NCBI RefSeq assembly: GCF_000020725.1
Contig: NC_011146.1
Coordinates: 4,034,001 to 4,098,000 of the forward strand
Length of the DNA stretch: 64,000 bases
Source: Citrifermentans bemidjiense Bem
Lineage (GTDB): Bacteria > Desulfobacterota > Desulfuromonadia > Geobacterales > Geobacteraceae
Direction of reading: 5' to 3'
Positions 1 to 64,000 of this stretch are shown in pieces. The position numbers and the translations under genes are program-made. The number at the start of each line of letters is the position of its first letter. Position 1 is the stretch's first letter. The notes beneath the pieces were generated by a model, which saw only the letters and a list, made by a program, of their open reading frames with translations, ran no database searches and had not been told where the DNA came from.

Positions 1-1685
1 TCAACGCCATGGCTTTCAGGCAGCCGCACCACCGCGACATCTCCAAGTGGCGCGAGCGCGCCCTTTCCCTGGTGCGCGGCTGCGCCGACATCAACCTGCG
101 TCTGCAGTCGGCAATCCATCTGGTCGTCCACGATCTCTGGAACGGGAACTTCGGCAGGGCGAGCGTACTGCTGGAGCAGACCTTGGCAATGGCCAGCACG
201 GGCAAGCCCTCCCCGATGACCCGGATCACCATAATGAATGCGCAGGTGCTCAACTGCTATTTCACCGGGGCATGGGCTTCGGGGGTCGCGGTCGCCTTCG
301 ATGCACTGAGGATGGCGGACGAGACGGGGGTCCACGTCTGGGACATCCAACTCATGGGAAACGGCGCCGGCTGCGCGCTTTGCAGGGGAGACTCCGCCAC
401 GGCGGATGAGCTGCTGAACGCGATGCGCGACCGGTTGCAATGGGGCGTAAGGCTCGATATCGGCCAATACCATGGGCTGCGTGGATGGCAGGAGAGTCTG
501 GCAAGACGTTTCCAGGCAGCGATCCCGCACCTGGAACTCTCCTTGGAATCCCTCCAGGGGACGGGTTTCCTGGCGCCGGAAGCGGTGATGCTCATAACCC
601 TGGCCGACAACCTCCGGATGACCGGAAATCCGACCCGGGCAGAGGCATGCCTTAGCCGTGCCTGTGACATCGCCCGCGGTATGGGGAGCGGGTACCTTGA
701 GTTCCTTTGCCTTCTGAACAGCGCCGAACTTGCGCTGGATGCTGAAGACGACGTGCAGGGCGATATGCTGCTGCGCCGGGCGATGGCCCTTGGCAGTGCC
801 GGAGGGTACCTGAACGGCTGGTGCTGGCGCCCCGATGCCCTGGTGCGGCTATGCACCAAGGCATTGGAGAACGACGTAGAGGCTGCTTACGTAACCCGGC
901 TGGTGCGCCATTGGGCGCTGGCGCCGGAGACGCCGCCGCAGCATCTGGACAACTGGCCCTGGCAGTTCCAGATCCTCACCCTGGGGGGCTTTCAGCTGAT
1001 CCGGGGAAACGAGCCCCTGATCCTTGCCGGTAAATCGCGAAAGCCGCTGGAACTGTTGAAAGCTCTGGTGGCCTTCGGCGGCAGCAACGTGCCCCTGGAG
1101 CGGCTTACCGATGCGCTTTGGCCCGAAACCGACGGCGACCTGGCCCAGCGCTCCTTCGACACGACCCTGCATCGGCTCCGAAAGTTGCTGGCAGATGAAA
1201 AGGTACTCCAACTCCAGGCGGGAAAGCTTTCCATCAACCCCAGGTACTGCTGGATCGACACCTGGGCCTTCGAGCGCCGATGCGGCGAGATAGATGCCGC
1301 ATTGAACCTCCCTCTTGCTTTCGAGAAAGGTGCGGCCCTGTACCAGGGAAGCTTCCTCCTCGACGATGCATCCCTGGCCTGGACCGCACCGATGCGGGAC
1401 CAGATGCGCAACCGGCTGCGCCAACTAGTCGGCAGGGCGGGGGGATATTTCGAGGGACTTGAGCGATGGGATCTGGCTGTCACCTGGTACGACAAAGGGA
1501 TAAAGCTCGATCCGGTTGCCGAAGAATTGCACCAAAGGCTCATGGTCTGCTACCGGCAGCAGGGACAGATGTCGCTGGCGATCAAGACCTATCTCAACTG
1601 CCGCTCGATGCTCTCCACCGAACTTGGGATAGCACCCTCGGCGCACACTGAAGAGATATATCGAAGCTTGACCGTAGGCCAGTAG
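1..1685 (+). CDS. BTAD/SARP-like transcriptional regulator, 5' end outside window
   Basis: The frame is open to the left edge, so the N-terminus is missing and the first visible Met is only a candidate start. The first ~300 visible residues look like helical TPR-type repeats. Residues ~320-420 form an OmpR/SARP-type winged helix (LGGFQL, RKPLELLKALVAFGG, ALWPETDGD, LHRLRKLL). Residues ~425-555 match the bacterial transcriptional activator domain (GAALYQGSFL, QLVGRAGGYFEGLERWDLA, EELHQRLMVCYRQQGQ). Known members bind direct repeats and activate nearby genes; TPR or ATPase parts may sense a ligand. Two lipoprotein genes downstream each carry an 11-bp-spaced direct repeat, so they are the obvious candidate targets. 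That regulatory link is inferred. Confidence 0.85.
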   Translation, partial: NAMAFRQPHHRDISKWRERALSLVRGCADINLRLQSAIHLVVHDLWNGNFGRASVLLEQTLAMASTGKPSPMTRITIMNAQVLNCYFTGAWASGVAVAFDALRMADETGVHVWDIQLMGNGAGCALCRGDSATADELLNAMRDRLQWGVRLDIGQYHGLRGWQESLARRFQAAIPHLELSLESLQGTGFLAPEAVMLITLADNLRMTGNPTRAEACLSRACDIARGMGSGYLEFLCLLNSAELALDAEDDVQGDMLLRRAMALGSAGGYLNGWCWRPDALVRLCTKALENDVEAAYVTRLVRHWALAPETPPQHLDNWPWQFQILTLGGFQLIRGNEPLILAGKSRKPLELLKALVAFGGSNVPLERLTDALWPETDGDLAQRSFDTTLHRLRKLLADEKVLQLQAGKLSINPRYCWIDTWAFERRCGEIDAALNLPLAFEKGAALYQGSFLLDDASLAWTAPMRDQMRNRLRQLVGRAGGYFEGLERWDLAVTWYDKGIKLDPVAEELHQRLMVCYRQQGQMSLAIKTYLNCRSMLSTELGIAPSAHTEEIYRSLTVGQ

Positions 1686-1719
1686 AGATCCGCCCCTCCT
1701 CTCAACATTTTTCCTCCAC

Positions 1720-1770
1720 CTGTAAGTCTTCTGTAAGCCGCTCTCCATTACCATCCCCGCAATAAGGGGC
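1720..1770 (+). promoter_or_regulatory. Putative BTAD-regulated promoter, copy 1
   Basis: CTGTAAG occurs at 1720-1726 and again at 1731-1737, 11 bp apart start to start. A possible -10 (TACCAT, 1749-1754) follows, then a short CCCC/GGGG inverted repeat at 1755-1769. The same arrangement with the same spacing recurs at 3379-3428. SARP-family regulators are known to bind heptamer direct repeats spaced 11 bp just upstream of the -10. Confidence 0.55.
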
Positions 1771-1776
1771 AAGGAA

Positions 1777-1884
1777 ATGAACCTGTTTAGAAGGTATGGC
1801 GGGTTCCATTCAGTTCATCAGGAATACGTGACTGGAGCAGAGGATGTTGCGGAAATAGTCATCCTCGATGAAACACATCAGTAA
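1777..1884 (+). CDS. Possible small ORF, 35 aa
   Basis: This ATG-initiated frame lies just after promoter copy 1 and has a weak purine-rich site (AAGGAA). It encodes a 35-residue peptide beginning MNLFRRYGGFHS, with no recognisable motif. It could be a leader peptide, the start of a decayed gene, or chance. The second promoter copy is not followed by a similar peptide, which weakens the case for a conserved leader. Confidence 0.2.
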   Translation: MNLFRRYGGFHSVHQEYVTGAEDVAEIVILDETHQ

Positions 1885-2071
1885 ACCTCCCAACATAGAA
1901 GTTACCCATATAGAAAATAAATCTTCGCTATCTATAACAGGTAATATATTTCTCATATATAGTAAACCGTCAACACCCTCAATAACATATGTAGAACAAC
2001 GAGATAAAGACCCTATCTTGGTTGATGTTCATTCGATTCCTCAGGGTTGCAGTAAGGGAAGGAAAACATGA
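1868..2071 (+). CDS. Possible small ORF, 67 aa, coupled to the next lipoprotein
   Basis: The frame encodes a polar, Ser/Thr/Ile-rich peptide of 67 residues with no known domain, and I see no good ribosome-binding site before its ATG. Its TGA overlaps the ATG of the downstream lipoprotein (ATGA), as in translational coupling. The stretch is AT-rich compared with the surrounding genes. It may be a real small gene, a remnant, or spurious. Confidence 0.22.
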   Translation: MKHISKPPNIEVTHIENKSSLSITGNIFLIYSKPSTPSITYVEQRDKDPILVDVHSIPQGCSKGRKT

Positions 2072-3180
2072 GAACGAATATAGACAAAGTCCTGCTATGT
2101 TTCTTTATTGCAATGGTGCTTAGTGTTATGGGTTGTGGAGGCAGCAGTTCGACAACCCCTGCAGCGACTACTGCTACCGGCAAGTTCATAGATGCTCCGG
2201 TTGAGGGACTAAAATACGTCTCTGGAGGACAAAATGGATTTACCGGACCTAACGGAGAATTTACTTACGAGGTTGGACAATCGGTTTCTTTTTCTGTTGG
2301 TGGCGTAGTTGTCGGCCGAGCGGCTGGTGCCAGCATTATTACTCCGATTGAGTTGGTAAAGACAGCGGCTCCAGGAACTACAGTTACGGCCAGCACGCCT
2401 GCTGTTGTACAGATTGCTAGATTTCTTTTGACTGCTAGCAGCTTGACTTCAACAGGTATTAAAATAGATCCTGCAGTAACAACAGCAAGTTCATCACAAA
2501 ACATCAATCTATCAACCGCTTCCGATTTAACCTTCACAACATTTATCAACCAAATTGCAGCGGCGGCTGGGAGCCGTACAGTGACTACTACAACCGATGC
2601 TCAGGCCCACATCACCGCTAGCGTCAATGGTCTTGCTTCCGGGACCATTGTTTTGCCTCCCGCATCATCTACTGGTGGCGGCAATACTCCACCGAACACA
2701 GCACCAGGCTCCGCTAAATCAACAGTGACAAAAACTTCTGCTTTACCTGTTGGTAACACTGATTGTCCATTTGGCGGGATCATAGTTACATCAGGCATTG
2801 ACACAAATGGCAATGGTGTTCTCGACGTATCAGAAGTGAGTTCATCTCAAGCGGTTTGTAACGGTGCTACTGGTGCTACTGGTGCTACTGGTGCTACTGG
2901 TGCTACTGGTGCTACTGGTGCTACCGGGCCACAGGGCGGTACGACTGGCATGTTTGTGGGGGCAACTGCCGTTGTCTGCCATAATTTGAGTCAGTGTGCT
3001 TGTTCTGGAGCGCAAGTAGTTAAGGCGCTTGGCGGTATGTGGTGTGACGGATCTGCGGCAATTAAAGAGTCGGCGATAGTGCAGAACAATCCAAGTGCAT
3101 GGGAAGGAATTTGTATAGATCTGGTTACCACTACTTCGTTTGCTCCTTCAGGGATAGTTATTTCTTGCGTAGATCCCTAA
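2068..3180 (+). CDS. Secreted lipoprotein with short collagen-like GAT tract
   Basis: A 370-residue protein with a lipoprotein signal (hydrophobic segment ending VMGCGG). Residues ~35-190 are Thr/Ala/Ser-rich and resemble domains of surface-exposed Geobacter lipoproteins. A calcium-loop-like stretch (GIDTNGNGVLDVSEV) leads into a Gly-Ala-Thr repeat from a 9-bp tandem array, then a cysteine-containing tail with CACS. The family is not securely known; a cell-surface or adhesive role is plausible. The gene is more AT-rich than its neighbours, which suggests acquisition. It lies downstream of promoter copy 1 and ends before a strong hairpin, so it appears to be its own transcription unit. Confidence 0.75.
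   Translation: MRTNIDKVLLCFFIAMVLSVMGCGGSSSTTPAATTATGKFIDAPVEGLKYVSGGQNGFTGPNGEFTYEVGQSVSFSVGGVVVGRAAGASIITPIELVKTAAPGTTVTASTPAVVQIARFLLTASSLTSTGIKIDPAVTTASSSQNINLSTASDLTFTTFINQIAAAAGSRTVTTTTDAQAHITASVNGLASGTIVLPPASSTGGGNTPPNTAPGSAKSTVTKTSALPVGNTDCPFGGIIVTSGIDTNGNGVLDVSEVSSSQAVCNGATGATGATGATGATGATGATGPQGGTTGMFVGATAVVCHNLSQCACSGAQVVKALGGMWCDGSAAIKESAIVQNNPSAWEGICIDLVTTTSFAPSGIVISCVDP
2863..2925 (+). repeat. 9-bp tandem repeat coding Gly-Ala-Thr
   Basis: GGTGCTACT is repeated about seven times, the last unit ending ACC, all in frame within the lipoprotein. Near-identical units suggest recent slippage expansion, so copy number may vary between strains. Confidence 0.9.
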
Positions 3181-3238
3181 ATCAAACGTGGTGAATGTTT
3201 TTTAAACACAGAAAGACATTCACACGAGACCTTTCAAA

Positions 3239-3293
3239 CTAACAAAAACGTCGTTGGGCCATTTATTACAAGGCTTAACGGCGTTTTTGTTAG
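3239..3293 (+). terminator. Long hairpin terminator
   Basis: CTAACAAAAACG at 3239-3250 pairs with CGTTTTTGTTAG at 3282-3293, extended inwards by CGTT/AACG around a ~21-nt loop. A/T tracts lie on both arms, so it could act in both directions. A second small hairpin (GTGAATGT/ACATTCAC) is at 3191-3223. Confidence 0.75.
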
Positions 3294-3378
3294 AAGATCG
3301 GAGCGAACGCTGGCTTATAAAGAAAAAAAGGACAGTATCTTTACCGACGGAACCGCATCCTGTCACATTTCCCTCCAG

Positions 3379-3430
3379 CTGTAAGCCTTCTGTAAGCCCC
3401 CCTCCATTATCATCCCCGCAATAAGGGGCG
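3379..3430 (+). promoter_or_regulatory. Putative BTAD-regulated promoter, copy 2
   Basis: CTGTAAG at 3379-3385 and 3390-3396 (11-bp spacing) is followed by TATCAT at 3408-3413 and the CCCC/GGGG inverted repeat at 3414-3428. The -10-like hexamer starts 18 bp after the start of the second repeat, exactly as in copy 1. It drives the second lipoprotein gene. Confidence 0.55.
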
Positions 3431-3547
3431 GGAACGAAGATGCTCGCGTCGAAAAGCGGTTGCCTCCTGGCGGACAGGGGGCGTTTTCCGGCAGCAGGAG
3501 CTTCGGACCACGTGATCGAGTCGGCCATTACAGCACAGGAGAGTGAA

Positions 3548-5464
3548 ATGAGAAGAAGTTGGTTCATCATGTTGGCGTTTTGTATGGTCTTTATGTTCAA
3601 CCTGGCGGGATGCGGCGGAGGGAGCAGCAGCGCACCGCAGAAGACGGCCATTTCGGGGACGGTGACCTTCCCCTCGGCAAATGGAGCAGCAAAGGTTGCC
3701 GCAGCAGCGGCGACCACTGCGACCGCTCCAACCCTGGAAGTCAGGGACCTCAACGGGACCCTGATAAAGAGTGTTCCTTTGACCCTCCAGACCGGCACGG
3801 TCAACACCTACAGCTATCCGGCAATAGAGGTGGAACCAGGCAAGGACTACGTCCTCAAAGCTGTCGACGGCCAAAGGGTGCTGCGCGCCCTGGTGGACAA
3901 GGCAGCCCTGTCCGGCGCGTCCGCAACGAAGAACGTCAACAACGTCACGACGACTGCGCTCATCGTGGTGGAAAAGGCGCTCAATCTGACCGCAGGGACC
4001 CTGGGCGCGACGGCTACGGCGGCCCAGGTGCAGACTGCATCGGCCGCCCTGGCCCTGACCTCCCCCCCGGCAACCATCGAGAGCAACATAACCGCGGCGA
4101 TAGCCGCATGCACCTCGGCTACGGGGACCGCGAATGCGGCTCAAGCGCAGCTTGCTTCCCTTGCCAGCATTGTGACCGCTGCCGTCAGCAGCAATGTAGA
4201 TCCCAGCGCCTTCGTGGCAGGCACTTCAACCGCCACTGCGGTCGACGCGGTCACCTACACGGTTTCCGGCAGCACCGCCACCGCCAGCTCCGCCCCGGTC
4301 TCCAGCAATATCGCCGGCACCTTCGTCACAGTTGCAGCCGAGATCCTGCCGAGCATTTCCAGCGCCGGCGCCACGTCCTTCACGGTCGGTTCCGCCGGCA
4401 GCTTCGCCATCACCGGGACCGGCACCATGAGCGTCTCGGGCACGCTCCCTTCGGGCGTCACCTTTGACGCCGCCACGGGGCGTCTGAGCGGCACGCCGGC
4501 CGCGGGAAGCACCGGGGCCTACCTGCTCACGGTCACCGCCACCAGCAACAGCCTCACCGCGACCCAAAAATTCACCCTTACCGTCAACCCGATCCCCTCG
4601 TCCCTCGCCTTCACCACAGCCATGCTCTCCGGGAAGACCTTCACCGAGGGGACCTCGAACACCCTGGTGTTCAACGCAAACGGAACGCTCACCGCAAGCG
4701 ACACCAAGGACGCCTTGACCTGGAGCGTCAACTCCGCCGGGCAGGTCGTGGTGCACAACACCGTCACCAACATCAACACCACAGTCACCGCGCTCTCCGG
4801 CAGCATCTCCACCGGCCTGGCGGTTTCCTTGGCCCACTCCGACGGCACGACCGAATCCACCACGCTCACCCTCTATGTGCCGCCTGCTCAAACCACCGGC
4901 TTCACCGCGGCCATGCTTTCCGGCAAGACCTTCATCGAGGGGACCGTGAACACCCTGGTGTTCAACGCCAACGGAACGCTCATCGCAAGCGACACCCCGG
5001 ACGCCTTGACCTGGAGCGTCAATTCCTCCGGCCAGGTCGTGGTACACAATTCCGTCACCAATATCAGCACCACGGTCACCGCGCTTTCCGGCAACCTTTC
5101 CACCGGCTTGGCAGTTTCCCTGGTTGACTCCAATGGCCCGACCGCATCCACGACGTTGACCCTGTATGTGGCCCCCACCCCGGTTACCGCCTTCACCACC
5201 GCCATGCTTTCCGGCAAGACCTTCACCGAAGGGACCGTTAACACGCTGGCGTTCAACGCGAACGGAACACTGGTGGCAAGCGACACCACGGATGCCTTAA
5301 CCTGGAGCGTCAACTCCTCCGGTCAGCTCGTGGTGCACAATTCCGTCACCAACATCAACACCACGGCCACTGTGGTTTCCGGCAACCTTACCACCGGCTT
5401 GACCGTTTCCCTGGTGGATTCCAATGGCCCAACCGCATCCACCACCTTCACCCTGCGGCCGTAA
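3548..5464 (+). CDS. Repeat-containing secreted lipoprotein with Ig-like domain
   Basis: I chose the ATG at 3548 because AGGAGAG precedes it and it begins a canonical lipoprotein signal (MRRSWFIMLAF...LAGCGGG); a longer in-frame ORF from 3440 would bury that signal. The 638-residue product has an Ala/Thr-rich N-terminal half, a putative Ig/PIG-type domain (SGTLPSGVTFDAATGRLSGTPAA), then three near-identical 97-residue modules, each starting FT.AMLSGKTF.EGT. A surface or extracellular role is likely, but no enzymatic motif is visible. It follows promoter copy 2 and ends at a strong terminator, so it is probably monocistronic and co-regulated with the lipoprotein upstream. Confidence 0.8.
   Translation: MRRSWFIMLAFCMVFMFNLAGCGGGSSSAPQKTAISGTVTFPSANGAAKVAAAAATTATAPTLEVRDLNGTLIKSVPLTLQTGTVNTYSYPAIEVEPGKDYVLKAVDGQRVLRALVDKAALSGASATKNVNNVTTTALIVVEKALNLTAGTLGATATAAQVQTASAALALTSPPATIESNITAAIAACTSATGTANAAQAQLASLASIVTAAVSSNVDPSAFVAGTSTATAVDAVTYTVSGSTATASSAPVSSNIAGTFVTVAAEILPSISSAGATSFTVGSAGSFAITGTGTMSVSGTLPSGVTFDAATGRLSGTPAAGSTGAYLLTVTATSNSLTATQKFTLTVNPIPSSLAFTTAMLSGKTFTEGTSNTLVFNANGTLTASDTKDALTWSVNSAGQVVVHNTVTNINTTVTALSGSISTGLAVSLAHSDGTTESTTLTLYVPPAQTTGFTAAMLSGKTFIEGTVNTLVFNANGTLIASDTPDALTWSVNSSGQVVVHNSVTNISTTVTALSGNLSTGLAVSLVDSNGPTASTTLTLYVAPTPVTAFTTAMLSGKTFTEGTVNTLAFNANGTLVASDTTDALTWSVNSSGQLVVHNSVTNINTTATVVSGNLTTGLTVSLVDSNGPTASTTFTLRP
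4610..5461 (+). repeat. Three 291-bp in-frame tandem modules
   Basis: Modules begin at 4610, 4901 and 5192, exactly 291 bp apart; the last is slightly shorter. Shared landmarks are NTLVFNANGTL, DALTWSVNS and STTLTLYV. High nucleotide identity points to recent duplication or ongoing homogenisation. Confidence 0.9.
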
Positions 5465-5495
5465 CGACGGTCCAGAAAGCAGCAGCGTAGAGCCA

Positions 5496-5526
5496 GCCGC
5501 CCCTCTTACCGAGGGGCGGCTTTTTT
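5496..5526 (+). terminator. Rho-independent terminator
   Basis: GCCGCCCCTC pairs with GAGGGGCGGC across a TTACC loop, followed by TTTTTT. It ends the lipoprotein transcript and abuts the convergent NUDIX gene. Confidence 0.9.
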
Positions 5527-6088
5527 AGTCCTCCACCCCACAGAGCACGTCCAGGAAGTTCTTCAGTATCCGCGCCGTAAGCCCCCAGATCTCGTCATCT
5601 CCGTAGCGGTAGAAGTACATGGGGAAGTCCTTCCTCCCCTTGTAGTCCCAGTACTCCATCCGGAAAAACTCGGGCTTCTCGAAATGGGAAAGCGGCACCT
5701 CGATGAGGCGCTCTATCTCGGCGTCGTTGACGGTGAGTGTGTAGTTAGCGGGGAAGACGCCGACTACGGGCGTCACCAGGTAGTTGTGTATGGAGTGGCA
5801 GTCGTCGAGCTCGCCCAGGATCTCGACATCAGAGGGGGCGATGCCGACTTCCTCCCACGCCTCGCGGCGTGCGGTGTCGGCGCTGTCGAGGTCGCCTGGA
5901 TCGCAGACGCCGCCGGGGAAGGAGATCTCGCCGCTATGGTGGGTGAGATGGGGGGTTCTTTTGGTGAAGAGGAGGTGGTACTCGCCGTTTTTCAGAAAGA
6001 GCGGCAGGAGTACGGCGGCGGGGACGGGCCCCGCCTCCATGGGAACGCGCGAGCGCGAGGCAAGGGAGGCCTTGAGCCTCTCCTTCAA
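5525..6088 (-). CDS. NUDIX hydrolase, NudL/CoA pyrophosphatase type
   Basis: The 187-residue protein carries the NUDIX box in the variant of coenzyme A diphosphatases: HSGEISFPGG followed by DPGD and ARREAWEEVGI. Family members cleave CoA or related nucleotides to phosphopantetheine and ADP. The start is TTG at 6088, since no in-frame ATG fits; GGAGAG sits very close, so the true start may be slightly upstream. It follows rpe by 41 bp on the same strand, in a likely rsmB-rpe-nudL operon. Function is assigned by family; substrate is not certain. Confidence 0.85.
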   Translation of the reverse strand: MKERLKASLASRSRVPMEAGPVPAAVLLPLFLKNGEYHLLFTKRTPHLTHHSGEISFPGGVCDPGDLDSADTARREAWEEVGIAPSDVEILGELDDCHSIHNYLVTPVVGVFPANYTLTVNDAEIERLIEVPLSHFEKPEFFRMEYWDYKGRKDFPMYFYRYGDDEIWGLTARILKNFLDVLCGVED

Positions 6089-6129
6089 CTCTCCGGGGTC
6101 CGCCGGCAGCTCCTGCCCGCGCCGCCCGA

Positions 6130-6795
6130 TCAGAGCACCGGCTCCTTGGCCTTTTTCTTCAGCTCGGCGATGGTCGCCGCGTAGTCGGGGCTGTTGAAGA
6201 CGGCACTGCCGGCCACAAAGACGTCCGCCCCGGCATGGGAGATGCGGGCTATGTTGTCGATCTTGACGCCGCCGTCGACCTCGAGTTCCGCCTCGATGCC
6301 ACGCCTATCCATGGTGGCGCGCAGGGCCTGGATCTTCGGGATGCAGGCCTCGATGAACGACTGCCCGCCGAAACCGGGGTTCACCGTCATCAAGAGGATC
6401 AGGTCGAGGTCCTCCATCACGTAATCCAGAAGGTTAAGCGGGGTCGCCGGGTTGAGCGAGACGCCCGCCTTCTTCCCCAGCGACTTGATCAGCTGCACGG
6501 TGCGGTGCAGGTGGTTGGTCGCCTCGGCATGGACCACGATGATGTCCGAGCCCGCCTTGGCGAAATCGGGGATGTAGCGGTCCGGGTTGTCGATCATCAG
6601 GTGCACGTCGAGCGGAAGCGTAGTGACCCGGCGCGCCGCTTCCACGATCAGCGGGCCGATGGTGATGTTGGGGACGAACTGGCCGTCCATGACGTCGATG
6701 TGGACGTAGTCGGCGCCGCCGGCCTCGATGGCCTTGATCTCCTCGCCCAGCCGGGCGAAGTCCGCGGAAAGAATGGATGGAGCGATCTTTTTCAT
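6130..6795 (-). CDS. rpe: Ribulose-phosphate 3-epimerase
   Basis: Interconverts D-ribulose 5-phosphate and D-xylulose 5-phosphate in the cytosolic pentose phosphate pathway. All hallmark segments are present: APSILSADFARL, HIDVMDGQFVPNIT (metal-ligand His and Asp), DVHLMI, MTVNPGFGGQ and LEVDGGV. I chose the ATG at 6795 (MKKIAPSI) because AGGAGACC precedes it; an eight-residue extension is possible but poorly supported. At 221 aa it is the usual length. It lies 45 bp after rsmB on the same strand. Confidence 0.96.
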   Translation of the reverse strand: MKKIAPSILSADFARLGEEIKAIEAGGADYVHIDVMDGQFVPNITIGPLIVEAARRVTTLPLDVHLMIDNPDRYIPDFAKAGSDIIVVHAEATNHLHRTVQLIKSLGKKAGVSLNPATPLNLLDYVMEDLDLILLMTVNPGFGGQSFIEACIPKIQALRATMDRRGIEAELEVDGGVKIDNIARISHAGADVFVAGSAVFNSPDYAATIAELKKKAKEPVL

Positions 6796-6840
6796 AAGGT
6801 CTCCTGCGTTGATTTTCACGATTGATCTTGCAGCCGCCGG

Positions 6841-8187
6841 CTACTTCCTCTTCAGGCGCGCCGAGAAGAAGCCGTCCATGCCGTCGCGGTGCGGCCAGCT
6901 CCTGAAGAAGCCGCGCTCGGTGAAGAGCGGCGCATACTGAGGGAAGAGCGGGCGCAGGTCTTCCACGACGAACTCCGGATGCTGCGCGAGGAAGCTGTCC
7001 ACCACGTACTCGTTCTCCTGGACGCTGGTCGAGCAGGTGGCGTAGAGGATGGTCCCCTTCGGCTCCAGGTACCTGCAGAGGTTCTCCAGGATGCTGACCT
7101 GGGTGCGCGCCAGTTGCAGCAGGTCGTCGCCGGACTTGCTCCACTTCCCCTCGGGGTTGCGCCTGATCACGCCCAGGCCCGAGCAGGGGGCGTCCACCAG
7201 GATGCGGTGGAAGGTGGTCTCCTTGATGGCGTTGGAGGGGGCGGTGGCGTCCATAGTGAAGGTGCGCACCGAGTTGATCCCCAGCCGGTCGCAGGTCTCC
7301 TTGATCAGCCTGAGCTTCTTGTTGTTCACGTCGCAGGCGTAGATCTCGCCGGAGTCCTGCATCAGCTGCGCTATCTGGGTAGTCTTGCCGCCGGGGGCGG
7401 CGCAGGCATCCAGCACCCGCTCCCCTTTTCCAGGGGCCAGGAACAGCGGGGCCAGCTGCGACGATTCGTCCTGCACGGTGAAGAGGCCGTCCCTGAAGGA
7501 AGGAAGCCTGGTGATCTGGCCGGACTGGTTCAGGCGGATGCCGTCCGGGGACCACGAGGTCGCGCTGCAGCTCACCCCCTCCCCGGCCAACCTCTGGATC
7601 AGCTCTTCGCGGGTGATGCGCAGCGTGTTGACCCTCACGGTCAAGGGGGGCGGTTCGGACATGGCGGCTGCCAGCTCCTCCGCTGCTTCGAGCCCTAGCT
7701 GGTCGCACCACTGCTGGGCGAGCCAGGCGGGATGGGAGTAGCGCGCGGCCAGGTATTCGGCGGGGCGCTCGGCGCGGTCGGGGTAGGCTATGGTGTCGCG
7801 GCCGCGGTCGGCGTTTCTGAGCACCGCGTTGATGAAGCCGGAGGCGCGCGGCGCCAGTTCCTTGGCCAGGTTCACCGTCTCGTTGACGGCGGCCGACACC
7901 GGGACCCGGTCCAGGAAGAAGCACTGGTAAATCCCCAGGCGCAACAGGAGCCGCACGAAAAGCTCAAGTTTCTCCGGCCTTTGTTTGGAAAACTGGGAGA
8001 TGATGTAATCGAGCGTCCCCTGCCTGCGCAGCACGCCGTAGACCAGCTCGGTGAGCAGGCCCCGGTCGGCTCCCTTGATGATGTCCTTGGAAAGTTCGTG
8101 GTCAATCAGGATGTCTGCGAAGGACTTTTCTTTCTCGATCCGGAGCAGGATATCGAAGGCGGCGCGGCGCGGGTTTTTGCTGGACAA
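6841..8187 (-). CDS. rsmB: 16S rRNA (cytosine-967-C5) methyltransferase
   Basis: Methylates C967 of 16S rRNA using S-adenosylmethionine. Residues 1-~135 are a NusB-like RNA-binding domain (NPRRAAFDILLRIE, RLGIYQCFFLDRVP). The methyltransferase follows, with DACAAPGGKTTQIAQ for SAM binding, DAPCSGLGVIRRNP with one catalytic cysteine, and YATCSTSVQENE with the second. The length of 448 aa is normal. It is the first gene of the leftward rsmB-rpe-nudL cluster and is divergent from the thioredoxin-fold gene. Confidence 0.96.
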   Translation of the reverse strand: MSSKNPRRAAFDILLRIEKEKSFADILIDHELSKDIIKGADRGLLTELVYGVLRRQGTLDYIISQFSKQRPEKLELFVRLLLRLGIYQCFFLDRVPVSAAVNETVNLAKELAPRASGFINAVLRNADRGRDTIAYPDRAERPAEYLAARYSHPAWLAQQWCDQLGLEAAEELAAAMSEPPPLTVRVNTLRITREELIQRLAGEGVSCSATSWSPDGIRLNQSGQITRLPSFRDGLFTVQDESSQLAPLFLAPGKGERVLDACAAPGGKTTQIAQLMQDSGEIYACDVNNKKLRLIKETCDRLGINSVRTFTMDATAPSNAIKETTFHRILVDAPCSGLGVIRRNPEGKWSKSGDDLLQLARTQVSILENLCRYLEPKGTILYATCSTSVQENEYVVDSFLAQHPEFVVEDLRPLFPQYAPLFTERGFFRSWPHRDGMDGFFSARLKRK

Positions 8188-8271
8188 AGAGTACTTCCTT
8201 TCAGGCGTGAGGTCTGGGCGAAGCCGGGGATCATTATATGCATTTCGCCCAAAACTGCAAGCTGTTAGGGG

Positions 8272-8299
8272 TTGACATAGGAAAAGGAGGGGCTACTCT
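8272..8299 (+). promoter_or_regulatory. Sigma70-type promoter for thioredoxin-fold gene
   Basis: TTGACA at 8272-8277 and TACTCT at 8294-8299 are separated by 16 bp and lie about 40 bp before the ATG at 8340, which has a GGAGG site. Confidence 0.6.
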
Positions 8300-8339
8300 T
8301 TAGCTCGTCGTTTAATGATAACCGGGAGGAGGGATCACA

Positions 8340-8900
8340 ATGATAGCCTGGGAATCGGACATGGCAAAAGCCCTCGCACGGGGGAAGGCCGAGCAGAAGA
8401 GCGTGCTGGTTGAGTTTTTCAGCACCGAGTGCATCGGATGCAAACAGATGGAAGAGATAACCTTCGCCGACCCGGCCGTCATCAACTTCATCTCCGATCA
8501 TGTCATACCGCTGCGCATCCCGGTGACCAACGCGGCCCACACCTCAGATTACCGGGTCGTCTGGACCCCCACCATCATCACCATGGATTACTACGGCAGA
8601 GAGCACCAGCGCACCGTCGGCTTCCTCACGGCAGAGGAGATGGTAGGCTCCGCCCTTCTCGGTATGGGCAAGGTCAGCCTCGACTACGGGCAGTTCAGCG
8701 AGGCGGTGATCCAGTTCAACACCCTTCTGAACGGCTGCCCGGACTGCGCCTCCGCCCCCGAAGCGGTTTACCTGCGCGGGGTGGCACGCTACAAAACGAG
8801 TCACGCGCCGTCGGCACTCAAGGACATTTACCAGCAGCTCCTGGCGCAATACCCGGAAAGCGAGTGGACCAAGAGGGCCCACCCCTTCACGCTGCTTTGA
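8340..8900 (+). CDS. Thioredoxin-fold protein with TPR-like tail
   Basis: A 186-residue cytosolic protein; no signal peptide is visible. The first ~115 residues have a thioredoxin fold with a CIGC active-site motif (ECIGCKQM) and the cis-proline strand WTPTIITMD. Residues ~120-186 (GQFSEAVIQFNTLLNGCPD, AVYLRGVARYK) look like two TPR-type helices. Such proteins are likely thiol oxidoreductases or chaperone-like partners, but the substrate is unknown. GGGAGGAGGG gives a strong ribosome-binding site and a sigma70-type promoter is visible upstream. The cardiolipin synthase gene starts 127 bp downstream. Confidence 0.8.
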   Translation: MIAWESDMAKALARGKAEQKSVLVEFFSTECIGCKQMEEITFADPAVINFISDHVIPLRIPVTNAAHTSDYRVVWTPTIITMDYYGREHQRTVGFLTAEEMVGSALLGMGKVSLDYGQFSEAVIQFNTLLNGCPDCASAPEAVYLRGVARYKTSHAPSALKDIYQQLLAQYPESEWTKRAHPFTLL

Positions 8901-9027
8901 TCCTCCCCTCCACAGCCGGCGGGGTTTTCTCCTTGGGGGGCGGCAGCCATGTCGCCCCCTTTCTGCATCAACTGGCGGTGAGGCAGCAAAAGCCTCGCCT
9001 TTGGCAGCACCTTTCTATGGAGAGATC

Positions 9028-10453
9028 TTGAGATTCCTGGACCACATCCTCTGGGGCCTGTTGTCATTTTTCCTGGTCCTTCTCGCCCTGGTCTCCGCCG
9101 GGCATGCGCTGATCAACAAGCGCGACCCGCGCTCGGCGCTCGGGTGGATACTCACCAGCCTCGCCATGCCGCTTCTGGGCCCGCTCTTTTACTGGGGCAT
9201 GGGAGTGAACCGCATCTACAGCAGGGCAAGGCGCTGGCACGAGGAGGCCGCCCCCCCCCGCCCCGCCTCTTCCGCCAGACTCCCTCCCTTCGGCATCGCT
9301 TCCCCCCGAGCTTTCCTACCTGAGGGAGTTGCGCAACCTCTCCGAGCACGTGGTCAGCACCAGGCTTCTCCCCGGCAACAACCTGACGCCGCTGGAAAAC
9401 GGCGAGGAAGCTTACCCCGCCATGCTGGCCGCCATCGACAGGGCGGAAGGTTCGGTGCATCTTTGCACCTACATCTTCGACGGGGACGACACCGGCAAAC
9501 GTTTCGTGATGGCGCTTTCGAGGGCGGCCGACCGCGGGGTCGAGGTGCGGGTGATCGTGGACAGCCTGGGGGAGAAGTATTCGAATCCTACGGCGCGGGA
9601 ACTGCTCAAGGGGTCCGGGGTCAGGTTCCGCCGCTTCCTGCCGCTTCGGCCGGGGGGCTACCTGAACCTTAGGAACCACCGCAAGCTGCTGGTGGTGGAT
9701 GGGAAGCTCGCCTTCACAGGCGGCATGAACATCGGCAGCAGGCATCTGGTCGCCAGCCGCCCGCCGGTGGTGAAGGACCTGCATTTCCAGGTCACCGGCC
9801 CCGTAGTGACGGACCTGCAGCGGACCTTCCTGGAGGACTGGAGCTTCGCCGGCGGCGCACAGCTCTCAGGGCCGCGCTACTTCCCGGAGTTGGTCCCCAC
9901 TGGGAGCGCGCTGGTCCGGGCGGTAAGCGACGGGCCGGACAAGGAATTCAGGAAGCTCAACTGGATCATACTGGGAGCCCTCTCCTGCGCCAGGCGAAGG
10001 GTCACCATAGTCACCCCATACTTCATTCCCGACCGGCCGCTGATCTCGGCCCTGATCACCGCGTCCCTCAGGGGGGTGGCCATCACCCTGGTGCTCCCGG
10101 AAGTCAACAACCTCCCCTACGTGCAGTGGGCCAGCCGTTCCTACCTCTGGGAGTTGCTGCAGCAGGGGGTCCGCATCTTCGCGCAGCCCCCCCCCTTCGT
10201 CCACACCAAGTTCATGGTGGTAGACGGAAGCTGGAGCTTGATCGGCAGCGCCAATCTCGACCCGAGGAGCTTGAGGCTCAACTTCGAGTTCAACCTGGAG
10301 GTGTACGACCTCCAGTTCGCGCGCCTTTTGGAGGAGCGCTGCCAGGCAACCCTGGAGCTATCCCGGGAGCTCACCCTCGCCGAAATGGACGGCCGCCCCC
10401 TCGTCATCAAGCTTAGAGACGCCACAGCGAAGCTTTTCTCCCCCTACCTGTAA
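9028..10453 (+). pseudogene. cls: Cardiolipin synthase, frameshifted at a C9 tract
   Basis: The gene reads in two frames. The 5' part (TTG start at 9028 after GGAGAG) encodes two membrane helices and the PLDN-type segment DPRSALGWILTSLAMPLLG. The rest resumes in the next frame with both phospholipase D motifs (HRKLLVVD and HTKFMVVD, each followed by G.N). Frames join smoothly if one C is removed from the run at 9251-9259, which restores a Pro-rich linker and ELSYLRELRNL. Intact enzyme would condense phospholipids to cardiolipin at the inner membrane. Sequencing error, phase variation, slippage recoding and true decay all fit; no other damage is seen. Confidence 0.85.
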
Positions 10454-11515
10454 CCCGCTCGGCACCGCCTCCCCTGCCTGATCGCCGAAGAGCGAAACCC
10501 GGTTCTTGCCCCGCCTCTTGCTGCGGTACATCGCCAGGTCCGCCTTCTTCACAATGGTGCGCAACTCCTCGCCGTCACGCGGGAAGGATGCCACCCCGGC
10601 AGAAAGCGTCCCCTGGACCAGTTCCCCCTCGAAGGAAAAAGGAGAGGCGTGCATGACGCGAACGATCCTCTCCACGGCAGCTACGATGTTTTGCTGCTCC
10701 TGCCCGGCAAACATGATGATGAATTCGTCCCCGCCAAACCTGGCGGCCACGTCACTCTCCCTGATATTGGAGGCGATGATGCGCGCGGTCCACTTGATCA
10801 GCTCAGTTCCAGCCAGATGCCCGTGCCGGTCGTTTATCTGCTTCAGGTTGTCCGCGTCCAGCATGCAGATGGAGAACGGGGTGCCGTAGCGTTTCGAGAT
10901 CTTTTCCTGCTGCAGCGCAAGCGCCTCGAAGCTGCGCATGTTGTTTAGCTGAGTGAGGTCGTCGGTAAGCGAAAGCCGCTCCACCTCGGCGCGCGCGCTC
11001 TCCGCCTCGCCTCGCAGCAGCGCCCCCAGATGGGCGATCAAGATGAAGGGGAAAATCTTCACGACGTGTCCGCCGATGTCGTACCAGAAGCTGGGGGACT
11101 GGAAGGAAGCGAGCAAGGTATAGAGGGCGATGGCCAGGCCGGTCATGATGAAGGCGATCCAGCGCCCGAGGGTAAGCGAGGTTGCCATCAGGATCAGGTA
11201 CAAAACCGAGATGAAGGGGCTGGAAGTTTTGCCGGTAAACCAACTGACGGCGACGGCGTACAAAAGCAGCAGGACCAGGTCGAGTAGAGTTTTAGTTTTG
11301 CCCCGGCGCAGCAGGAACCGCGCCGAAGCCTTGTAACAGACAAGCCCCAGCGAGCAGAAGAGCACCATGATGGTACTGCGGCTATCCACGTGCAGAAGCG
11401 ATATGTCGAACAGCACCAGTGCCAAGAGGAGCCAGGTTATCACACCCAGGACCCGGTCGTGGCCGGCGTACCTGGCCATCGCATCTGCGCTAATCCACTC
11501 CTTTTTCTCGATCAT
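10358..11515 (-). CDS. Membrane-bound diguanylate cyclase (GGDEF)
   Basis: The 385-residue protein has about six hydrophobic helices in the first ~165 residues, a short linker, then a GGDEF domain. The signature is intact (ARFGGDEFIIMF) and RESD lies five residues before it, matching the product-inhibition I-site. LTDDLTQLNN and MYRSKRRGKNRV are also canonical. It should make c-di-GMP from two GTP and be inhibited by product; the membrane part may sense a signal. Its last ~95 bp overlap the convergent cls gene. A PilZ c-di-GMP receptor gene lies 3.5 kb away, though no direct link is shown. Confidence 0.92.
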   Translation of the reverse strand: MIEKKEWISADAMARYAGHDRVLGVITWLLLALVLFDISLLHVDSRSTIMVLFCSLGLVCYKASARFLLRRGKTKTLLDLVLLLLYAVAVSWFTGKTSSPFISVLYLILMATSLTLGRWIAFIMTGLAIALYTLLASFQSPSFWYDIGGHVVKIFPFILIAHLGALLRGEAESARAEVERLSLTDDLTQLNNMRSFEALALQQEKISKRYGTPFSICMLDADNLKQINDRHGHLAGTELIKWTARIIASNIRESDVAARFGGDEFIIMFAGQEQQNIVAAVERIVRVMHASPFSFEGELVQGTLSAGVASFPRDGEELRTIVKKADLAMYRSKRRGKNRVSLFGDQAGEAVPSGLQVGGEKLRCGVSKLDDEGAAVHFGEGELPG

Positions 11516-11607
11516 CCAAGCCGCCTGTCCATAAATCGTTTGAGCAGGGATGCCCCTGTCAATGGATCGTATCGGCGGATATCGCAGAAACTAAATGTCT
11601 TTCCCGG

Positions 11608-12432
11608 TTATTTATGACCCCGAAGGGCGCGCCCGCCGAAGGAGGCGAGCAAAACCGCGAAGTTTATCAGCACGATGGTGGCGCCGGAGGGGAGGTTCAT
11701 CACGAAGGAGAGGGATATTCCGCAGATCACCGTCACCACCCCGATCACCGCCGCGGTAATGATGGCCGACTTGAACCCCTTGGCGATCTGCAAGGCGGAT
11801 ACAGCAGGGATTATCAAAAGCGCTGAAATCAGCATGATCCCCACCACCTTCATGGCCAGAACCACGGTCAGCGCCGTCATCAGCACCAGCACCGTATTGA
11901 TGCGTTCCGTGTCGATGCCGGAACTCTTGGCGAGGTCCTCGTCGAAGGTGCTGGCGAAGAGCTCGTTGTAAAACATCACCACGCAGGCGATGACGATGAC
12001 GAAGAGCAAAGCCGCTATCACCAGTTCGCTGCTGCTGATGGAGAGGATGTTCCCGAACAGGTAGCTGAAGAGGTCGACGTTGAAGCCGCCGGCGACGCTG
12101 GCCAGCATGACGCCGGTGGCGATGCCGATGGCCGAGACGATGCCGATGGCGGCGTCGCCGTAGATCCTCGCCTTTTGTGCCAGTTTCAGGATCCCCATCG
12201 ACGAGGCGAGCACCACCGGGATGATGGCAAGGGTCATGTAGACCGACTGCAACCTGAAAAGAAGCGCCAGCGCCACGCTGCCGAAAGTGACGTGCGCCAG
12301 GCCGTCGCCGATCAGGGAAAGGCGGCGCAGCACGAGGAACACCCCGAGCACCGAGCATAGGATGGCGATCAGCGAGCCGCCGACGAGCGCCCTCTGCATG
12401 AAGCCGTAGCTGAGCATTTCCGTAATTATCAT
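11608..12432 (-). CDS. znuB: Zinc/manganese-type ABC transporter permease
   Basis: A 274-residue ABC-3 family permease with multiple hydrophobic helices (LRRLSLIGDGLAHVTFG is characteristic, with conserved His). It would form the inner-membrane channel for divalent metal import together with the upstream ATPase and binding protein. Zinc is favoured by the linked Fur/Zur-type regulator, but manganese cannot be excluded from sequence. It is the last gene of the fur-znuA-znuC-znuB cluster and is separated from znuC by ~150 bp of repetitive sequence. Confidence 0.88.
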   Translation of the reverse strand: MIITEMLSYGFMQRALVGGSLIAILCSVLGVFLVLRRLSLIGDGLAHVTFGSVALALLFRLQSVYMTLAIIPVVLASSMGILKLAQKARIYGDAAIGIVSAIGIATGVMLASVAGGFNVDLFSYLFGNILSISSSELVIAALLFVIVIACVVMFYNELFASTFDEDLAKSSGIDTERINTVLVLMTALTVVLAMKVVGIMLISALLIIPAVSALQIAKGFKSAIITAAVIGVVTVICGISLSFVMNLPSGATIVLINFAVLLASFGGRALRGHK

Positions 12433-12586
12433 TAAAACCTCAGGAGAACCAGGGGCCAGACACCCATACCCGCCAATCCCTTCACCCTAGTTCTCATCAC
12501 TCGTTTGTTAACCTACAGCTGAAAACCGGTCGTTTCTTTCCAGCCCCTAGCCCCTAGCCCCCAGTCCCTGCCTTTAGCCCCTGCCT
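12433..12586. repeat. Low-complexity AGCCCCT-rich spacer
   Basis: The znuC-znuB gap holds imperfect copies of AGCCCCT, mainly around 12540-12590. No promoter or gene is evident. It resembles degenerate intergenic repeat material. Confidence 0.5.
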
Positions 12587-13339
12587 CTAGTGCCTGTGGC
12601 AGACCAGGTGCTGGCCGTGCTCCCCGAAGAACCCTGTCATCTCGCTTGAGTTGCAGAAATCCTCGAAATCGCCGTAGAAGATCACCTTCTTGTCCAGATA
12701 GAGCAGATGGGAGGCGTACTTTCCTATGGTGGCCGTGTCGTGGGTCACCAGCAGCACGGTCGACTTACGCTCCCGGTTCATCTCGAAAGTGAGCTTGTAG
12801 AAGCTCTCGCGCGTTTCCGGGTCGAGGGCGGTGGTCGGCTCGTCCAGGACCAGGAGTTCCGGGTCGTTCACCAGCGCCCGCGCCAGAAGCACGCGCTGCC
12901 TGAGCCCACCCGACAGCTCGCCGATCATGCTGCCCCGGATGTTCGAAATCCCCATCCACTCCATGGTCCGGTCCACCGCCGCCGCATCCTCGCGGCTGAA
13001 GCGCCGGGGGAACTTCTTGGCCGAAAGCCTCCCCAACCGGATCACCTCATCCACGGTCGCCGGGAAATGCGGGTTGAAAAACTGCAGCCCCTGCGGCAGG
13101 TAGCCGATGCGGTCCCAGCGCTGGAAGCTCGACTTCGGCGTCCCGAGGAGGTTGACCTCCCCGGAGGTCGGGGCAAGCAGCCCCAGGATCACCTTGACCA
13201 GCGTGCTCTTCCCCGAGCCGTTCGGCCCGCAGATGCCTAAGTAATCGCCGCGGTTGACGCTGAAGCAGACGTCCTGGAGCGCCTCGCTGCCGTGATAGCC
13301 GGCACAAAGATTCTGTACGCTCAGTGCTTTCTCTCTCAT
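12587..13339 (-). CDS. znuC: Zinc/manganese-type ABC transporter ATPase
   Basis: A 250-residue ATPase subunit that powers metal uptake. Walker A is GPNGSGKSTLVK, the signature is LSGGLRQRVLLARAL, Walker B is LLVLDEPTTALDP and the switch His is VTHD. Its ATG overlaps the end of znuA by four bases, so the two are translationally coupled. It pairs with the permease downstream. Confidence 0.92.
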   Translation of the reverse strand: MREKALSVQNLCAGYHGSEALQDVCFSVNRGDYLGICGPNGSGKSTLVKVILGLLAPTSGEVNLLGTPKSSFQRWDRIGYLPQGLQFFNPHFPATVDEVIRLGRLSAKKFPRRFSREDAAAVDRTMEWMGISNIRGSMIGELSGGLRQRVLLARALVNDPELLVLDEPTTALDPETRESFYKLTFEMNRERKSTVLLVTHDTATIGKYASHLLYLDKKVIFYGDFEDFCNSSEMTGFFGEHGQHLVCHRH

Positions 13340-14250
13340 TGCAGCCCCGTCTTCAAGTTCCGCAGGTTGTCTTCCATAAGGGAGATGAAGCTGACGCCGC
13401 GCGCCAGGTCGTCCCTGGTCACGTTATGCCCCGCCCGCAGCATGAGCACCTTGGCGCCGGTCTCCTTGGCGATGGTTTCGGCGATCCGCGGGCTCAACAG
13501 CTCCTCCGTGTAGACGTACTGCAGCTTTTCGCGGCGCATGATCTGCACCAGTTCCGCCAGCTTGGCCGGCGTCGGCTCGGCGTCGGCGTTAACCGCCGAG
13601 GCGGAGATGTATTGGAGCCCGTACCGCCGCGCCAGGTAGCCGAAAGCGTAGTGGCCGCCGTGCAGCAGGACCTTCTTGGGGCACTGCGCCAGGGTCTGCC
13701 GGAAGCGCTGGTCGAGCGCGACCAGGTCCGCGATCAGCTTGGCGGCATTTTGCTGGTAGTAGGCCTTGTTGGCCGGATCCCGGCCGATGAACGCGTCCTG
13801 GATGTTGCGGGCGATGACCTGGGCATTGCCGAAATCGAGCCAGACATGGGGATCGGCTTTCGCGTGCGCCTCGTGTTGCGGGTCGTACGGATCCGGTTCG
13901 GGGGGCAGCAGGGCGATCCCCTTGCTCCCCTCCACGATCCCCACCTTGCCCCGGTCAATCGCGTTGACGATCGATGACGCCCACGGCTCCATCACCGGGT
14001 TGGTGTAAATGAACAGGTCGGCGTGGTTCACCCGCACCACGTCCTCCGGGCGGGGCTCGAAGCTGTGCGGCTCGATGCCGGGGGGGAGCAGTAAAGTGAC
14101 CTGCGCCTTTTCGCCGCCGATCCTTTTGGCGAAGTCGTAGAGCGGAAACAGCGTGGTCACGACCTGGACCTTGTCGCTTTTCCCCTCCGGCCTGCTGCAG
14201 CCGGAAGCGATCAACACCATAAGGAGCATCAGCATCAGAAATCGTTTCAC
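13336..14250 (-). CDS. znuA: Metal-binding lipoprotein of Zn/Mn ABC transporter
   Basis: Cluster A-I substrate-binding protein. I place the start at GTG 14250: it overlaps the regulator's TGA (GTGA), has AAGGGGG upstream, and begins a lipoprotein signal (VKRFLMLMLL, lipobox IASGC). Metal ligands expected for the family are visible: His in PHSFEPRPED, His in DPHVWLDF and His in HGGHYAFGYLARRYGL. A short acidic/His stretch (DPYDPQHEAHAKADPH) could be the ZnuA-type loop. It should capture zinc or manganese in the periplasm and hand it to ZnuB. Confidence 0.9.
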   Translation of the reverse strand: MKRFLMLMLLMVLIASGCSRPEGKSDKVQVVTTLFPLYDFAKRIGGEKAQVTLLLPPGIEPHSFEPRPEDVVRVNHADLFIYTNPVMEPWASSIVNAIDRGKVGIVEGSKGIALLPPEPDPYDPQHEAHAKADPHVWLDFGNAQVIARNIQDAFIGRDPANKAYYQQNAAKLIADLVALDQRFRQTLAQCPKKVLLHGGHYAFGYLARRYGLQYISASAVNADAEPTPAKLAELVQIMRREKLQYVYTEELLSPRIAETIAKETGAKVLMLRAGHNVTRDDLARGVSFISLMEDNLRNLKTGLQ

Positions 14251-14681
14251 GCGGTAACCCCCTTGTCGGCGCAGCCGCTGCAAAGGCCGTTTAACTGCAG
14301 AATGTGTGAGAGCACTTTTCCTCCGTTACGCAGGCTCACCTCGCGCTCCAGCGCCTCGATCCCGCAGGAAGGGATGTCCTCGACCTTGCGGCAGGAGAGG
14401 CAGACGAAGTGGTGGTGATGCTCGCGATTGCTGCAAAAGTAGTAATAAAGTTGCCGGTTGGGATGAATCACCTTGGTAAGTATCCCGCTGGCCGCCAGCT
14501 CCTCCAGGATCCGGTACACGGTGGGAAGCCCCAGGCGGTCGAAGCGGTCGCGCAGGCGTTTCCAAAGCTCCTCGGGGCTGGCGTATCCCTTCTCCGCCTC
14601 CAGCATACCCAGTATTGCCAGCCGCTTCGGTGTGGCCTTCATGTTGAACTGCTTCAGTGCCAGTGCGTGACGCTGCTCCAT
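14247..14681 (-). CDS. zur: Fur-family metalloregulator, probably Zur
   Basis: A 144-residue Fur-family repressor. The winged helix is residues ~10-85 (ATPKRLAILGMLEAEKGYASPEELW, GLPTVYRILEELAASGI). The dimerisation domain holds HHHHFVCLSC and a second C..C near the end (GLCSGC), the structural zinc site. I chose ATG 14681: GAGGAA precedes it, and the upstream ATG at 14723 lies ahead of the predicted transcription start. Linkage to znuACB supports zinc sensing; Fur or PerR specificity cannot be ruled out. Confidence 0.87.
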   Translation of the reverse strand: MEQRHALALKQFNMKATPKRLAILGMLEAEKGYASPEELWKRLRDRFDRLGLPTVYRILEELAASGILTKVIHPNRQLYYYFCSNREHHHHFVCLSCRKVEDIPSCGIEALEREVSLRNGGKVLSHILQLNGLCSGCADKGVTA

Positions 14682-14696
14682 GACTTCCTCTAAATG

Positions 14697-14740
14697 GAAA
14701 TGATTTCGTTTTAGGATAGTCATCGTAACCTTGATGTCAA
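14697..14740 (-). promoter_or_regulatory. zur-znu promoter with palindromic operator
   Basis: On the minus strand TTGACA (14740-14735) and TATCCT (14718-14713) are 16 bp apart. The predicted start overlaps the perfect inverted repeat GAAATGATTTC (14697-14707), whose half-sites resemble Fur/Zur boxes. This suggests autoregulation by zinc. Confidence 0.5.
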
Positions 14741-14856
14741 GGAAAACTTTGTATTTATTGTAATTAAGAGTTGCTTCGTGTTACCATTCCGGGCCATCCC
14801 GTCATATCGCATGGCCATGCGGGGCTTTAACGTAGACAGACAATTCAGATTAAAAA

Positions 14857-14874
14857 GTTGCAATCAGCTGCAAC
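14857..14874. promoter_or_regulatory. Inverted repeat upstream of PilZ gene
   Basis: GTTGCA and TGCAAC flank a 6-bp spacer, 113 bp before the PilZ start. This is a possible operator; the binding protein is unknown. The rest of 14724-14986 shows no gene. Confidence 0.3.
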
Positions 14875-14986
14875 AGCGATATTAACTAGTTGCTTTTATT
14901 AAGGGTATTGATCCAACTATTGGCTCTTCTATTGCAACGCCCAGCCGATAGCAGAACGTTTGATGCAATTCAATTGGAAGGGCCAT

Positions 14987-15715
14987 ATGCAAAACGAAAC
15001 CTGCAACTATAGGGATTATTTCCATGCAGGGCAAAAAGCCAGGGTAGAGGTGTCACTCCCCGAGGACCGCGTCTTCAACGACGGCGCCATAGTAACGTCC
15101 GTTGACGACACCGAAATACGGCTGCGGCTTTTCCGGGAAAGGTTGCCCGCCGATGTGCATCTGCATCAGGCGCCGCTTGTAGTCAGGGTTGGGGTGAGCG
15201 GCAACAGCTACCGCTGCAAAGGCGTGGTGCTGGGCAACCTTACCGAAGAGGAACTGCGGGTCGAATTCGTCGACCGCGTGACCCCCGAAGACCAGAGGGA
15301 ATACTTCCGATTGGCTACCGAGATCCCGGTGATCCTCTTCAACGTCACCGCCGGCACCGCCGAAGAAAGCGGCTCCGGGGGACTGAGGGTCGCCTCGCAG
15401 GACAGCCTGCCGCGCATAGTCAATATCAGCGGCGGCGGCTTGAAGACGGAGACCGAGATGGCCATGACGTGCGACGATATCGTCTACGCGACCTTCCACC
15501 TCCCCCTCTCCGAGCCCAAGGTAGTACCTGTCGTGGCGCAGGTCATGCACAGCGAGACAATCAAGCACGGCGACGGCGTCATCTACAGCGCCGGGCTCCG
15601 CTTCATGCACATCAACGAGAGGGACCGCGACGCCATAGTGCGCTTCGTCTGTAACGAGGAGATCAAGAGGATCCGGGTCTGCCGGAAGGATTTCTACTCC
15701 CTGGCCGGCAGTTAA
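14987..15715 (+). CDS. PilZ-domain c-di-GMP receptor, YcgR-like layout
   Basis: A 242-residue cytosolic protein. The N-terminal ~100 residues resemble a YcgR-N type beta domain. The PilZ domain follows with QREYFRLATEIPV in place of the RxxxR motif, then NISGGGLKTE (variant of D/NxSxxG) and AGLRFMHINERDRDAIVRFV. Such proteins bind c-di-GMP and alter motility or secretion. Because the Arg motif is partly degenerate (QREYFR), binding should be tested rather than assumed. Start ATG 14987 has GGAAGGG; a strong terminator follows, so it stands alone. Confidence 0.8.
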   Translation: MQNETCNYRDYFHAGQKARVEVSLPEDRVFNDGAIVTSVDDTEIRLRLFRERLPADVHLHQAPLVVRVGVSGNSYRCKGVVLGNLTEEELRVEFVDRVTPEDQREYFRLATEIPVILFNVTAGTAEESGSGGLRVASQDSLPRIVNISGGGLKTETEMAMTCDDIVYATFHLPLSEPKVVPVVAQVMHSETIKHGDGVIYSAGLRFMHINERDRDAIVRFVCNEEIKRIRVCRKDFYSLAGS

Positions 15716-15782
15716 AAGCGACTCTCCGCCTGGCGCTCAGAAGAACCAGCGGAAGGAACGATTTCAATAGGTACTGGAATGC

Positions 15783-15818
15783 AAAGGCCCTTCGGTTAAT
15801 TCCGAAAGGCCTTTTTTT
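15783..15818 (+). terminator. Rho-independent terminator after PilZ gene
   Basis: AAAGGCC..TTCGG pairs with CCGAA.GGCCTTT across TTAATT, followed by a T run. Confidence 0.85.
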
Positions 15819-15867
15819 GCTGACCGGCAACAGTGCTTAACCACTTATGGGTGTTGCAATTGCCGAA

Positions 15868-15935
15868 CAAGTCCCCCCTCCCCTTGCGGGAGGGGTTAGG
15901 GGGTGGGGGTAGGTGCCACGTTTGCGCTGCAGGCC
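15868..15935. repeat. Dispersed repeat family B, copy 1
   Basis: A pyrimidine arm, GCGGGAGGGG, then GGGGGTGGGGGTAGGTGCCAC and TTTGCGCTGC. Nearly the same string recurs at 24985-25052 and in part at 42105-42160. It supplies the last ~13 codons of the cobD gene. Confidence 0.75.
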
Positions 15936-17122
15936 TTGCTAAGGAGCTCCAACAGGCGCTCATTTTCCTCTCTCAGCCGCACCGCCACCCGGAAAAACCG
16001 CCCGTCCAGCCCCTCGAAGTTCCCGCAGTCCCGCACCAGCACCCCTTCCGGCATCAGCCTTTCGCGGATCTCGCTTGCACTCCGTCCGTCGCAGATCTCG
16101 ACCAGCAAATAGTTGGCGCGGGAGGAGAAAACCCTCAGGCCGGGTATGGCGGCAAGTCCCTCTGCCAGGCGCCCGCGTTCGGCGTCCACGTATTCCCTGG
16201 TGCGAAGGCAATAATCCGCATCGCCCAAAGACGCCACGCCTGCGACCTGGGCGGCGGTGTTCACGCTCCAGGGATCCTGCAGCGCAGCGATGGCCTCTAC
16301 CGTCTGCGGCGCGGCAATGGCGTACCCCAGCCGCAACCCCGGAATGGCGAAGAACTTGGTCATCGACCGCAGCAGGACCGCCCGCGGAGATTGGCGCACC
16401 AGGTACTTTGCCGACTCCTCCTCGCAGAAATCCATGAACGCCTCGTCCAGCACCAGGAATGTCCCGTGCTCGCGGCAGAGTTCCACCACCGCCTCAATCT
16501 CGCGTCGCGGCAAAAGCGTGCCCGTAGGGTTGCCGGGGTTGCAGATAAAGACCATGTCGACCCCTTCTCCAAGCTTTTCCCAAAGCAGGGGGAGCGGCAG
16601 CGCGAAGTTGTCGGCACTGGACAGGGTGAGGTAGTCGATCTCCCAGCCGGAAGATTGAAGCGCCTCGGCGTACTCCGCGAAAGCCGGTGCCACGATGAGT
16701 CCCTTTTTCCCTCCCACCACCCGGGGGAGGAGATGTATCAGCTCGGTCGAACCGCTGGCAACAGCGATCTCAGCCGTGCTCACTCCATGGTACTGAGCGA
16801 TCCGTTCCCTCAATTCCGCGGCTCCCTTGTCCGGGTAATGGACCAGGCGGTCCAGGCAGCCAGTGAGTGCTTCGCGCACCCCCGGCGCCATCCCCAGCGG
16901 ATTGATGCTCGCCGAGAAGTCGAGGATCTGCTCCGGCGTTACGCCGAGCATCCTGGCCACAGCAAAGACGTTGCCGCCATGTTCGTGGGTTTTCGGACCC
17001 TTGCCGGATATCGAAGGGTTGTGTGGTCTGACCAAAGGCAAATCCCCCCTGTCCCTCCTTCGCAAAGAGGGGGACGCGAGTTCTCGTGCAGCGCTTCGTG
17101 GATAAACATGCTTCAGGTTCAC
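15896..17122 (-). CDS. cobD: L-threonine-O-3-phosphate decarboxylase
   Basis: PLP-dependent fold I enzyme that makes aminopropanol phosphate for the cobalamin nucleotide loop. Visible are HGGNVF near the N-terminus, FSASINPLG, ICNPGNPTG, LVLDEAFMDF and the PLP-lysine segment SMTKFFAIPGLRLGY. The long N-terminus up to DLPLV comes from repeat family A, and the C-terminal VAPTPTP from family B. The true start may be a TTG at 17041 or 17035. Order in the operon after cbiB, and family resemblance, favour CobD over histidinol-phosphate aminotransferase. Salmonella naming is used here. Confidence 0.88.
   Translation of the reverse strand: MNLKHVYPRSAARELASPSLRRRDRGDLPLVRPHNPSISGKGPKTHEHGGNVFAVARMLGVTPEQILDFSASINPLGMAPGVREALTGCLDRLVHYPDKGAAELRERIAQYHGVSTAEIAVASGSTELIHLLPRVVGGKKGLIVAPAFAEYAEALQSSGWEIDYLTLSSADNFALPLPLLWEKLGEGVDMVFICNPGNPTGTLLPRREIEAVVELCREHGTFLVLDEAFMDFCEEESAKYLVRQSPRAVLLRSMTKFFAIPGLRLGYAIAAPQTVEAIAALQDPWSVNTAAQVAGVASLGDADYCLRTREYVDAERGRLAEGLAAIPGLRVFSSRANYLLVEICDGRSASEIRERLMPEGVLVRDCGNFEGLDGRFFRVAVRLREENERLLELLSKACSANVAPTPTP
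17020..17110. repeat. Dispersed repeat family A, copy at cobD start
   Basis: It runs TGGTCTGACCA, AAATCCCCCCTG, CCTTCGCAAAG, then GTGCAGCGC, TCGTGGATAAA and CTTCAG. The full order is matched at 31245-31350 by the sequence 5' of the broken DUF559 gene. Confidence 0.8.
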
Positions 17123-17347
17123 GGAATTCCACCTCTCCAGTCCCCCCTCCTCGCGGGAGGGAGAGGGGTATAGACAGGAAGCTCCATGGGTTACAGAAGG
17201 CTGCGTCCATGCCCCCTCTCCCTCTGGGAGAGGGTTGGGGTGAGGGCGACGTTCTAGCTTGTGGCATCTCCCTCACCCGGCCTTCGGCCACCCTCCCCCC
17301 CTGGGGGAGGGTATAAAGGTCCCCGTACAGCGGGGGGGGGAGGGTGA
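17123..17347. repeat. Cluster of GC-rich palindromic repeats between cbiB and cobD
   Basis: Contains CCCTCTCCCTCTGGGAGAGGG followed by GGGGTGAGGG, and neighbouring palindromes around CCTTCGGCC and CCCCCTGGGGGAGGG. The same CTCCCTCTGGGAGAG core is at 20803-20832. No coding gene is seen. Confidence 0.7.
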
Positions 17348-18307
17348 TTAACGGAAGGCCATCGCAACTAAACACAACAAGACCAAAAGGAGTTCGCTGC
17401 CATACATAAGCCGCACCACGCCGCTGTAGGCCGCGAGTGTAAGCGGCACCGCAGGGTCCCCGATGGTCGGCTTCTCAACGACCCTGCCGAAGTAGCGGTT
17501 GGCGCCCCCGAGCCTCACCCCGAGCGCGCCTGCTGCCGCGGCCTCCGGGTAGCCGCTGTTGGGGGAAGAGTGGTTGCGACCGTCGCGGCGCATGATGCGC
17601 CAGGCGCCGCTGCCGCTTAAGGCGCAGAAAGGGGCAGCGAGAACCATGAGGAGCCCCGTGAGCCGGGCCGGGATGTAGTTGGCGAGGTCGTCGAAGCGGG
17701 CCGAGGCCCAGCCGAACTCGAGATAGCGCTCGTTCTTGTACCCCACCATGGAGTCGAGCGTGTTAACCGCCTTGTAAGCGATGGCGAGAGGAGGGCCGCC
17801 TAGCATCAGGTAGAAAAGCGGCGCGATCACGCCGTCCCCGGTATTCTCGGCCACCGTCTCCACCGCCCCGCGGACGATCTCCGGCTCGTCCAGCCCGGCA
17901 GTCTCCCGCCCCACGATGTAGGAAAGCGCCAACCGCGCCCCCGGCAGGTCGCCCCGCTTCAGCGCCTGCGCCACCTTGGCCGACTCCACGTGCAGCGAGC
18001 GCGCGGCGAGCGAGACCCAGGCGAGGTACACCCCGGCGACGAAAGCCGCAGCGGGCGAAATGAGCGCGGCACCGTACAAAAGGAGCGCCGCAGCGCCGTA
18101 GCTCACGCCGACAGTGACCAGGAGTAGAACTACCCCCGCCGCGCGGAGGTTGCCGAAGACCCGGCGCAGCCCCCCCTCCAGGGAGGAAATCATCTTCCCG
18201 ATGGCAACCACCGGATGCGGCAGCCGGCGCGGGTCGCCCAGCACCAGATCGAGCGCCACCGCCGCCAGGACGGTCACCGCATCTTCAGGCAAAAAGTTCA
18301 TTGACAT
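17348..18307 (-). CDS. cbiB: Adenosylcobinamide-phosphate synthase
   Basis: Membrane enzyme joining aminopropanol phosphate (made by CobD) to adenosylcobyric acid. The 319-residue protein has several hydrophobic helices and family segments LDLVLGDPRRLPHPVVAIGK, ENTGDGVIAPLFY, YKAVNTLDSMVGYKNERY and the DDLANYIPARLTG loop. I chose ATG 18307 (MSMNFLPED), overlapping the upstream fusion gene by 23 bp; ATG 18301 is equally possible. The longer frame upstream is out-of-frame sequence of the preceding gene. Confidence 0.93.
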   Translation of the reverse strand: MSMNFLPEDAVTVLAAVALDLVLGDPRRLPHPVVAIGKMISSLEGGLRRVFGNLRAAGVVLLLVTVGVSYGAAALLLYGAALISPAAAFVAGVYLAWVSLAARSLHVESAKVAQALKRGDLPGARLALSYIVGRETAGLDEPEIVRGAVETVAENTGDGVIAPLFYLMLGGPPLAIAYKAVNTLDSMVGYKNERYLEFGWASARFDDLANYIPARLTGLLMVLAAPFCALSGSGAWRIMRRDGRNHSSPNSGYPEAAAAGALGVRLGGANRYFGRVVEKPTIGDPAVPLTLAAYSGVVRLMYGSELLLVLLCLVAMAFR

Positions 18308-20615
18308 TGCAGATCCCGAAGATCCGTTCCAGGTCCAAGTGCTCTTCCATGTGGTCGGCCAACTGGTCGAACGGATCCGCAACCTGCGCCGCCTCCGCCA
18401 GTTCCGGCATACCCTTGGCGCGCCGGATCCGGTTCAGGAACGCGGTCCTGAAACCGTGGTTATCGAAGATGCCGTGCAGGTAGGTGCCGAAAACCCGCCC
18501 GTCCTGCGACACCGCGCCGTCTTCGGTGCTGGTGGCGCCTCCGGAGCGCCTGGCGATACGGGCGAAGGGAAGTGCGCCGCTGCCGAGGACGCTTTCTCCC
18601 AAATGGATCTCGTACCCGGTGAGCGCGGCCGCAGCACCCGAAACCAGCCCCTGCCCCGCCTCCAGCAGCGTCGCCTCGACCAGATGGGTCTGCTTCTCCT
18701 TGAGCATGGTGGTCACCACGTCCAGGAGACCAAGCCCCGCCTCGCTGTCATGGGCGGATTCCACCCGCTCCGGATCAAGCACCATGTTCCCCAGCATCTG
18801 GTACCCGCCGCAGATCCCCACCACCGGCCCCTTGAACTGGGCCACGGCGGTGAACATCCCGTTTTCCTTAAGCAGGCCGAGGTCCGCCAGCGTCGATTTA
18901 GTCCCCGGGAGGATCAGCAGGTCCAGCGAGTCGATCTGGCGCGGCGAATCGATGTAGTGGAGCTCGACATCCGGCTCGGCCTCCAGCGCGCTGAAGTCGG
19001 TGTAGTTGGCGATCCTGGAGAGGCGGACCACGCCGACAAGGAGCTTCGCCCCCTCCTTCGCCGCTGGCTTTGCGCGCCTTTGCAGGGCGACGCTGTCCTC
19101 CTCCGGAAGCGATATTCCCTTGAACCAGGGGAGCACCCCCAAGACAGGGACGCCGGTGCGCTGTTCCACGTACTCTATCCCCGGGGTGAGCAAGGAGGCG
19201 TCGCCACGGAACTTGTTGATGATGACCCCCTTGACCAGCGCCTTCTCTTCCGGCGTCAGCAGTTCCAGGGTGCCGACGATCTGCGCGAAGACGCCGCCGC
19301 GGTCGATGTCGGCCACGAGTATGGCCGGCGCCCCCGCCATGGCGGCCACCTTGAGGTTGGCGATGTCGTGGGCGCGCAGGTTAATCTCCGCGATGCTCCC
19401 CGCCCCCTCCATCACGATGAAGTCGAAGCGCTCCTTGAGCCTTTGGAAGCTCTCCTTCACCTTCAGGAAAGCCTCCGGCTTGTAGGCGTTGTACTCCTTC
19501 ACCCCCATGTTGCGCACCACCCGACCCTGCACGATCACCTGGCTCCCGGTGTCGGAGTTCGGCTTCAGGAGGATCGGGTTCATGTCCGTGTGCGGCTCGA
19601 TGCCGCAAGCCTCCGCCTGCACCCCCTGGGCACGGCCGATTTCGCCCCCCTCCGGCGTGACAGCCGAGTTGAGCGCCATGTTCTGCGACTTGAAGGGAGC
19701 GACCGAGACGCCGCGGCGTTTCAGGATGCGGCAGAACCCGGCGGTGATGACGGACTTGCCGACATCCGAACCGGTGCCGCAGAACATCAACGCCTGCGCG
19801 TTGGGCGCAGGTGCTGCAGCGCTAGCCTGCTGCTTCCGCCCCCCTTTCCTTTCCTCGCCGCGGGTCGCGTAGCCGCGGGGGGTCACGATGCGGCCGTCGT
19901 CCGAAAGGCGGGTCGAGGCGTTGCCGATGATGACGATGGAGAACATGTCGATGGGGTGCGTGAGCATCTCCCCCAGCGTGGTGACGATGCGCTCCTCACC
20001 CTCGCGGCAAGCGTTCCTGACGATTCCCACCGGGACTTTGGGACCGCGCGCGGCGATGAGAATGGCCTGGGCCTCCTCGATCTGGGTGACCCGTCCCTTG
20101 CTGCGCGGGTTGTAGAGGGCGACCACGAAGTCGGCGGCGGCCGCGGCATGCAGCCTCTGCCGGATAGTATCGAGCGGGGTCAAAAGGTCCGAGAGCGAGA
20201 TCACGGCAAAGTCGTGCATGAGCGGAGCGCCCAGGACCGACGCCGCAGCCTGCACCGCGGAAACACCGGGGACGATCACAATCTCCACTCCTGGGTATGG
20301 GGAAGGCGCGCCGTCGCCGGGTGCGTCCGCCAGCTCCAGGGCAAGGCCCGCCATGCCGTAGATCCCCGCGTCGCCGCTGGAAACCAGCGCCACCGTCTTC
20401 CCGGTCGCGGCGATGGCGAGCGCCTCCGAGCAGCGTTCCACCTCCCGCATCATCCCCGAGGAAACAACCTCCTTGTCGGAGAGGAGCGGCTCGATGAAAT
20501 CCAAGTACGTCTTGTAGCCCACGACGACATCAGCCTTCTCGACCGCCTCGCGCGCCTCGAAGGTCATATGATTCAGGCCGCCAGGGCCGATTCCCACTAC
20601 AAAAAGCTTCGACAT
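18285..20615 (-). CDS. cbiH-cbiP: Fused precorrin-3B C17-methyltransferase / cobyric acid synthase
   Basis: One 776-residue frame carries two pathway enzymes. Residues ~1-245 are a tetrapyrrole methylase of the CbiH/CobJ type (FVVGIGPGGLNHMTFEA, SSGDAGIYGMAGLA, VPGVSAVQAAAS, ALYNPRSKGR). A ~25-residue Lys/Ala linker leads to CbiP/CobQ from ~residue 270: MFCGTGSDVGKSVITAGFCR, FKSQNMALNS, the amidotransferase GICGGYQMLG with nucleophile Cys, and GTYLHGIFDN. CbiH methylates C17 with ring contraction; CbiP amidates four side chains much later in the pathway. ATG 20615 has GAGG upstream; the preceding TTG is also possible. Confidence 0.93.
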   Translation of the reverse strand: MSKLFVVGIGPGGLNHMTFEAREAVEKADVVVGYKTYLDFIEPLLSDKEVVSSGMMREVERCSEALAIAATGKTVALVSSGDAGIYGMAGLALELADAPGDGAPSPYPGVEIVIVPGVSAVQAAASVLGAPLMHDFAVISLSDLLTPLDTIRQRLHAAAAADFVVALYNPRSKGRVTQIEEAQAILIAARGPKVPVGIVRNACREGEERIVTTLGEMLTHPIDMFSIVIIGNASTRLSDDGRIVTPRGYATRGEERKGGRKQQASAAAPAPNAQALMFCGTGSDVGKSVITAGFCRILKRRGVSVAPFKSQNMALNSAVTPEGGEIGRAQGVQAEACGIEPHTDMNPILLKPNSDTGSQVIVQGRVVRNMGVKEYNAYKPEAFLKVKESFQRLKERFDFIVMEGAGSIAEINLRAHDIANLKVAAMAGAPAILVADIDRGGVFAQIVGTLELLTPEEKALVKGVIINKFRGDASLLTPGIEYVEQRTGVPVLGVLPWFKGISLPEEDSVALQRRAKPAAKEGAKLLVGVVRLSRIANYTDFSALEAEPDVELHYIDSPRQIDSLDLLILPGTKSTLADLGLLKENGMFTAVAQFKGPVVGICGGYQMLGNMVLDPERVESAHDSEAGLGLLDVVTTMLKEKQTHLVEATLLEAGQGLVSGAAAALTGYEIHLGESVLGSGALPFARIARRSGGATSTEDGAVSQDGRVFGTYLHGIFDNHGFRTAFLNRIRRAKGMPELAEAAQVADPFDQLADHMEEHLDLERIFGICNVNELFA

Positions 20616-20654
20616 CAAAATCCTCTTAATCTAGTTAGATGGAAAGGTCCGGGA

Positions 20655-20840
20655 AAGTGCCGAGGCACCTCCCTCACCCCCGCCCCTCTCCCACCTGTGG
20701 ACCGAAGCCTACGGTGGGCGAAGGCCCATAGGGCGAGGGGAGAAGTGGGACAACTTGGGAAGGGAAGGAATCGGTATGCTCACGCGCCCGACTGCAAACT
20801 CTCCCTCTCCCTCTGGGAGAGGGCCGGGGTGAGGGAAGCT
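20655..20840. repeat. Palindromic repeats between cbiG and the cbiH-cbiP fusion
   Basis: Two units: an imperfect one around 20668-20753 and a CTCCCTCTGGGAGAG copy around 20803-20838 like that at 17213-17250. No gene is seen. Confidence 0.65.
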
Positions 20841-21884
20841 TTACTCCTCCGCTATCGCCAAGGTGACGTTGCCGTCCTTCACCTTCTTCAGTATCAGCGT
20901 CCCGCCCCCCGCTGCCAGCAGCGCCGCCGGTTCGGCCACGCCGCGCGCGCCGATGGCGGCCATGGCATGCGCCGAGGGGGGAGAGGGGGCGGCGACGGCG
21001 TTCAACTCCTCGTTCTCGAAAAAGAGCAGCGGGACTCCCAACTTCGCGGCGAACGCCAGAAGCCCTTCCTCATCATCCTTGGCCCTTGCCGTCGCCAGGC
21101 ACTTGACACTCTTGATGGAAAGGCCCAAGTGATCCAGGTTCGCCATGACCACCGCTTCGATCTCTTCCGCGGCAGTCCCCCTGTTGCAGCCGATGCCTAG
21201 ATGAAGGTCGACCGGATGCAGCACCAGGGCACGTTGCGAATCAAACGCGGAAGGAAGCGTCCGATTGGTGACCAGGACCACGCCCGCAGCACCCGAGGCA
21301 GCGGCCTGTTCCGCATCGGTCACGAAAGTGAGGTTCCCCCTACCCGCGCAGTACCTTCTCACCCTGCCGGTTGCGTCCGCCACCACGATCTCATCTCCCT
21401 CCAGGAGAAGAGCGTTCAGCACCTTCACCCGCGACAGGTCGTCGATGACCCAGCCGTTCTCCTGCGCCAGCAGGTCGAACGAGGGGAGGTCGTTGGCATC
21501 GGTTGCCGTGGTGACCACGGGGGTGCATCCGGTAAGGGACGCGCAGGTGTTAGCCAGTGCGTTGGCACCCCCCAGATGGCCGGACAAAAGCGAGACCGCG
21601 AACTTGCCGGCGTCGTCGAGCACCACCACGGCGGGGTCCCGGTCCTTGGCCTGCAAAAGCGGCGCGATGCAGCGCACCACGATACCCGTCGCCATGATGC
21701 AGATAAAGCCGCCGTACTCCGGCCAAAGGCGCGAGATCAAAGCCGGCACCGGCTCCGAGAACGGTTGGCTGGCGGCCGTCGCGTGCTTCTCGATCACGAA
21801 GAGCCGGCTCCCGGGGATTCCGCTTTGCAGCGTTCCCCCCAGTCGCGCGCCGTTCCCGGTTATGGCGATGATCGCTACTTGCAT
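20841..21884 (-). CDS. cbiG: Cobalt-precorrin-5A hydrolase
   Basis: Opens the delta-lactone of cobalt-precorrin-5A and releases the two-carbon unit as acetaldehyde; it marks the oxygen-independent route. The 347-residue protein has the N-terminal domain (IAITGNGARLGG), the central segment IMATGIVVRCIAPLL with VVVLDDAGKFAVSLLSGHLGGAN, and the C-terminal domain LHLGIGCNRGTAAEEIEAVV. It lies between cbiF and the cbiH-cbiP fusion, as the pathway order would suggest. Confidence 0.93.
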   Translation of the reverse strand: MQVAIIAITGNGARLGGTLQSGIPGSRLFVIEKHATAASQPFSEPVPALISRLWPEYGGFICIMATGIVVRCIAPLLQAKDRDPAVVVLDDAGKFAVSLLSGHLGGANALANTCASLTGCTPVVTTATDANDLPSFDLLAQENGWVIDDLSRVKVLNALLLEGDEIVVADATGRVRRYCAGRGNLTFVTDAEQAAASGAAGVVLVTNRTLPSAFDSQRALVLHPVDLHLGIGCNRGTAAEEIEAVVMANLDHLGLSIKSVKCLATARAKDDEEGLLAFAAKLGVPLLFFENEELNAVAAPSPPSAHAMAAIGARGVAEPAALLAAGGGTLILKKVKDGNVTLAIAEE

Positions 21885-22006
21885 CGAACCTCGTACCTAC
21901 CTGCGATTAACGACTCCCCCCTCCCGTCAAGGGAGGGGGGGACTCTTCTCCACGGAATTCCCGGATGAACCTTGCGGGGGGGGGGGGAGAGTTGTAAATC
22001 GCCTTA

Positions 22007-22792
22007 TTAGCTGACGATCCCTTCCCGGCAGCCGTGGGTGAACCCCTTGTCGTAGAGAAGCGACTTCGCCTTCATCCCTTCGCTGCGGGCGCGCAGCACG
22101 TCCCCCACCACGATGAGCGCCTGCTTGCCGATCCCGGCGTCCCTCACCTTGGCGGCAATGTCGGCCAGCGTGCCGCGGATCACCTGCTCGTCGGCCCAGC
22201 TCGCCTTGGCTACCACGGCCACCGGCGTGTCGAGCTGGTAGGCGCCGCTCAACAGCTCAGCCACGACCTTCTCGACCATGGAAATGGAAAGGTAAATCAC
22301 CAACGTGGCGCCTATTGTCGCGATATTGGCCAGCTGCTCCCGCTCGGGGACCGGGGTCCTTCCTGCCAGACGCGTGATGACTACAGTCTGGGAAACCTCG
22401 GGGAGGGTCAGCTCCTGCTTCAGCGCGGCAGCGGCAGCAAAGGCGCTGGTCACGCCGGGGACCACGTCGTACCCGATACCCAGCCGGTCCAGTTCCTCCA
22501 TCTGCTCCTGGATGGCGCCGTATATCGAGGGGTCGCCAGTGTGAAGACGGACCGCCTTCTCGCCGTCCACGACGGCCTGGGCCAGAACCTTGGTGGTCTG
22601 CTCCAGGTCCATCCCGGCGGAGTCGAAGACACGGGCATCGGGGGCGTAGGTGCGGACCAGCTCGCGGTCGACCAAGCTCCCGGCATAGACGACCACGTCG
22701 GCCTCGCGCAGAAGGCGCGCGCCCTTCACGGTAATCAACTCGGCATCGCCGGGTCCGGCGCCGACGAAATGTACTTTGTTCTGCTCGTTCAC
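22007..22792 (-). CDS. cbiF: Cobalt-precorrin-4 C11-methyltransferase
   Basis: SAM-dependent tetrapyrrole methylase, 261 aa. VHFVGAGPGDAELITVKGARLL and YAGSLV are the family N-terminus; HTGDPSIYGAIQEQ and VPGVTSAFAAAAALK are substrate and SAM-binding loops; VVVAKASWADEQVIRGTL is typical of CbiF/CobM. It methylates C11 before CbiG acts. Repeats fill the gaps on both sides (21885-22006 and 22793-22962). Confidence 0.94.
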   Translation of the reverse strand: MNEQNKVHFVGAGPGDAELITVKGARLLREADVVVYAGSLVDRELVRTYAPDARVFDSAGMDLEQTTKVLAQAVVDGEKAVRLHTGDPSIYGAIQEQMEELDRLGIGYDVVPGVTSAFAAAAALKQELTLPEVSQTVVITRLAGRTPVPEREQLANIATIGATLVIYLSISMVEKVVAELLSGAYQLDTPVAVVAKASWADEQVIRGTLADIAAKVRDAGIGKQALIVVGDVLRARSEGMKAKSLLYDKGFTHGCREGIVS

Positions 22793-22827
22793 GAAATACC
22801 TTCCAGATGGGGTGGGGGTTACAGGGT

Positions 22828-22925
22828 CAACAGAGTTCCCTCCCCTGGAGGGGGAGGGTTAGGGAGGGGGAAAATCGAACAGGAGCCCCCCTCCCAACCT
22901 CCCCCCTCCGGAGGGAGGAGTTTTA
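22828..22925. repeat. GC-rich palindromic repeats between cbiL and cbiF
   Basis: CCCTCCCCTGGAGGGGGAGGG and CCCCCTCCGGAGGGAGGAG are paired palindromes flanking a short spacer. No gene is seen. Confidence 0.6.
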
Positions 22926-22962
22926 ATCCTCCGCCTTGGCAGAGGAGGAGGCCAGTATCGAG

Positions 22963-23673
22963 TTACAGCGGGTTCTTCCGCACGATCAGCATGGAGAGGT
23001 AATCGAGCTTCTGCCCCACCAGCGCCTCCAGGTCATGATGCACCTCTTCCTCGCTGGAACCGACCCGGCGCACGAACACGCCCCCGCGGTCGCGCCCAAG
23101 CTCCTTCAACACCGCATAGACGGTGTCGAAGACGCGGCTCACCTTCATAAGCACCACGGTGTCGAATTCTTGCAGGGTCTTCTTGAGCTCGTCGTGTTCG
23201 TAGGTGGCGGGAAGTATGGCGATCCGCTCCGCTGCGAGCCCGAGGGGGAGCCCCGAGACTGCCGAGGCAGCGAGGATGCTGGAAATGCCGGGGACGACCT
23301 CTATCTTGATCTCCGGGTACTTGGCGAGAAAAATCCTGTGGATGTAAAGGTAGGTGGAGTACAGGAAGGGATCGCCGATGGTGATGAATGCCACATCTTT
23401 TCCCGCGGCGATACGCTGCGCCACCTGGTCGGCCGCTTCCTCCCAGAAGGTATCGAGCCCCTGCTGGTCCTTGACCATGGGAAAGACCTGGACCAGCACC
23501 TCCTGGCGCTCCCGGTCGAGAAATTGTTCCACGATGGAAAGCGCGTAGCTTCCCGCCTCGGCGGCCCCGGTCGGCGCGCAGATCACGTCCACGCTCCTCA
23601 GGATGCGCTCGGCCTTGCGGGTCAACAGTTCCGGATCGCCGGGTCCGACACCTACGGCATAGACAACGGCCAC
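22963..23673 (-). CDS. cbiL: Cobalt-precorrin-2 C20-methyltransferase
   Basis: Tetrapyrrole methylase of 236 aa that methylates C20 of (cobalt-)precorrin-2. VYAVGVGPGDPELLTRKAERIL, TIGDPFLYSTYLYIHR and EVVPGISSILAASAVSGLPL are diagnostic. The start is GTG 23673, preceded by GGGGAGGAG; it shares one base with the cbiET stop (TAGTG). The longer open frame upstream of this point is antisense-type readthrough of cbiET and is not coding. Confidence 0.94.
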   Translation of the reverse strand: MAVVYAVGVGPGDPELLTRKAERILRSVDVICAPTGAAEAGSYALSIVEQFLDRERQEVLVQVFPMVKDQQGLDTFWEEAADQVAQRIAAGKDVAFITIGDPFLYSTYLYIHRIFLAKYPEIKIEVVPGISSILAASAVSGLPLGLAAERIAILPATYEHDELKKTLQEFDTVVLMKVSRVFDTVYAVLKELGRDRGGVFVRRVGSSEEEVHHDLEALVGQKLDYLSMLIVRKNPL

Positions 23674-24890
23674 TACTCCTCCCCTTTCCAGGCTGCGATC
23701 ACGTAGACCGGGTTGTGGGCGGCGAACATCTTGTACTCGGTGAGGTTGCGGGTCTTGGAGATGTTGACGCAGGTTACCTCGACCGTATAGCCGTGGTCCT
23801 CCAAAAACTCCACCGACTTGGTCAGCGTATCGAGCGTCACCGCGTTGATGACGATGAAGCCGTCCGGCTTCAGGCGCTTGTCGACCGCGTCGATGATCTC
23901 CTCCAGCATGCCGCTGGAGCCCCCTATGAAGACGCGGTCCGCGTCCGGAAGCTCCTCCAGCCCGTCGGGCGCGAAGGCCTCGACCACCATCACGTTGCGC
24001 GCTGCGAACTTCTTCAGGTTCTCCTTCAAGAAGACCAGGTACTGCGGGTTTTTCTCCAGCGCGAAGATGCGCCCGTTGGGCATCAGGTTGGCCGCCTCGA
24101 TGGAGACGGAGCCGCTGCCGGCGCCGATGTCCCACATCACCAGGTCGTCCTGCAACTGCAACTTGCCAAGCGTAATGGCCCGGACCTCCTCCTTGGTGAT
24201 CAGCTTCTTCGCGGTGGCGAACTCGTCGTCGCGGATGCCGATCATCGGGTAGTTCTGCAGGTTCGGTTCCCAGGTCTTGATCAGGATCAGGATGTTGAGC
24301 GGCGAGCAGGTCAGCTCGGCGAGCCCCTTCACGTCGGTCTTGGTGAACTTCTCGGAGGCAAGCCCCAGGTCCTCGCAGACCCAGGCCTCGTACCCTTCGG
24401 CGCCGCGTGCGATCAACTCGCGGGCAAGGACCGCCGGGGTGTTGACGCTGTCGGTGAGGATGGCGATTTTTTCGGAGGCGATGATGCGGTCCAGCGCCGG
24501 CTTGATGCCGCGGCCGTGCACCGAGACGAAGGTGGCGTCATCCCAGGGTTCCTTGATGCGTGCAAAGGCATACTGGACGCTGGTGACGTTGGGATAGATC
24601 TCGACCCGGTCCTTGGGGAGGTTGCGCAACAGGAAACGTGCGATCCCGAAGAAGTTGGGGTCGCCGGAACCTAAGACTACGGCCCTCTTGTCGGTGGTCT
24701 TCAGGTATTCGAGCGTGATGGAAAGGTCGTCCAGGAGGCGCTTCTCACCTTTGAATTCGGGGAAGATGTCCAAAAGCCGCTTGTGCCCGATCAGGACCTG
24801 GGCGCCTTCGATCACTTCGAGCGCCTGCTTCCCGAAACCTTCCCATCCCTCGATTCCCGCGCCGACAAGATAGATCTTTTGTTGTGGCAT
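23673..24890 (-). CDS. cobL: Precorrin-6Y methyltransferase/decarboxylase, CbiE-CbiT fusion
   Basis: The 405-residue fusion methylates C5 and C15 and decarboxylates the C12 side chain. The CbiE half (~1-205) shows VGAGIEGWEGFG, VLGSGDPNFFGIARF and VTSVQYAFARI. The CbiT half (~230-405) has TKEEVRAITLGKL and the SAM motif DIGAGSGSVSIEAANL. I chose ATG 24890 (MPQQKIYL) because AAGGAG precedes it. This fusion is common, unlike the CbiH-CbiP fusion in the same operon. Confidence 0.94.
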   Translation of the reverse strand: MPQQKIYLVGAGIEGWEGFGKQALEVIEGAQVLIGHKRLLDIFPEFKGEKRLLDDLSITLEYLKTTDKRAVVLGSGDPNFFGIARFLLRNLPKDRVEIYPNVTSVQYAFARIKEPWDDATFVSVHGRGIKPALDRIIASEKIAILTDSVNTPAVLARELIARGAEGYEAWVCEDLGLASEKFTKTDVKGLAELTCSPLNILILIKTWEPNLQNYPMIGIRDDEFATAKKLITKEEVRAITLGKLQLQDDLVMWDIGAGSGSVSIEAANLMPNGRIFALEKNPQYLVFLKENLKKFAARNVMVVEAFAPDGLEELPDADRVFIGGSSGMLEEIIDAVDKRLKPDGFIVINAVTLDTLTKSVEFLEDHGYTVEVTCVNISKTRNLTEYKMFAAHNPVYVIAAWKGEE

Positions 24891-24969
24891 GGTCCGCTCC
24901 TTTCGATCATTGCACGCGATAAATGGCAAATTAAAACGCTAAATAGTCCCCCCTTTAAAAAAAGGGAGT

Positions 24970-25095
24970 CGGTTCGGCAGAGCTAAGTCCCCCCTCCCCT
25001 GGCGGGAGGGGGTCAGGGGGTGGGGGTAGGTGCCACATTTGCGCTGCTGGCAAGTTCACCCCCCCCCGTCCCCCTTCGCAAAGGTGGGAGAGTTT
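24970..25095. repeat. Repeat family B and partial family A between cbiD and cobL
   Basis: 24985-25052 is a near copy of the family B element at 15868-15935 (GGGGGTGGGGGTAGGTGCCAC, TTTGCGCTGC). It is followed at ~25058-25090 by a truncated family A core (CCCCCTTCGCAAAGG). Confidence 0.7.
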
Positions 25096-25096
25096 A

Positions 25097-26167
25097 CTAC
25101 GGGGTGAAGTACAAAAGCTCGCCGTGGTATCCCGCCAGCATCACCCGCATCTTCACCCAGGGCGCCACTTCGGCGCAGACCTTGAGCACACGGGAGCAGA
25201 CCAGTTCGATGACGGCCTGGTTGTACCCCGATGCCTCAAGCAGGTGGCGTGCGGTGTTCGCCTCGCGCGCCATCTGCTCCAGGTGCGCCGTGGCAGGCAC
25301 TTCCCTCAGCCACCAGGCCAGCGCATCCAGGTCCATCTGGGACGAGGTCACGTGGGTCTGCTCGTGACCGCAGGCGATCTTCACCAGCTTGGCGAACTGC
25401 CCGGCGACCACGACTTCCGGAACCTCTTTGCTGGCGCAACTCCTCATCGCGTAGCCGAAGTGATCCCCCATCATGACGAAGGCCTCCTCGCTCAGGGCGA
25501 GGTGCTTCTGCGCCACGATCTCGGAACTCCTCCCGGTGGCAAGGACGACGGTGCGCGCGCCGCAGGCCAAAGCTACGTCGACCGAGGCGTCCACCGTGTC
25601 GGTCCAGGCCTTCGCCGAGATCGGTTTGACGATCCCGGTGGTCCCGAGGATGGAGAGCCCGCCGACGATCCCCAGCCGCTCGTTGAGGGTCTTCTTCGCC
25701 AGTTCCTCCCCGTTGGGGATGCTGATGTTGAAGGTGAGCGTCGCCGGAATGCAGCGCAACGCGAAGACCTCCTTCACCACTTCAAGGATCATGCTGCGAG
25801 GTACAGGATTTATCGCCCACTCGCCCACCGGGACCGCGAGCCCGGGCTTGGTGACTCGGCCTATGCCGGTCCCCCCCTCGATCACGATCCGGTTCTTGGT
25901 GAAGAACTCGATGCTGGCGGTGACGTGGATCTCGGCCCCGTTGGTGACGTCCGGGTCGTCCCCGGCATCCTTCACGACGTAACACGAAGCCGTGTTGTCG
26001 CGCAGCACCCCCCCGTGGACCTGGAAGCTCGCTCCGATGCCGCAGGGAAGCATCAGTTCAACCTCGTGAACCATTCCCTGGTCCCGCAGCATCTGGGCGG
26101 CCGCCTTGACGGCGGCAGCGGCACATGCACCGGTGGTGAAACCGTATCTGAGTTCTTTCCCGCTCAT
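25097..26167 (-). CDS. cbiD: Cobalt-precorrin-5B C1-methyltransferase
   Basis: Methylates C1 of cobalt-precorrin-5B; specific to the anaerobic route. The 356-residue protein begins with the family signature RYGFTTGACAAAAVKAA and contains GGTGIGRVTKPGLAVPVGEWAINPVPR, ISIPNGEELAKKTLN and GGLSILGTTGIVKP. It lies between cbiC and cobL; 164 bp of repeat-like sequence separates it from cbiC. Confidence 0.95.
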   Translation of the reverse strand: MSGKELRYGFTTGACAAAAVKAAAQMLRDQGMVHEVELMLPCGIGASFQVHGGVLRDNTASCYVVKDAGDDPDVTNGAEIHVTASIEFFTKNRIVIEGGTGIGRVTKPGLAVPVGEWAINPVPRSMILEVVKEVFALRCIPATLTFNISIPNGEELAKKTLNERLGIVGGLSILGTTGIVKPISAKAWTDTVDASVDVALACGARTVVLATGRSSEIVAQKHLALSEEAFVMMGDHFGYAMRSCASKEVPEVVVAGQFAKLVKIACGHEQTHVTSSQMDLDALAWWLREVPATAHLEQMAREANTARHLLEASGYNQAVIELVCSRVLKVCAEVAPWVKMRVMLAGYHGELLYFTP

Positions 26168-26331
26168 AGGTCATCCAATGGGAAACGGGTTGAATTACAT
26201 TTCATTTGAAGGGGACGCTCACGGAAGCGTCGACACCTGTGTAGGCTCTCCCTCTAAAGGGAGTTTTCCTCCAAGGGGACATCATCCAGGGGGACAGGCA
26301 CCTGACGGAGCCAGTCCCCTTGGCTCCCCAT

Positions 26332-26976
26332 CTAGAGGGAGCTTTCAGCCTGAATCAGAATTGCGTTCATCACTGCCGCGGCGACGTTGGAGCCCCCCTT
26401 GCGGCCGGTGTTGGTGATGAAGGGAAGCTCAGGAAAATCCTTAGCCAGTTCCTTCAGGGCTTCCTTGCTCTCGGCCGCGCCGACGAATCCAACCGGGAGC
26501 GCCACGATCAGCCTGGGCCTCACCCTTTCCTCGCGGATGAGCCGGATCAGCTCGTAGAGTGCGGTCGGCGCGTTGCCGATCACGAAGATGCCGTTTTTGG
26601 GATCCCGCGCCCCCTTGCGCATGGCGACGATGGAGCGGGTGATCAGCTGCGCCTTGGCGTCCTTGGCGACCTGCGGGTCCGCGACGTAGCACGACACCAG
26701 CACGCCGAACTGCTTGAGCCGCTCTTTGCTCATACCCGAGATGATCATCGTGGTGTCGGTGACTATGCCGCAGCCGGCCTTCAGGGCCGCGATGCCGCTA
26801 TCCACGGCACCTTTGGCGATAAACATGTTGCGGGCGTAATCGAAGTCGGCGCTGGTGTGGATGGCGCGGCGCACCAGCGGCCAATCCTGCGCCGACCAGT
26901 CATGGTGCCCCAACTCCTCTTCGATGATCCGGAAAGACTCCGCCTCGATCTCCTCGGGGCGCATGTGCACCGACAT
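26332..26976 (-). CDS. cbiC: Cobalt-precorrin-8 methylmutase
   Basis: Moves the methyl group from C11 to C12 to give cobyrinate. The protein (214 aa from ATG 26976) has the family segments EIEAESFRIIEEEL, GCGIVTDTTMIISGM, GNAPTALYELIRLI and ALPVGFVGAAESKEAL. The ATG shares one base with the cbiX stop (TGATG), with GGAGAGG upstream, so it is translationally coupled to cbiX. Confidence 0.94.
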   Translation of the reverse strand: MSVHMRPEEIEAESFRIIEEELGHHDWSAQDWPLVRRAIHTSADFDYARNMFIAKGAVDSGIAALKAGCGIVTDTTMIISGMSKERLKQFGVLVSCYVADPQVAKDAKAQLITRSIVAMRKGARDPKNGIFVIGNAPTALYELIRLIREERVRPRLIVALPVGFVGAAESKEALKELAKDFPELPFITNTGRKGGSNVAAAVMNAILIQAESSL

Positions 26977-27359
26977 CAGTGCCACCTCTCCTCGGTCAGG
27001 GTCTCGGCGATCCTTTCCACTACGACTTCGGCCAGCTTGTCGTGCACGCCCAGGTGCTTGCCCAGGACCATCTCGATGCCGGGGTGGCGCTTTCTCGCCT
27101 GGTCCAGCTCCTCGGGGAGGTCCTCAAGGACGTGGGCCCCCATATAGAGGAAATACGGCACCAGGAGAATGCGCTGCGCCCCCTTTGCCACGCAGGCGTC
27201 CACACCCTGCTGTATGTTCGGGAGATGCTGCTCCCGAAAAGAGACCTCGACGATGTCGAACTTGGTCATTCTCTGCACCAGTGCCGCTATCTCGTGTACC
27301 GCGTCGTTTGCCTCGGCGATCCTGCTGCCGTGCGCCATGATCAGTAAAGCTGTGCTCAT
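26976..27359 (-). CDS. cbiX: Small sirohydrochlorin cobaltochelatase, CbiX-S type
   Basis: Inserts cobalt into sirohydrochlorin, the entry step of the anaerobic pathway. The 127-residue length fits the short homodimeric CbiX-S form, half the size of classic chelatases. LLIMAHGSR and VPYFLYMGAHV carry the two metal-binding histidines. I chose ATG 27359 (MSTALLIM) after GGAGAG; the longer frame overlaps the protease gene. It begins the cob run after the protease with a 34-bp gap. Confidence 0.92.
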   Translation of the reverse strand: MSTALLIMAHGSRIAEANDAVHEIAALVQRMTKFDIVEVSFREQHLPNIQQGVDACVAKGAQRILLVPYFLYMGAHVLEDLPEELDQARKRHPGIEMVLGKHLGVHDKLAEVVVERIAETLTEERWH

Positions 27360-27393
27360 CGTCTCTCCAAAAGGTTTAATCTCTTTGTTGCCA

Positions 27394-28692
27394 TCAAGCC
27401 TTTGCCCACCCTTTGCGGTACTCCCCAATCAGCTTCTCCACTACCTTCCTGGAGGGGGCCTTCCAGGGGCCGACGGCGGCAAGGGTCAGGTTACTGGGAT
27501 CGAAAAGCACCCGGGCCGTTTCCCTTATCTGCGCCGGTGCGATCGAGGCCACCTCGGCCCGGTCCTCGTCTATGGTACGCACCAGGGTCATCAGCTCTCC
27601 CCAGCCGTAGCGTACCTGCATCTCGTAGGTGGAATCGGAGCTGTACTCCAGGTCGTAGAAGTAACCTTCCTTCACCCTGGAGAGTTCCGCGTCCCCGACC
27701 TCCTCGAAAGCGAGGCTCTTCACCTCGTGCAGCACCTCGGAGACCGCCAGCACCAGGTTCTCCGGCGCGGTGGCAAGCTCGATGGCGAAGGCGCCTGTTT
27801 CCTCGTAGGCGGAAAGGGAGGCATCGACCGAGTAGACGATCCCCAGTTTTTCCCTGAGGGAAAGATGCAGCCTGGAGCTTCCCCCGCCGCAGAGGATGCG
27901 GCGCATCAGCCGCAGCGCCATGATCCGGTTGTCGTACCTGGCGAAGCCGCGGAAGGCTATCTGCAGGTTCACCTGGCTGTCCGAATCCTTGACGAAGACC
28001 GAACGGGGCTCTTCCTGCAGCTCGTGCACCGGCGCCGGTAGCGGGGGCTTCGCGCCGGACCAGCCGGCGAAGTGCTTTTCGCAGGAGGCGAAGAAGGTTT
28101 GCGCGTCATGCCTTCCCGCGGCGACTATCACCGCGTTTTCCGGCACGTAATGATCCTGGAGGTACCCCCGCAGGTCCTCCTCGGTGAAACCCTTGATGCT
28201 CTCCAGGTACCCTATGGTCGGAGTCCCCAGCGGGTGCCCGGGCCAAAGGAGCTTCGAGCAGAGGTTGCTGGTGTTGGTCTCCTCGCCGCGCTCGTTGATG
28301 TCCTCAAGCGCCTCCTCGGTGATGATCCGCTTTTCGATCTCGATACCCTCGAGCGTAGGAGCAAGGAGCATGGAGGAAAAAAGCCGGATCCCTTCCGGGA
28401 CCTGGTCCGGATGGACCCTGGAGAAGTAGCAGGTGGTCTCTTCGTCGGTAGCCGCGTTGACGCTGCCGCCAATCGCCTCGAAGGCGATTTCGAGCTCAAG
28501 ACTGGTGGCGAATTCGCTGGAGCCGCGAAACAGCATGTGCTCCAGAAAGTGTGAGATGCCAGCTTTGCCAGGGGTGTCGTTGCGGCCGCCGGCCTTGATG
28601 TAGATGGCGATCTCCGCGCTGTGCAGATGCGGCATCTCGACGGAGACGAGGCGCAATCCATTGGGGAGAACCTTCTTGGTGCAACTGAGCAT
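27394..28692 (-). CDS. M16-family zinc metalloprotease
   Basis: A 432-residue processing-peptidase-like protein. The inverted zinc motif is HFLEH in GISHFLEHMLFRGS, with a downstream Glu cluster (TEEALEDINERGEE) for the third ligand. The C-terminal half (QIAFRGFARYDNRIMALRLM, GGGSSRLHLSLREKLGIVYSVDA) is the second lobe. I chose ATG 28692 because GGAGG precedes it; ~125 upstream codons read through the YqaA gene and are not real. Such enzymes degrade peptides in the cytoplasm or periplasm; no signal peptide is visible. It may be cotranscribed with the cob genes. Confidence 0.9.
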   Translation of the reverse strand: MLSCTKKVLPNGLRLVSVEMPHLHSAEIAIYIKAGGRNDTPGKAGISHFLEHMLFRGSSEFATSLELEIAFEAIGGSVNAATDEETTCYFSRVHPDQVPEGIRLFSSMLLAPTLEGIEIEKRIITEEALEDINERGEETNTSNLCSKLLWPGHPLGTPTIGYLESIKGFTEEDLRGYLQDHYVPENAVIVAAGRHDAQTFFASCEKHFAGWSGAKPPLPAPVHELQEEPRSVFVKDSDSQVNLQIAFRGFARYDNRIMALRLMRRILCGGGSSRLHLSLREKLGIVYSVDASLSAYEETGAFAIELATAPENLVLAVSEVLHEVKSLAFEEVGDAELSRVKEGYFYDLEYSSDSTYEMQVRYGWGELMTLVRTIDEDRAEVASIAPAQIRETARVLFDPSNLTLAAVGPWKAPSRKVVEKLIGEYRKGWAKA

Positions 28693-28706
28693 CAAACCTC
28701 CGGGAG

Positions 28707-29156
28707 TCAGAGTGCCGCCCCCTTCAGGGTGAGCCAGGCAACCGCCGCGTAGCGGGCCAGCTTGCCGGAGGCAACCAAGAGGGTGAAGCGGACGAAGCTT
28801 ATCTTTAACACGCCCCCGACCAGGCAGAGCGGATCGCCTATCACAGGCAAAAAGCTGAATAGAAGGGAAATGGAACCGAAGCGATGGTAGAACCTCTCGG
28901 CCTTTTGGGTGCTGGCGTCGTCCATGCGGAGCACGCGCCGCTTGAGGAAATCCCCGCCGTAGAGCCCGATCCAGTAGGTGCTGAGCGCTCCCAGGTAATT
29001 TCCCGCGGTGGCAACTGCGACGACGGCCCAGGCCTTTTCCCCCGCCAGAAGCATCGTCACCACCATCCACTCCGAACCCAGCGGCAAAAGCGTGGAGGCG
29101 AGAAAGCTCAGTATAAACAGGGAATAGAGCCCGTAGTTGACCAGCCAGTCTTGCAT
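28707..29156 (-). CDS. YqaA/DedA-type inner membrane protein
   Basis: A 149-residue SNARE-associated (VTT) domain protein with three or four hydrophobic helices. GNYLGALSTYWIGLYGG, FHRFG-like FYHRFGSISLLFSFLPVIGDPLCLVGG and the VASGKLARYAAVAW stretch match YqaA. DedA relatives are linked to lipid flipping and membrane homeostasis; the role of this small class is less clear. ATG 29156 (MQDWLVNYG) is chosen because the transmembrane core begins there; the upstream ATG adds 12 polar residues. It ends 14 bp before the M16 gene. Confidence 0.82.
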   Translation of the reverse strand: MQDWLVNYGLYSLFILSFLASTLLPLGSEWMVVTMLLAGEKAWAVVAVATAGNYLGALSTYWIGLYGGDFLKRRVLRMDDASTQKAERFYHRFGSISLLFSFLPVIGDPLCLVGGVLKISFVRFTLLVASGKLARYAAVAWLTLKGAAL

Positions 29157-29261
29157 TCCGGTCAAATTAGCGGAAAGGCTGCGGATTGTCAAACAACTTG
29201 AGTCGCAACGGCGCCAACTTTTTTCTTGACATTGAGGCCATGAGATGGCATTTAGGCAACC

Positions 29262-29348
29262 ATGATCAACACTGGCTACTTTACCTTTACTAACTTTTAC
29301 TTTTGGTACGGCTTTTATTTTAGGCCGTCGCCCCGGGTAGAGGTGTAA
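29262..29348 (+). CDS. Aromatic-rich leader peptide of DAHP synthase gene
   Basis: A 28-codon ORF (ATG to TAA) whose residues 5-20 read GYFTFTNFYFWYGFYF: six Phe, four Tyr and one Trp within 15 residues. This is the hallmark of a ribosome-mediated attenuation leader, as in pheL or trpL. It ends ~95 bp before an intrinsic terminator that sits just ahead of the aroF start. Stalling at scarce Phe, Tyr or Trp codons would be expected to favour antitermination. A weak AGG lies 8 bp upstream of the ATG, so initiation may be poor or leaderless. The peptide needs no stable function of its own. Confidence 0.8.
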   Translation: MINTGYFTFTNFYFWYGFYFRPSPRVEV

Positions 29349-29372
29349 GTTTAGGTAGCTGGTACTAAATTA

Positions 29373-29475
29373 CGAACCGAAAGCCGGGGTGGACCGGATC
29401 CTCCCCCTACTTTACGGTTCGCAGCATCATTCTACGAATACTTGAGGCCGGGGGAGAAATCCTTCCGGCCTTTTC
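29373..29475 (+). promoter_or_regulatory. Attenuator before DAHP synthase
   Basis: A nested hairpin is formed by CGAACCG (29373-29379)/CGGTTCG (29415-29421) and GGGGTGGA (29386-29393)/TCCTCCCC (29399-29406). It is followed by a terminator: AGGCCGG (29445-29451) pairs with CCGGCCT (29465-29471), then TTTTCTCTTT. The GCCGGGG strand of the first hairpin can alternatively pair with the CCGGCC arm. TTGACA at 29226-29231 could be the -35; the -10 is weak. Confidence 0.7.
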
Positions 29476-29503
29476 TCTTTCGGGGACCAAAAGGGGAGCG
29501 AGT

Positions 29504-30529
29504 ATGATCGTAGTCATGAAAGCAGGAGCGGCCAAAAAAGAACGCGATGCGGTAACCAAGAGGATCAAGGAACTGGGGTACACCCCGCACATCATCCATG
29601 GCACCACCCGCGACGTCATCGGCGCAGTCGGCGACGAGCGTGGCAAGAGCGTCTTGCAGACGCTGGAGTCGATGCAGGGGGTCGAGAGCGTCGTCCCCAT
29701 CCTGCAGCCCTACAAGCTCGCCTCCAAGGAAGTTAAGAAAGAGGCGAGCATCGTCCGCATCTCCGACACCCTCGCCATCGGCGGCAAGGAACTGGTGGTG
29801 ATGGCGGGGCCCTGCTCCGTCGAAAACGAAGAGCAGATCATCGAGTCGGCCATCGCCGTCAAGGCGGCCGGCGCCCAGATGCTGCGCGGCGGCGCCTTCA
29901 AGCCCCGCACCTCCCCCTACTCCTTCCAGGGGCTCGAGGAAGAAGGGCTGAAGCTTTTGGCAAAAGCCAGGGAGACAACCGGCCTTCCCTTCGTCACCGA
30001 AGTGATCGATCCCGATTCCGTCGATCTCGTCGCCTCCTACTCCGACATGCTCCAGATCGGGGCGCGCAACTCCCAGAACTTTGCCCTGCTGAAGAAGGTC
30101 GGGCAGATCGACAAGCCGATCCTCTTGAAGCGCGGCATGTCCATGACCATCCAGGAGTTCCTGATGAGCGCCGAGTACATCATGAGCGAGGGGAACCAGT
30201 CCGTCATTCTCTGCGAGCGCGGCATCAGGACCTTCGAGACCGCCACCAGGAACACCCTCGACCTCTCCGCCATTCCCGTTTTGAAGTCGAAGACGCATCT
30301 TCCCATCGTCATCGACCCCTCCCACGGCACCGGCAATTACCACTACATAGCGCCCATGTCCTTCGCCGCGGTAGCCGCAGGCGCCGACGGACTCATCATC
30401 GAAGTGCATCCGGATCCGGAGAAGGCATCCTCCGACGGACCCCAGTCGCTCAAGCCGAAGAAGTTCCAGGCATTGATGGGCAAGCTGCGGCTCTTCGCGG
30501 AAGCCGCGGACAAAACACTCGGCGCGTAG
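29504..30529 (+). CDS. aroF: 3-Deoxy-7-phosphoheptulonate (DAHP) synthase
   Basis: Condenses phosphoenolpyruvate and erythrose 4-phosphate, the first step of aromatic amino acid synthesis. The 341-residue protein is of the Thermotoga/Bacillus type: residues 1-~68 are a ferredoxin-like regulatory domain ([17 protein letters not shown]), then the TIM barrel with [54 protein letters not shown] and [10 protein letters not shown]. The N-terminal domain gives allosteric feedback by Tyr or Phe in relatives. An aromatic leader peptide and attenuator upstream add a transcriptional layer. It appears monocistronic. Confidence 0.95.
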
Positions 30530-30886
30530 CCGGGATCTCCATAAGATGGAAGCAGGGATCAGGGGCAGGGAGGGGGGTATCCCCCTCCTGGCCTCCTTCG
30601 GGAGAGGCATAGCAAGCAGCCCAACTCTAGGACTTCGGAAGAGTCCCCCTTTGCGAAGGGGGATTTATGGGGATTTACACCGCGTACATCAGAGGCAAAT
30701 CCCCCCCGCCCCCCCCTTCGCAAAGGGGGGAGAAGTACGTCCTGTTTCCAAAAGTTCTTCCTCGAATTTCGAAGGAGCGCCAGTTCATCTGCCCATGAAC
30801 TTCTTCCCGGAATGTCTGGAACCAAGAGTACATCTGCCCATGAAGCGTTGCCGGAGAACCTGCGTTCCCCCCTTTGCGAAGGGGGG
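30530..30886. repeat. Repeat cluster downstream of aroF, no gene
   Basis: Contains a family A variant around 30641-30680 (CCCCCTTTGCGAAGGGGG then ATTTATGGGGATTT), a family A copy at 30688-30735 (GGCAAATCCCCCC, CCTTCGCAAAGGGGGG), and an inverted copy beginning ~30860. No supported ORF lies here. Confidence 0.7.
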
Positions 30887-30920
30887 TCAGGGGGGATTTG
30901 CTCTTTGTTGGCAAATCCGA
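30850..30920. repeat. Repeat family A, inverted copy at the 3' end of DUF559
   Basis: CCCCCCTTTGCGAAGGGGGG, then CAGGGGGGATTTGC. It faces the copy at 31245-31350, so the DUF559 gene sits between inverted copies. Confidence 0.75.
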
Positions 30921-31260
30921 AATATCTCTTCCAGAACCGCTGCCGTTTCCAATAATACCTGTCGGTCGTCAAATCTAAGAACCATCACCCCCTGTTCTTG
31001 AAGAAACAAATCGCGCGCCGCATCCTGTTTGCCATGCTCCTTCTGAAGGTGCTGGCTACCATCCACCTCAACCAACCCAGCAGCGCGGCGGCAGCATAGA
31101 AATCAACGACATAAGGTCCCAACAGCTTCTGCCGGTTGAACTGGATTCCGAGGAGTTGCTTGCCCCGTAAATGAGACCACAGCAATTGCTCAGCATCTGT
31201 CATCTGCTTGCGCAGTTTGCGGGATGCCCCCTTCAACTGGTGGCCGTATGGTCTAACCAA
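30887..31260 (-). pseudogene. DUF559 endonuclease-like gene, frameshifted
   Basis: The 5' frame (TTG start at 31260) encodes KQMTDAEQLLWSHLRGKQL, FNRQKLLGPYVVDFYAA, matching the N-terminal half of DUF559, a small restriction-endonuclease-like fold related to Vsr. The next frame then supplies LVEVDGSQHLQKEHGKQDAARDLFL and VLRFDDRQVLLETAAVLEEI, the rest of the domain. One 1-nt change near 31075-31085 would restore a ~124-residue protein, the usual length. The first five codons and the upstream region belong to repeat family A. Decay or sequencing error are both possible. Host function of DUF559 is not established. Confidence 0.8.
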
Positions 31261-31350
31261 GGCAAATCCCCCCTGCCCCCCTTCGCAAAGGGGGGAACTT
31301 TTGTTCCAGTGCAGCGCGTCGTGGATAAATATACTTCAGTTAGAGTTCAG
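31245..31350. repeat. Repeat family A, copy at the 5' end of DUF559
   Basis: TGGTCTAACCA, GGCAAATCCCCCCTG, CCTTCGCAAAGGGGGG, GTGCAGCGC, TCGTGGATAAA and CTTCAG, in the same order as the element at 17020-17110. Confidence 0.8.
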
Positions 31351-31385
31351 CAGCCGATCTGTGGCTTCAGCAGCCGATCTGTGGC
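31346..31385. repeat. 20-bp tandem duplication
   Basis: TTCAGCAGCCGATCTGTGGC occurs twice in a row just upstream of the promoter region of the next gene. Confidence 0.85.
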
Positions 31386-31438
31386 GCGAACCGCGGGTTG
31401 CGATATGATTAGCCGGTCTTTTCCAGGAGGATCTTCCT

Positions 31439-31939
31439 ATGCGCGCTCTCGCCCTGCTGTCACTGATACTGGTACTCTCGTCTCCGTTATCCTTATCCGC
31501 CAAAGAGAGGGGTAAGCGCACTGCCACCAGCGCAGCCCAAAGCGGCGTCGCTTCCAGCCAGGAAGTCCTGGGGGATTTCGAGAAGATCCTCGATCTTTGG
31601 CGTGACGGCAGCTACGACGAGCTGTACAGGCGAACCACCGGGGGACGGGAAAGCAAGGAAACCTTCGCCAGGAAGCTCTCCGCCGCCCCGCGCCGCCCCG
31701 CGTGCTGCTGGGAGAAAATGCAGGACGTTGAAGTCTCTTCGAAAGGAGAGGGAAAAGCCGTGGTCCGCGCGCGCCTCGGCTTCGAGGGGAGCGTCCCCGG
31801 CACCCAGTTCGTCACCAAGTCGATCAAACTGCAGAAAGAAGGGAGTGTCTGGGCCATCAGTCAGTCCGACCTCCTTTCCCTCGCCGACTACTCCAAAAAG
31901 CGCAAGCTGTATCGCTACCTCCCGGTCCAGCAGAAATGA
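31439..31939 (+). CDS. Secreted protein of unknown function
   Basis: A 166-residue protein with a signal peptide (LALLSLILVLSSPLSLSAKE, cleavage probably after LSA). The mature part is polar, with ILDLWRDGSYDELYRRT, a CCW pair in the middle and a C-terminal NTF2-like pattern (VVRARLGFEGS, KLQKEGSVWAIS, DLLSLADY). The last features suggest an NTF2/SnoaL-type or lumazine-like small domain, but this is only suggestive. The start has AGGAGG five to ten bases upstream. It appears to be a single gene, separated from the U32 gene by 144 bp without features. Confidence 0.7.
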   Translation: MRALALLSLILVLSSPLSLSAKERGKRTATSAAQSGVASSQEVLGDFEKILDLWRDGSYDELYRRTTGGRESKETFARKLSAAPRRPACCWEKMQDVEVSSKGEGKAVVRARLGFEGSVPGTQFVTKSIKLQKEGSVWAISQSDLLSLADYSKKRKLYRYLPVQQK

Positions 31940-32083
31940 CAGGCGCCCCCTCCCGCAGCTAGCCCGCCCCCCGCCCCCGCTGCCATCTCCATCTCGATTC
32001 AACACTTTATCTTTATCTTTATCTCAATCTGCCTCTCCGACATCTCCCTTGACCCGCCACCACCCTTCCGGTACTCTAGCCAG

Positions 32084-34462
32084 ATGCCAATGAAAGAGAA
32101 AAAAATCGTCGTTAATAAACCCGAACTTCTCTCCCCCGCGGGCTCCTTGGAGGCTTTTTTCGCCGCCATGGAGAAAGGGGCCGATGCCGTCTATGCCGGT
32201 CTGCGCGACTTTTCCGCGCGCGCCAAGGCGAAGAACTTCACCCTGGCGCAGATGGAGCGCATGACCGCCTACGCCCACAGCCTCGGGAAGAAGACCTACG
32301 TCACCATCAACACCCTGGTAAAGGAATCTGAACTCCCCCTGCTCATCGACAACCTGGCTGCGCTGGAAGCGATGCGGGTTGACGGGGTCATCCTGCAGGA
32401 CATGGCGGTGGCGCGCCTGGCACGCGAGTTCTTCCCGGGCATCCCGCTGCACGCCTCCACCCAGATGACCATCCACAACTCCTTGGGGGTGCGCCAGCTC
32501 GAGGAGTTGGGATTCGAGCGCGTGGTGCTTGCCCGCGAGCTGCATATCGACGAGATCAAGTCCATCGTTGCCTCAAGCAAGGCCGAAATCGAGTGCTTCA
32601 TCCACGGCGCCCTCTGCTTCTCCTTCTCCGGCCAGTGCTATTTCTCCTCGTTCCTGGGCGGGCACAGCGGCAACCGCGGCCGCTGCGCGCAGCCCTGCCG
32701 CCGCCAGTACAAGCACAAAGGAAAGGAAGGGTACTACCTTTCCACCAACGACTTCTCCAGCATCGAGATGATCCCCCAGTTGATCGAGGCAGGGGTCGCC
32801 TCGCTCAAGATCGAAGGGAGGATGAAATCCGCGGAGTACGTAGCCAGCGTCATCGGCGCCTACCGCATGGTGCTCGACGCTCCGCAAGGTTCCTACGACG
32901 CCGCGGTCGCCGAGGCGAAGGCGCTCTTGAAACTTTCCTTCGGCCGCGTTCCGACCAAGGGGTTCCTCGCCTCCCACAACCCGACCGACATCTCCACCCC
33001 GTCCATCAAGGGGGCGACCGGCCGCTACTTGGGCGACATCCGCGAGATGCGCGGCAACCGGATCAGCTTCGACACCCGCGACCGCCTCCACGTTGGGGAC
33101 CGTATCCGGGTCCAGCCCAAAAGCGACATGGCCGGGCGCGCCTTCACCATCAAGGAGCTTTACCTCGGCGGCAAGAAGGTGATGAACGTGAAGGAGAACA
33201 CCCTGGTCTCCACCCCGTCCCCTTTCCCGTTCAAGCTGGGGGACTCGGTCTTCAAAGTCTCCTCGGAAACCGCCTTCACCATGAGCGAGAACGCCTGCCT
33301 GAAAAGGCTGGAGGGGGCCAAGGGCGACAGCATCCCCTGCATGCTCAAGCTGTCGCACCAGGACCAGTCGCTGCGCATAGAGGCTGAGGTGCTGGGGCAA
33401 CGTTTCGCCACCGAATTCGAGCTGGGTCCGCTGGAACCCTCCCGCAGCAGCGACATGGAGGGGGTGCTCAAGGCGCAGTTCTCCAAAAGCGGCGACACCC
33501 AGTTCACCCTTGCCTCCCTTTCGGCACCAGATTTCCCGGCCATCATGATCCCCCCTCCCCGGTTGAAGGAAATCCGGCGCAACTTCTACGCCTGGCTCGC
33601 GGAAGCGTCCGTCGGTGCCTTGAAGCAAAGAAGCGCCAGCGGCAGGACCGAAGCGCTCGCCTCCTTGGTGCGCCAAAAATCCGCGCCGTTTAGGGGCAAG
33701 GAAGAGCTTGCCGTCAAGATCGAGCAGGTGCGTGATTGGCACGAACTGCACCGCGACCTGGTCGACACGGTCGTCCTCCCCGTCTCCAAGGCGAACATGC
33801 ATCAGTTCCAGGGCTTTGCCAGAAAGCTCAAAGGTAGCGAGGACAAGGTGATCTGGCAGCTCCCCTTCATCATCTTCGAGGCGGAACTCCAGTTTTACCG
33901 CGACGCGGTGGAGATGATCATACGCGGGGGCTTTAAGCGCTTCGAGCTCACCAACCTGTCCCAATTCCAATTTTTCAAGGGGACCGATGCCGAGCTGAAC
34001 ACCGACTACCGGCTCTTCTCGCTGAACAGCCAGGCCCTTTTATCCTGGCAGGAGCTGGGGGTGAAGCGCGCCACGCTGTACATGGAGGACGACCGGGCCA
34101 ACATGGGGCAGCTCTTGGCGAGCGACCTGAAGATAGAGCGTGGCGTTTTGCTCTACGCGCCCGTTCCGGTGATCACCTCGAAGATTGCCATCAAGGAGAT
34201 CAAAGGCGATGCGCCGCTTGCCTCCGACCGCGGCGATCTCTATTCAGTAAAAGTTAAAGACCACCTGACCGTGGTTTCGGCCCAGACGCCCTTCGCACTC
34301 ACCCAGTACCGCAGCGAACTGCGCCAGATGGGTTGCGGCAGCTTCCTTCTCGACCTGTCGCAGTTGCAGCCGGAGGAGCGGGAGCGGGCACTGGAAGCCT
34401 ACCGTAAAGGGGTTGCGGTCCACGCCGCCTCCGAATTCAACTACAGCGCCGGCCTGGTTTAG
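32084..34462 (+). CDS. U32-family protein (RlhA/YhbU-like)
   Basis: A 792-residue U32 protein, the long class with a C-terminal extension. The U32 signature is intact: ECFIHGALCFSFSGQCYFSS, and four Cys follow in the GGHSGNRGRCAQPCRRQY region. ELLSPAGSLEAFFAAMEKGADAVYAGL is the N-terminal marker. Long U32 proteins include RlhA, which hydroxylates C2501 of 23S rRNA; others act as collagenase-like peptidases, so exact activity is open. It is followed after two bases by an unknown gene and then hslO, likely one operon. Confidence 0.9.
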   Translation: MPMKEKKIVVNKPELLSPAGSLEAFFAAMEKGADAVYAGLRDFSARAKAKNFTLAQMERMTAYAHSLGKKTYVTINTLVKESELPLLIDNLAALEAMRVDGVILQDMAVARLAREFFPGIPLHASTQMTIHNSLGVRQLEELGFERVVLARELHIDEIKSIVASSKAEIECFIHGALCFSFSGQCYFSSFLGGHSGNRGRCAQPCRRQYKHKGKEGYYLSTNDFSSIEMIPQLIEAGVASLKIEGRMKSAEYVASVIGAYRMVLDAPQGSYDAAVAEAKALLKLSFGRVPTKGFLASHNPTDISTPSIKGATGRYLGDIREMRGNRISFDTRDRLHVGDRIRVQPKSDMAGRAFTIKELYLGGKKVMNVKENTLVSTPSPFPFKLGDSVFKVSSETAFTMSENACLKRLEGAKGDSIPCMLKLSHQDQSLRIEAEVLGQRFATEFELGPLEPSRSSDMEGVLKAQFSKSGDTQFTLASLSAPDFPAIMIPPPRLKEIRRNFYAWLAEASVGALKQRSASGRTEALASLVRQKSAPFRGKEELAVKIEQVRDWHELHRDLVDTVVLPVSKANMHQFQGFARKLKGSEDKVIWQLPFIIFEAELQFYRDAVEMIIRGGFKRFELTNLSQFQFFKGTDAELNTDYRLFSLNSQALLSWQELGVKRATLYMEDDRANMGQLLASDLKIERGVLLYAPVPVITSKIAIKEIKGDAPLASDRGDLYSVKVKDHLTVVSAQTPFALTQYRSELRQMGCGSFLLDLSQLQPEERERALEAYRKGVAVHAASEFNYSAGLV

Positions 34463-34464
34463 AC

Positions 34465-35022
34465 ATGGGAATCTTCGACAAGATCAAAGAGCGGATCAAC
34501 GACAGGCTGAGCGATCCGGCCTTCATGGAACTGGTCCAGGAGCAGAGCCTCAAGGACCTCCTGGTCCGGCGGGAGTTCCGCATCACGCAGGCCTACCTGC
34601 AGCGGGAGTTCCTGAACAAGTTGATCGACGACGAGATTCAGGAGTTCAGCATCGTCCTCTTCGACGGGTACGGCGAGATCGCCGGGAAGATGAAAAAGCG
34701 GCTGCTACCCTTCGCCATACCTTTTTCCGCCACCTTCTCCATCCAGGGGATCGAATTCAGCAGCGCCAGGAAGAGCGTATTTCTGAAGCTGGACCATGTC
34801 GCTCCCGTCGACTTCGACTGGCTCACCAAGAAGGTGGTAGAGCGCATTCCCTTTCTCTCCGGCACGGGGGATTTCATCGTGTGCGACCTGACGCGGGTGC
34901 CGCGACTGGCCGAGCTTTTCGCGCAGCGGGTAAAGGGGATCAGCATCTGGGACTTTATAACCCTCAAGGAGCTTTGGCTTAGAAAGGGTGAAATCGTAGG
35001 AAGGGTGGGGGTGGTACTATGA
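34465..35022 (+). CDS. Conserved-looking protein of unknown function
   Basis: A 185-residue cytosolic protein; I do not recognise the family. It begins with an amphipathic helix ([27 protein letters not shown]). A middle part with alternating strands follows ([47 protein letters not shown]). The C-terminus is [30 protein letters not shown]. No catalytic motif, membrane segment or cysteine pair is obvious. The start lies two bases after the U32 stop and the stop overlaps hslO (ATGA), so it is probably translated from the same message. Confidence 0.75.
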
Positions 35023-35906
35023 CCGATTATCTAGTTCGTGCGATTGCCAAATCGGGGAGCGTCAGGGCCCTTGCCTGTGTCACCACGGCAACCGTCGGCG
35101 CGATATGCAAACGCCACGATACCTTACCCACCGCTACGGCCGCGCTGGGAAGAGGGATAACGGCAGGTGCTCTCATGGGGGCCCTCTTGAAGACCGGGCA
35201 GCGGGTCGCCATGCGTTTCGAGGGGAACGGCCCCCTCAAGAAGATCGTCATCGAAGCCGACGCTAACGGCAGCGTCCGAGGTTACGTCGGAGACCCGAAG
35301 GTCCACCTGCTGCGTCCGGACGGGGCATTGGACGTGAACAACGCGCTGGGGCGCGCCGGCTTTCTCACCGTCGCCAAGGATCTCGGGCTCAAAGAGCCGT
35401 ATCGCGGCACCGTGCAGCTCTATACCAGCGGCATCGCCGAGGACCTGGCCCTCTACCTGGTGGAAAGCGAGCAGATACCGTCCGCAGTAGGCATCGCCGA
35501 GTTCATCGAGCAGGACGGCACCGTAGCCGCAGCCGGGGGATTCCTGATCCAGGCAGTGCCGCCGGTCGACCCACTGGTGATCGAGGAGCTGATGACGCGG
35601 ATAGAGCAACTGCCGCCCTTAAGCGAGTTGCTGCACAAAGGAGGCAATCCCGAGCAGATTCTGGAGCAGCTTCTTGCCGGCATCCCCTACGACATCCTGG
35701 AGAAGAGGAACATAGCGTTTGCCTGCAGTTGCAGCCGCGAGCGGATTGAGCGCGTCCTTCTCTCCATGGGGAAGAAAGAACTGAGTTCCATGAAGAAAGA
35801 TCAGCACGGAAGCGAAGTGACCTGCGAGTTCTGCGGCGAGCATTACCTTTTCGACGAGGCCGACCTCGACCGGATCATAGCCGAGATCGCAAAGCAGGAA
35901 GGTTAG
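35019..35906 (+). CDS. hslO: Redox-regulated chaperone Hsp33
   Basis: Holdase chaperone activated by oxidation in the cytosol. The 295-residue protein has the Hsp33 core ([40 protein letters not shown]) and the C-terminal zinc centre with [12 protein letters not shown] and [10 protein letters not shown], the C-x-C plus C-x-x-C ligands that open on oxidation. The start ATG overlaps the upstream gene stop. A strong terminator is ~95 bp downstream. Confidence 0.96.
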
Positions 35907-35999
35907 GGCTAAGAAGCAGAAAAGCAGGAAGACTAGCTCGGAGTTATAGCCTCTTCCTTGAGGGAGGAGGGGCCACAGCTGAACGTTCCGCGGAATAAG

Positions 36000-36045
36000 G
36001 GGGGATGACCGCTGCCACAGGGCTTCGCGGTCACCCCCTTTTTTT
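36000..36045 (+). terminator. Terminator after hslO
   Basis: GGGGATGACCGC (36001-36012) pairs with GCGGTCACCCC (36027-36037), followed by a run of T. Confidence 0.85.
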
Positions 36046-36150
36046 CAATTGGTCTTGGCTGCCTGATGCGAAGGCATGCCTGCATACTGAAGCGGTTTCA
36101 TAGCGAAGGTGTGTGTTATAATTTGCCGGCTGCATAATCAGCAGGTCTTT

Positions 36151-36199
36151 CCATTGTCAATTGTCCATTGTCAATTGTCCATTGTCAATCGTCAATTGG
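36151..36199. repeat. 14-bp tandem repeat upstream of cyclase gene
   Basis: CCATTGTCAATTGT is repeated three times, the third with one change. It sits between a TATAAT box (36117-36122) and the start at 36216, so in the likely 5' leader. Confidence 0.8.
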
Positions 36200-36215
36200 T
36201 TAGACGGAGGTACCG

Positions 36216-36896
36216 ATGCGAATCCACGACATTACCGTTTCCCTCTCCAGCGATCTTCCCATCTACCCAGGCGACCCCGGCATCACCATCGAACCCTTCA
36301 GCCGCATCTCCCAAGGCGATTCCGCCAACGTCTCCCGCATCAGCATGGGAAGCCACAGCGGCACCCATCTCGACGCGCCGTTCCATTTCGACGACGCCGG
36401 AACCACGGTCGACGAGATCGCACTGGAAACCGTGATCGGCAAGGCGCTGGTGCTGGAGATCCTCGGCACCAAGGAAATCGGGCGTCAGGAACTGGAGAAG
36501 TTTCGCATCGAGGGGGAAGAGCGGCTGCTGCTGAAGACGGACAACTCGAAGCTCTGGCAGCAAAAGGGATTTTCCGAAGAGTACGCCGCCCTCACCAAAG
36601 ACGGCGCGCAGTACCTGCGGGACGCAGGGGTGAGGCTCGTAGGGATAGACTATCTCTCCATCGAAGGGTTCCATGGCGAGGGGGACGTACACCGCACCTT
36701 GCTGGAAGACGGCATACTGGTAATCGAGGGGTTGAACCTGGAAGGCATCAAGGCGGGGCACTACCAGCTCATCTGTCTGCCGCTGAAGCTTAAAGGCGGG
36801 GACGGAGCGCCCGTGCGGGCGCTCCTGATTGGCGGTTCCGATTCCGCTACCGAGCCGGAGTTCGATCCCCACACCAGCAAATGGCCGCTGGCGTGA
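36216..36896 (+). CDS. Cyclase-family metal-dependent hydrolase
   Basis: A 226-residue member of the cyclase/kynurenine formamidase superfamily. The metal-binding motif SHSGTHLDAPFHF is intact, with IYPGDPGITIEPFSRI upstream and VGIDYLSIEGFHGEGDVHRTLLE downstream. Relatives hydrolyse N-formylkynurenine, or act in ring opening of other amides and lactones; the substrate here is not known and no tryptophan catabolism genes are adjacent. GGAGG gives a good start. It converges on the cysteine-rich gene. Confidence 0.88.
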   Translation: MRIHDITVSLSSDLPIYPGDPGITIEPFSRISQGDSANVSRISMGSHSGTHLDAPFHFDDAGTTVDEIALETVIGKALVLEILGTKEIGRQELEKFRIEGEERLLLKTDNSKLWQQKGFSEEYAALTKDGAQYLRDAGVRLVGIDYLSIEGFHGEGDVHRTLLEDGILVIEGLNLEGIKAGHYQLICLPLKLKGGDGAPVRALLIGGSDSATEPEFDPHTSKWPLA

Positions 36897-36903
36897 AACC
36901 CGG

Positions 36904-37341
36904 CTATAGCGGCTGATACTTCTTGTCTTTGTTGCAGCACGGCTTCTGCACCGGCTGCTCAGCCGGCTGCTTCAGTTTCGCGCATTTGTCGCATCCCGCC
37001 GGGGAAGCTGCCGCGGCATCCTTCATCTTGGCGCAGTTGGCGCAGCCCGGTCCCGCTTTTACCTCAGCCCCAGCTTTCGGGCAGTTCGGGCAGTTGGGCG
37101 TGTTAGGACAATCCACTCCCGCCTTGACGCAGTTGGGGCAGGGTGCAGCGGCGTTCCCATCAGCAGGCTGTTGTTTCGCGCACTTCGGGCATCCCGGCTG
37201 GGCCTGCACCGGAGCCGTCTCCGCTTTCGCGCATTTGCTGCACCCGGGCTGCATCGCGGTCTGTTCGTTGGCCCAGACGCCGAACGCGCCTGCAATGATC
37301 AAAACCGCCGACACCAATACTAAGAGCAATTTCTTCTTCAT
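36904..37341 (-). CDS. Periplasmic cysteine-rich CxxC-repeat protein
   Basis: A 145-residue exported protein (signal MKKKLLLVLVSAVLIIAGAFGVWA). The mature part is built from repeats of the form PGCxxCAK: CSKCAK, CPKCAK, CPNCVK, CPNTPNCPNCPK, CANCAK, CDKCAK, ending KPCCNK, 15 Cys in all. None is followed by His, so it is not a c-type cytochrome. Pro/Ala-rich linkers suggest a flexible chain. Zinc, copper or other soft-metal binding, or thiol redox buffering, is a reasonable inference, but I know of no characterised family. GGAGG precedes the ATG. Confidence 0.75.
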   Translation of the reverse strand: MKKKLLLVLVSAVLIIAGAFGVWANEQTAMQPGCSKCAKAETAPVQAQPGCPKCAKQQPADGNAAAPCPNCVKAGVDCPNTPNCPNCPKAGAEVKAGPGCANCAKMKDAAAASPAGCDKCAKLKQPAEQPVQKPCCNKDKKYQPL

Positions 37342-37418
37342 TCACTACCTCCGCTATAGTTGACTTCCCTTCAATGTATTCCGAACCAGCCCCGCACCTG
37401 ACCTGCTGCGGTGCCCCT

Positions 37419-37530
37419 GGTTCCCAAGCTCCAGCTTGGGAACCCAATGCGGCGCAAAGCTCCAGCTTTACATCTAGTGGAAGCTTGAGCTTCGGCAGGC
37501 CTTGCGTTCCCAAGGTGGACCTTGGGAACG
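37419..37530. repeat. Run of four small palindromes
   Basis: Perfect hairpins at 37419-37444 (core AAGCTCCAGCTT) and 37505-37530 (core AAGGTGGACCTT) bracket two smaller ones, AAAGCTCCAGCTTT and GAAGCTTGAGCTTC. Arms differ but stay complementary. Confidence 0.8.
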
Positions 37531-37576
37531 AGACCAAATACCCTTCCGAGTGTGCCGGGAACCGAATTCATCTCAC

Positions 37577-37650
37577 CACGAAGCGCGGCAAGAGCCCGTA
37601 CGTTCCCCCCTTTGCGAAGGGGGGCCAGGGGGGATTTGGTTTTGCCTTGG
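37577..37650. repeat. Repeat family A, inverted copy
   Basis: CCCCCCTTTGCGAAGGGGGG, CAGGGGGGATTTGG, then TTTGCCTTGGTCAGG, ending just before the RluA-type gene stop. It shares the DUF559 5' end sequence. Confidence 0.7.
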
Positions 37651-37669
37651 TCAGGCTTCTACGCCCTCC

Positions 37670-38563
37670 CTACTGCTCCGCGCTCTCTTCCCAGATCCCT
37701 TCCGCTGCAGCCGCCCTGAAGTCTGCATCAATGGGGGCGAATGCCTCGATGACCTTTCCCCTCGCCCCGGTAAAGCGCATGCCGCGGCAGTGCAGCATCA
37801 TTCGGGCTGCGGGTATGCCGCCGTAGGTCTCGTCCCCGATGATGGGAAAACCGGAGTGGGCCAGGTGCACCCGGATCTGATGCGTGCGTCCGGTCAAAGG
37901 CTTCGCCTCTACCGCGGTCACCCCCGCCCCCTCGCCGACCACCCGGAACAGCGTCCTCGCCGGCTTCCCATTCAGGGCTACTCCGTACTTGAACTTGCTC
38001 ACCTTCCCCAGCGGCGCGTCCACCTTCCAGCTCTGCTGGTCCGGCGAACCCGCCACCAGCGCCCAATAGGTCTTTTGCACCTTGCCGTCTTTGAGCAGGT
38101 TCGAGATCAGGGTCGCGGCCTGCTTGTGCTTGGGGAAAAACATCACGCCGCTCGTGCCGCGATCCAGTCGGTGCACCACGCGCGACGGATCCCTGAGCCC
38201 GATGCTCTTCATGTAGCATTCCACAGCGTACTCCACCGTACCCTTCAACTGGTACGGGGTGCGCTGGCTGTTGAAACCAGCCGCCTTGTAGACCGCCAGG
38301 AAATCCTTGTCCTCGTAGAGAAGCTCTTCCTTTTTATAGGCGAGCTCGATGCAGCGCTCGGCCTCCATGATCCCGAGGGCGATCTCCTCCCCCTCCTTCA
38401 CGGTGCGAGAAGCCACCCGCACCAGCGTCTGCGAGAGGTAACAACCGCCCCAGTCGATGATGCGCCGGATCTCGCCCTTCGAGTACTGCGGAAAAAGCGT
38501 CTTCGCCGCGTCGTCCAATCGTGTCCCTGCTAGTTCTGCATCTACCCTTGCCGTCAATATCAT
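37670..38563 (-). CDS. RluA-family pseudouridine synthase
   Basis: Converts uridine to pseudouridine in rRNA or tRNA. The 297-residue protein has an S4-like N-terminus (GTRLDDAAKTLFPQYSKGEIRRIIDWGG) and the catalytic segment VHRLDRGTSGVMFFPK with the active Asp. Other family segments are KTYWALVAG and GRTHQIRVHLAHSGFPIIGDETYGG. The RluA/C/D subclass and target site are not decidable here. ATG overlaps the NUDIX gene stop by four bases, so they are translationally coupled. Confidence 0.92.
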   Translation of the reverse strand: MILTARVDAELAGTRLDDAAKTLFPQYSKGEIRRIIDWGGCYLSQTLVRVASRTVKEGEEIALGIMEAERCIELAYKKEELLYEDKDFLAVYKAAGFNSQRTPYQLKGTVEYAVECYMKSIGLRDPSRVVHRLDRGTSGVMFFPKHKQAATLISNLLKDGKVQKTYWALVAGSPDQQSWKVDAPLGKVSKFKYGVALNGKPARTLFRVVGEGAGVTAVEAKPLTGRTHQIRVHLAHSGFPIIGDETYGGIPAARMMLHCRGMRFTGARGKVIEAFAPIDADFRAAAAEGIWEESAEQ

Positions 38564-39081
38564 CCAATATGCCTTTGTGCGCGTAAGAGCGCAGCTATCG
38601 TCTTTCCGTCAGTGATGCTCCCGTCGGCGGCCATCTCCAGCGCCTTTGGCAACGGGATCCTGATGCTGGAGATCTCCTCGTAGTCCTCCGGCTCCGCCTC
38701 TCCGGCGGTGAGCCCGGTGGCGAGATAAAGGTGCACCACCTCGTCGAACACCCCCGGCGAGGGGTGCAGTATGCCAAGCGGGGTGAACTTCTCGGCCCTC
38801 AGCCCCGTCTCCTCGATCAACTCGCGCGCCGCGCACGCAGCCGGGTCCTCCCCCTTGGAGAGCCGGCCGGCTGGAATCTCCATCAGGAAATCGTCGATCG
38901 CAGGGCGGAGCTGCCTGATCAGCGTAACGGAGCCGTCGTCGTGCAACGGCAGGACCGCAGCCCCTCCGGGGTGACGCACCACCTGGTAGGTGTACCATCC
39001 CTGCTCCCCTATCAAGACGTCCATCTGCTCGATGTCCACCACTATGCCGTTGAAGAGCACCGACCTGTTTTTTGTCTCCAT
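38560..39081 (-). CDS. NUDIX hydrolase, ADP-ribose pyrophosphatase-like
   Basis: A 173-residue protein with the ADPRase-type NUDIX box GRLSKGEDPAACAARELIEETGL after MEIPAG, and the strand VVRHPGGAAVLPLHDDGSVTLIRQLRP. Such enzymes hydrolyse ADP-ribose or nucleoside diphosphate derivatives. I chose ATG 39081 (METKNRSVL) after GGGGGG; the longer frame adds an implausible hydrophobic N-terminus. It precedes and overlaps the RluA-type gene. Confidence 0.88.
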   Translation of the reverse strand: METKNRSVLFNGIVVDIEQMDVLIGEQGWYTYQVVRHPGGAAVLPLHDDGSVTLIRQLRPAIDDFLMEIPAGRLSKGEDPAACAARELIEETGLRAEKFTPLGILHPSPGVFDEVVHLYLATGLTAGEAEPEDYEEISSIRIPLPKALEMAADGSITDGKTIAALLRAQRHIG

Positions 39082-39301
39082 AGTACCCCCCGGAGATAAA
39101 TAGCATTTCCCCTGCAGGAAGTGAAGGAATTTGAGCTGCAGGGACAGCATGCTTTAACGCATTCTAATCCTTCAAAATCACGCTGCTTTCATCGATTAAC
39201 GGGGAGATCCCCGACATTATCCGCAAATTTAGTGTGGATAATTGCCCGACTGTCTGTTATCGTTCAGCACTTGTTTTCCAAAATAATCAAGAGGTGGCGT
39301 T

Positions 39302-39754
39302 ATGGCACAGGCTAAAGAAGGGGATCGCGTAAAGGTCCATTATACGGGGAAGCTCGATGACGGTTCCATTTTCGATTCTTCGGAATGCGCTGAGGACGAT
39401 TGCGGCTGCGGGCCTGGCCCGATCGAGTTCACCATTGGACAGGGAGAAGTCATTCCTGGCTTCGAGGCAGGGATAAAAGGTCTTTCGGTCGGTGAAAGCA
39501 AGACCATCCATATCCCGGTCGAGGAAGCCTACGGCGAGAGGGTCCAGGAGATGGTTGCGGTAGTACCCCGCGGCGATCTGCCTCCCGAAATGAACCCTGA
39601 GGTCGGGCAGCAGCTCGAAGTGACCCAGGAAGACGGCCAGGTGTTCAGCGTACTGGTGGTCGAGGTGACCAACGAAACCATCACCATCGACGCCAACCAC
39701 CCGCTGGCCGGCCAGCCGCTCAACTTCGAACTGAAGCTGGTAGAGATCCTCTAG
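39302..39754 (+). CDS. SlyD-like FKBP peptidyl-prolyl isomerase
   Basis: A 150-residue cytosolic isomerase and probable chaperone. VKVHYTGKLDDGSIFDSS, GQGEVIPGFEAGIKGLSVGE and HIPVEEAYG are FKBP core segments, interrupted by the IF-domain (VPRGDLPPEMNPEVG) as in SlyD. The C-terminal half matches NHPLAGQPLNFELKLVEI. The usual His-rich metal tail is absent. Oddly, an inserted acidic Cys stretch (ECAEDDCGCGPG) lies after strand two. AGAGGT provides the ribosome-binding site and a bidirectional terminator follows. Confidence 0.92.
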   Translation: MAQAKEGDRVKVHYTGKLDDGSIFDSSECAEDDCGCGPGPIEFTIGQGEVIPGFEAGIKGLSVGESKTIHIPVEEAYGERVQEMVAVVPRGDLPPEMNPEVGQQLEVTQEDGQVFSVLVVEVTNETITIDANHPLAGQPLNFELKLVEIL

Positions 39755-39777
39755 CGGCAGGCTTTCACGGCAGACAA

Positions 39778-39814
39778 AAAAATCCCCTCCCCGGCAACGA
39801 GGAGGGGATTTTTT
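39778..39814. terminator. Bidirectional terminator
   Basis: AATCCCCTCC and GGAGGGGATT pair around a short loop, flanked by A and T tracts, between convergent slyD-like and ferritin-like genes. Confidence 0.85.
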
Positions 39815-39845
39815 CATCCCTTAAGCCAAAGCGCGCTTGGCGCTT

Positions 39846-40322
39846 TTAGTTTTCCGCCATGAAGTGGCGCTCGTACAGGTCTTCGAGCTCCTGCAGGTGG
39901 CGCGACTCGTCAGCCAGCATCTTCTTGAAGAGCGCCGACATCGGAGCGCCTTCGCACCCCTTGGACATCCTCTGGTAAAAATCGATCGATCCTTTCTCCA
40001 GGTGGATGGCGTATGCCAGCGCCTCGCGCGCGTCGGACTCGGGGCGGAGTTCCCGCTTGGCAAGCACGTAATCGAGGTTCATGGTCGGCACCGGCTGGTG
40101 CAGCCCCTCCCCCCCTTTCATCTCGCCGTCGATTAATGTCTTTTCCAGCTGATGCTTGTGCTCAAGCTCATCCAGCGCCGCTTCCTTGAAGATTTCACGG
40201 GCTGCCTTGTCCTTGACGATGCGAAGAGCGGCCAGGTAAGCCCTGAAACCCTCGTCTTCCATTTTGGTGGCCATATCTATCGCGGCTTCAAATGTGTAGC
40301 AAACATCACCCTGTTCAGCCAT
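39846..40322 (-). CDS. Rubrerythrin/ferritin-like diiron protein
   Basis: A 158-residue four-helix bundle. The repeated helix pairs have carboxylate ligands: MEDEGFRAYLA, ALDELEHKHQLE, AIHLEKGSIDFYQRM and DESRHLQELEDLYERHF. The two ExxH patterns are typical of a diiron site. No rubredoxin domain is fused. Such proteins commonly reduce peroxide or store iron in anaerobes; the partner is unknown. GAGGAGAC precedes the ATG. Confidence 0.85.
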   Translation of the reverse strand: MAEQGDVCYTFEAAIDMATKMEDEGFRAYLAALRIVKDKAAREIFKEAALDELEHKHQLEKTLIDGEMKGGEGLHQPVPTMNLDYVLAKRELRPESDAREALAYAIHLEKGSIDFYQRMSKGCEGAPMSALFKKMLADESRHLQELEDLYERHFMAEN

Positions 40323-40472
40323 GGATTGTCTCCTCTAGCGTTTGATTTGAAAGGTTTTTTAACACAAGACGCATCTGAGCACAAGTATTTGTATACGACA
40401 AGCCGTTCAATGGAGATTTTGCCAACTCTTGATACACTTTGCGCTGCGGAAAAAGCTTCAAAGGGAGGGGCT

Positions 40473-41360
40473 ATGAGAGTATTTCTAGCCGGCGGAACCG
40501 GTTTTGTAGGCGGTCATGTAAGGCAAGCCCTGCTTGAGCGCGGCCATAGCATTCGGCTTTTGGTACACCGAAAGGGAGCAAGCGAAAAACTCGCCGGCAT
40601 CGAAGAGATCGAGGGTGACGCAACACTTCCCGAGAGCTTCACCGATGCCGTCAAGGGATGCGACGCCACCATCAACCTGATCGGCATTATTCGCGAATTT
40701 CCCGGGCGCGGCATCACCTTCCAGCGGCTTCACGTCGAAGCCACCCGCAACATCATCGCCGCAGCGAAGAATAACGGAGTGACGCGCCACCTCCAGATGT
40801 CCGCTCTCGGAACCCGCGCCAACAGCGAAGCGCGCTACTTCAAAAGCAAGTTTGAGGCGGAAGAAGCGGTACGCGCCTCGGGTCTCGACTACACCATCTT
40901 CCGCCCCTCCATCATCTTCGGCCCGAAGGATGATTTCATCAACCAATTGGCCGGGCTCCTCAGGATGTTGCCGGCGATGCCGGTCATAGGCGACGGCGAA
41001 TACCAGTTGCAGCCCATAAGCGCGGACGACGTGGCGCGCTGCTTCGCCGAGGCCCTGGAGAAACCGGAGGCCATTGGCGAGACCTTTGAGCTATGCGGTC
41101 CCGACCGGTTAAGTTACAACGAACTGCTCGACACCATCGCACGGGTCATGGGAAAGGGGCGGGTGCTGAAGATCAAAAACCCGCTGCCGCTGATGCGCCT
41201 GGTGGTGCCGCTTTTCGAAAGTTTCCCCTTCTTCCCCGTCACCTCCGACCAGATCACCATGCTGGTGCAGGGAAGCATCTGCGACGGCGGCTGGCGCAGG
41301 ACCTTCACCTTCCAGCCCACCCGACTAGAACCCGGCATCCGCAGTTACCTCAAGCCCTAG
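40473..41360 (+). CDS. NAD(P)-binding SDR protein, NDUFA9/epimerase-like
   Basis: An atypical short-chain dehydrogenase of 295 aa. The Rossmann motif is FLAGGTGFVGGHVRQALL, followed by INLIGIIRE, a Y-x-x-x-K-like YFKSKFEAEEAVR, IFRPSIIFGP and a C-terminal domain of the NmrA/NDUFA9 class. Substrate unknown; relatives act in quinone or lipid metabolism or as complex I accessory proteins. I chose ATG 40473 because AGGGAGGGG precedes it; the frame upstream runs antisense to the ferritin-like gene. Confidence 0.87.
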   Translation: MRVFLAGGTGFVGGHVRQALLERGHSIRLLVHRKGASEKLAGIEEIEGDATLPESFTDAVKGCDATINLIGIIREFPGRGITFQRLHVEATRNIIAAAKNNGVTRHLQMSALGTRANSEARYFKSKFEAEEAVRASGLDYTIFRPSIIFGPKDDFINQLAGLLRMLPAMPVIGDGEYQLQPISADDVARCFAEALEKPEAIGETFELCGPDRLSYNELLDTIARVMGKGRVLKIKNPLPLMRLVVPLFESFPFFPVTSDQITMLVQGSICDGGWRRTFTFQPTRLEPGIRSYLKP

Positions 41361-41379
41361 TCAAAAACCTCAAATCTTT

Positions 41380-41506
41380 CACCACAGAGGACACAGAGGA
41401 TCACAGAGGAAAAACAGGACCGAGGAAATCATAAACTTTTGGGTTAAATCAAAGCCTTTAACCTTTTTGCCTTTCCTCTGTGGTTCCTCTGTGTACCTCT
41501 GTGGTG
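41380..41506. repeat. Long imperfect inverted repeat of CACAGAGGA units
   Basis: The left arm (41380-41411) and the right arm (41471-41506) pair almost fully; each arm holds three CACAGAGG units. A further weaker copy lies at 41540-41575. It lies between the SDR gene and nikR. Confidence 0.8.
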
Positions 41507-41594
41507 ATTGCTTTTAGCCTTTCCCAGAAAAAACCTCAGTGTCCTCAGTGTACCTCCGTGACCTCTGTGTTCCGCCTTTCTCCGCCTTACGTTT

Positions 41595-41623
41595 TTGACT
41601 CCGGAAGCTGTTTCACGTATAGT
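41595..41623 (+). promoter_or_regulatory. nikR promoter
   Basis: TTGACT (41595-41600) and TATAGT (41618-41623) are 17 bp apart, ~28 bp before the ATG at 41651. The AAGGAG site is between. No clear NikR operator (GTGTTAC type) is seen here. Confidence 0.65.
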
Positions 41624-41650
41624 GTGGCACCTTCACAAGGAGAGTCATGC

Positions 41651-42070
41651 ATGGGTGAGACAGTAAGGTTTGGTATATCAATGGACGACCAATTGCTTGA
41701 GAGTTTCGACAGGCTCATTGAGCAGAAAGGTTACGCCAATCGCTCCGAGGCGATCCGCGACCTGATCCGGGCGGCCCAGGTAGAGCTCGACTGGGAAGAA
41801 GGGGAAAAAGAAGGCGTCGGCACCGTCACCCTCGTCTACAACCACCACGTCCGCGATCTTTCCGACAAGCTCACCGAGCACCAGCACGCGCATCACGACC
41901 AGATCATCTCCGCACTGCACGTCCATCTCGACGCCCACAACTGCCTCGAAGTGCTCGTGGTGCGTGGCAAGGCCCGCGACGTGCGCAGGATTGCCGACGA
42001 ACTGATCGGGGTCAAGGGAGTGAAGCACGGCAAACTGGTCATGACCACCACCGGCGAAGGCCTGCACTGA
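41651..42070 (+). CDS. nikR: Nickel-responsive regulator NikR
   Basis: A 139-residue ribbon-helix-helix repressor. The RHH domain is residues ~1-48 ([35 protein letters not shown]) and the ACT-like metal domain follows. Nickel ligands are visible as HHDQ and [11 protein letters not shown], giving the two His and one Cys of the square-planar site. No nickel transport genes are next to it in this window; targets are probably elsewhere. AAGGAG precedes the ATG. Confidence 0.95.
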
Positions 42071-42104
42071 CTCTCCTGCATTCCCGCTCGAAGAATTGCA
42101 GCCT

Positions 42105-42160
42105 AAGTTCCCCCTCCCCCTGCGGGAGGGGGCAGGGGGTGGGGGAACGCGCCACCCATT
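42105..42160. repeat. Repeat family B, partial copy
   Basis: CCCCCTCCCCCTGCGGGAGG then GGGCAGGGGGTGGGGG and CGCCAC, between nikR and tadA. Confidence 0.6.
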
Positions 42161-42203
42161 GAAAGCTTGCCCCCTACATAAGTTGAAGATCCAAAGGAAC
42201 AAG

Positions 42204-42704
42204 ATGCAAAGAGACGATCACTACTGGATGGGCAAGGCAATAGCGCAGGCAAGAAGGGCCGAAGCGATAGGCGAAGTACCGATAGGCGCCGTCATAGTCA
42301 AGGATGGGGTCATCATCGCACGGGGGCACAACCTCAGGGAGAGCAACCAGGACCCCGCGGCGCATGCCGAGATGATCGCCATCCGCAAGGCGGCGAAGAA
42401 GCTGGCCAGTTGGCGCCTGACCGGCGCGACCCTGTACGTGACCCTTGAGCCCTGCACCATGTGCATGGGAGCCGTCATCCTCTCCCGCCTGGACCGCGTC
42501 GTTTTCGGGAGTTACGATCCAAAGGGAGGAGCCGCCGGATCTCTCTACGACCTTTCCGACGACAAGAGGCTGAACCACAGCGTCGTACTCACCCCCGGGG
42601 TCAGGGGCGAAGAAACATCCTCCATGCTGTCCGGGTTTTTCGCCGAACTGAGGGCGAAGAAAAAGAGCGTGAATAAATCCTCACCCACTTCCGAAAATAG
42701 TTAA
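42204..42704 (+). CDS. tadA: tRNA(adenine-34) deaminase
   Basis: Deaminates adenosine to inosine at the wobble position of tRNA-Arg(ACG). The 166-residue protein has the zinc and catalytic motifs HAEMIAIR and LEPCTMCMGAVI with the catalytic Glu. I chose ATG 42204 (MQRDDHYW) because AAAGGAAC precedes it; the longer frame reads through repeat family B. Confidence 0.93.
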   Translation: MQRDDHYWMGKAIAQARRAEAIGEVPIGAVIVKDGVIIARGHNLRESNQDPAAHAEMIAIRKAAKKLASWRLTGATLYVTLEPCTMCMGAVILSRLDRVVFGSYDPKGGAAGSLYDLSDDKRLNHSVVLTPGVRGEETSSMLSGFFAELRAKKKSVNKSSPTSENS

Positions 42705-42769
42705 ACATTTTTCGCCCCCTGCCGAATAGGCAAAACGAAACAAGTTTCTTCGCTTGAAGAGGGGCGCCT

Positions 42770-43030
42770 ATGCAAACAGACGAAATCACCCCCATTGCCG
42801 TCATGGCAACACATCACGAAATCACCAGACTTGCAGCCTACACCGAAGAGCTGCTGCAAGGGACCATAGCGACAGAAGAACATGCCCGGCACCAGCTGTC
42901 AGCCGTGTTGCGTGTTTACAGCGAACTGGGACTCATCTGGCGCATACTGTCAGAGATAGATGCCCGCGGAGTCACGACCAAGACCCAGCGCCAGTATCTG
43001 CAGGATTTTTACGCCGGGCTCACCTATTGA
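42770..43030 (+). CDS. Small protein of unknown function
   Basis: An 86-residue protein without recognised domain (MQTDEITPIAVMATHHEITRLAA...). It is helical and His/Thr-rich at the start. GAGGGG lies upstream of the ATG, giving modest support. It sits between tadA and tRNA-Ser on the same strand. Confidence 0.55.
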   Translation: MQTDEITPIAVMATHHEITRLAAYTEELLQGTIATEEHARHQLSAVLRVYSELGLIWRILSEIDARGVTTKTQRQYLQDFYAGLTY

Positions 43031-43060
43031 GACAGGCGCTATGAGCAGGAAAACCAGGGC

Positions 43061-43089
43061 TTGAATTTCGAAGTGAAATAAGGTATATC
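43061..43089 (+). promoter_or_regulatory. tRNA-Ser promoter
   Basis: TTGAAT (43061-43066) and TATATC (43084-43089), 17 bp apart, ~39 bp before the tRNA. Confidence 0.5.
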
Positions 43090-43127
43090 TTTTCGACCCT
43101 CTGCAAAGAGGTGGGAAAGCAATATTC

Positions 43128-43215
43128 GGAGAGATGTCCGAGTGGTCGATGGTGCCTGACTCGAAATCAGGTGTACCGAAAGGTACCTAGGGTTCGAATC
43201 CCTATCTCTCCGCCA
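43128..43215 (+). tRNA. tRNA-Ser(CGA)
   Basis: Acceptor arms GGAGAGA (43128-43134) and TCTCTCC (43205-43211), G discriminator and encoded CCA. The anticodon loop CTCGAAA lies between CCTGA and TCAGG, giving anticodon CGA for UCG. A long variable arm and GGTTCGAATCC T-loop are as expected for serine. Confidence 0.95.
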
Positions 43216-43221
43216 ACTTAC

Positions 43222-43252
43222 AAAAAGGCCAGTCATCACGACTGGCCTTTTT
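43222..43252 (+). terminator. tRNA-Ser terminator
   Basis: AAAAAGGCCAGTC pairs with GACTGGCCTTTTT. The following 43253-43482 holds no gene; it is AT-richer and begins the island. Confidence 0.85.
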
Positions 43253-43482
43253 GTCATTTTATGTAGCAAATATGTAGCTGCTGCTTGCCCGGTCACGAAT
43301 GTTTCGGTAGTACGATCCCTCATGATTCACTGGATTTGACTATAAGAAGTCAGTCCTGTAACATCATTAAGTAACACAGCTGGGAAGGCTAACGTCCCAA
43401 GAGTTTCTTCTTTACAAATACATCGACAGTAGCGTAAATTGCCTGCATTGTGCTCTTGTTAAATAAAAAGGACTCAGGAATC

Positions 43483-44208
43483 ATGAAACTGCCTAGGGAG
43501 ATTTCCCCTTGCCCAATTGTCCAATCTATTATAGAGCTCCGGCTTGCGCCTTCTCCGAATGTACCTGCTGATGCTATTTTTGGCCTTGCCTACAGCCGTT
43601 TACGTCGAGAATTCCCTTCTGTTGCAAACTTGCCGATCGCTAATATCCCAGAACAGCTACGGCAAAGCGATCCCAATCTGGCTTATCAGCCGTTGCACAA
43701 GTTCAGCAAAGACAACCTTTCTATATCAATTGGCCCAAGGGTGATTGTATTTGCTTGCAGTCCCCCATACGTTGGCTGGGAAGCATTTCACAGAGAGATA
43801 CGTAAAGCCATGGAAGCTTTACTAGACATCGAAGGGTATGTCATAAAAATTGAACGTCTGGGTCTGAGAGTAGTCAACATCTTTGACGGCCCAATTGCCG
43901 AAAGCATCATCTTCAATGTCACATCCAGTCCTTTACCGCTTGCAGAATCACAGTTCCATAGCACATTTGTCTATCAAGAAGGAGAATTTAAAAACACCCT
44001 TCAGATCGGGAACAACGTAGACATCGTCAATGAAGGGAAAGCGGCAAAAGCCTCAATTCTTGACATTGACACGTTTAAAGAAGATGCTACTGGCGATATT
44101 CTTCAGAATTTATGGGATTTAATAGACAGGGCACACAGTATAGAGAAGCGTACCTTCTTCTCGCTTTTACGCCCGGAAAAACTAGAACGCTTGAATCCAG
44201 TCTATTAA
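43483..44208 (+). CDS. TIGR04255-like protein, first gene of a three-gene cassette
   Basis: A 241-residue protein. The pattern PIVQSIIELRLAP near the start, a central GWEAFHREI, RLGLRVVNIF, and the end FFSLLRPEKLERLNP match my recollection of the sporadic TIGR04255 family; the function of that family is unknown. No signal peptide or membrane segment. ATG 43483 has AGGA upstream. It begins a gene pair-coupled cassette in the island and is lower in GC than the flanks, supporting transfer. A defence role is speculation from its neighbourhood. Confidence 0.7.
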   Translation: MKLPREISPCPIVQSIIELRLAPSPNVPADAIFGLAYSRLRREFPSVANLPIANIPEQLRQSDPNLAYQPLHKFSKDNLSISIGPRVIVFACSPPYVGWEAFHREIRKAMEALLDIEGYVIKIERLGLRVVNIFDGPIAESIIFNVTSSPLPLAESQFHSTFVYQEGEFKNTLQIGNNVDIVNEGKAAKASILDIDTFKEDATGDILQNLWDLIDRAHSIEKRTFFSLLRPEKLERLNPVY

Positions 44209-44223
44209 ACAAAGGAGGCTAGT

Positions 44224-44541
44224 ATGGCTACGCAATCTGAGTCCCATCCAATGCTGCCGTCGCCCTTTTGTGTGGGGGCACTAGGTGCTGCTTTGTTGAG
44301 CGGTCTTACTGTTTCTGGAAGCGGCATGATGAACACTGCGGGCGTCCACCAACTTCAGGTTAGTGGGGCATCCCAGTTTGTTTACTATGCAGGCAACCGC
44401 GTAGCTGTCATTCAACAGCAAGATTATGAGGATATAGGCATATTCGCTAATTTTTCTCTCGGCATTTCCAAGCAGAGCGCGGACGTGCCAGGTTATTTTT
44501 TCGACATCCTGCATGACGAGTTCGACTCTCTGCTTGCATGA
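44224..44541 (+). CDS. Small protein of unknown function, second gene of cassette
   Basis: A 105-residue protein, not recognised. Residues ~15-40 (PFCVGALGAALLSGLTVSGS) form a Gly/Ala-rich hydrophobic stretch that could be a membrane helix. The rest is mixed (SQFVYYAGNRVAVIQQQDYED). Strong AAGGAGG ribosome-binding site. It starts 15 bp after the first gene and overlaps the third by ATGA, so the three are probably made together. Confidence 0.65.
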   Translation: MATQSESHPMLPSPFCVGALGAALLSGLTVSGSGMMNTAGVHQLQVSGASQFVYYAGNRVAVIQQQDYEDIGIFANFSLGISKQSADVPGYFFDILHDEFDSLLA

Positions 44542-45158
44542 TCCCTGCTTCTGAAATACCAGATTATCTGCCAAAGTATCTCACGGATCACTCATACAAA
44601 GAGCTGCGAGAGGCTGTAAAACGCTTCCCGGAGATAGCTTACAACAGGTTCTACAGCAATCACGGCATTGCCCCCGGTACTGTATATCAGGGCGATTGCA
44701 TTGCCGGCCTCCCATATACCCGAAATGGTGTCCTAAATACGACGTCCAAATGTTTTGTTTTATCTAACACATGCGACATGGAAATATCCGAAAATAAAAG
44801 GTATTTCAACTCTAACATTCTTTTCACCCCAATCATTGATTTCAAGTCCTACGAAGATTCCCTGCTCGCAAAGCACAAGGTATCCGCGGTCGAAAATCAT
44901 TTAGCTGAGATTAAAAAACAATGTGCATCCCAAATAATGTATCTCCCCGACAATAGCCACATCCCTAATGGAGGTATTGTTTTTTGGGATCAGATATACC
45001 ATGTCCTGAGTTCTTCTTTGGAAAGGTCAAGTCTTTCGGACCGCCGTCTTTTCTCGCTCAGCAACTACGGCCACTATTGCATGTGCATTAAACTGTCTCA
45101 TCACCTTTGCAGAGTGACAGCCGAAACTGATCGTCCCGCGACCGCCCCGCTCGTATAA
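44538..45158 (+). CDS. Protein of unknown function, third gene of cassette
   Basis: A 206-residue protein, not recognised. The notable motif is CFVLSNTCDMEISENKRYF, which has a Cys-Asp pair after a beta strand; a second Cys (QCASQIMYLPD) and HYCMC lie later. Its ATG overlaps the preceding stop. GC content is low compared with the flanks. The next gene is hsdR on the opposite strand, 280 bp away, so the cassette is separate from the restriction system. Confidence 0.65.
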   Translation: MIPASEIPDYLPKYLTDHSYKELREAVKRFPEIAYNRFYSNHGIAPGTVYQGDCIAGLPYTRNGVLNTTSKCFVLSNTCDMEISENKRYFNSNILFTPIIDFKSYEDSLLAKHKVSAVENHLAEIKKQCASQIMYLPDNSHIPNGGIVFWDQIYHVLSSSLERSSLSDRRLFSLSNYGHYCMCIKLSHHLCRVTAETDRPATAPLV

Positions 45159-45438
45159 GGCCATTCGCGTCTGCCATATAAGTTTCCCAAGGCAGGCCAG
45201 AGGCCCCTCTTCTCTTCCCGACGCTCCCCTGGCATAGGCTGCACGCTCTTCCTTATTACTGGTGCTGCAGTACGAACGTTTTGATCGTATTCATAATCTG
45301 CGCTCGGATGCCAAACTCCACATGTTTGAACATCTTTTCCCGCACTCCACTGAAGCTTTCGCCATTTAGGGTCTCCTTCCAGAACGAAGTCACCGCACCT
45401 CTTCTCTCATCTGCAGCCCACCCAGAAGCCCCTTGCAA

Positions 45439-47847
45439 TCAAACAGATACCTGTTGCTGGTACAAGTACTGCTGAAAGCCGGCGAATGCTTTCCCGATGT
45501 CGTCGGGCTTTCCGAGATCGGCGACGGCATCGGCGATGGAGTCGTGGTACTTCAGCTTGAGCAGCGGGGTCAGCTTCGATTGGTCTAGCTCTTCTACGCC
45601 GACTATCACGTAATGTGCGAGCACGAAATCTAGGAAAACCTGCTGTTTGGTGTTGAAATGCTGGGTGATGACGACTCTGGCTTTTGTCGCCCGTTCCTCG
45701 CGGGAGAGCGGAGCAAGCGCATACGCCACATGGGCCAGCACGTCGAACAGGTCGCTCTTCTCCGCATCGATGATCTTCTGCATTTCGGCCAGCTGGTCTT
45801 TTCCGAATCCCTTCTCTGCCAACCTCTCAAGCAGCTTTTTGCGGGTGTCTGGCCGGCTCCACAATGTGCGGAGTTCCGCCTCGTTTTTGAAGAACTCCGG
45901 CAACCTGCCGAAGAGCGCCTCCATGAACTGCTGCGCCGACATGGGGGTGCCGTCGGGATGCCAGAAGCTAGTCACCATCATGTGCTGAATGGATCTCTCC
46001 TTGCCGTCAGCAAGCTTTACCTTCGCCTTCTTCTTGCAAACGCACGGGCGCTGGAAGCATTTCGGGCACGGCTCGGGCAGCGGTTTTTCACAGGTACATG
46101 GTGTTTCTCCGCACACGGCACAAGGTTGAGGCTGGGGCTTTTCGCAGATGCATGGCCGCTGGCCGCAACTCTTGCACGGTTCTGGCTCTGACGGTTCGCC
46201 GTCCCACTCCGGGTCGCTGAAATGGTGGTGGGCTTTGACAAAGTCGTAGATGGTGAAGTAGTCCTTGCCATCATAAAGCCTGGTTCCGCGTCCGATGATC
46301 TGCTTGAATTCGATCATGGAGTTGATCGGGCGCATCAGCACTATGTTACGGATGTTGCGGGCATCCACGCCGGTTGAGAGTTTTTGGGAGGTGGTCAGGA
46401 TGGTGGGAATGGTCTTTTCGTTGTCCTGGAAGTCACGTAGGTGTTGTTCACCCAGGGCGCCGTCGTTGGCTGTCACCCTTTGGCAGTAGTTGGGGTTGGT
46501 GGAGGTCTTCATCTGGTTGATGAGGTCCCGCACCGCAAGAGCATGATCCTGGGTTGCACAGAATACCAACGCCTTCTCCCGCTGGTCGATAAGAGACATG
46601 AAGATTTCCACCCGCTTCTTTTCACGCGCCTTTATCTCGATGACCCTGTTGAAATCCGATTCCTTGTAGACCTTGCCGTACTCGACCTCGCCTTCCATCA
46701 CGCTGTCATCCGGGGTGTAGACGTATTCGTCCAGCGTCGTCGATATCTGCTTCACCCGGAAAGGGGTGAGGAAGCCGTCATTGATCCCCTCTTTAAGCGA
46801 GTAGATGTAGACCGGATCGCCGAAATAGGCGTAGGTGTCTATGTTGTCTTTGCGCTTGGGAGTGGCGGTCAGGCCCAGTTGCACGGCCGGGGCGAAGTAT
46901 TCCAGGATGTCGCGCCAAGCGCTCTCGTCGTTGGCGCCGCCGCGGTGGCATTCGTCTATGATTATGATGTCGAAGAAATCGGGTGGGTATTCACCGAAAT
47001 AAGGGGAAGGGTGGCCGTCCTTCGGTGGCCCGCACATGAAGGTCTGGAAAATGGTGAAAAAGAGGCTGCCGTTCTTAGGCACCTTCCCTTTCTTGCTAAT
47101 CTCATCAGGAGAGATGCGCACAAGGGCGTCTTCGGGAAAGGCAGAAAAAGCATTGTACGCCTGGTTGGCGAGAATGTTGCGGTCGGCCAGGAAGAGGATG
47201 CGCGGACGGCGTGAGGGTTCACCCTCTTTTTTCCAGTCGGTGAGGTTCCAGCGACTATGAAAGAGCTTCCAGGCAAGTTGGAAAGCGATGAAGGTCTTGC
47301 CGGTGCCGGTCGCCAATGTGAGGAGTATCCGGTCACGCCCGTCAGCTATCGCCGTCAGCACCCGTTCAATGGCGATGTCTTGGTAGTAGCGACCTTGAAA
47401 GTAGCCGCCACGGTCCTCGAAAGGCACGGCAGCGAAGCGGTCACGCCAGGCGTTCTGAGTGGCAAAGGTGCGGGCCCATAATTCCTGCGGAGACGGATAC
47501 TGCGCCAGCTCTAACTCGGCCCCGGTGTCCATGTCGATACCGTAGATGCCCTGCCCGTTGGTGGCGTAGGTAAAACGTATAGCCAGCTTACCCGCGTAGT
47601 CCTTTGCTTGTCCGACCCCCTCCGTCAGGGGTTTGTCCCACGCCTTGGCCTCCACTACCGCCAGCTTCGTGTTGCGATACTCCAACACATAGTCGGCAGT
47701 TAACGCTCTACCCCGTTTGCCGTTGCCCTCGATACGCCCCAGGGTAATCGGATACTCGCGGCGGATGCGGGTTCCATCAACTACTCCCCAACCCGCCGCT
47801 TTTAGTGTGGGATCGATGTGTTCGGCTCGGGTTTCGGCTTCGTTCAT
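45439..47847 (-). CDS. hsdR: Type I restriction endonuclease subunit R
   Basis: An 802-residue motor and nuclease subunit. The N-terminal nuclease has AVVEAKAWD (E-x-K). The helicase has TLATGTGKTFIAFQLA (Walker A), IIDECHRGG (motif II) and QIIGRGTRLYDGKDYF (motif VI). At ~555-607 there is a Cys cluster of three repeats, PCKSCGQRPCICEK, PCAVCGETPCTCEK and PCPKCFQRPCVCKK, before the C-terminal domain. With HsdM and HsdS it translocates and cleaves unmodified DNA. Last gene of the hsdM-hsdS-hsdR operon. Confidence 0.94.
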   Translation of the reverse strand: MNEAETRAEHIDPTLKAAGWGVVDGTRIRREYPITLGRIEGNGKRGRALTADYVLEYRNTKLAVVEAKAWDKPLTEGVGQAKDYAGKLAIRFTYATNGQGIYGIDMDTGAELELAQYPSPQELWARTFATQNAWRDRFAAVPFEDRGGYFQGRYYQDIAIERVLTAIADGRDRILLTLATGTGKTFIAFQLAWKLFHSRWNLTDWKKEGEPSRRPRILFLADRNILANQAYNAFSAFPEDALVRISPDEISKKGKVPKNGSLFFTIFQTFMCGPPKDGHPSPYFGEYPPDFFDIIIIDECHRGGANDESAWRDILEYFAPAVQLGLTATPKRKDNIDTYAYFGDPVYIYSLKEGINDGFLTPFRVKQISTTLDEYVYTPDDSVMEGEVEYGKVYKESDFNRVIEIKAREKKRVEIFMSLIDQREKALVFCATQDHALAVRDLINQMKTSTNPNYCQRVTANDGALGEQHLRDFQDNEKTIPTILTTSQKLSTGVDARNIRNIVLMRPINSMIEFKQIIGRGTRLYDGKDYFTIYDFVKAHHHFSDPEWDGEPSEPEPCKSCGQRPCICEKPQPQPCAVCGETPCTCEKPLPEPCPKCFQRPCVCKKKAKVKLADGKERSIQHMMVTSFWHPDGTPMSAQQFMEALFGRLPEFFKNEAELRTLWSRPDTRKKLLERLAEKGFGKDQLAEMQKIIDAEKSDLFDVLAHVAYALAPLSREERATKARVVITQHFNTKQQVFLDFVLAHYVIVGVEELDQSKLTPLLKLKYHDSIADAVADLGKPDDIGKAFAGFQQYLYQQQVSV

Positions 47848-47855
47848 TGCTGCTC

Positions 47856-49043
47856 CTATAACTGGCCTGTGAATGCCCGGTCAAGAAGTGATTTTTTCAG
47901 CTCTTCGAGCGCGGTGAGCTTTCGCTGACAGATGGATTCAAGGCGTTGCGTCTCTTCTAAAAGGACTTCAAATCTCGCCACGTTACGACGTAGTTCTGGA
48001 AGTGGAGCCAAGGGGAGTTTGAATCGTGAGAGAGCCTCACCCGTGAAATGTTGTATCCCTGTTCCACTAAAATGTTTCTTCAGCTCTCCGCTTTTGTCTT
48101 GGGCATACAGGTAATAGAGAAACCACTTGTTGTGCTCAGGTTCGTGGAAACGAACTCGATGGAGAGCTTTTTGGAAGTAAACCGGATAGTCTTCGGTCCA
48201 GATTGCAGCTCTTCCGGGATACCCGCCTTCACAAATCAGTACGTCTCCCTTAACCGCTGTATACTTACCCACCTCTGTTGTACGAAACGGCATCTCAAGG
48301 AGGTCTGAAAGGTTGAAAGTGAACCAGCGCACATTTATGTTACGCAGGTAAGGTTGCAGCTCCCCCTTGTTCTTTGCTTTATCCAGCATCTTGCCGAGCG
48401 AGTGCTCTGCAAGATCCCCGATTGTCTTAACCGTCCAGCCAGCGCAACGCTGGGTAAAGGTGGATTGCAGATGGCTCTCAAAGAGGGCACGGGCGTTTTG
48501 GAGGTTCTTTTCGGCGTTTGCCTTAGCGGTGGCGATCCTATCAAAGGCTTCGTCGAGAATGCCGACGATGCGCTGCTGCTCGGAAATCGATGGAATTGGG
48601 ACTTCTACGCCCTTCACCAACCCAATATTTAAATTTCTTACTGTACTGCCTGCCGCTAACCGGTCGAACTGCCTATACACTAGATCTGAACTAAGCACAT
48701 GGTATAGGTAATCTTGATTAACGTTAGGCTCCTTCTCCCGTAATACAAGCCAACCGTCATGAATGCAGCCAGTTGTTTTCATTATGTAGGGTCGTCCGAA
48801 ACTCATCGAGTTGGACAGAATGAAGTCTCCTTCAAAAACCATACGTGAACGCTTGGCCCCTTCCGGTCGGATTTTCTGTTCCGTCGTGAAAATATATTTC
48901 GAAATGGTCTTCGTATCGCCAATTTTGATCCAGTTAATGCCATCTGGAGCATCCGTAAGGAAACTATCAATTGGGCGCGGAGAACCGCCCCGCTCGATAT
49001 CGCATATCTCCCCTAACTTTTTTGTCACCCATCCCGCCTTCAT
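47856..49043 (-). CDS. hsdS: Type I restriction-modification specificity subunit S
   Basis: A 395-residue recognition subunit with two target-recognition domains separated by helical spacers: first TRD ~1-150, conserved PSISEQQRIVGILDEAFDRIATAKANAEKN, second TRD ~200-345, and the end LEELKKSLLDRAFTGQL. The TRDs read two halves of an asymmetric target, which cannot be deduced here. Its ATG overlaps hsdM by four bases; 8 bp separate it from hsdR. Confidence 0.94.
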   Translation of the reverse strand: MKAGWVTKKLGEICDIERGGSPRPIDSFLTDAPDGINWIKIGDTKTISKYIFTTEQKIRPEGAKRSRMVFEGDFILSNSMSFGRPYIMKTTGCIHDGWLVLREKEPNVNQDYLYHVLSSDLVYRQFDRLAAGSTVRNLNIGLVKGVEVPIPSISEQQRIVGILDEAFDRIATAKANAEKNLQNARALFESHLQSTFTQRCAGWTVKTIGDLAEHSLGKMLDKAKNKGELQPYLRNINVRWFTFNLSDLLEMPFRTTEVGKYTAVKGDVLICEGGYPGRAAIWTEDYPVYFQKALHRVRFHEPEHNKWFLYYLYAQDKSGELKKHFSGTGIQHFTGEALSRFKLPLAPLPELRRNVARFEVLLEETQRLESICQRKLTALEELKKSLLDRAFTGQL

Positions 49044-50494
49044 AGCAGAGCCCTTATCTTTACCAGCAGCTCAGTACTTTCGGCGTCGAGAGCCGCGATC
49101 TCATCAATGATTGCTTGCGGAGTACGATGGACAACCTCTTCGTTGCCGTTGGGATTCTTCGTAGAAAGATCGAAGGTTGCCTTGTCGATGTCGTCAACAT
49201 TCACACTCCACGATTTCGGCGAGTCGGCAAGGGTCTTTCGCAGTTCGACGAACTCGATAAGATCGTCATCATTGAGCGGGTTCGTCTTACCCATGTTGCG
49301 ACCCGGATCAAGCTGGTAGTACCAGATCTCACGGGTCGGTGCTCCCTTCTCAAAAAACAGCACGACAGTCTTCACACCGGCGCCTTGGAAGGTTCCACCT
49401 GGGCAGTCGAGGATGGTGTGCAGGTTGCAGCTTTCCAGCAGGAGCTTCCGTAGGCTGACTGCAGCGTTGTCCGTGTTGGAGAGGAAAGTGTTTTTAATTA
49501 CGACGCCAGCTCGCCCCCCTGCCTTCAGCATCTTGATGAAGTGCTGAAGGAACAGGAAGGCCGTCTCCCCGGTGCGAATCGGGAAGTTCTGTTGGACTTC
49601 CGGGCGTTCCTTGCCGCCAAAGGGGGGATTGGCGAGGATAACGTCGAAGCGGTCCTTCTCCTGCACGTCGGCCAAGTTTTCCGTGAGGGTGTTGGTGTGG
49701 ATGATGTTCGGGGCTTCAATCCCATGCAGGATCAGGTTCATGATCGCGATGACGTAGGCCAGCGACTTCTTTTCCTTCCCGTAGAACGTGCGCTCCTGCA
49801 ACATCTTCAGGTCGGCAGTAGTCAGATTGGGCTTGGCCACTAGGTAGTCGTACGCTTCGCACAAGAAGCCTGCGGAACCGACAGCCCCGTCATAAATACG
49901 CTCGCCTATCTCCGGCTTCACGACCTGTACGATGGCACGGATGAGTGGGCGCGGGGTGTAATACTCGCCGCCGTTCCGGCCGGCGTTGCCCATGTTCCTG
50001 ATCTTTGCTTCATAGAGCTGGGAGAGTTCGTGCTTTTCCGACTGCGACCGAAACCGCAGTTCGTCGATGTGGTCGATGATGTCGCGCAGGCTGTAACCGC
50101 TATGGATCTTATTCTTGATCTCGCCGAAGATCTCCCCGATCTTGTACTCGATGGTATTCGGTCCGCTCGCCTTCTGTTTGAAGCCGTGCAGATAGGGAAA
50201 GAGTTTGCGATCCACGAAGTCGCGAAGGTCGTCCCCAGTCATCGCTTTATTGTGATCGAGTTGCCCATCTGCCCCCTTCGGCGCAGCCCAAGTCTCCCAA
50301 CGGTACGGCTCGTCTAGGATGTAGCTGTACTTCTTCCCCTCCAACTCAGCTTCCATGGCCTTGTCCTGTTCCAAGCCATCCAAGTACTTCAGGAACAGCA
50401 GCCAGGAAGTCTGCTCCGTGTAATCGAGCTCAGTGGTACAACCCGCTTCCTTCCAGAGAACGTCATCTATATTTTTGAATGCCTGCTCGAACAT
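49040..50494 (-). CDS. hsdM: Type I DNA methyltransferase subunit M
   Basis: Adenine-N6 methyltransferase, 484 aa. The N-terminal helical domain starts FEQAFKNIDDVLWKEAG. The SAM motif is DGAVGSAGFLCEAYDYL and the catalytic motif IV is NPPFGGKERP. I chose ATG 50494 because most homologues start MFEQ; ATG 50512 adds six residues. It protects host DNA and forms the core of the restriction complex with HsdS and HsdR. No gene is seen in 50495-50773 upstream. Confidence 0.94.
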   Translation of the reverse strand: MFEQAFKNIDDVLWKEAGCTTELDYTEQTSWLLFLKYLDGLEQDKAMEAELEGKKYSYILDEPYRWETWAAPKGADGQLDHNKAMTGDDLRDFVDRKLFPYLHGFKQKASGPNTIEYKIGEIFGEIKNKIHSGYSLRDIIDHIDELRFRSQSEKHELSQLYEAKIRNMGNAGRNGGEYYTPRPLIRAIVQVVKPEIGERIYDGAVGSAGFLCEAYDYLVAKPNLTTADLKMLQERTFYGKEKKSLAYVIAIMNLILHGIEAPNIIHTNTLTENLADVQEKDRFDVILANPPFGGKERPEVQQNFPIRTGETAFLFLQHFIKMLKAGGRAGVVIKNTFLSNTDNAAVSLRKLLLESCNLHTILDCPGGTFQGAGVKTVVLFFEKGAPTREIWYYQLDPGRNMGKTNPLNDDDLIEFVELRKTLADSPKSWSVNVDDIDKATFDLSTKNPNGNEEVVHRTPQAIIDEIAALDAESTELLVKIRALL

Positions 50495-50773
50495 CAGTAT
50501 CTCATCCTTCATCAGTAATTCGCAGAAGCGTGTAAGAAAAACGCCCCTTTATAGCATGTTAACGCACCGCGATAAAGATCATTCTGAGGCAGTTTATTTG
50601 AAAGAGCGGCCCCAGAGGTAGTGCCGTAAGAAAGCAGACCCTGCCATTGTCAGCGCAAACGCAGCAATGAAATTAATAAGCCCTTACCCGTAACTGCGTC
50701 TTATGCTATGGTGCGACGCGCACCGAGATCTGGCTGCCGCTGGCATAGATACCCTCTTTCAAAGGAGAGCCCC

Positions 50774-51385
50774 ATGGAACAGATCGATTACAAGAAGCGG
50801 CTCAAGCACCTTTTCGCCCCCCCCACCAAGCAGGTGGAAACGGTGGACGTGCCGAAGATGAACTTCCTGATGGTGGACGGCGCCGGCGATCCGAACACCT
50901 CGCAGTCGTTCAAGGACGCGGTCGAAGCCCTCTACCCGGTGGCCTACACGCTGAAGTTCATGGTGAAAAAAGTTGAGTTGGCTGTGGACTATGGTGTGCT
51001 GCCCCTGGAAGGCCTTTGGTGGTCCGACGACCTCTCCGCCTTCAGCACCGGCAACAAGGACGCCTGGAAATGGACCTTGATGATCATGCAGCCGGAATTC
51101 ATCACCGAATCCATGTTCACTGCCGCCATCGCCGAGGTGGCGCGCAAGAAGAAACCTGTTTCCTTGCCGCTGGTGCGGTTCGAGCCCTTCCACGAGGGGA
51201 AGGCTGCCCAGATCCTGCACATCGGGCCTTTTTCCGAGGAGGGACCTACCATAGAAAAGGTCCACTCCTTCATCGAGCAAAGCGGCAGCAGCAGGACCGG
51301 CAAGCACCACGAAATCTATCTGAGCGACCCGCGCCGAACCGCGCCGGAAAAATGGAAGACGATCGTCCGGCAGCCGATGTCATGA
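50774..51385 (+). CDS. GyrI-like small-molecule-binding protein
   Basis: A 203-residue GyrI-like domain protein. VETVDVPKMNFLMVDGAGDPNTSQSF and the strand pair LEGLWWSDD, KWTLMIMQPEFIT match the family, with a C-terminal IGPFSEEGPTIEKVHSFIEQ. No DNA-binding domain is fused, so it is a stand-alone ligand-binding or hydrolase-like member. Start ATG has AAAGGAGAG. A hairpin lies ~100 bp downstream. It is the right-hand neighbour of the island. Confidence 0.82.
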   Translation: MEQIDYKKRLKHLFAPPTKQVETVDVPKMNFLMVDGAGDPNTSQSFKDAVEALYPVAYTLKFMVKKVELAVDYGVLPLEGLWWSDDLSAFSTGNKDAWKWTLMIMQPEFITESMFTAAIAEVARKKKPVSLPLVRFEPFHEGKAAQILHIGPFSEEGPTIEKVHSFIEQSGSSRTGKHHEIYLSDPRRTAPEKWKTIVRQPMS

Positions 51386-51480
51386 CGCAGAGCGCAACGG
51401 CGAAGACGGCTGCGGACTTCATTGCCCACTGCCACCTGCCCCCCTGCTTCTGAATCTCCATCGTCCGCCTTTAAAATACA

Positions 51481-51512
51481 AATGGCTGCAGTCTCTTTGG
51501 CTGCAGCCATTT
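51481..51512 (+). terminator. Hairpin, probable terminator
   Basis: AATGGCTGCAG pairs with CTGCAGCCATT, with a weak T-rich tail. It lies between the GyrI-like gene and the convergent porin. Confidence 0.55.
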
Positions 51513-51611
51513 GTTACATCTCTCTACCTACCAACTTTCCTGCAACTCACTCCACTAAGCCCCTTCTGAACCACCATCTATATTGTCAGGGGCCGCGCGA
51601 GCGCCGGCCCT

Positions 51612-52970
51612 CTAAAAGAAGTACATCATGGAAAACCGGAAGACGTTGGCCTTGCCGAGGTCCGAGGTGCCGGCGGTGACGTTGCCGTAGCGGGTGCTCA
51701 CGTACTGGTACTCGGCAGCTACCCTTATCGCTGCGTTCAGGTCGTAGGCGGCGTTGGCGAAGATCTGCGAGCTCGACCTCTGGAAGTCCTTGATGCCGCT
51801 TGCTACGAACGCCTCCTGGTCCTTGGCCCCCCTCATGCCGTACCCCGCGGTGAGGCCGAGGTTCTGGGTGGGGTAGAAGATCGCCTGGCCGAATATGCCG
51901 TACCCCTTGGCGCCGGTTTTGTCGCCGACAGCGCCCACGAGCGGGGCAACCGTGGCATAGTTGAAGGCCATGTTCGCCGCCTGGTACACCTGCCCCTCGA
52001 AGGAGGCTGTCATCGCCCTGCTCTTGCCGTCGGAGGAACTGAGAACCGGAACGAAGGTGTAGAAACCGTACCCCCAGGAATCGACGGTGTGGGTGTTGCC
52101 TGACACCTCCTGGTTGCCGTAGAGCCCGAAGAATCCCGCCTGGAGCGAATTCATGGGGATGCCCCAGAACCCCGGGGCCACCCCGAGCGCCTTGCTGACC
52201 CACATCGCCTGTCCGGCGACGTTGGGCTTCGCCCCCCAGGTCTCACCCGCCGTGCCGTTGGCCGTGTTCGAATCCTGGGTCGGATGCTGGAGGGCTGCGA
52301 TGAGCTTCAGGGTGTTCCGGTCGTCAAGTTTAACCTTCTGGGTCACCCTCAATTGCGGGACGCGCGGGGTGGTCGGGTTGCCGGTGGTTTGCCCCTGGCC
52401 GAAGTCGATGGTAGAAGCCGATGCGGGGCCGAAGACGTCCCAGGACTGGCCGAAAAGGAACTGGGTGTTGGCCCAGTCGAGGGTGCCGTAGGCGAGCCGT
52501 ATCCTCATGTTGGCGGACTCGGCGCTGCTCCCGCCGGAACCGAAAAAGTCGGTCTCGATGAGGGCACCGGTCTTAGCCCCCGAAAACGCTGGCCCCTCGG
52601 TCTTGAACCAGAGCCGGCTCTGGCGGGCGTTGAAGAGGGACTGGTCCTGCTTCCCCGCAGGCGAACTGCTCTTGGGGATGCCGTTAGGCTGCAAGGTGGC
52701 CACGGTCCCCACCCCGTTCGCGGTCCCGAGGCTAACCGAGTTGTAGATGTAGTCGAGCTTTACGTACCCCCCAAGGGACATCTTGAACTTGCTCGTCACC
52801 GGGGCGGAGATCTTCCCGTAGATGCCGGGGGCGACTTCACAGGAGGGGTTGAAGTCGCAGTTGTACGGGGCATCCCCCCCCTGCGGCGCCTCCTGCGCCC
52901 ATGCCGAGGTTGCGGATAAAGCGGTGATCATGCCGACGGCCAAAACTCTTCGCACCATTTTCTCTCTCAT
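51612..52970 (-). CDS. Outer-membrane porin, DcaP-like
   Basis: A 452-residue exported beta-barrel. The signal peptide ends SAWAQEA. The mature part has amphipathic strands (SKFKMSLGGYVKLDYIYNS, RQSRLWFKTEG, YGTLDWANTQFLFGQSWDVFGP, FRFSMMYFF) and ends in Phe, as porins do. The N-terminus has a small Cys pair (NCDFNPSC). It probably carries acids or other anions into the periplasm. As the last gene of the acyl-CoA operon, it may import the substrate. GAGGAG precedes the ATG. Confidence 0.82.
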   Translation of the reverse strand: MREKMVRRVLAVGMITALSATSAWAQEAPQGGDAPYNCDFNPSCEVAPGIYGKISAPVTSKFKMSLGGYVKLDYIYNSVSLGTANGVGTVATLQPNGIPKSSSPAGKQDQSLFNARQSRLWFKTEGPAFSGAKTGALIETDFFGSGGSSAESANMRIRLAYGTLDWANTQFLFGQSWDVFGPASASTIDFGQGQTTGNPTTPRVPQLRVTQKVKLDDRNTLKLIAALQHPTQDSNTANGTAGETWGAKPNVAGQAMWVSKALGVAPGFWGIPMNSLQAGFFGLYGNQEVSGNTHTVDSWGYGFYTFVPVLSSSDGKSRAMTASFEGQVYQAANMAFNYATVAPLVGAVGDKTGAKGYGIFGQAIFYPTQNLGLTAGYGMRGAKDQEAFVASGIKDFQRSSSQIFANAAYDLNAAIRVAAEYQYVSTRYGNVTAGTSDLGKANVFRFSMMYFF

Positions 52971-52990
52971 GATTCTCCTCGAACTCCCGG

Positions 52991-54304
52991 TTAAATGCGG
53001 TTCATCTTTCTCGCTGCAGCCATGAGTTCCTCGCGGAAATCAGGATGGGCGATGTTGATCAGGTTGAGCGCCCTCTGCCGGGCAGTCTGCCCCCTCAGCT
53101 TTGCAACCCCGTACTCCGTGGCAACGTAGTCGACGTCGTTTTTGCCGGTGGTGATCGATGCCCCCGAGGTGAGAGTCGGGACGATCCTGGAGACGGCCCC
53201 GTCTTTCGCGGTGGAAGGGAGGGTGATGAACCCCTTGCCGCCGTTGGAGATGTTCGAGCCGCGCACGAAATCCGCCTGGCCGCCGGTCCCGCTGTACTGG
53301 AGGTGACCGAACGATTCCGAGCAGCACTGGCCGAGGAGGTCGACCTGGAGGGTCGCGTTGATGGAAACCACCTTGTCGTTTTTGCCGATGTTGTGCGGGT
53401 AGTTGACGTAGTCCACCGGATGCATCTCGATCTGCGGGTTCTCGTGCATGAACTCGTAGAGGCGCTTGGTCCCGAGCGCGAAGGTGGCTATGGTCTTGCC
53501 GCGGTGGGTTTTCTTTTTCGAGTTGTTGACCGCCCCCGACAGCATCAGGTCGACCATCCCGTCCGAGAGGAGTTCGGTGTGGATGCCGAGGTCCTTCTTG
53601 TTGAGGAGCGCCTTGCAGATGGAGTTGGGAATCCCTCCCCACCCGAGCTGCAGGCAGGAACCGTCTTCGATTAGTTCGGAGAGGTAGCCGCCGATAGCCT
53701 CCTCGACCGGGGAGATGGGGGGGATCGACAGCTCCTGGAGCGGCTCGTGGCACTCGATGATGTGGGAGACCTCCGAGATGTGGATGTGACAGTTGCCGTG
53801 GGTCCTCGGCGCCTGGGGGCTCACCTGCAGCACGACCTTCTTCGCCTTTTTCACCGCCTCCATCGTGTAGGCTACCGAGAGGCTGCAGGTGAAGTAGCCA
53901 TGCTCGTCCATCGGCGAGACCACAGTACCGGCGACGTCGATGGGCCAGTACTCCCTCAGCAGTTTCGGCACCTCGTGGAAGTAGTTGGGGACGAAGTCAG
54001 CCCACCCTTCCTGGACGGCCTGCCGCGAAACATGGCTGGTGAACCAGGCGTTCACTTTGATGTGGGGCGCGGAGTCCTCGGTGAAATAGTCAGGGCAAAG
54101 GTGATGCTGCTGGTTGACCACGACCCCTTCCAGCTCACGCTTCCTCTTTGCGAGCGCCCTCACGAAGAGGGTCGGCTCGCCGCAGCTGATGGGAAAACAA
54201 AGATGATCCCCCGACTTGACGACCGATGCCGCCTCTTCAGGGGTGCAAAGCTTCTGGCGGTACTCCGCCTCGTAGTTCTGCTTGGCCTTCTTCACACTGT
54301 TCAT
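52991..54304 (-). CDS. Acetyl-CoA hydrolase/CoA-transferase family protein
   Basis: A 437-residue class I CoA-transferase-type protein. VVNQQHHLCPDYF, GWGGIPNSICKALLN, LLSDGMVDLMLSGAVNNSKK and the active-site region CCSESFGHLQYSGTGGQADFVRGS (Glu nucleophile expected nearby) match 4-hydroxybutyrate/butyryl-CoA:acetate CoA-transferase relatives. It would activate a short-chain acid with acetyl-CoA or another donor. The operon context with two dehydrogenases and a thiolase supports an acyl-CoA oxidation role. AAGGAG precedes the ATG. Confidence 0.87.
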   Translation of the reverse strand: MNSVKKAKQNYEAEYRQKLCTPEEAASVVKSGDHLCFPISCGEPTLFVRALAKRKRELEGVVVNQQHHLCPDYFTEDSAPHIKVNAWFTSHVSRQAVQEGWADFVPNYFHEVPKLLREYWPIDVAGTVVSPMDEHGYFTCSLSVAYTMEAVKKAKKVVLQVSPQAPRTHGNCHIHISEVSHIIECHEPLQELSIPPISPVEEAIGGYLSELIEDGSCLQLGWGGIPNSICKALLNKKDLGIHTELLSDGMVDLMLSGAVNNSKKKTHRGKTIATFALGTKRLYEFMHENPQIEMHPVDYVNYPHNIGKNDKVVSINATLQVDLLGQCCSESFGHLQYSGTGGQADFVRGSNISNGGKGFITLPSTAKDGAVSRIVPTLTSGASITTGKNDVDYVATEYGVAKLRGQTARQRALNLINIAHPDFREELMAAARKMNRI

Positions 54305-54359
54305 ATCTGTCGCTCCTTATATTCACGTTGTATGGTCACGCCTGATCATCGCTTCCTCG

Positions 54360-55538
54360 CTAGACACGCTCGAAGAGCGCCGCCACCGCCTCGCCCCCTC
54401 CGATGCAGAGGGTGGCAACACCGTAGCGGGCACGACGCCTGGCAAGCTCCCTCACCACCGTGGCGGTGAGGCGGCCGCCGCTGGCACCCAGCGGATGCCC
54501 GATCGCCACCGCGCCGCCGTTGACGTTCACCTTTTCCGGATCCAATCCCAGACTTTTCATGACGATGAGCGGGACCGCGGCAAACGCCTCATTGATCTCG
54601 AAGAGGTCGATCTCATCGACTTTCAGACCGGCCTTGTCCGCGACCTTTTCGATTGCCAGGACCGGGGCCTCGGCGAAATCGTCAGGGCGCAGACAGCTCG
54701 TGGAGCAGGCCACCAGGCGCGCCCTCGGTTTCAGGCCGAAAAGCTCCACCGCGGTGCGGCTGGCCAAAAGGGTCAGGGCCGCGCCGTCGCTGATGGTTGA
54801 GGCGTTCCCGGCGGTGATGGTTCCCCCTTCCGCGAACGCCCCGGGAAGCTTCGGCAGGGCGGCGAGGTCCCCCTTAAACGGTTCCTCGTCCTCGTCGACG
54901 GTGACCTCCCCTCCCTTTCCGGGCTTCACCACCGGGACGATCTCATCCCTGAAGAATCCCTCCCGCACCGCCTTTCGCGCCCGCTCGTAGGAGCTCACCG
55001 CGTAGGCGTCCTGCTCCTTCCGGGTAAGGTCGAACTTGGCGGCGCTCGCTTCCGCGATCACCCCCATGTGCTTGCCGCTGTAGGGGTCGCGCAGGCCGTC
55101 GTGCACCATGAGGTCGATGATGCTGCCGTTGCCCATCCGGTAACCGTGGCGCGCCTTGGGAAGGACATAGGGGGCGAGGGACATGTTCTCCATCCCTCCC
55201 GCGACCACCACGTCCGCGTCCCCCAAGAGGATCGAGCCCATGCCGAGCATCAGCGATTTCAAGCCGCTGCCGCATACCTTGTTGATGGTGAGCGCCCCTA
55301 CGCTGTCGGGAAGGCCGGAACAACGAAGCGCCTGCCTGGCGGGAGCCTGTCCGGTTGCTCCCGAGAGGACCTGCCCCAGGATGACCTCGTCTACCTGCCC
55401 CCCGGGAAGTGCGGTCCGCTGCAGGATTTTCCTCAGCACTGCCGCTGCCAGGTGCGGCGCCTCGACATCCGACAGGAGCCCGCCGAAAGAGCCGAAGGGG
55501 GTGCGCAGGGACTCGATTATGAATACTTCTTTGTTCAT
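54360..55538 (-). CDS. Acetyl-CoA C-acetyltransferase (thiolase)
   Basis: A 392-residue thiolase. The nucleophilic Cys is in INKVCGSGLKS, the His motif is NVNGGAVAIGHPLGASGGRL and the second Cys is in CIGGGE. It splits or forms 3-ketoacyl-CoA. Length and motifs are standard. It lies between the acyl-CoA dehydrogenase and CoA-transferase genes, so degradation of short-chain acyl-CoA is plausible; enoyl hydratase and hydroxyacyl dehydrogenase are not present here. Confidence 0.93.
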   Translation of the reverse strand: MNKEVFIIESLRTPFGSFGGLLSDVEAPHLAAAVLRKILQRTALPGGQVDEVILGQVLSGATGQAPARQALRCSGLPDSVGALTINKVCGSGLKSLMLGMGSILLGDADVVVAGGMENMSLAPYVLPKARHGYRMGNGSIIDLMVHDGLRDPYSGKHMGVIAEASAAKFDLTRKEQDAYAVSSYERARKAVREGFFRDEIVPVVKPGKGGEVTVDEDEEPFKGDLAALPKLPGAFAEGGTITAGNASTISDGAALTLLASRTAVELFGLKPRARLVACSTSCLRPDDFAEAPVLAIEKVADKAGLKVDEIDLFEINEAFAAVPLIVMKSLGLDPEKVNVNGGAVAIGHPLGASGGRLTATVVRELARRRARYGVATLCIGGGEAVAALFERV

Positions 55539-55618
55539 GTCTTTCTCCTAGCGGAAAGCCGCAATACCGGTTACCCAACCCGCCGACTGGCGGCTCACCC
55601 CTTTCGCGGGAGATGGCG

Positions 55619-56761
55619 TTATTGGAGGAGCAGCGCTCGGCCGGCGACCATTCGGGTTATCTGGTTGGTGCCGGTGTAGATCTGGGTGAGCTTCGCGTCG
55701 CGCATCATCCTCTCCACTCCGTTCTCCTTCATGTAGCCGGATCCCCCCAGCACCTGCACCGCGTCGGTGGTGACGCTCATCGCGCTGTCCGAGGCGAAGG
55801 TCTTGGCCATGGAGCCGTAGAGGACCGCACTCTTGTCGTTGGCATCCAGGGCACGCGCGGCCTGCCTGGTCAGAAGCCTGGCCGCCTCCACCTTGGTCGC
55901 CATGTCGGCGATCATGAACTGCACCGGAGCGAGATGGGCGATCGGCTTGCCGAACTGCACCCGGTCGCGGCAGTGCGCCATCGCTATGTCGAGCGCACCC
56001 TGGGCGATGCCGACCGCCTGCGCCGCGCAGAAGACACGGTTGGTGGAAAGGGTCTGCATGAGGTTCGCGAACCCCGTCCCCTCCGGACCGAGCAGGTTCT
56101 CCGCCGGGATCTCCATGTTCTCGAAGAAGAGCTCGGAGTTGATCGACCCGCGCATCCCCATCTTGTGCTCGTTGCGCCCGTAGACGAGCCCCGGCGTCCC
56201 CTTCTCGACGACGAAGGCGCTGATCCCCTTGGAGCCCTTGTCCGGGGCGGTGTAGGCGTAGACCACCATCACATCGGCCACCGAGCCGTTGGTGATGAAG
56301 CACTTCTGGCCGTTGATGACGTAACGGTCCCCTTTCTTTTCCGCCCGGGTCTTCATGGCCAGAAGGTCGGACCCCGCGTTGGGCTCGGTCGCGGCGATAG
56401 CGGTCAAAAGCTTGGAGGTCCCTGCGAAGCGCGGCAGGAAGCGCTGCTTCAGCTCCGGGCTGCCGCCATGGATGATCGGCAGCATCCCGTCGGTCTGCGC
56501 GATCAAAAGAAGCGCAGTCGAGGCGCAGGCCTTGGAAATTTCCTCAAGCACCAGCGCCAGGGTGGTGACCCCCAGCTCCGAACCGCCGTACTCGGCGGGG
56601 AGCAGCGGATTCAGAAGCTCGAGCTGGGCGAAGAGGTCCCGGGCATGTTCCGGGAAAAGGGAGTTTTCATCGAGTTCCAGGGCCCGCGGCGCGATCTCCC
56701 GCTGCACCACGTCACGCACCATGTCCAAGGTCAGTTTCTGTTCTTCAGTCAATTGTGTCAT
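55619..56761 (-). CDS. Acyl-CoA dehydrogenase
   Basis: A 380-residue FAD-dependent dehydrogenase. Signature 1 is AIAATEPNAGSDLLAMKTR and signature 2 is [33 protein letters not shown]. The latter places a Glu where the catalytic base lies in short-chain enzymes, consistent with a short-chain or branched substrate. It donates electrons to ETF. 41 bp separates it from the second dehydrogenase upstream. GGAGAT precedes the ATG. Confidence 0.93.
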   Translation of the reverse strand: MTQLTEEQKLTLDMVRDVVQREIAPRALELDENSLFPEHARDLFAQLELLNPLLPAEYGGSELGVTTLALVLEEISKACASTALLLIAQTDGMLPIIHGGSPELKQRFLPRFAGTSKLLTAIAATEPNAGSDLLAMKTRAEKKGDRYVINGQKCFITNGSVADVMVVYAYTAPDKGSKGISAFVVEKGTPGLVYGRNEHKMGMRGSINSELFFENMEIPAENLLGPEGTGFANLMQTLSTNRVFCAAQAVGIAQGALDIAMAHCRDRVQFGKPIAHLAPVQFMIADMATKVEAARLLTRQAARALDANDKSAVLYGSMAKTFASDSAMSVTTDAVQVLGGSGYMKENGVERMMRDAKLTQIYTGTNQITRMVAGRALLLQ

Positions 56762-56802
56762 CGCTATATCTCCTTACCTCGTCAGTCGTCGTTGCTGGCG
56801 GC

Positions 56803-57945
56803 CTAGACCGCATCCTTCAGGATTTCCCTGGCGATCACCAGGCGCTGGATTTGGTTGGCCCCCTCGAAGATCTGGGTCAGCTTCGCGTCGCGGAACATGC
56901 GCTCCACCGGGTAGTCCTGCATATAGCCGTAACCTCCGAAAACTTGGATGGCGTCCGTGGTGATCTGCATGGCGGCGTCCGAAGCGAACAGCTTCCCCAT
57001 GGAAGCGAGCTTGGTGTTCCTCTGACCCTTGTCGTAAAGCGCCGAGGCCCGGTAGATAAGCCCGCGGGAGGCCTCTATCTTGGTGGCGCTGTCGGCGATG
57101 ATCTGCTGGATCATCTGGTGCTCGCAGAGCTGCTGGCCGAAAGTCTTGCGCTCGCGGGAGTGCCTCACCATCTGGTCGAAGGCTCCCTGCGCGATGCCGA
57201 GGGCCTGGGCGCCGATGGCCGGACGGGACATGTCGAAATCCTTCATTGCCAGATGAAAGCCCTTGTTCTCTTCGCCGAGCAGGTTGCCCGCCGGAATCCG
57301 CACGTTGTCGAGGTACATCTCGGAGGTTTTCGAGCCGCGCTGGCCAAGCTTCTTCTCGATCTTGCCGACCGACAGCCCCGCTGTTCCGCGCTCAACCAGG
57401 AAGAAGCTGAGTCCGTTTCTGCCGTTCTCCGAGGTTCTCGCCAGCACCGTGTAGACGGAGGCGACCGGGCCGTTGGTGGAGAAAACCTTGGTCCCGTTGA
57501 TCACATACTCGTCCCCCTCCCTCACCGCAGTGGTGCGGATGGAGGCGACGTCTGAGCCGGCCCCAGGCTCGGAAACCAGGTAAGCTGCCAGTTCGCGGTT
57601 CTCCAGCATGCGCGGTAGCACCCGCTTGAGAAGCTCCGGGCTTCCGCCGTGCAAGAGCGGAAAGCTCCCTACGGCCTGGATGATCAGCATGAGGGCCGAG
57701 GCCGCGCAGTGCTTGGCAATCTCCTCGACAGCCAGGCAAAGGAGCGTTCCCTGGTCCTGCTCGGCGCCGCCGTACTCCGGCGGAAAGACCAGGGTCATCA
57801 ACCCGAGCTCCCACAAAAGCGACAGCACTTCCGGGGCGACTTCACCCGTGGCGTCAATGTTTGCGGCCACGGGGGCGATGCGCTCCCTCGCAGCCTGGCG
57901 GATGGTCTCGGTGGCGATTCGGATCTCTTCACTGTCGGTAAACAT
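56803..57945 (-). CDS. Acyl-CoA dehydrogenase, first gene of operon
   Basis: A 380-residue paralogue of the preceding enzyme. Motifs are [20 protein letters not shown] and [36 protein letters not shown]. Differences between the two paralogues suggest distinct substrates, or a heteromeric complex. It is first in the leftward operon; a sigma54-type element is 78-100 bp upstream. GGAGAG precedes the ATG. Confidence 0.93.
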
Positions 57946-58031
57946 CGGCTCTCTCCTGGTAAACTGGCGTCTAACTGCTTTATAACGTTTTTCTATTTCA
58001 CCAAATATGCCAAGACAGTCTTCGCGGGATG

Positions 58032-58048
58032 TGGCAAGCTAATTGCCT
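58032..58048. promoter_or_regulatory. Sigma54 promoter element readable in both directions
   Basis: Plus strand TGGCAAGCTAATTGC (58032-58046) has GG at -24 and GC at -12 with correct spacing. The minus strand reads AGGCAATTAGCTTGC (58048-58034) with the same spacing, because the sequence is nearly palindromic. It lies between the activator gene and the acyl-CoA operon. Confidence 0.55.
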
Positions 58049-58082
58049 GAAGTTGCATAGTTTTACAGTTTAGATTGAAAAT

Positions 58083-58100
58083 ATAACAACTTGATGTTAT
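58083..58100. promoter_or_regulatory. Inverted repeat, possible enhancer-binding site
   Basis: ATAACA and TGTTAT flank a 6-bp spacer, ~35 bp on the activator side of the sigma54 element. Could be the binding site of the adjacent activator. Confidence 0.35.
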
Positions 58101-58205
58101 TTGAATGTGTAGCCGAGCGGAAACATCCGAAGCGAGCAGATGACTCGATAGCCTGATCAAACCGACAGATCCCAGCGGCGTACCCGCAAGGAGACATGTA
58201 GACCT

Positions 58206-59858
58206 ATGGATACACCTGCCACTGCAGCAAAGACGAGGAAGGCGGAGTATTGCCGCTGCGGTGTAATCTTTTGCGATGAAGCCGGCCGCATTACCGCCGC
58301 CAGCAAGGATTACATCTGGCCAGCCGGCATGAAGGCAAAGGCGGGGGAGGATCTTCCCGCCGAGCTGCTCCTACTTCATGCGGGGGAATGGGTCTTTCTG
58401 GAGAAAGATTGGTTCGTGCAGGCGGAGGGAAAGGGACGGGTGGAGATGCTGCTCTTCCGCAGGATCAGGGCCGCGGACCAGGTCCTTGGGCCCTACGGCG
58501 ACTCTGCGATTAACGAGGGGATGGTCCACATGGTTCTGAATAACCCGTACGAGGGTTTGACCTCCGTGGACCGGGAGGGCAAGGTCACCTTCCTGAGCCC
58601 GGTGAACGAAAAGTGGCTGGGGCTGGAAGAGGGAGGAGGGATGGGGCTGCCGCTCTCTTCGTTCGCTCCTGGAAGCCGGCTTGCCGAGATCGCCCTTACC
58701 GGGGTCTCCGACACCACCCAAGTGGTCGATATTCAAGGGCAGACCAAGGTGACGGTCAACCTCCCCATCAAGAAAGGGCAGAAGGTGATCGGGGCGGTAG
58801 GGCGCATACTGTTCAAAAGTACCGACCAGATCGACAAGCTGGCCAACCGTATCCGCACCATGGAACTGAAGGTCGAACGGTACGAGACCCTGCTCGACGA
58901 GATGCGGGGCAACCGCTACAACTTCGACAAGATCCTCACCAACAACAAGCCCATGCGGGCCCTGATCGACCAGGCACGCCGGGTCGCCGACTCCTCGGCG
59001 ACGGTACTGATCCTCGGGGAGAGCGGTACGGGCAAGGAGCTTTTCGCACAGGCCCTGCACGAGGGATCGGCCCGCAGGAGAGGGCCCTTCGTGGCGATCA
59101 ACTGCAGCGCCCTCCCTCACGACCTTATCGAATCCGAACTGTTCGGTTATGATGAGGGTGCCTTCAGCGGGGCGAAACGGAAGGGGAAGCCGGGAAAATT
59201 CGAGTTGGCCTGCGGGGGGACGCTCTTTCTCGACGAGATCGGCGAGCTGCCACTGGAGAGCCAGGCGAAACTTCTCCGCGTTCTGGAAGAACGCAAGATC
59301 GACCGGCTTGGCAGCACCTCGCCCATCTCAGTAGATTTCCGTCTGTTGGCCGCAACAAACCGCAACCTGGAAAGCTCGGTGAACACAGGGAAGTTCCGCA
59401 GCGACCTCTTCTACCGCATCAACGAATTTCCCATCGAGCTTCCCCCGTTGCGGTCGCGCCGGGATGACATCCCCCTCCTGAGCAAGCACTTTCTTGAGGA
59501 GATCACCCACAAGGAAAAGCTTCCCATGCTGACCATCTCCGAGGAGGCGAAAGCCGCCCTGATGCGCTACGACTGGCCAGGGAACGTGAGGGAGTTGCGG
59601 GGGCTGATGAGGCAAATGACCTGGAAAACCCAGGGACATACCATCGAGCTCCACCACCTGCCTGCCGCGTTCACCGAAGAAGGAACGATCATCGGGGCCT
59701 CCGGCTCCCTAGAGGAACAGCTGGCGAGCGCCGAGCGGGCCATCATCGAAACAGCTCTCGAAACCGCCCAGGGGAACCGTGCCCTCACGGCCAGGATGCT
59801 CGGCATCCACCGCACCGCGCTGTACAAGAAGATGACCAGACTCGGCATGGAGATGTGA
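58206..59858 (+). CDS. Sigma54-dependent activator with PAS domain
   Basis: A 550-residue enhancer-binding protein. An N-terminal segment (~1-90) and a PAS domain (NNPYEGLTSVDREGKVTFLSPV) precede the AAA+ domain with LGESGTGKELFAQALHEGS (Walker A), GGTLFLDEIGELPL (Walker B) and the C-terminal Fis-type helix (ALTARMLGIHRTALYKKM). The sigma54 contact loop reads GAFSGA rather than the usual GAFTGA. PAS suggests sensing of a small molecule or redox state. It is divergent from the acyl-CoA operon and probably controls it. AAGGAG precedes the ATG. Confidence 0.92.
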   Translation: MDTPATAAKTRKAEYCRCGVIFCDEAGRITAASKDYIWPAGMKAKAGEDLPAELLLLHAGEWVFLEKDWFVQAEGKGRVEMLLFRRIRAADQVLGPYGDSAINEGMVHMVLNNPYEGLTSVDREGKVTFLSPVNEKWLGLEEGGGMGLPLSSFAPGSRLAEIALTGVSDTTQVVDIQGQTKVTVNLPIKKGQKVIGAVGRILFKSTDQIDKLANRIRTMELKVERYETLLDEMRGNRYNFDKILTNNKPMRALIDQARRVADSSATVLILGESGTGKELFAQALHEGSARRRGPFVAINCSALPHDLIESELFGYDEGAFSGAKRKGKPGKFELACGGTLFLDEIGELPLESQAKLLRVLEERKIDRLGSTSPISVDFRLLAATNRNLESSVNTGKFRSDLFYRINEFPIELPPLRSRRDDIPLLSKHFLEEITHKEKLPMLTISEEAKAALMRYDWPGNVRELRGLMRQMTWKTQGHTIELHHLPAAFTEEGTIIGASGSLEEQLASAERAIIETALETAQGNRALTARMLGIHRTALYKKMTRLGMEM

Positions 59859-59867
59859 GTCGCAACT

Positions 59868-61004
59868 TCAGGCAGTCTCTGCGGCCACCGTTTTGGCATC
59901 AGGCAGGGCCTGCATCCTGTTGATGACTCGCTTGCCGATCTGCACAGCCGGCTTCTCGATGAAACGGAAGGAGAGTAGCCCGAAAGGCAGGCAGGCGGCT
60001 GCCATCAGCACGAAAGCTGCTACGCTTTTTACCGTCAAGGGTGCGGTGCCGAGACCGCAGGCATTAAGGATGGGCGGAATGTAGGAATGGATGGAGTGAA
60101 ACACCAGGGCATGAAAGAGATAGATTGAGTAGCAGCAGGTCCCGTACTTCATCAGCAGCCGATTTCTGGTGATTTTACCACAGATGGTGTTTGGCAGAGA
60201 TGCAGTGACCACAAAGAGCGCCAGGGCGAAAGTAGAGAGGGTCAACGGCCGCATGAAAAGAGTGAACATCCCGAAAATTGCCAGCATATCCAGCAACCGT
60301 GCTTTTGACTTAATGGTCTCCGTGAAGTTTTGGTTCTGCAAGAGAAAATAGATGGTTATGCCGTAAGCAAAGCAGAACCAGTAGCTCAGCGGGAACATCA
60401 CTATGAAAGCGTTAGTTTCAGGTACTCCGATCTTCGCCGCGCCACGGGTCCACAATTGCATTACGCAGTACAAGACGAACAAGAACCTGAGGCTGCTTTT
60501 GAGGTCGGTGATTTTAGCGAAGATCAGGGGCAGGAGCAGGTAAAACGTTTCTTCCACGAACAGGGTCCATCCCCCTCCGACGACTTCCATATTGGCATCG
60601 TACCGCATAAAGCCGAAATAAAAAAGGGCGCTGGCGACCATCGCAGCCATCGTTCTGTCTCTCATCGGGCCGAAGACCGTTATCGCACCCCACCACAGTG
60701 GAAGAATACGGAAGGCTCGGCGCACATAGAAGTAGAGGACCGGGCGACGGTCCATGGCAAAACGTTTATGGGATGAATTGAACAAGGTGAATGCACTCAG
60801 GATGAAGAAGAGATCGACACCGCGACCGCATGAATTCCAAAGCAGCCGCGTGTACCAACTGCCGAAGTCTGGATCGTAGTAATACCCTAGCCCTTGGCTG
60901 GTATGGATCGCCACCACCATTAGGACAGCAAAACCGCGCAGGCCATCGATATAATCGAAATAAACGTCTTTGTCGGCGATCGAGACATGCTTATTACTTT
61001 CCAC
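59868..61004 (-). CDS. Acyltransferase-3 family membrane protein
   Basis: A 378-residue integral membrane acyltransferase (OafA/YrhL type). FDYIDGLRGFAVLMVVAIHTSQGLG has the conserved RG and His; FFILSAFTLF, YVRRAFRILPLWW and GGGWTLFVEETFYLLLPLI are family segments. About ten hydrophobic helices follow. Such enzymes acylate exported polysaccharide or lipid substrates. The start is GTG 61004, preceded by GGGAG. It converges on the activator gene with 9 bp between. Confidence 0.88.
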   Translation of the reverse strand: MESNKHVSIADKDVYFDYIDGLRGFAVLMVVAIHTSQGLGYYYDPDFGSWYTRLLWNSCGRGVDLFFILSAFTLFNSSHKRFAMDRRPVLYFYVRRAFRILPLWWGAITVFGPMRDRTMAAMVASALFYFGFMRYDANMEVVGGGWTLFVEETFYLLLPLIFAKITDLKSSLRFLFVLYCVMQLWTRGAAKIGVPETNAFIVMFPLSYWFCFAYGITIYFLLQNQNFTETIKSKARLLDMLAIFGMFTLFMRPLTLSTFALALFVVTASLPNTICGKITRNRLLMKYGTCCYSIYLFHALVFHSIHSYIPPILNACGLGTAPLTVKSVAAFVLMAAACLPFGLLSFRFIEKPAVQIGKRVINRMQALPDAKTVAAETA

Positions 61005-61303
61005 GGGCCACTCCCATCAAAGATAAGGGCTCTATAACACATAACATGATGGTCATGCAACGCAGGCGATTCCACGGTCAAAAATCTCTTAGGCCCTTCT
61101 TCTTGCCCTACCCGTGAAGCGACCCCGGAAAATGCGCCAGCTCACCTTTGCAATCATCAAAAGCTCACTCAATGACAATAGCCTTCCATCCCGGAATAGC
61201 GCGGATGCATCGACCAGCCAGTCCACACTCCATATGGCGAAATTCAACTGAATTCACCTCAAGATATTTGTTAATACTCCGATCATTTTAAAAACTCCCA
61301 TGG
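61005..61303. other. Intergenic, nothing supported
   Basis: The ~300-bp divergent gap holds no ORF with a credible start, no strong promoter pair and no repeat that I can see. It becomes AT-rich towards the lipoprotein gene. Confidence 0.5.
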
Positions 61304-62797
61304 GTGAGTGGTGTGCTGCGAAAATTTGACGAAAGGTTGGGTGAAGACGTGGGAAAAATATTCACACCCCTTGTGCTGTTCCCGATATGCATCCTGGCGC
61401 TACTCACTGGATGCAACGATTCACGATCGACCGTTCCTCTGAGCGCCGACAACGTCAACCTGATTTTCGTGAGCAGCCCCGATCTGGCCTACCACACAAC
61501 GGGCGACATCAAACCCGACACGGCCAATCTTACGGACCAGGGATTGCATCGGTCGCTCCTCATGGCGCCCTTCCTGAAACAACAGGTGCTGGGGGGGAAA
61601 AACGCAACCGCGATTTACACGCTGACGCCGATGACGCACCTACAGACTGACCAGGGGTATCCCGACATGGCCGCAATCTGGTATATGCAGCAGTTCGCTC
61701 TGCTCAACCAGTTCACGCTGCCCGTCGATGCCGCAGGGACCACCTATACCGCCCTCAGCTATCCCCTCTATTCAGCATATGCTCCCGGATCAGTCCCCTC
61801 CGGAGTCGCTGTGCCGGGATCATACTGCCCGGATTGTGCCGGGCTTGATTTTAACAACACCGGTGGGAACAACGATGCCTTGGTGTCGGGCATCATCACC
61901 GGCAAAAAACCGGGTTATTACGTCTTCTCGGCGCCATGGGAGACGATCAGCGCCTTGATGACGCAGATAAATCGCCTGTTTGGTTATAACTTGAATCTTC
62001 CGTCGAACTTCATGGGAAGCAATGCCGTCTATGCGATATCAATCGCTCCGGGCAGAAGCGCCAGCCTGTTTTCTTACGATACCAACCTGGATCCATCCGC
62101 CTCCTACCCGCCTCTCCCCTCGCCGGTCGCGACCGGCGCCTGTCCATACGCGCTACAACCCCGTTTCAGCACCGTCCGAACCGGAGGGGTCGATGGCGCC
62201 GTGATCCCCGCCGATATCAACAAAAACCAGAAGATTTACATAATCCGGCACGCCGAGGCGCATCCTGACCCGACACACCGGTTCGAAGACGGCAACTACG
62301 TGGGGGCTGGGCAATGGCGGGCCCTGGCTCTACCTAACGCCCTGCGCGACAAAATCAATCCCGACATGGTTCTGTCGATCGACCCCGGGCAATGGGCTTT
62401 TACTGGAGCGGCCAATATTGCCTATGTCAGGCCCTCGTTAACCATCATGCCCTATGCAGTAGCGAACAATCTTCCCTATTACCTTGTATCGAGCTTTGAA
62501 CTGGGAAATCCTGACGAGCCCCGACTAGCCAGTAACTATCTCTTTACCGGCGGCGCCTTCTCCAACAAGACCATTCTGCTGGCGTGGGAGTCCTCGCGCA
62601 TCAAACCGCTGATAAACGCCCTTTTGTCGAAATACGGCGGCAGCAATCTTTCTCTCCTGCCGACCGCCTGGCCAAGTGCCGACTACGATACCATATGGAC
62701 GGTGACGCTTGATGCGCTTGGCAACGTCACGGTGGATAACGATCTGTGCGAGGGAATAGATTCGGCCGGCCTTCCTGCGACTGCACCGCAATACTGA
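61304..62797 (+). CDS. Lipoprotein with histidine-phosphatase-like motif
   Basis: A 497-residue protein with a lipoprotein signal (PLVLFPICILALLTGCND). The N-terminal part has DLAYHTTGDIKPDTANLTDQG, resembling phosphatase substrate loops. In the C-terminal part KIYIIRHAEAHPDP resembles the RHG catalytic motif of the histidine phosphatase superfamily, though Gly is replaced by Ala. The second catalytic His is not obvious. It might be a degenerate or noncanonical member. The start is uncertain: GTG 61304 or a GTG 15 codons later. CstA follows after ~150 bp. Confidence 0.65.
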   Translation: MSGVLRKFDERLGEDVGKIFTPLVLFPICILALLTGCNDSRSTVPLSADNVNLIFVSSPDLAYHTTGDIKPDTANLTDQGLHRSLLMAPFLKQQVLGGKNATAIYTLTPMTHLQTDQGYPDMAAIWYMQQFALLNQFTLPVDAAGTTYTALSYPLYSAYAPGSVPSGVAVPGSYCPDCAGLDFNNTGGNNDALVSGIITGKKPGYYVFSAPWETISALMTQINRLFGYNLNLPSNFMGSNAVYAISIAPGRSASLFSYDTNLDPSASYPPLPSPVATGACPYALQPRFSTVRTGGVDGAVIPADINKNQKIYIIRHAEAHPDPTHRFEDGNYVGAGQWRALALPNALRDKINPDMVLSIDPGQWAFTGAANIAYVRPSLTIMPYAVANNLPYYLVSSFELGNPDEPRLASNYLFTGGAFSNKTILLAWESSRIKPLINALLSKYGGSNLSLLPTAWPSADYDTIWTVTLDALGNVTVDNDLCEGIDSAGLPATAPQY

Positions 62798-62869
62798 CCG
62801 TCACCGTTTGTCTGCCGCTTTTGATGGATACCTGTCGATTGGCAGATTAATTCAAGCAAGGAGAGTGAA

Positions 62870-62950
62870 ATGAATGCAACTAAGAAGATGATGAGCGAGG
62901 ATGTTTCGACTTTTCCGGTCAAACTTCTGAAAAAAGGACAAATCCAATGA
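62870..62950 (+). CDS. Small ORF coupled to cstA
   Basis: A 26-codon ORF beginning MNATKKMMSEDV, with a strong AAGGAGAG site. Its TGA overlaps the cstA ATG (ATGA), as in translational coupling. The product is a Lys-rich peptide with no known domain. It may be a leader that controls cstA translation or a real small protein. Confidence 0.45.
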   Translation: MNATKKMMSEDVSTFPVKLLKKGQIQ

Positions 62951-64000
62951 ACTCTTTAACCCTGATTTTCGTAACCGCATGCCTCTTCGCCATCGCATAC
63001 CGTTTCTATGGACTGTTCCTGGCGAACAAGGTCTTGAATCTGCGCGAGGAGCGGGAGACGCCGGCTGTCCTCTGTGGGGATGGACATGACTACCTGCCGA
63101 CCAACAAGTATGTCCTGTTTGGTCATCACTTTGCCGCCATTGCCGCAGCCGGGCCGCTTCTGGGGCCGGTGCTGGCGGCCCAGTTCGGATTCCTCCCTGG
63201 CGCACTCTGGATTTTGGTCGGCGCGGTGCTGGCAGGTGGGGTGCACGACATGGTCGTGCTGTTCGCCTCGGTCCGGCATAAGGGGAAAAGCATATCGGTT
63301 ATCGCCGAAGCCGAGATTGGCAAGGTTGCGGGTAAGGTGGCCTCCATCGCTGTGCTTTTCATCCTGATTCTGACATTAGCGGGACTCTGTATCGCCGTCG
63401 TCAACGCCATGTTCAACAGCCCTTGGGGGACCTTTACCGTCTTTGCCACCATCCCCATCGCGATGATCATGGGAACCTACCTGCAGAAAATCCGCCCCGG
63501 CGATATCCGGGGGGGCAGCCTGATCGGCGTTGTCTTGCTGGCGCTTGCTATCTATGCCGGCCCTTACGTTGCCGCAGATCCAACCCTGGCGAGCGTGTTC
63601 ACCTTCTCCAGGAAACAGCTTGCCCTGATCCTTCCGGCCTACGGCTTTGCAGCGTCGGCACTGCCGGTCTGGTTCCTGCTGGTACCCCGCGATTACCTTT
63701 CCACCTATCTCAAAATCGGCACCATCGGCGCACTGGCCTTGGGTATTGCCCTTGTCCATCCCCAGCTGCACATGCCGGCTATTACCCCTTACTTCTTCGG
63801 TGGCGGCCCGATTATCAACGGCGCAGCGTTTCCCTTTCTGTTCATCACCATTGCCTGCGGCGCCCTGTCCGGGTTCCACGCCATCATCGGCACCGGCACT
63901 ACGCCCAAGATGATAGCCAATGAACGCGACGTCCTCTTTGTCGGGTATGGCGCCATGCTGGTGGAAGGTTTTGTTGCCGTCATGGCGCTGATCGCGGCCT
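62947..64000 (+). CDS. cstA: Carbon starvation protein CstA, 3' end outside window
   Basis: Inner membrane transporter of the CstA family, known to carry pyruvate or peptides. The visible ~350 residues hold many hydrophobic helices and the family strings RFYGLFLANKVL, GHHFAAIAAAGPLLGPVLAAQ, GGVHDMVVLFASVRHKGKS and ACGALSGFHAIIGTGTTPKMI. The frame is open to the right edge, so the gene is partial. Start ATG 62947 overlaps a small upstream ORF. Confidence 0.93.
   Translation, partial: MNSLTLIFVTACLFAIAYRFYGLFLANKVLNLREERETPAVLCGDGHDYLPTNKYVLFGHHFAAIAAAGPLLGPVLAAQFGFLPGALWILVGAVLAGGVHDMVVLFASVRHKGKSISVIAEAEIGKVAGKVASIAVLFILILTLAGLCIAVVNAMFNSPWGTFTVFATIPIAMIMGTYLQKIRPGDIRGGSLIGVVLLALAIYAGPYVAADPTLASVFTFSRKQLALILPAYGFAASALPVWFLLVPRDYLSTYLKIGTIGALALGIALVHPQLHMPAITPYFFGGGPIINGAAFPFLFITIACGALSGFHAIIGTGTTPKMIANERDVLFVGYGAMLVEGFVAVMALIAA

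Follow-up and report, generated by a model that had tools for sequence, protein, structure and literature searches.

A putative ribosome-mediated attenuator with Phe, Tyr and Trp codons upstream of aroF in Citrifermentans bemidjiense and its relatives

DAHP synthase catalyses the opening step of aromatic amino acid synthesis and is thereby the gate to Phe, Tyr and Trp. The trpL, pheL and pheST attenuators of Escherichia coli combine control codons with four RNA regions (1–4), in which 1:2 pairing alternates with a 2:3 antiterminator and a 3:4 terminator. Actinobacteria have leaderless short-ORF attenuators, in which translation of the leader ORF begins at the mRNA 5' end. The AroR leader of the Corynebacterium glutamicum aroF operon was reportedly described by Neshat et al. 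in 2014. In the searchable passages of the literature, AroR is presented as a case of ribosome-mediated attenuation at a DAHP synthase gene (PMC11802643, PMC7356990, PMC3890552), the E. coli leaders trpL, pheL and pheST are named as attenuators (PMC11802643), and the E. coli DAHP synthase genes are placed under the repressors TyrR and TrpR, with feedback. The uORFC-13-1 motif at aroF of Acholeplasma is a prediction only, consisting in the available text of an upstream ORF with a Phe codon and a terminator (PMC8632094).

The aroF leader of Citrifermentans bemidjiense Bem analysed here shares with AroR, as excerpted in those papers, an aromatic-codon leader peptide before a DAHP synthase gene and the proposed ribosome-mediated attenuation. 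AroR carries Phe-Tyr-Phe with no Trp mentioned in the passages seen and belongs to another phylum, the comparison being one of descriptions rather than sequences; those passages also report that it responds to Phe and not to Tyr supply, despite the Tyr codon present. The uORFC-13-1 motif is likewise an upstream ORF with a Phe codon and a terminator upstream of aroF, but as outlined in its source it has at least one Phe codon and a ribosome binding site, with 24 representatives from Acholeplasma and environmental sequences only (PMC8632094). Like trpL, pheL and pheST, the aroF leader combines control codons with 1:2, 2:3 and 3:4 pairings, whereas each of those leaders serves one amino acid, uses one terminator and precedes other genes. 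A leader ORF at the mRNA 5' end, here predicted only, is shared with the leaderless attenuators of Actinobacteria, which differ in their amino acids and genes.

Attenuation as a kind of control, including at a DAHP synthase gene (AroR of C. glutamicum), is already known. Judged from sequence, what is probably new is the placing of codons for three amino acids at the switch, the tandem or relayed terminators, and the probably leaderless leader in one order. We recognised no description of an aroF leader in Geobacter or its relatives in a literature search that had supplements outside its reach, and an earlier mention may exist. The sequence-only reading called such leaders unfamiliar in this group, which matches the searchable literature, yet the leader stands at every orthologue sampled in the group. 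We consider the aroF leader to be a ribosome-mediated transcription attenuator with a probability of roughly 0.87.

The aroF locus and its leader

The window, that is, the whole stretch of 64,000 nucleotides analysed (positions 4,034,001–4,098,000), lies within a single-contig genome of 4,615,150 bases. On its forward strand aroF (29504–30529) encodes a DAHP synthase with an N-terminal ferredoxin-like domain (PF18152 and PF00793) and is preceded by the Shine–Dalgarno sequence AGGGGAG (29492–29498, read by eye). The gene upstream of the aroF leader lies on the opposite strand. PF00793 has two further matches in the genome, L001, an ORF of 357 aa that we take to be another type of DAHP synthase, and L003, presumably KdsA as judged from its length. 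Relatives of the species also have a second DAHP synthase, 54–59% identical (L221–L240). On the 3' side of aroF, at 30600–30760, inverted C-rich/G-rich units resembling CCCCCTTCGCAAAGGGGG were seen by eye; they are perhaps a REP-type element.

The leader peptide ORF (29262–29348, forward strand), recognised from sequence and conservation, has 28 codons plus a stop, no Shine–Dalgarno sequence and the translation MINTGYFTFTNFYFWYGFYFRPSPRVEV. It holds six Phe, four Tyr and one Trp codon, 11 of them within the 15 codons 6–20; a recount from the sequence gave exactly the numbers first reported. The ORF is thus rich in codons for the products of the pathway that aroF serves, as expected of a ribosome attenuator. 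The element had been drawn at 29262–29475, of which the ORF start holds; its full extent is greater, from the −35 box at 29226 to a U-rich tail ending at about 29480.

This −35 box, TTGACA (29226–29231, forward strand), has its first base 36 nt before the leader ATG and is followed after 17 nt by CATTTA (29249–29254), a weak −10-like match that we infer by eye. At this spacing transcription should start at the ATG or 1–2 nt off. A consensus scanner found no promoter upstream of aroF in the window. TTGAC(A/T) lies at most 60 nt from the automatically chosen leader ATG in 82 of 107 unique loci, and at a distance of 35–38 nt in 78 of these 82; in 76 of the 78, a simple Shine–Dalgarno pattern was not found. 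Such a pattern is seen in 14 of the 28 loci L059–L066 and L131–L150, almost all of which come from the class outside Geobacterales; among the 28, only L064 has the 35–38 nt spacing. The leader mRNA is predicted to be leaderless, or nearly so, in Geobacterales.

Six regions can be laid out along the forward strand. Region 1 (ACGGC, 29308–29312), within the Tyr16-Gly17 codons, pairs with GCCGU at 29324–29328. Region 2 (GUCGCCCCGG, 29327–29336), at the end of the ORF, is the antiterminator arm; its partner is region 3 (GCCGGGGUGGACC, 29383–29395), defined by folding and by covariation in relatives. Region 4 (AUCCUCCCCC, 29398–29407) pairs with region 3 or, alternatively, with region 5, and folding extends the 3:4 hairpin over 29373–29421 with an outer stem CGAACCG/CGGUUCG. 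Region 5 (GGCCGGGGGAG, 29446–29456; hairpin scan and folding) is the 5' arm and region 6 (29462–29470) the 3' arm region of the terminator T2 (29444–29480), whose terminator-like hairpin at 29444–29472 is followed by TTCTCTTT in a U-rich tail. This hairpin and its conservation in relatives bear out the proposed intrinsic terminator directly before aroF, at the level of sequence. The terminator scanner alone did not exceed chance (two nested sites in 28900–29700 against 1.3 expected from shuffles), while the leader region folds more strongly than shuffled sequences (z = −4.0, 0/200; z = −3.0, 1/200).

The window leader was folded with the nucleotides under the ribosome masked and the A-site position varied. 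With the A-site at Phe14, Trp15, Tyr16 or Gly17, P(2:3) and P(4:5) were 0.96–0.97 and P(T2) was 0.02–0.03, and with the ribosome at the stop codon P(T2) was 1.0. On a stall at Trp15 or Tyr16, P(T2) stayed at or below 0.06 for footprints of 9–15 nt and transcript ends at 29472–29481; when the transcript was folded to 29485, past the U-tract, P(T2) was about 0.95 and the switch was gone. Shuffling the spacer 29349–29443 (n = 300) gave, with T2 formed at the stop, a P(T2) at Trp15 below 0.5 in 6 cases and below 0.1 in 2. In folding of the window leader, antiterminator and terminator exclude each other, and the control codons lie where a stalled ribosome would favour the antiterminator; folding of relatives gives a mixed picture.

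Conservation, codon selection and spread

Two sets of loci were compared, the first comprising aroF upstreams from the family and from named public contigs, and the second 40 loci chosen from 195 genomes of a search of the order and class. The family search found an aroF orthologue in 47 of 48 genomes (it was not found in G004). The leader could be anchored at all 80 aroF loci of the first set, duplicates included, and at 40/40 of the second, where a scan recovered 38 and inspection by eye added L133 and L139. When open 12-codon windows upstream of aroF were ranked by their aromatic codons, the best one had 6–10 of them in 120/120 loci, duplicates included; at L133 and L139 this best window differs from the leader. 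Shuffled upstreams reached at most five aromatic codons per 12-codon window (103/103), and upstreams of the paralogous DAHP synthase in 20 family genomes likewise had at most five in 12, with no aromatic leader in any. Across the sampled loci of the class, and partly beyond it, conservation extends to the ORF and its aromatic content as well as to the 2:3 pairing and the terminators; lack of conservation of the ORF had been named as what would overturn the proposal.

Codons in these leaders are under selection to stay aromatic. Among 114 single-base differences at aromatic codons relative to the nearest relative, 64 were synonymous, 33 exchanged one aromatic residue for another and 17 lost it, so that 97 of 114 kept the codon aromatic where equal mutation would lose about 80%. 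The Trp codon could be anchored in 118/120 loci, although Trp served as the anchor of the codon count and its conservation inside the counted windows is thus by construction.

No Rfam family matched over the leader in the window or in 20 relatives (covariance models at the gathering score), and only chance matches came from searching the whole window and, at permissive settings, the leader itself. The Rfam hits in the regions of the 20 relatives were two tRNAs and, on the other strand, a single cobalamin riboswitch (L207, 1–138, minus strand), which lies beside an aroF leader. A T-box had been considered for the stretch GGGUGGACC, which has no Rfam match and is region 3.

The leader extends to other groups. 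Among the best 30 matching loci of the Rokubacteria phylum group (79 genomes searched, some loci shared with the named-contig set), the scan detected the motif in 24. A leader was recognised by eye in L176, L182 and L199, L195 carries the motif together with few aromatic codons, and at L196 and L198 the gene is the second of a tandem pair. DAHP synthase genes arranged head to tail a few bases apart were seen in this group at G223:C124, G226:C198, G228:C20 and G233:C90, and one leader could control both genes of such a pair. The leader is also present at 12 of 20 chosen aroF upstreams of other Desulfobacterota (11 by scan, L208 by eye) and in 10 of 47 more distant named contigs. On a tree built from 81 aroF proteins, the presence of the leader (hand-labelled, 44 rows) needs at least four changes, and the distribution may reflect several gains, transfers, or an old origin followed by losses. 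Two contigs labelled Nitrospirota (L058 and L064) carry aroF with the leader and are nested beside Geobacterales in this tree, by transfer or by binning error.

A nucleotide motif, GUCUGCCC, is common to the leaders of Desulfuromonadia, Rokubacteria and others. Rokubacteria and several others have it in the frame GUC-UGC-CCA (Val-Cys-Pro), most of Desulfuromonadia in the frame CCG-UCU-GCC (Pro-Ser-Ala); since different groups read it in two frames, it is the RNA and not the peptide tail that is conserved. In L023 and L024, both of the window's genus group, the leader tails are altered (FSRSPGRG and FSRFPGRG against FRPSPRVE) but CCCCGG of region 2 is intact, which points to a constraint at the RNA level.

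The proposal that all three aromatic amino acids are sensed at once fits the codons found at the switch. The leader might instead sense Phe alone, or Phe and Tyr, with the Trp codon kept for RNA structure: Phe and Tyr make up most of its aromatic codons, TGG adjoins region 1, some Rokubacteria leaders (L074 and L093) have no Trp, and C. glutamicum AroR, with its Phe-Tyr-Phe, is described in the passages seen as responding to Phe limitation and not to Tyr availability. Against this, TGG can be anchored in 118/120 loci while Phe and Tyr exchange around it, and in folding a stall at Trp15 switches T2 at every footprint tried. We hold this narrower sensing to be a serious contender, somewhat less probable than its opposite.

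Pairing in relatives and the working terminator

The sequence-only reading had suggested competing hairpins and looked to relatives for covariation. The alternative 2:3 and 3:4 pairings were confirmed, and the antiterminator 2:3 helix is both conserved and covarying. In 56 loci (duplicates included; L021 and 23 loci of the window's genus group excluded), 447 of the 448 cells of its eight core pairs are standard, pair types vary at positions 2, 3, 5 and 6 with up to four types at one position, and a ninth, outer pair is standard in 26/56. These pairs were counted from extracted arms because MAFFT alignments misplace T1/T2 arms in some rows. The helix of region 1 with GCCGU also covaries by eye (C-G to U-A in L025, G-C to A-U in L060).

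When arms were swapped between groups, native partners were better for 2:3 in 51/67, for 3:4 in 64/67, for 4:5 in 46/64 and for 5:6 in 58/64 cases, and for each helix 0/300 permutations did as well as the native pairing. The swap does not remove relatedness, L176 and L182 were dropped, and the automatic arms include wrong hairpins in several rows (L018, L019, L022, L023, L057 and others). Because the 3:4 and 5:6 arms were chosen by folding and the 2:3 hairpin partly by its fit to region 2, 4:5 is the cleanest of these tests; it also gave the weakest result, and the 4:5 pairing is the least supported part of the mechanism.

In most sampled relatives the 3:4 hairpin carries a U-tract and looks like a first terminator (T1), with T2 coming after it as the second. 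The genus group of the window (genus g1 of the family search plus L024) has no U-tract at 3:4 and T2 alone remains, so control must pass to T2. The Rokubacteria loci read resemble this genus group, with no U-tract behind 3:4 and one behind T2, and the methylomirabilotal L067 has U-tracts behind both.

Equilibrium folding of the relatives revealed no general T2 switch, as only four of the 26 scored rows switch (L004, L005, L018 and L031). The 3:4 hairpin gives way on a Trp stall in 17/18 genus-group rows, while in the eight rows outside the group T1 fell below 0.5 only in L021 and exceeded 0.5 in the other seven; a separate equilibrium folding of relatives' leaders was likewise mixed. As most relatives keep their terminators in such folding, a switch under kinetic control has to be supposed for most species.

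These results also bear on whether attenuation acts only through T1, where a U-tract is present, with T2 leaky, unregulated and serving to lower basal expression. In line with such an arrangement, T2 stays formed at any ribosome position in most relatives scored, and its hairpins have high stability, at −19.7 to −33.0 kcal/mol across 26 rows. In the genus group, however, T1 has no U-tract, which would leave T2 as the regulated one; the Rokubacteria loci read pose the same difficulty, the window's own T2 switches in constrained folding, and native 4:5 partners are more complementary than swapped ones (46/64). We therefore regard an unregulated T2 as unlikely.

An arrest peptide, or an RNA that binds a ligand or protein, would give codon identity little weight. 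The conserved ORF end (RPSAR, VCP) and the strong RNA structure would suit it, and the silence of Rfam speaks neither way, but what is conserved at the tail is an RNA motif, translated in one frame or another depending on the group, rather than a peptide sequence, and selection acts to keep the codons aromatic; such a device is very improbable. A chance ORF in a promoter region, followed by an ordinary terminator, would draw on the commonness of short ORFs and on the lack of excess in the terminator scan. It can be dismissed: the upstream gene lies on the other strand, and the 2:3 covariation, the aromatic-codon selection and the shuffle and paralogue controls refute it.

Proposed mechanism and significance

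Conservation, 2:3 covariation and the folding switch of the window leader support, as far as sequence can, the original assignment to classical ribosome-mediated attenuation. Starting from the observed ORF, its conservation, this covariation and this switch, we infer translation of the leader, its leaderless start, termination, the response to tRNA, and the 4:5 relay with its kinetics. A ribosome would start on the leader ORF at or near the mRNA 5' end. With charged tRNA-Phe, tRNA-Tyr and tRNA-Trp in ample supply it would reach the stop codon and cover region 2, whereupon 3:4 and 5:6 would form and RNA polymerase would terminate before aroF. If any of these tRNAs were uncharged, the ribosome would halt at Phe14-Trp15-Tyr16 or its neighbours, covering region 1 and leaving region 2 free; 2:3 would then form, region 4 would be released and could pair with region 5, the terminator would fail and aroF would be transcribed.

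In most sampled relatives, 3:4 would itself be terminator-like (T1) and be followed by T2; in the genus group of the window, stopping transcription would fall to T2 alone. The sign of control would be unchanged with T2 alone because the parity of alternate pairings is kept. At slightly less than even odds, we tentatively put forward a fuller account, in which a six-region relay senses three amino acids at Phe-Trp-Tyr, the working terminator can shift from 3:4 to 5:6 without inverting control, T1 was lost on separate occasions in Rokubacteria and in the genus group of the window, and the leader is leaderless in Geobacterales and led by a Shine–Dalgarno sequence in part of the rest.

On this attenuation reading, a single RNA element appears to read all three aromatic supplies together. 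It stands, with no Rfam match, at every orthologue sampled in an environmentally important bacterial class and reaches other groups, and its tandem and relayed terminators are natural variants for testing the evolution of attenuation architecture.
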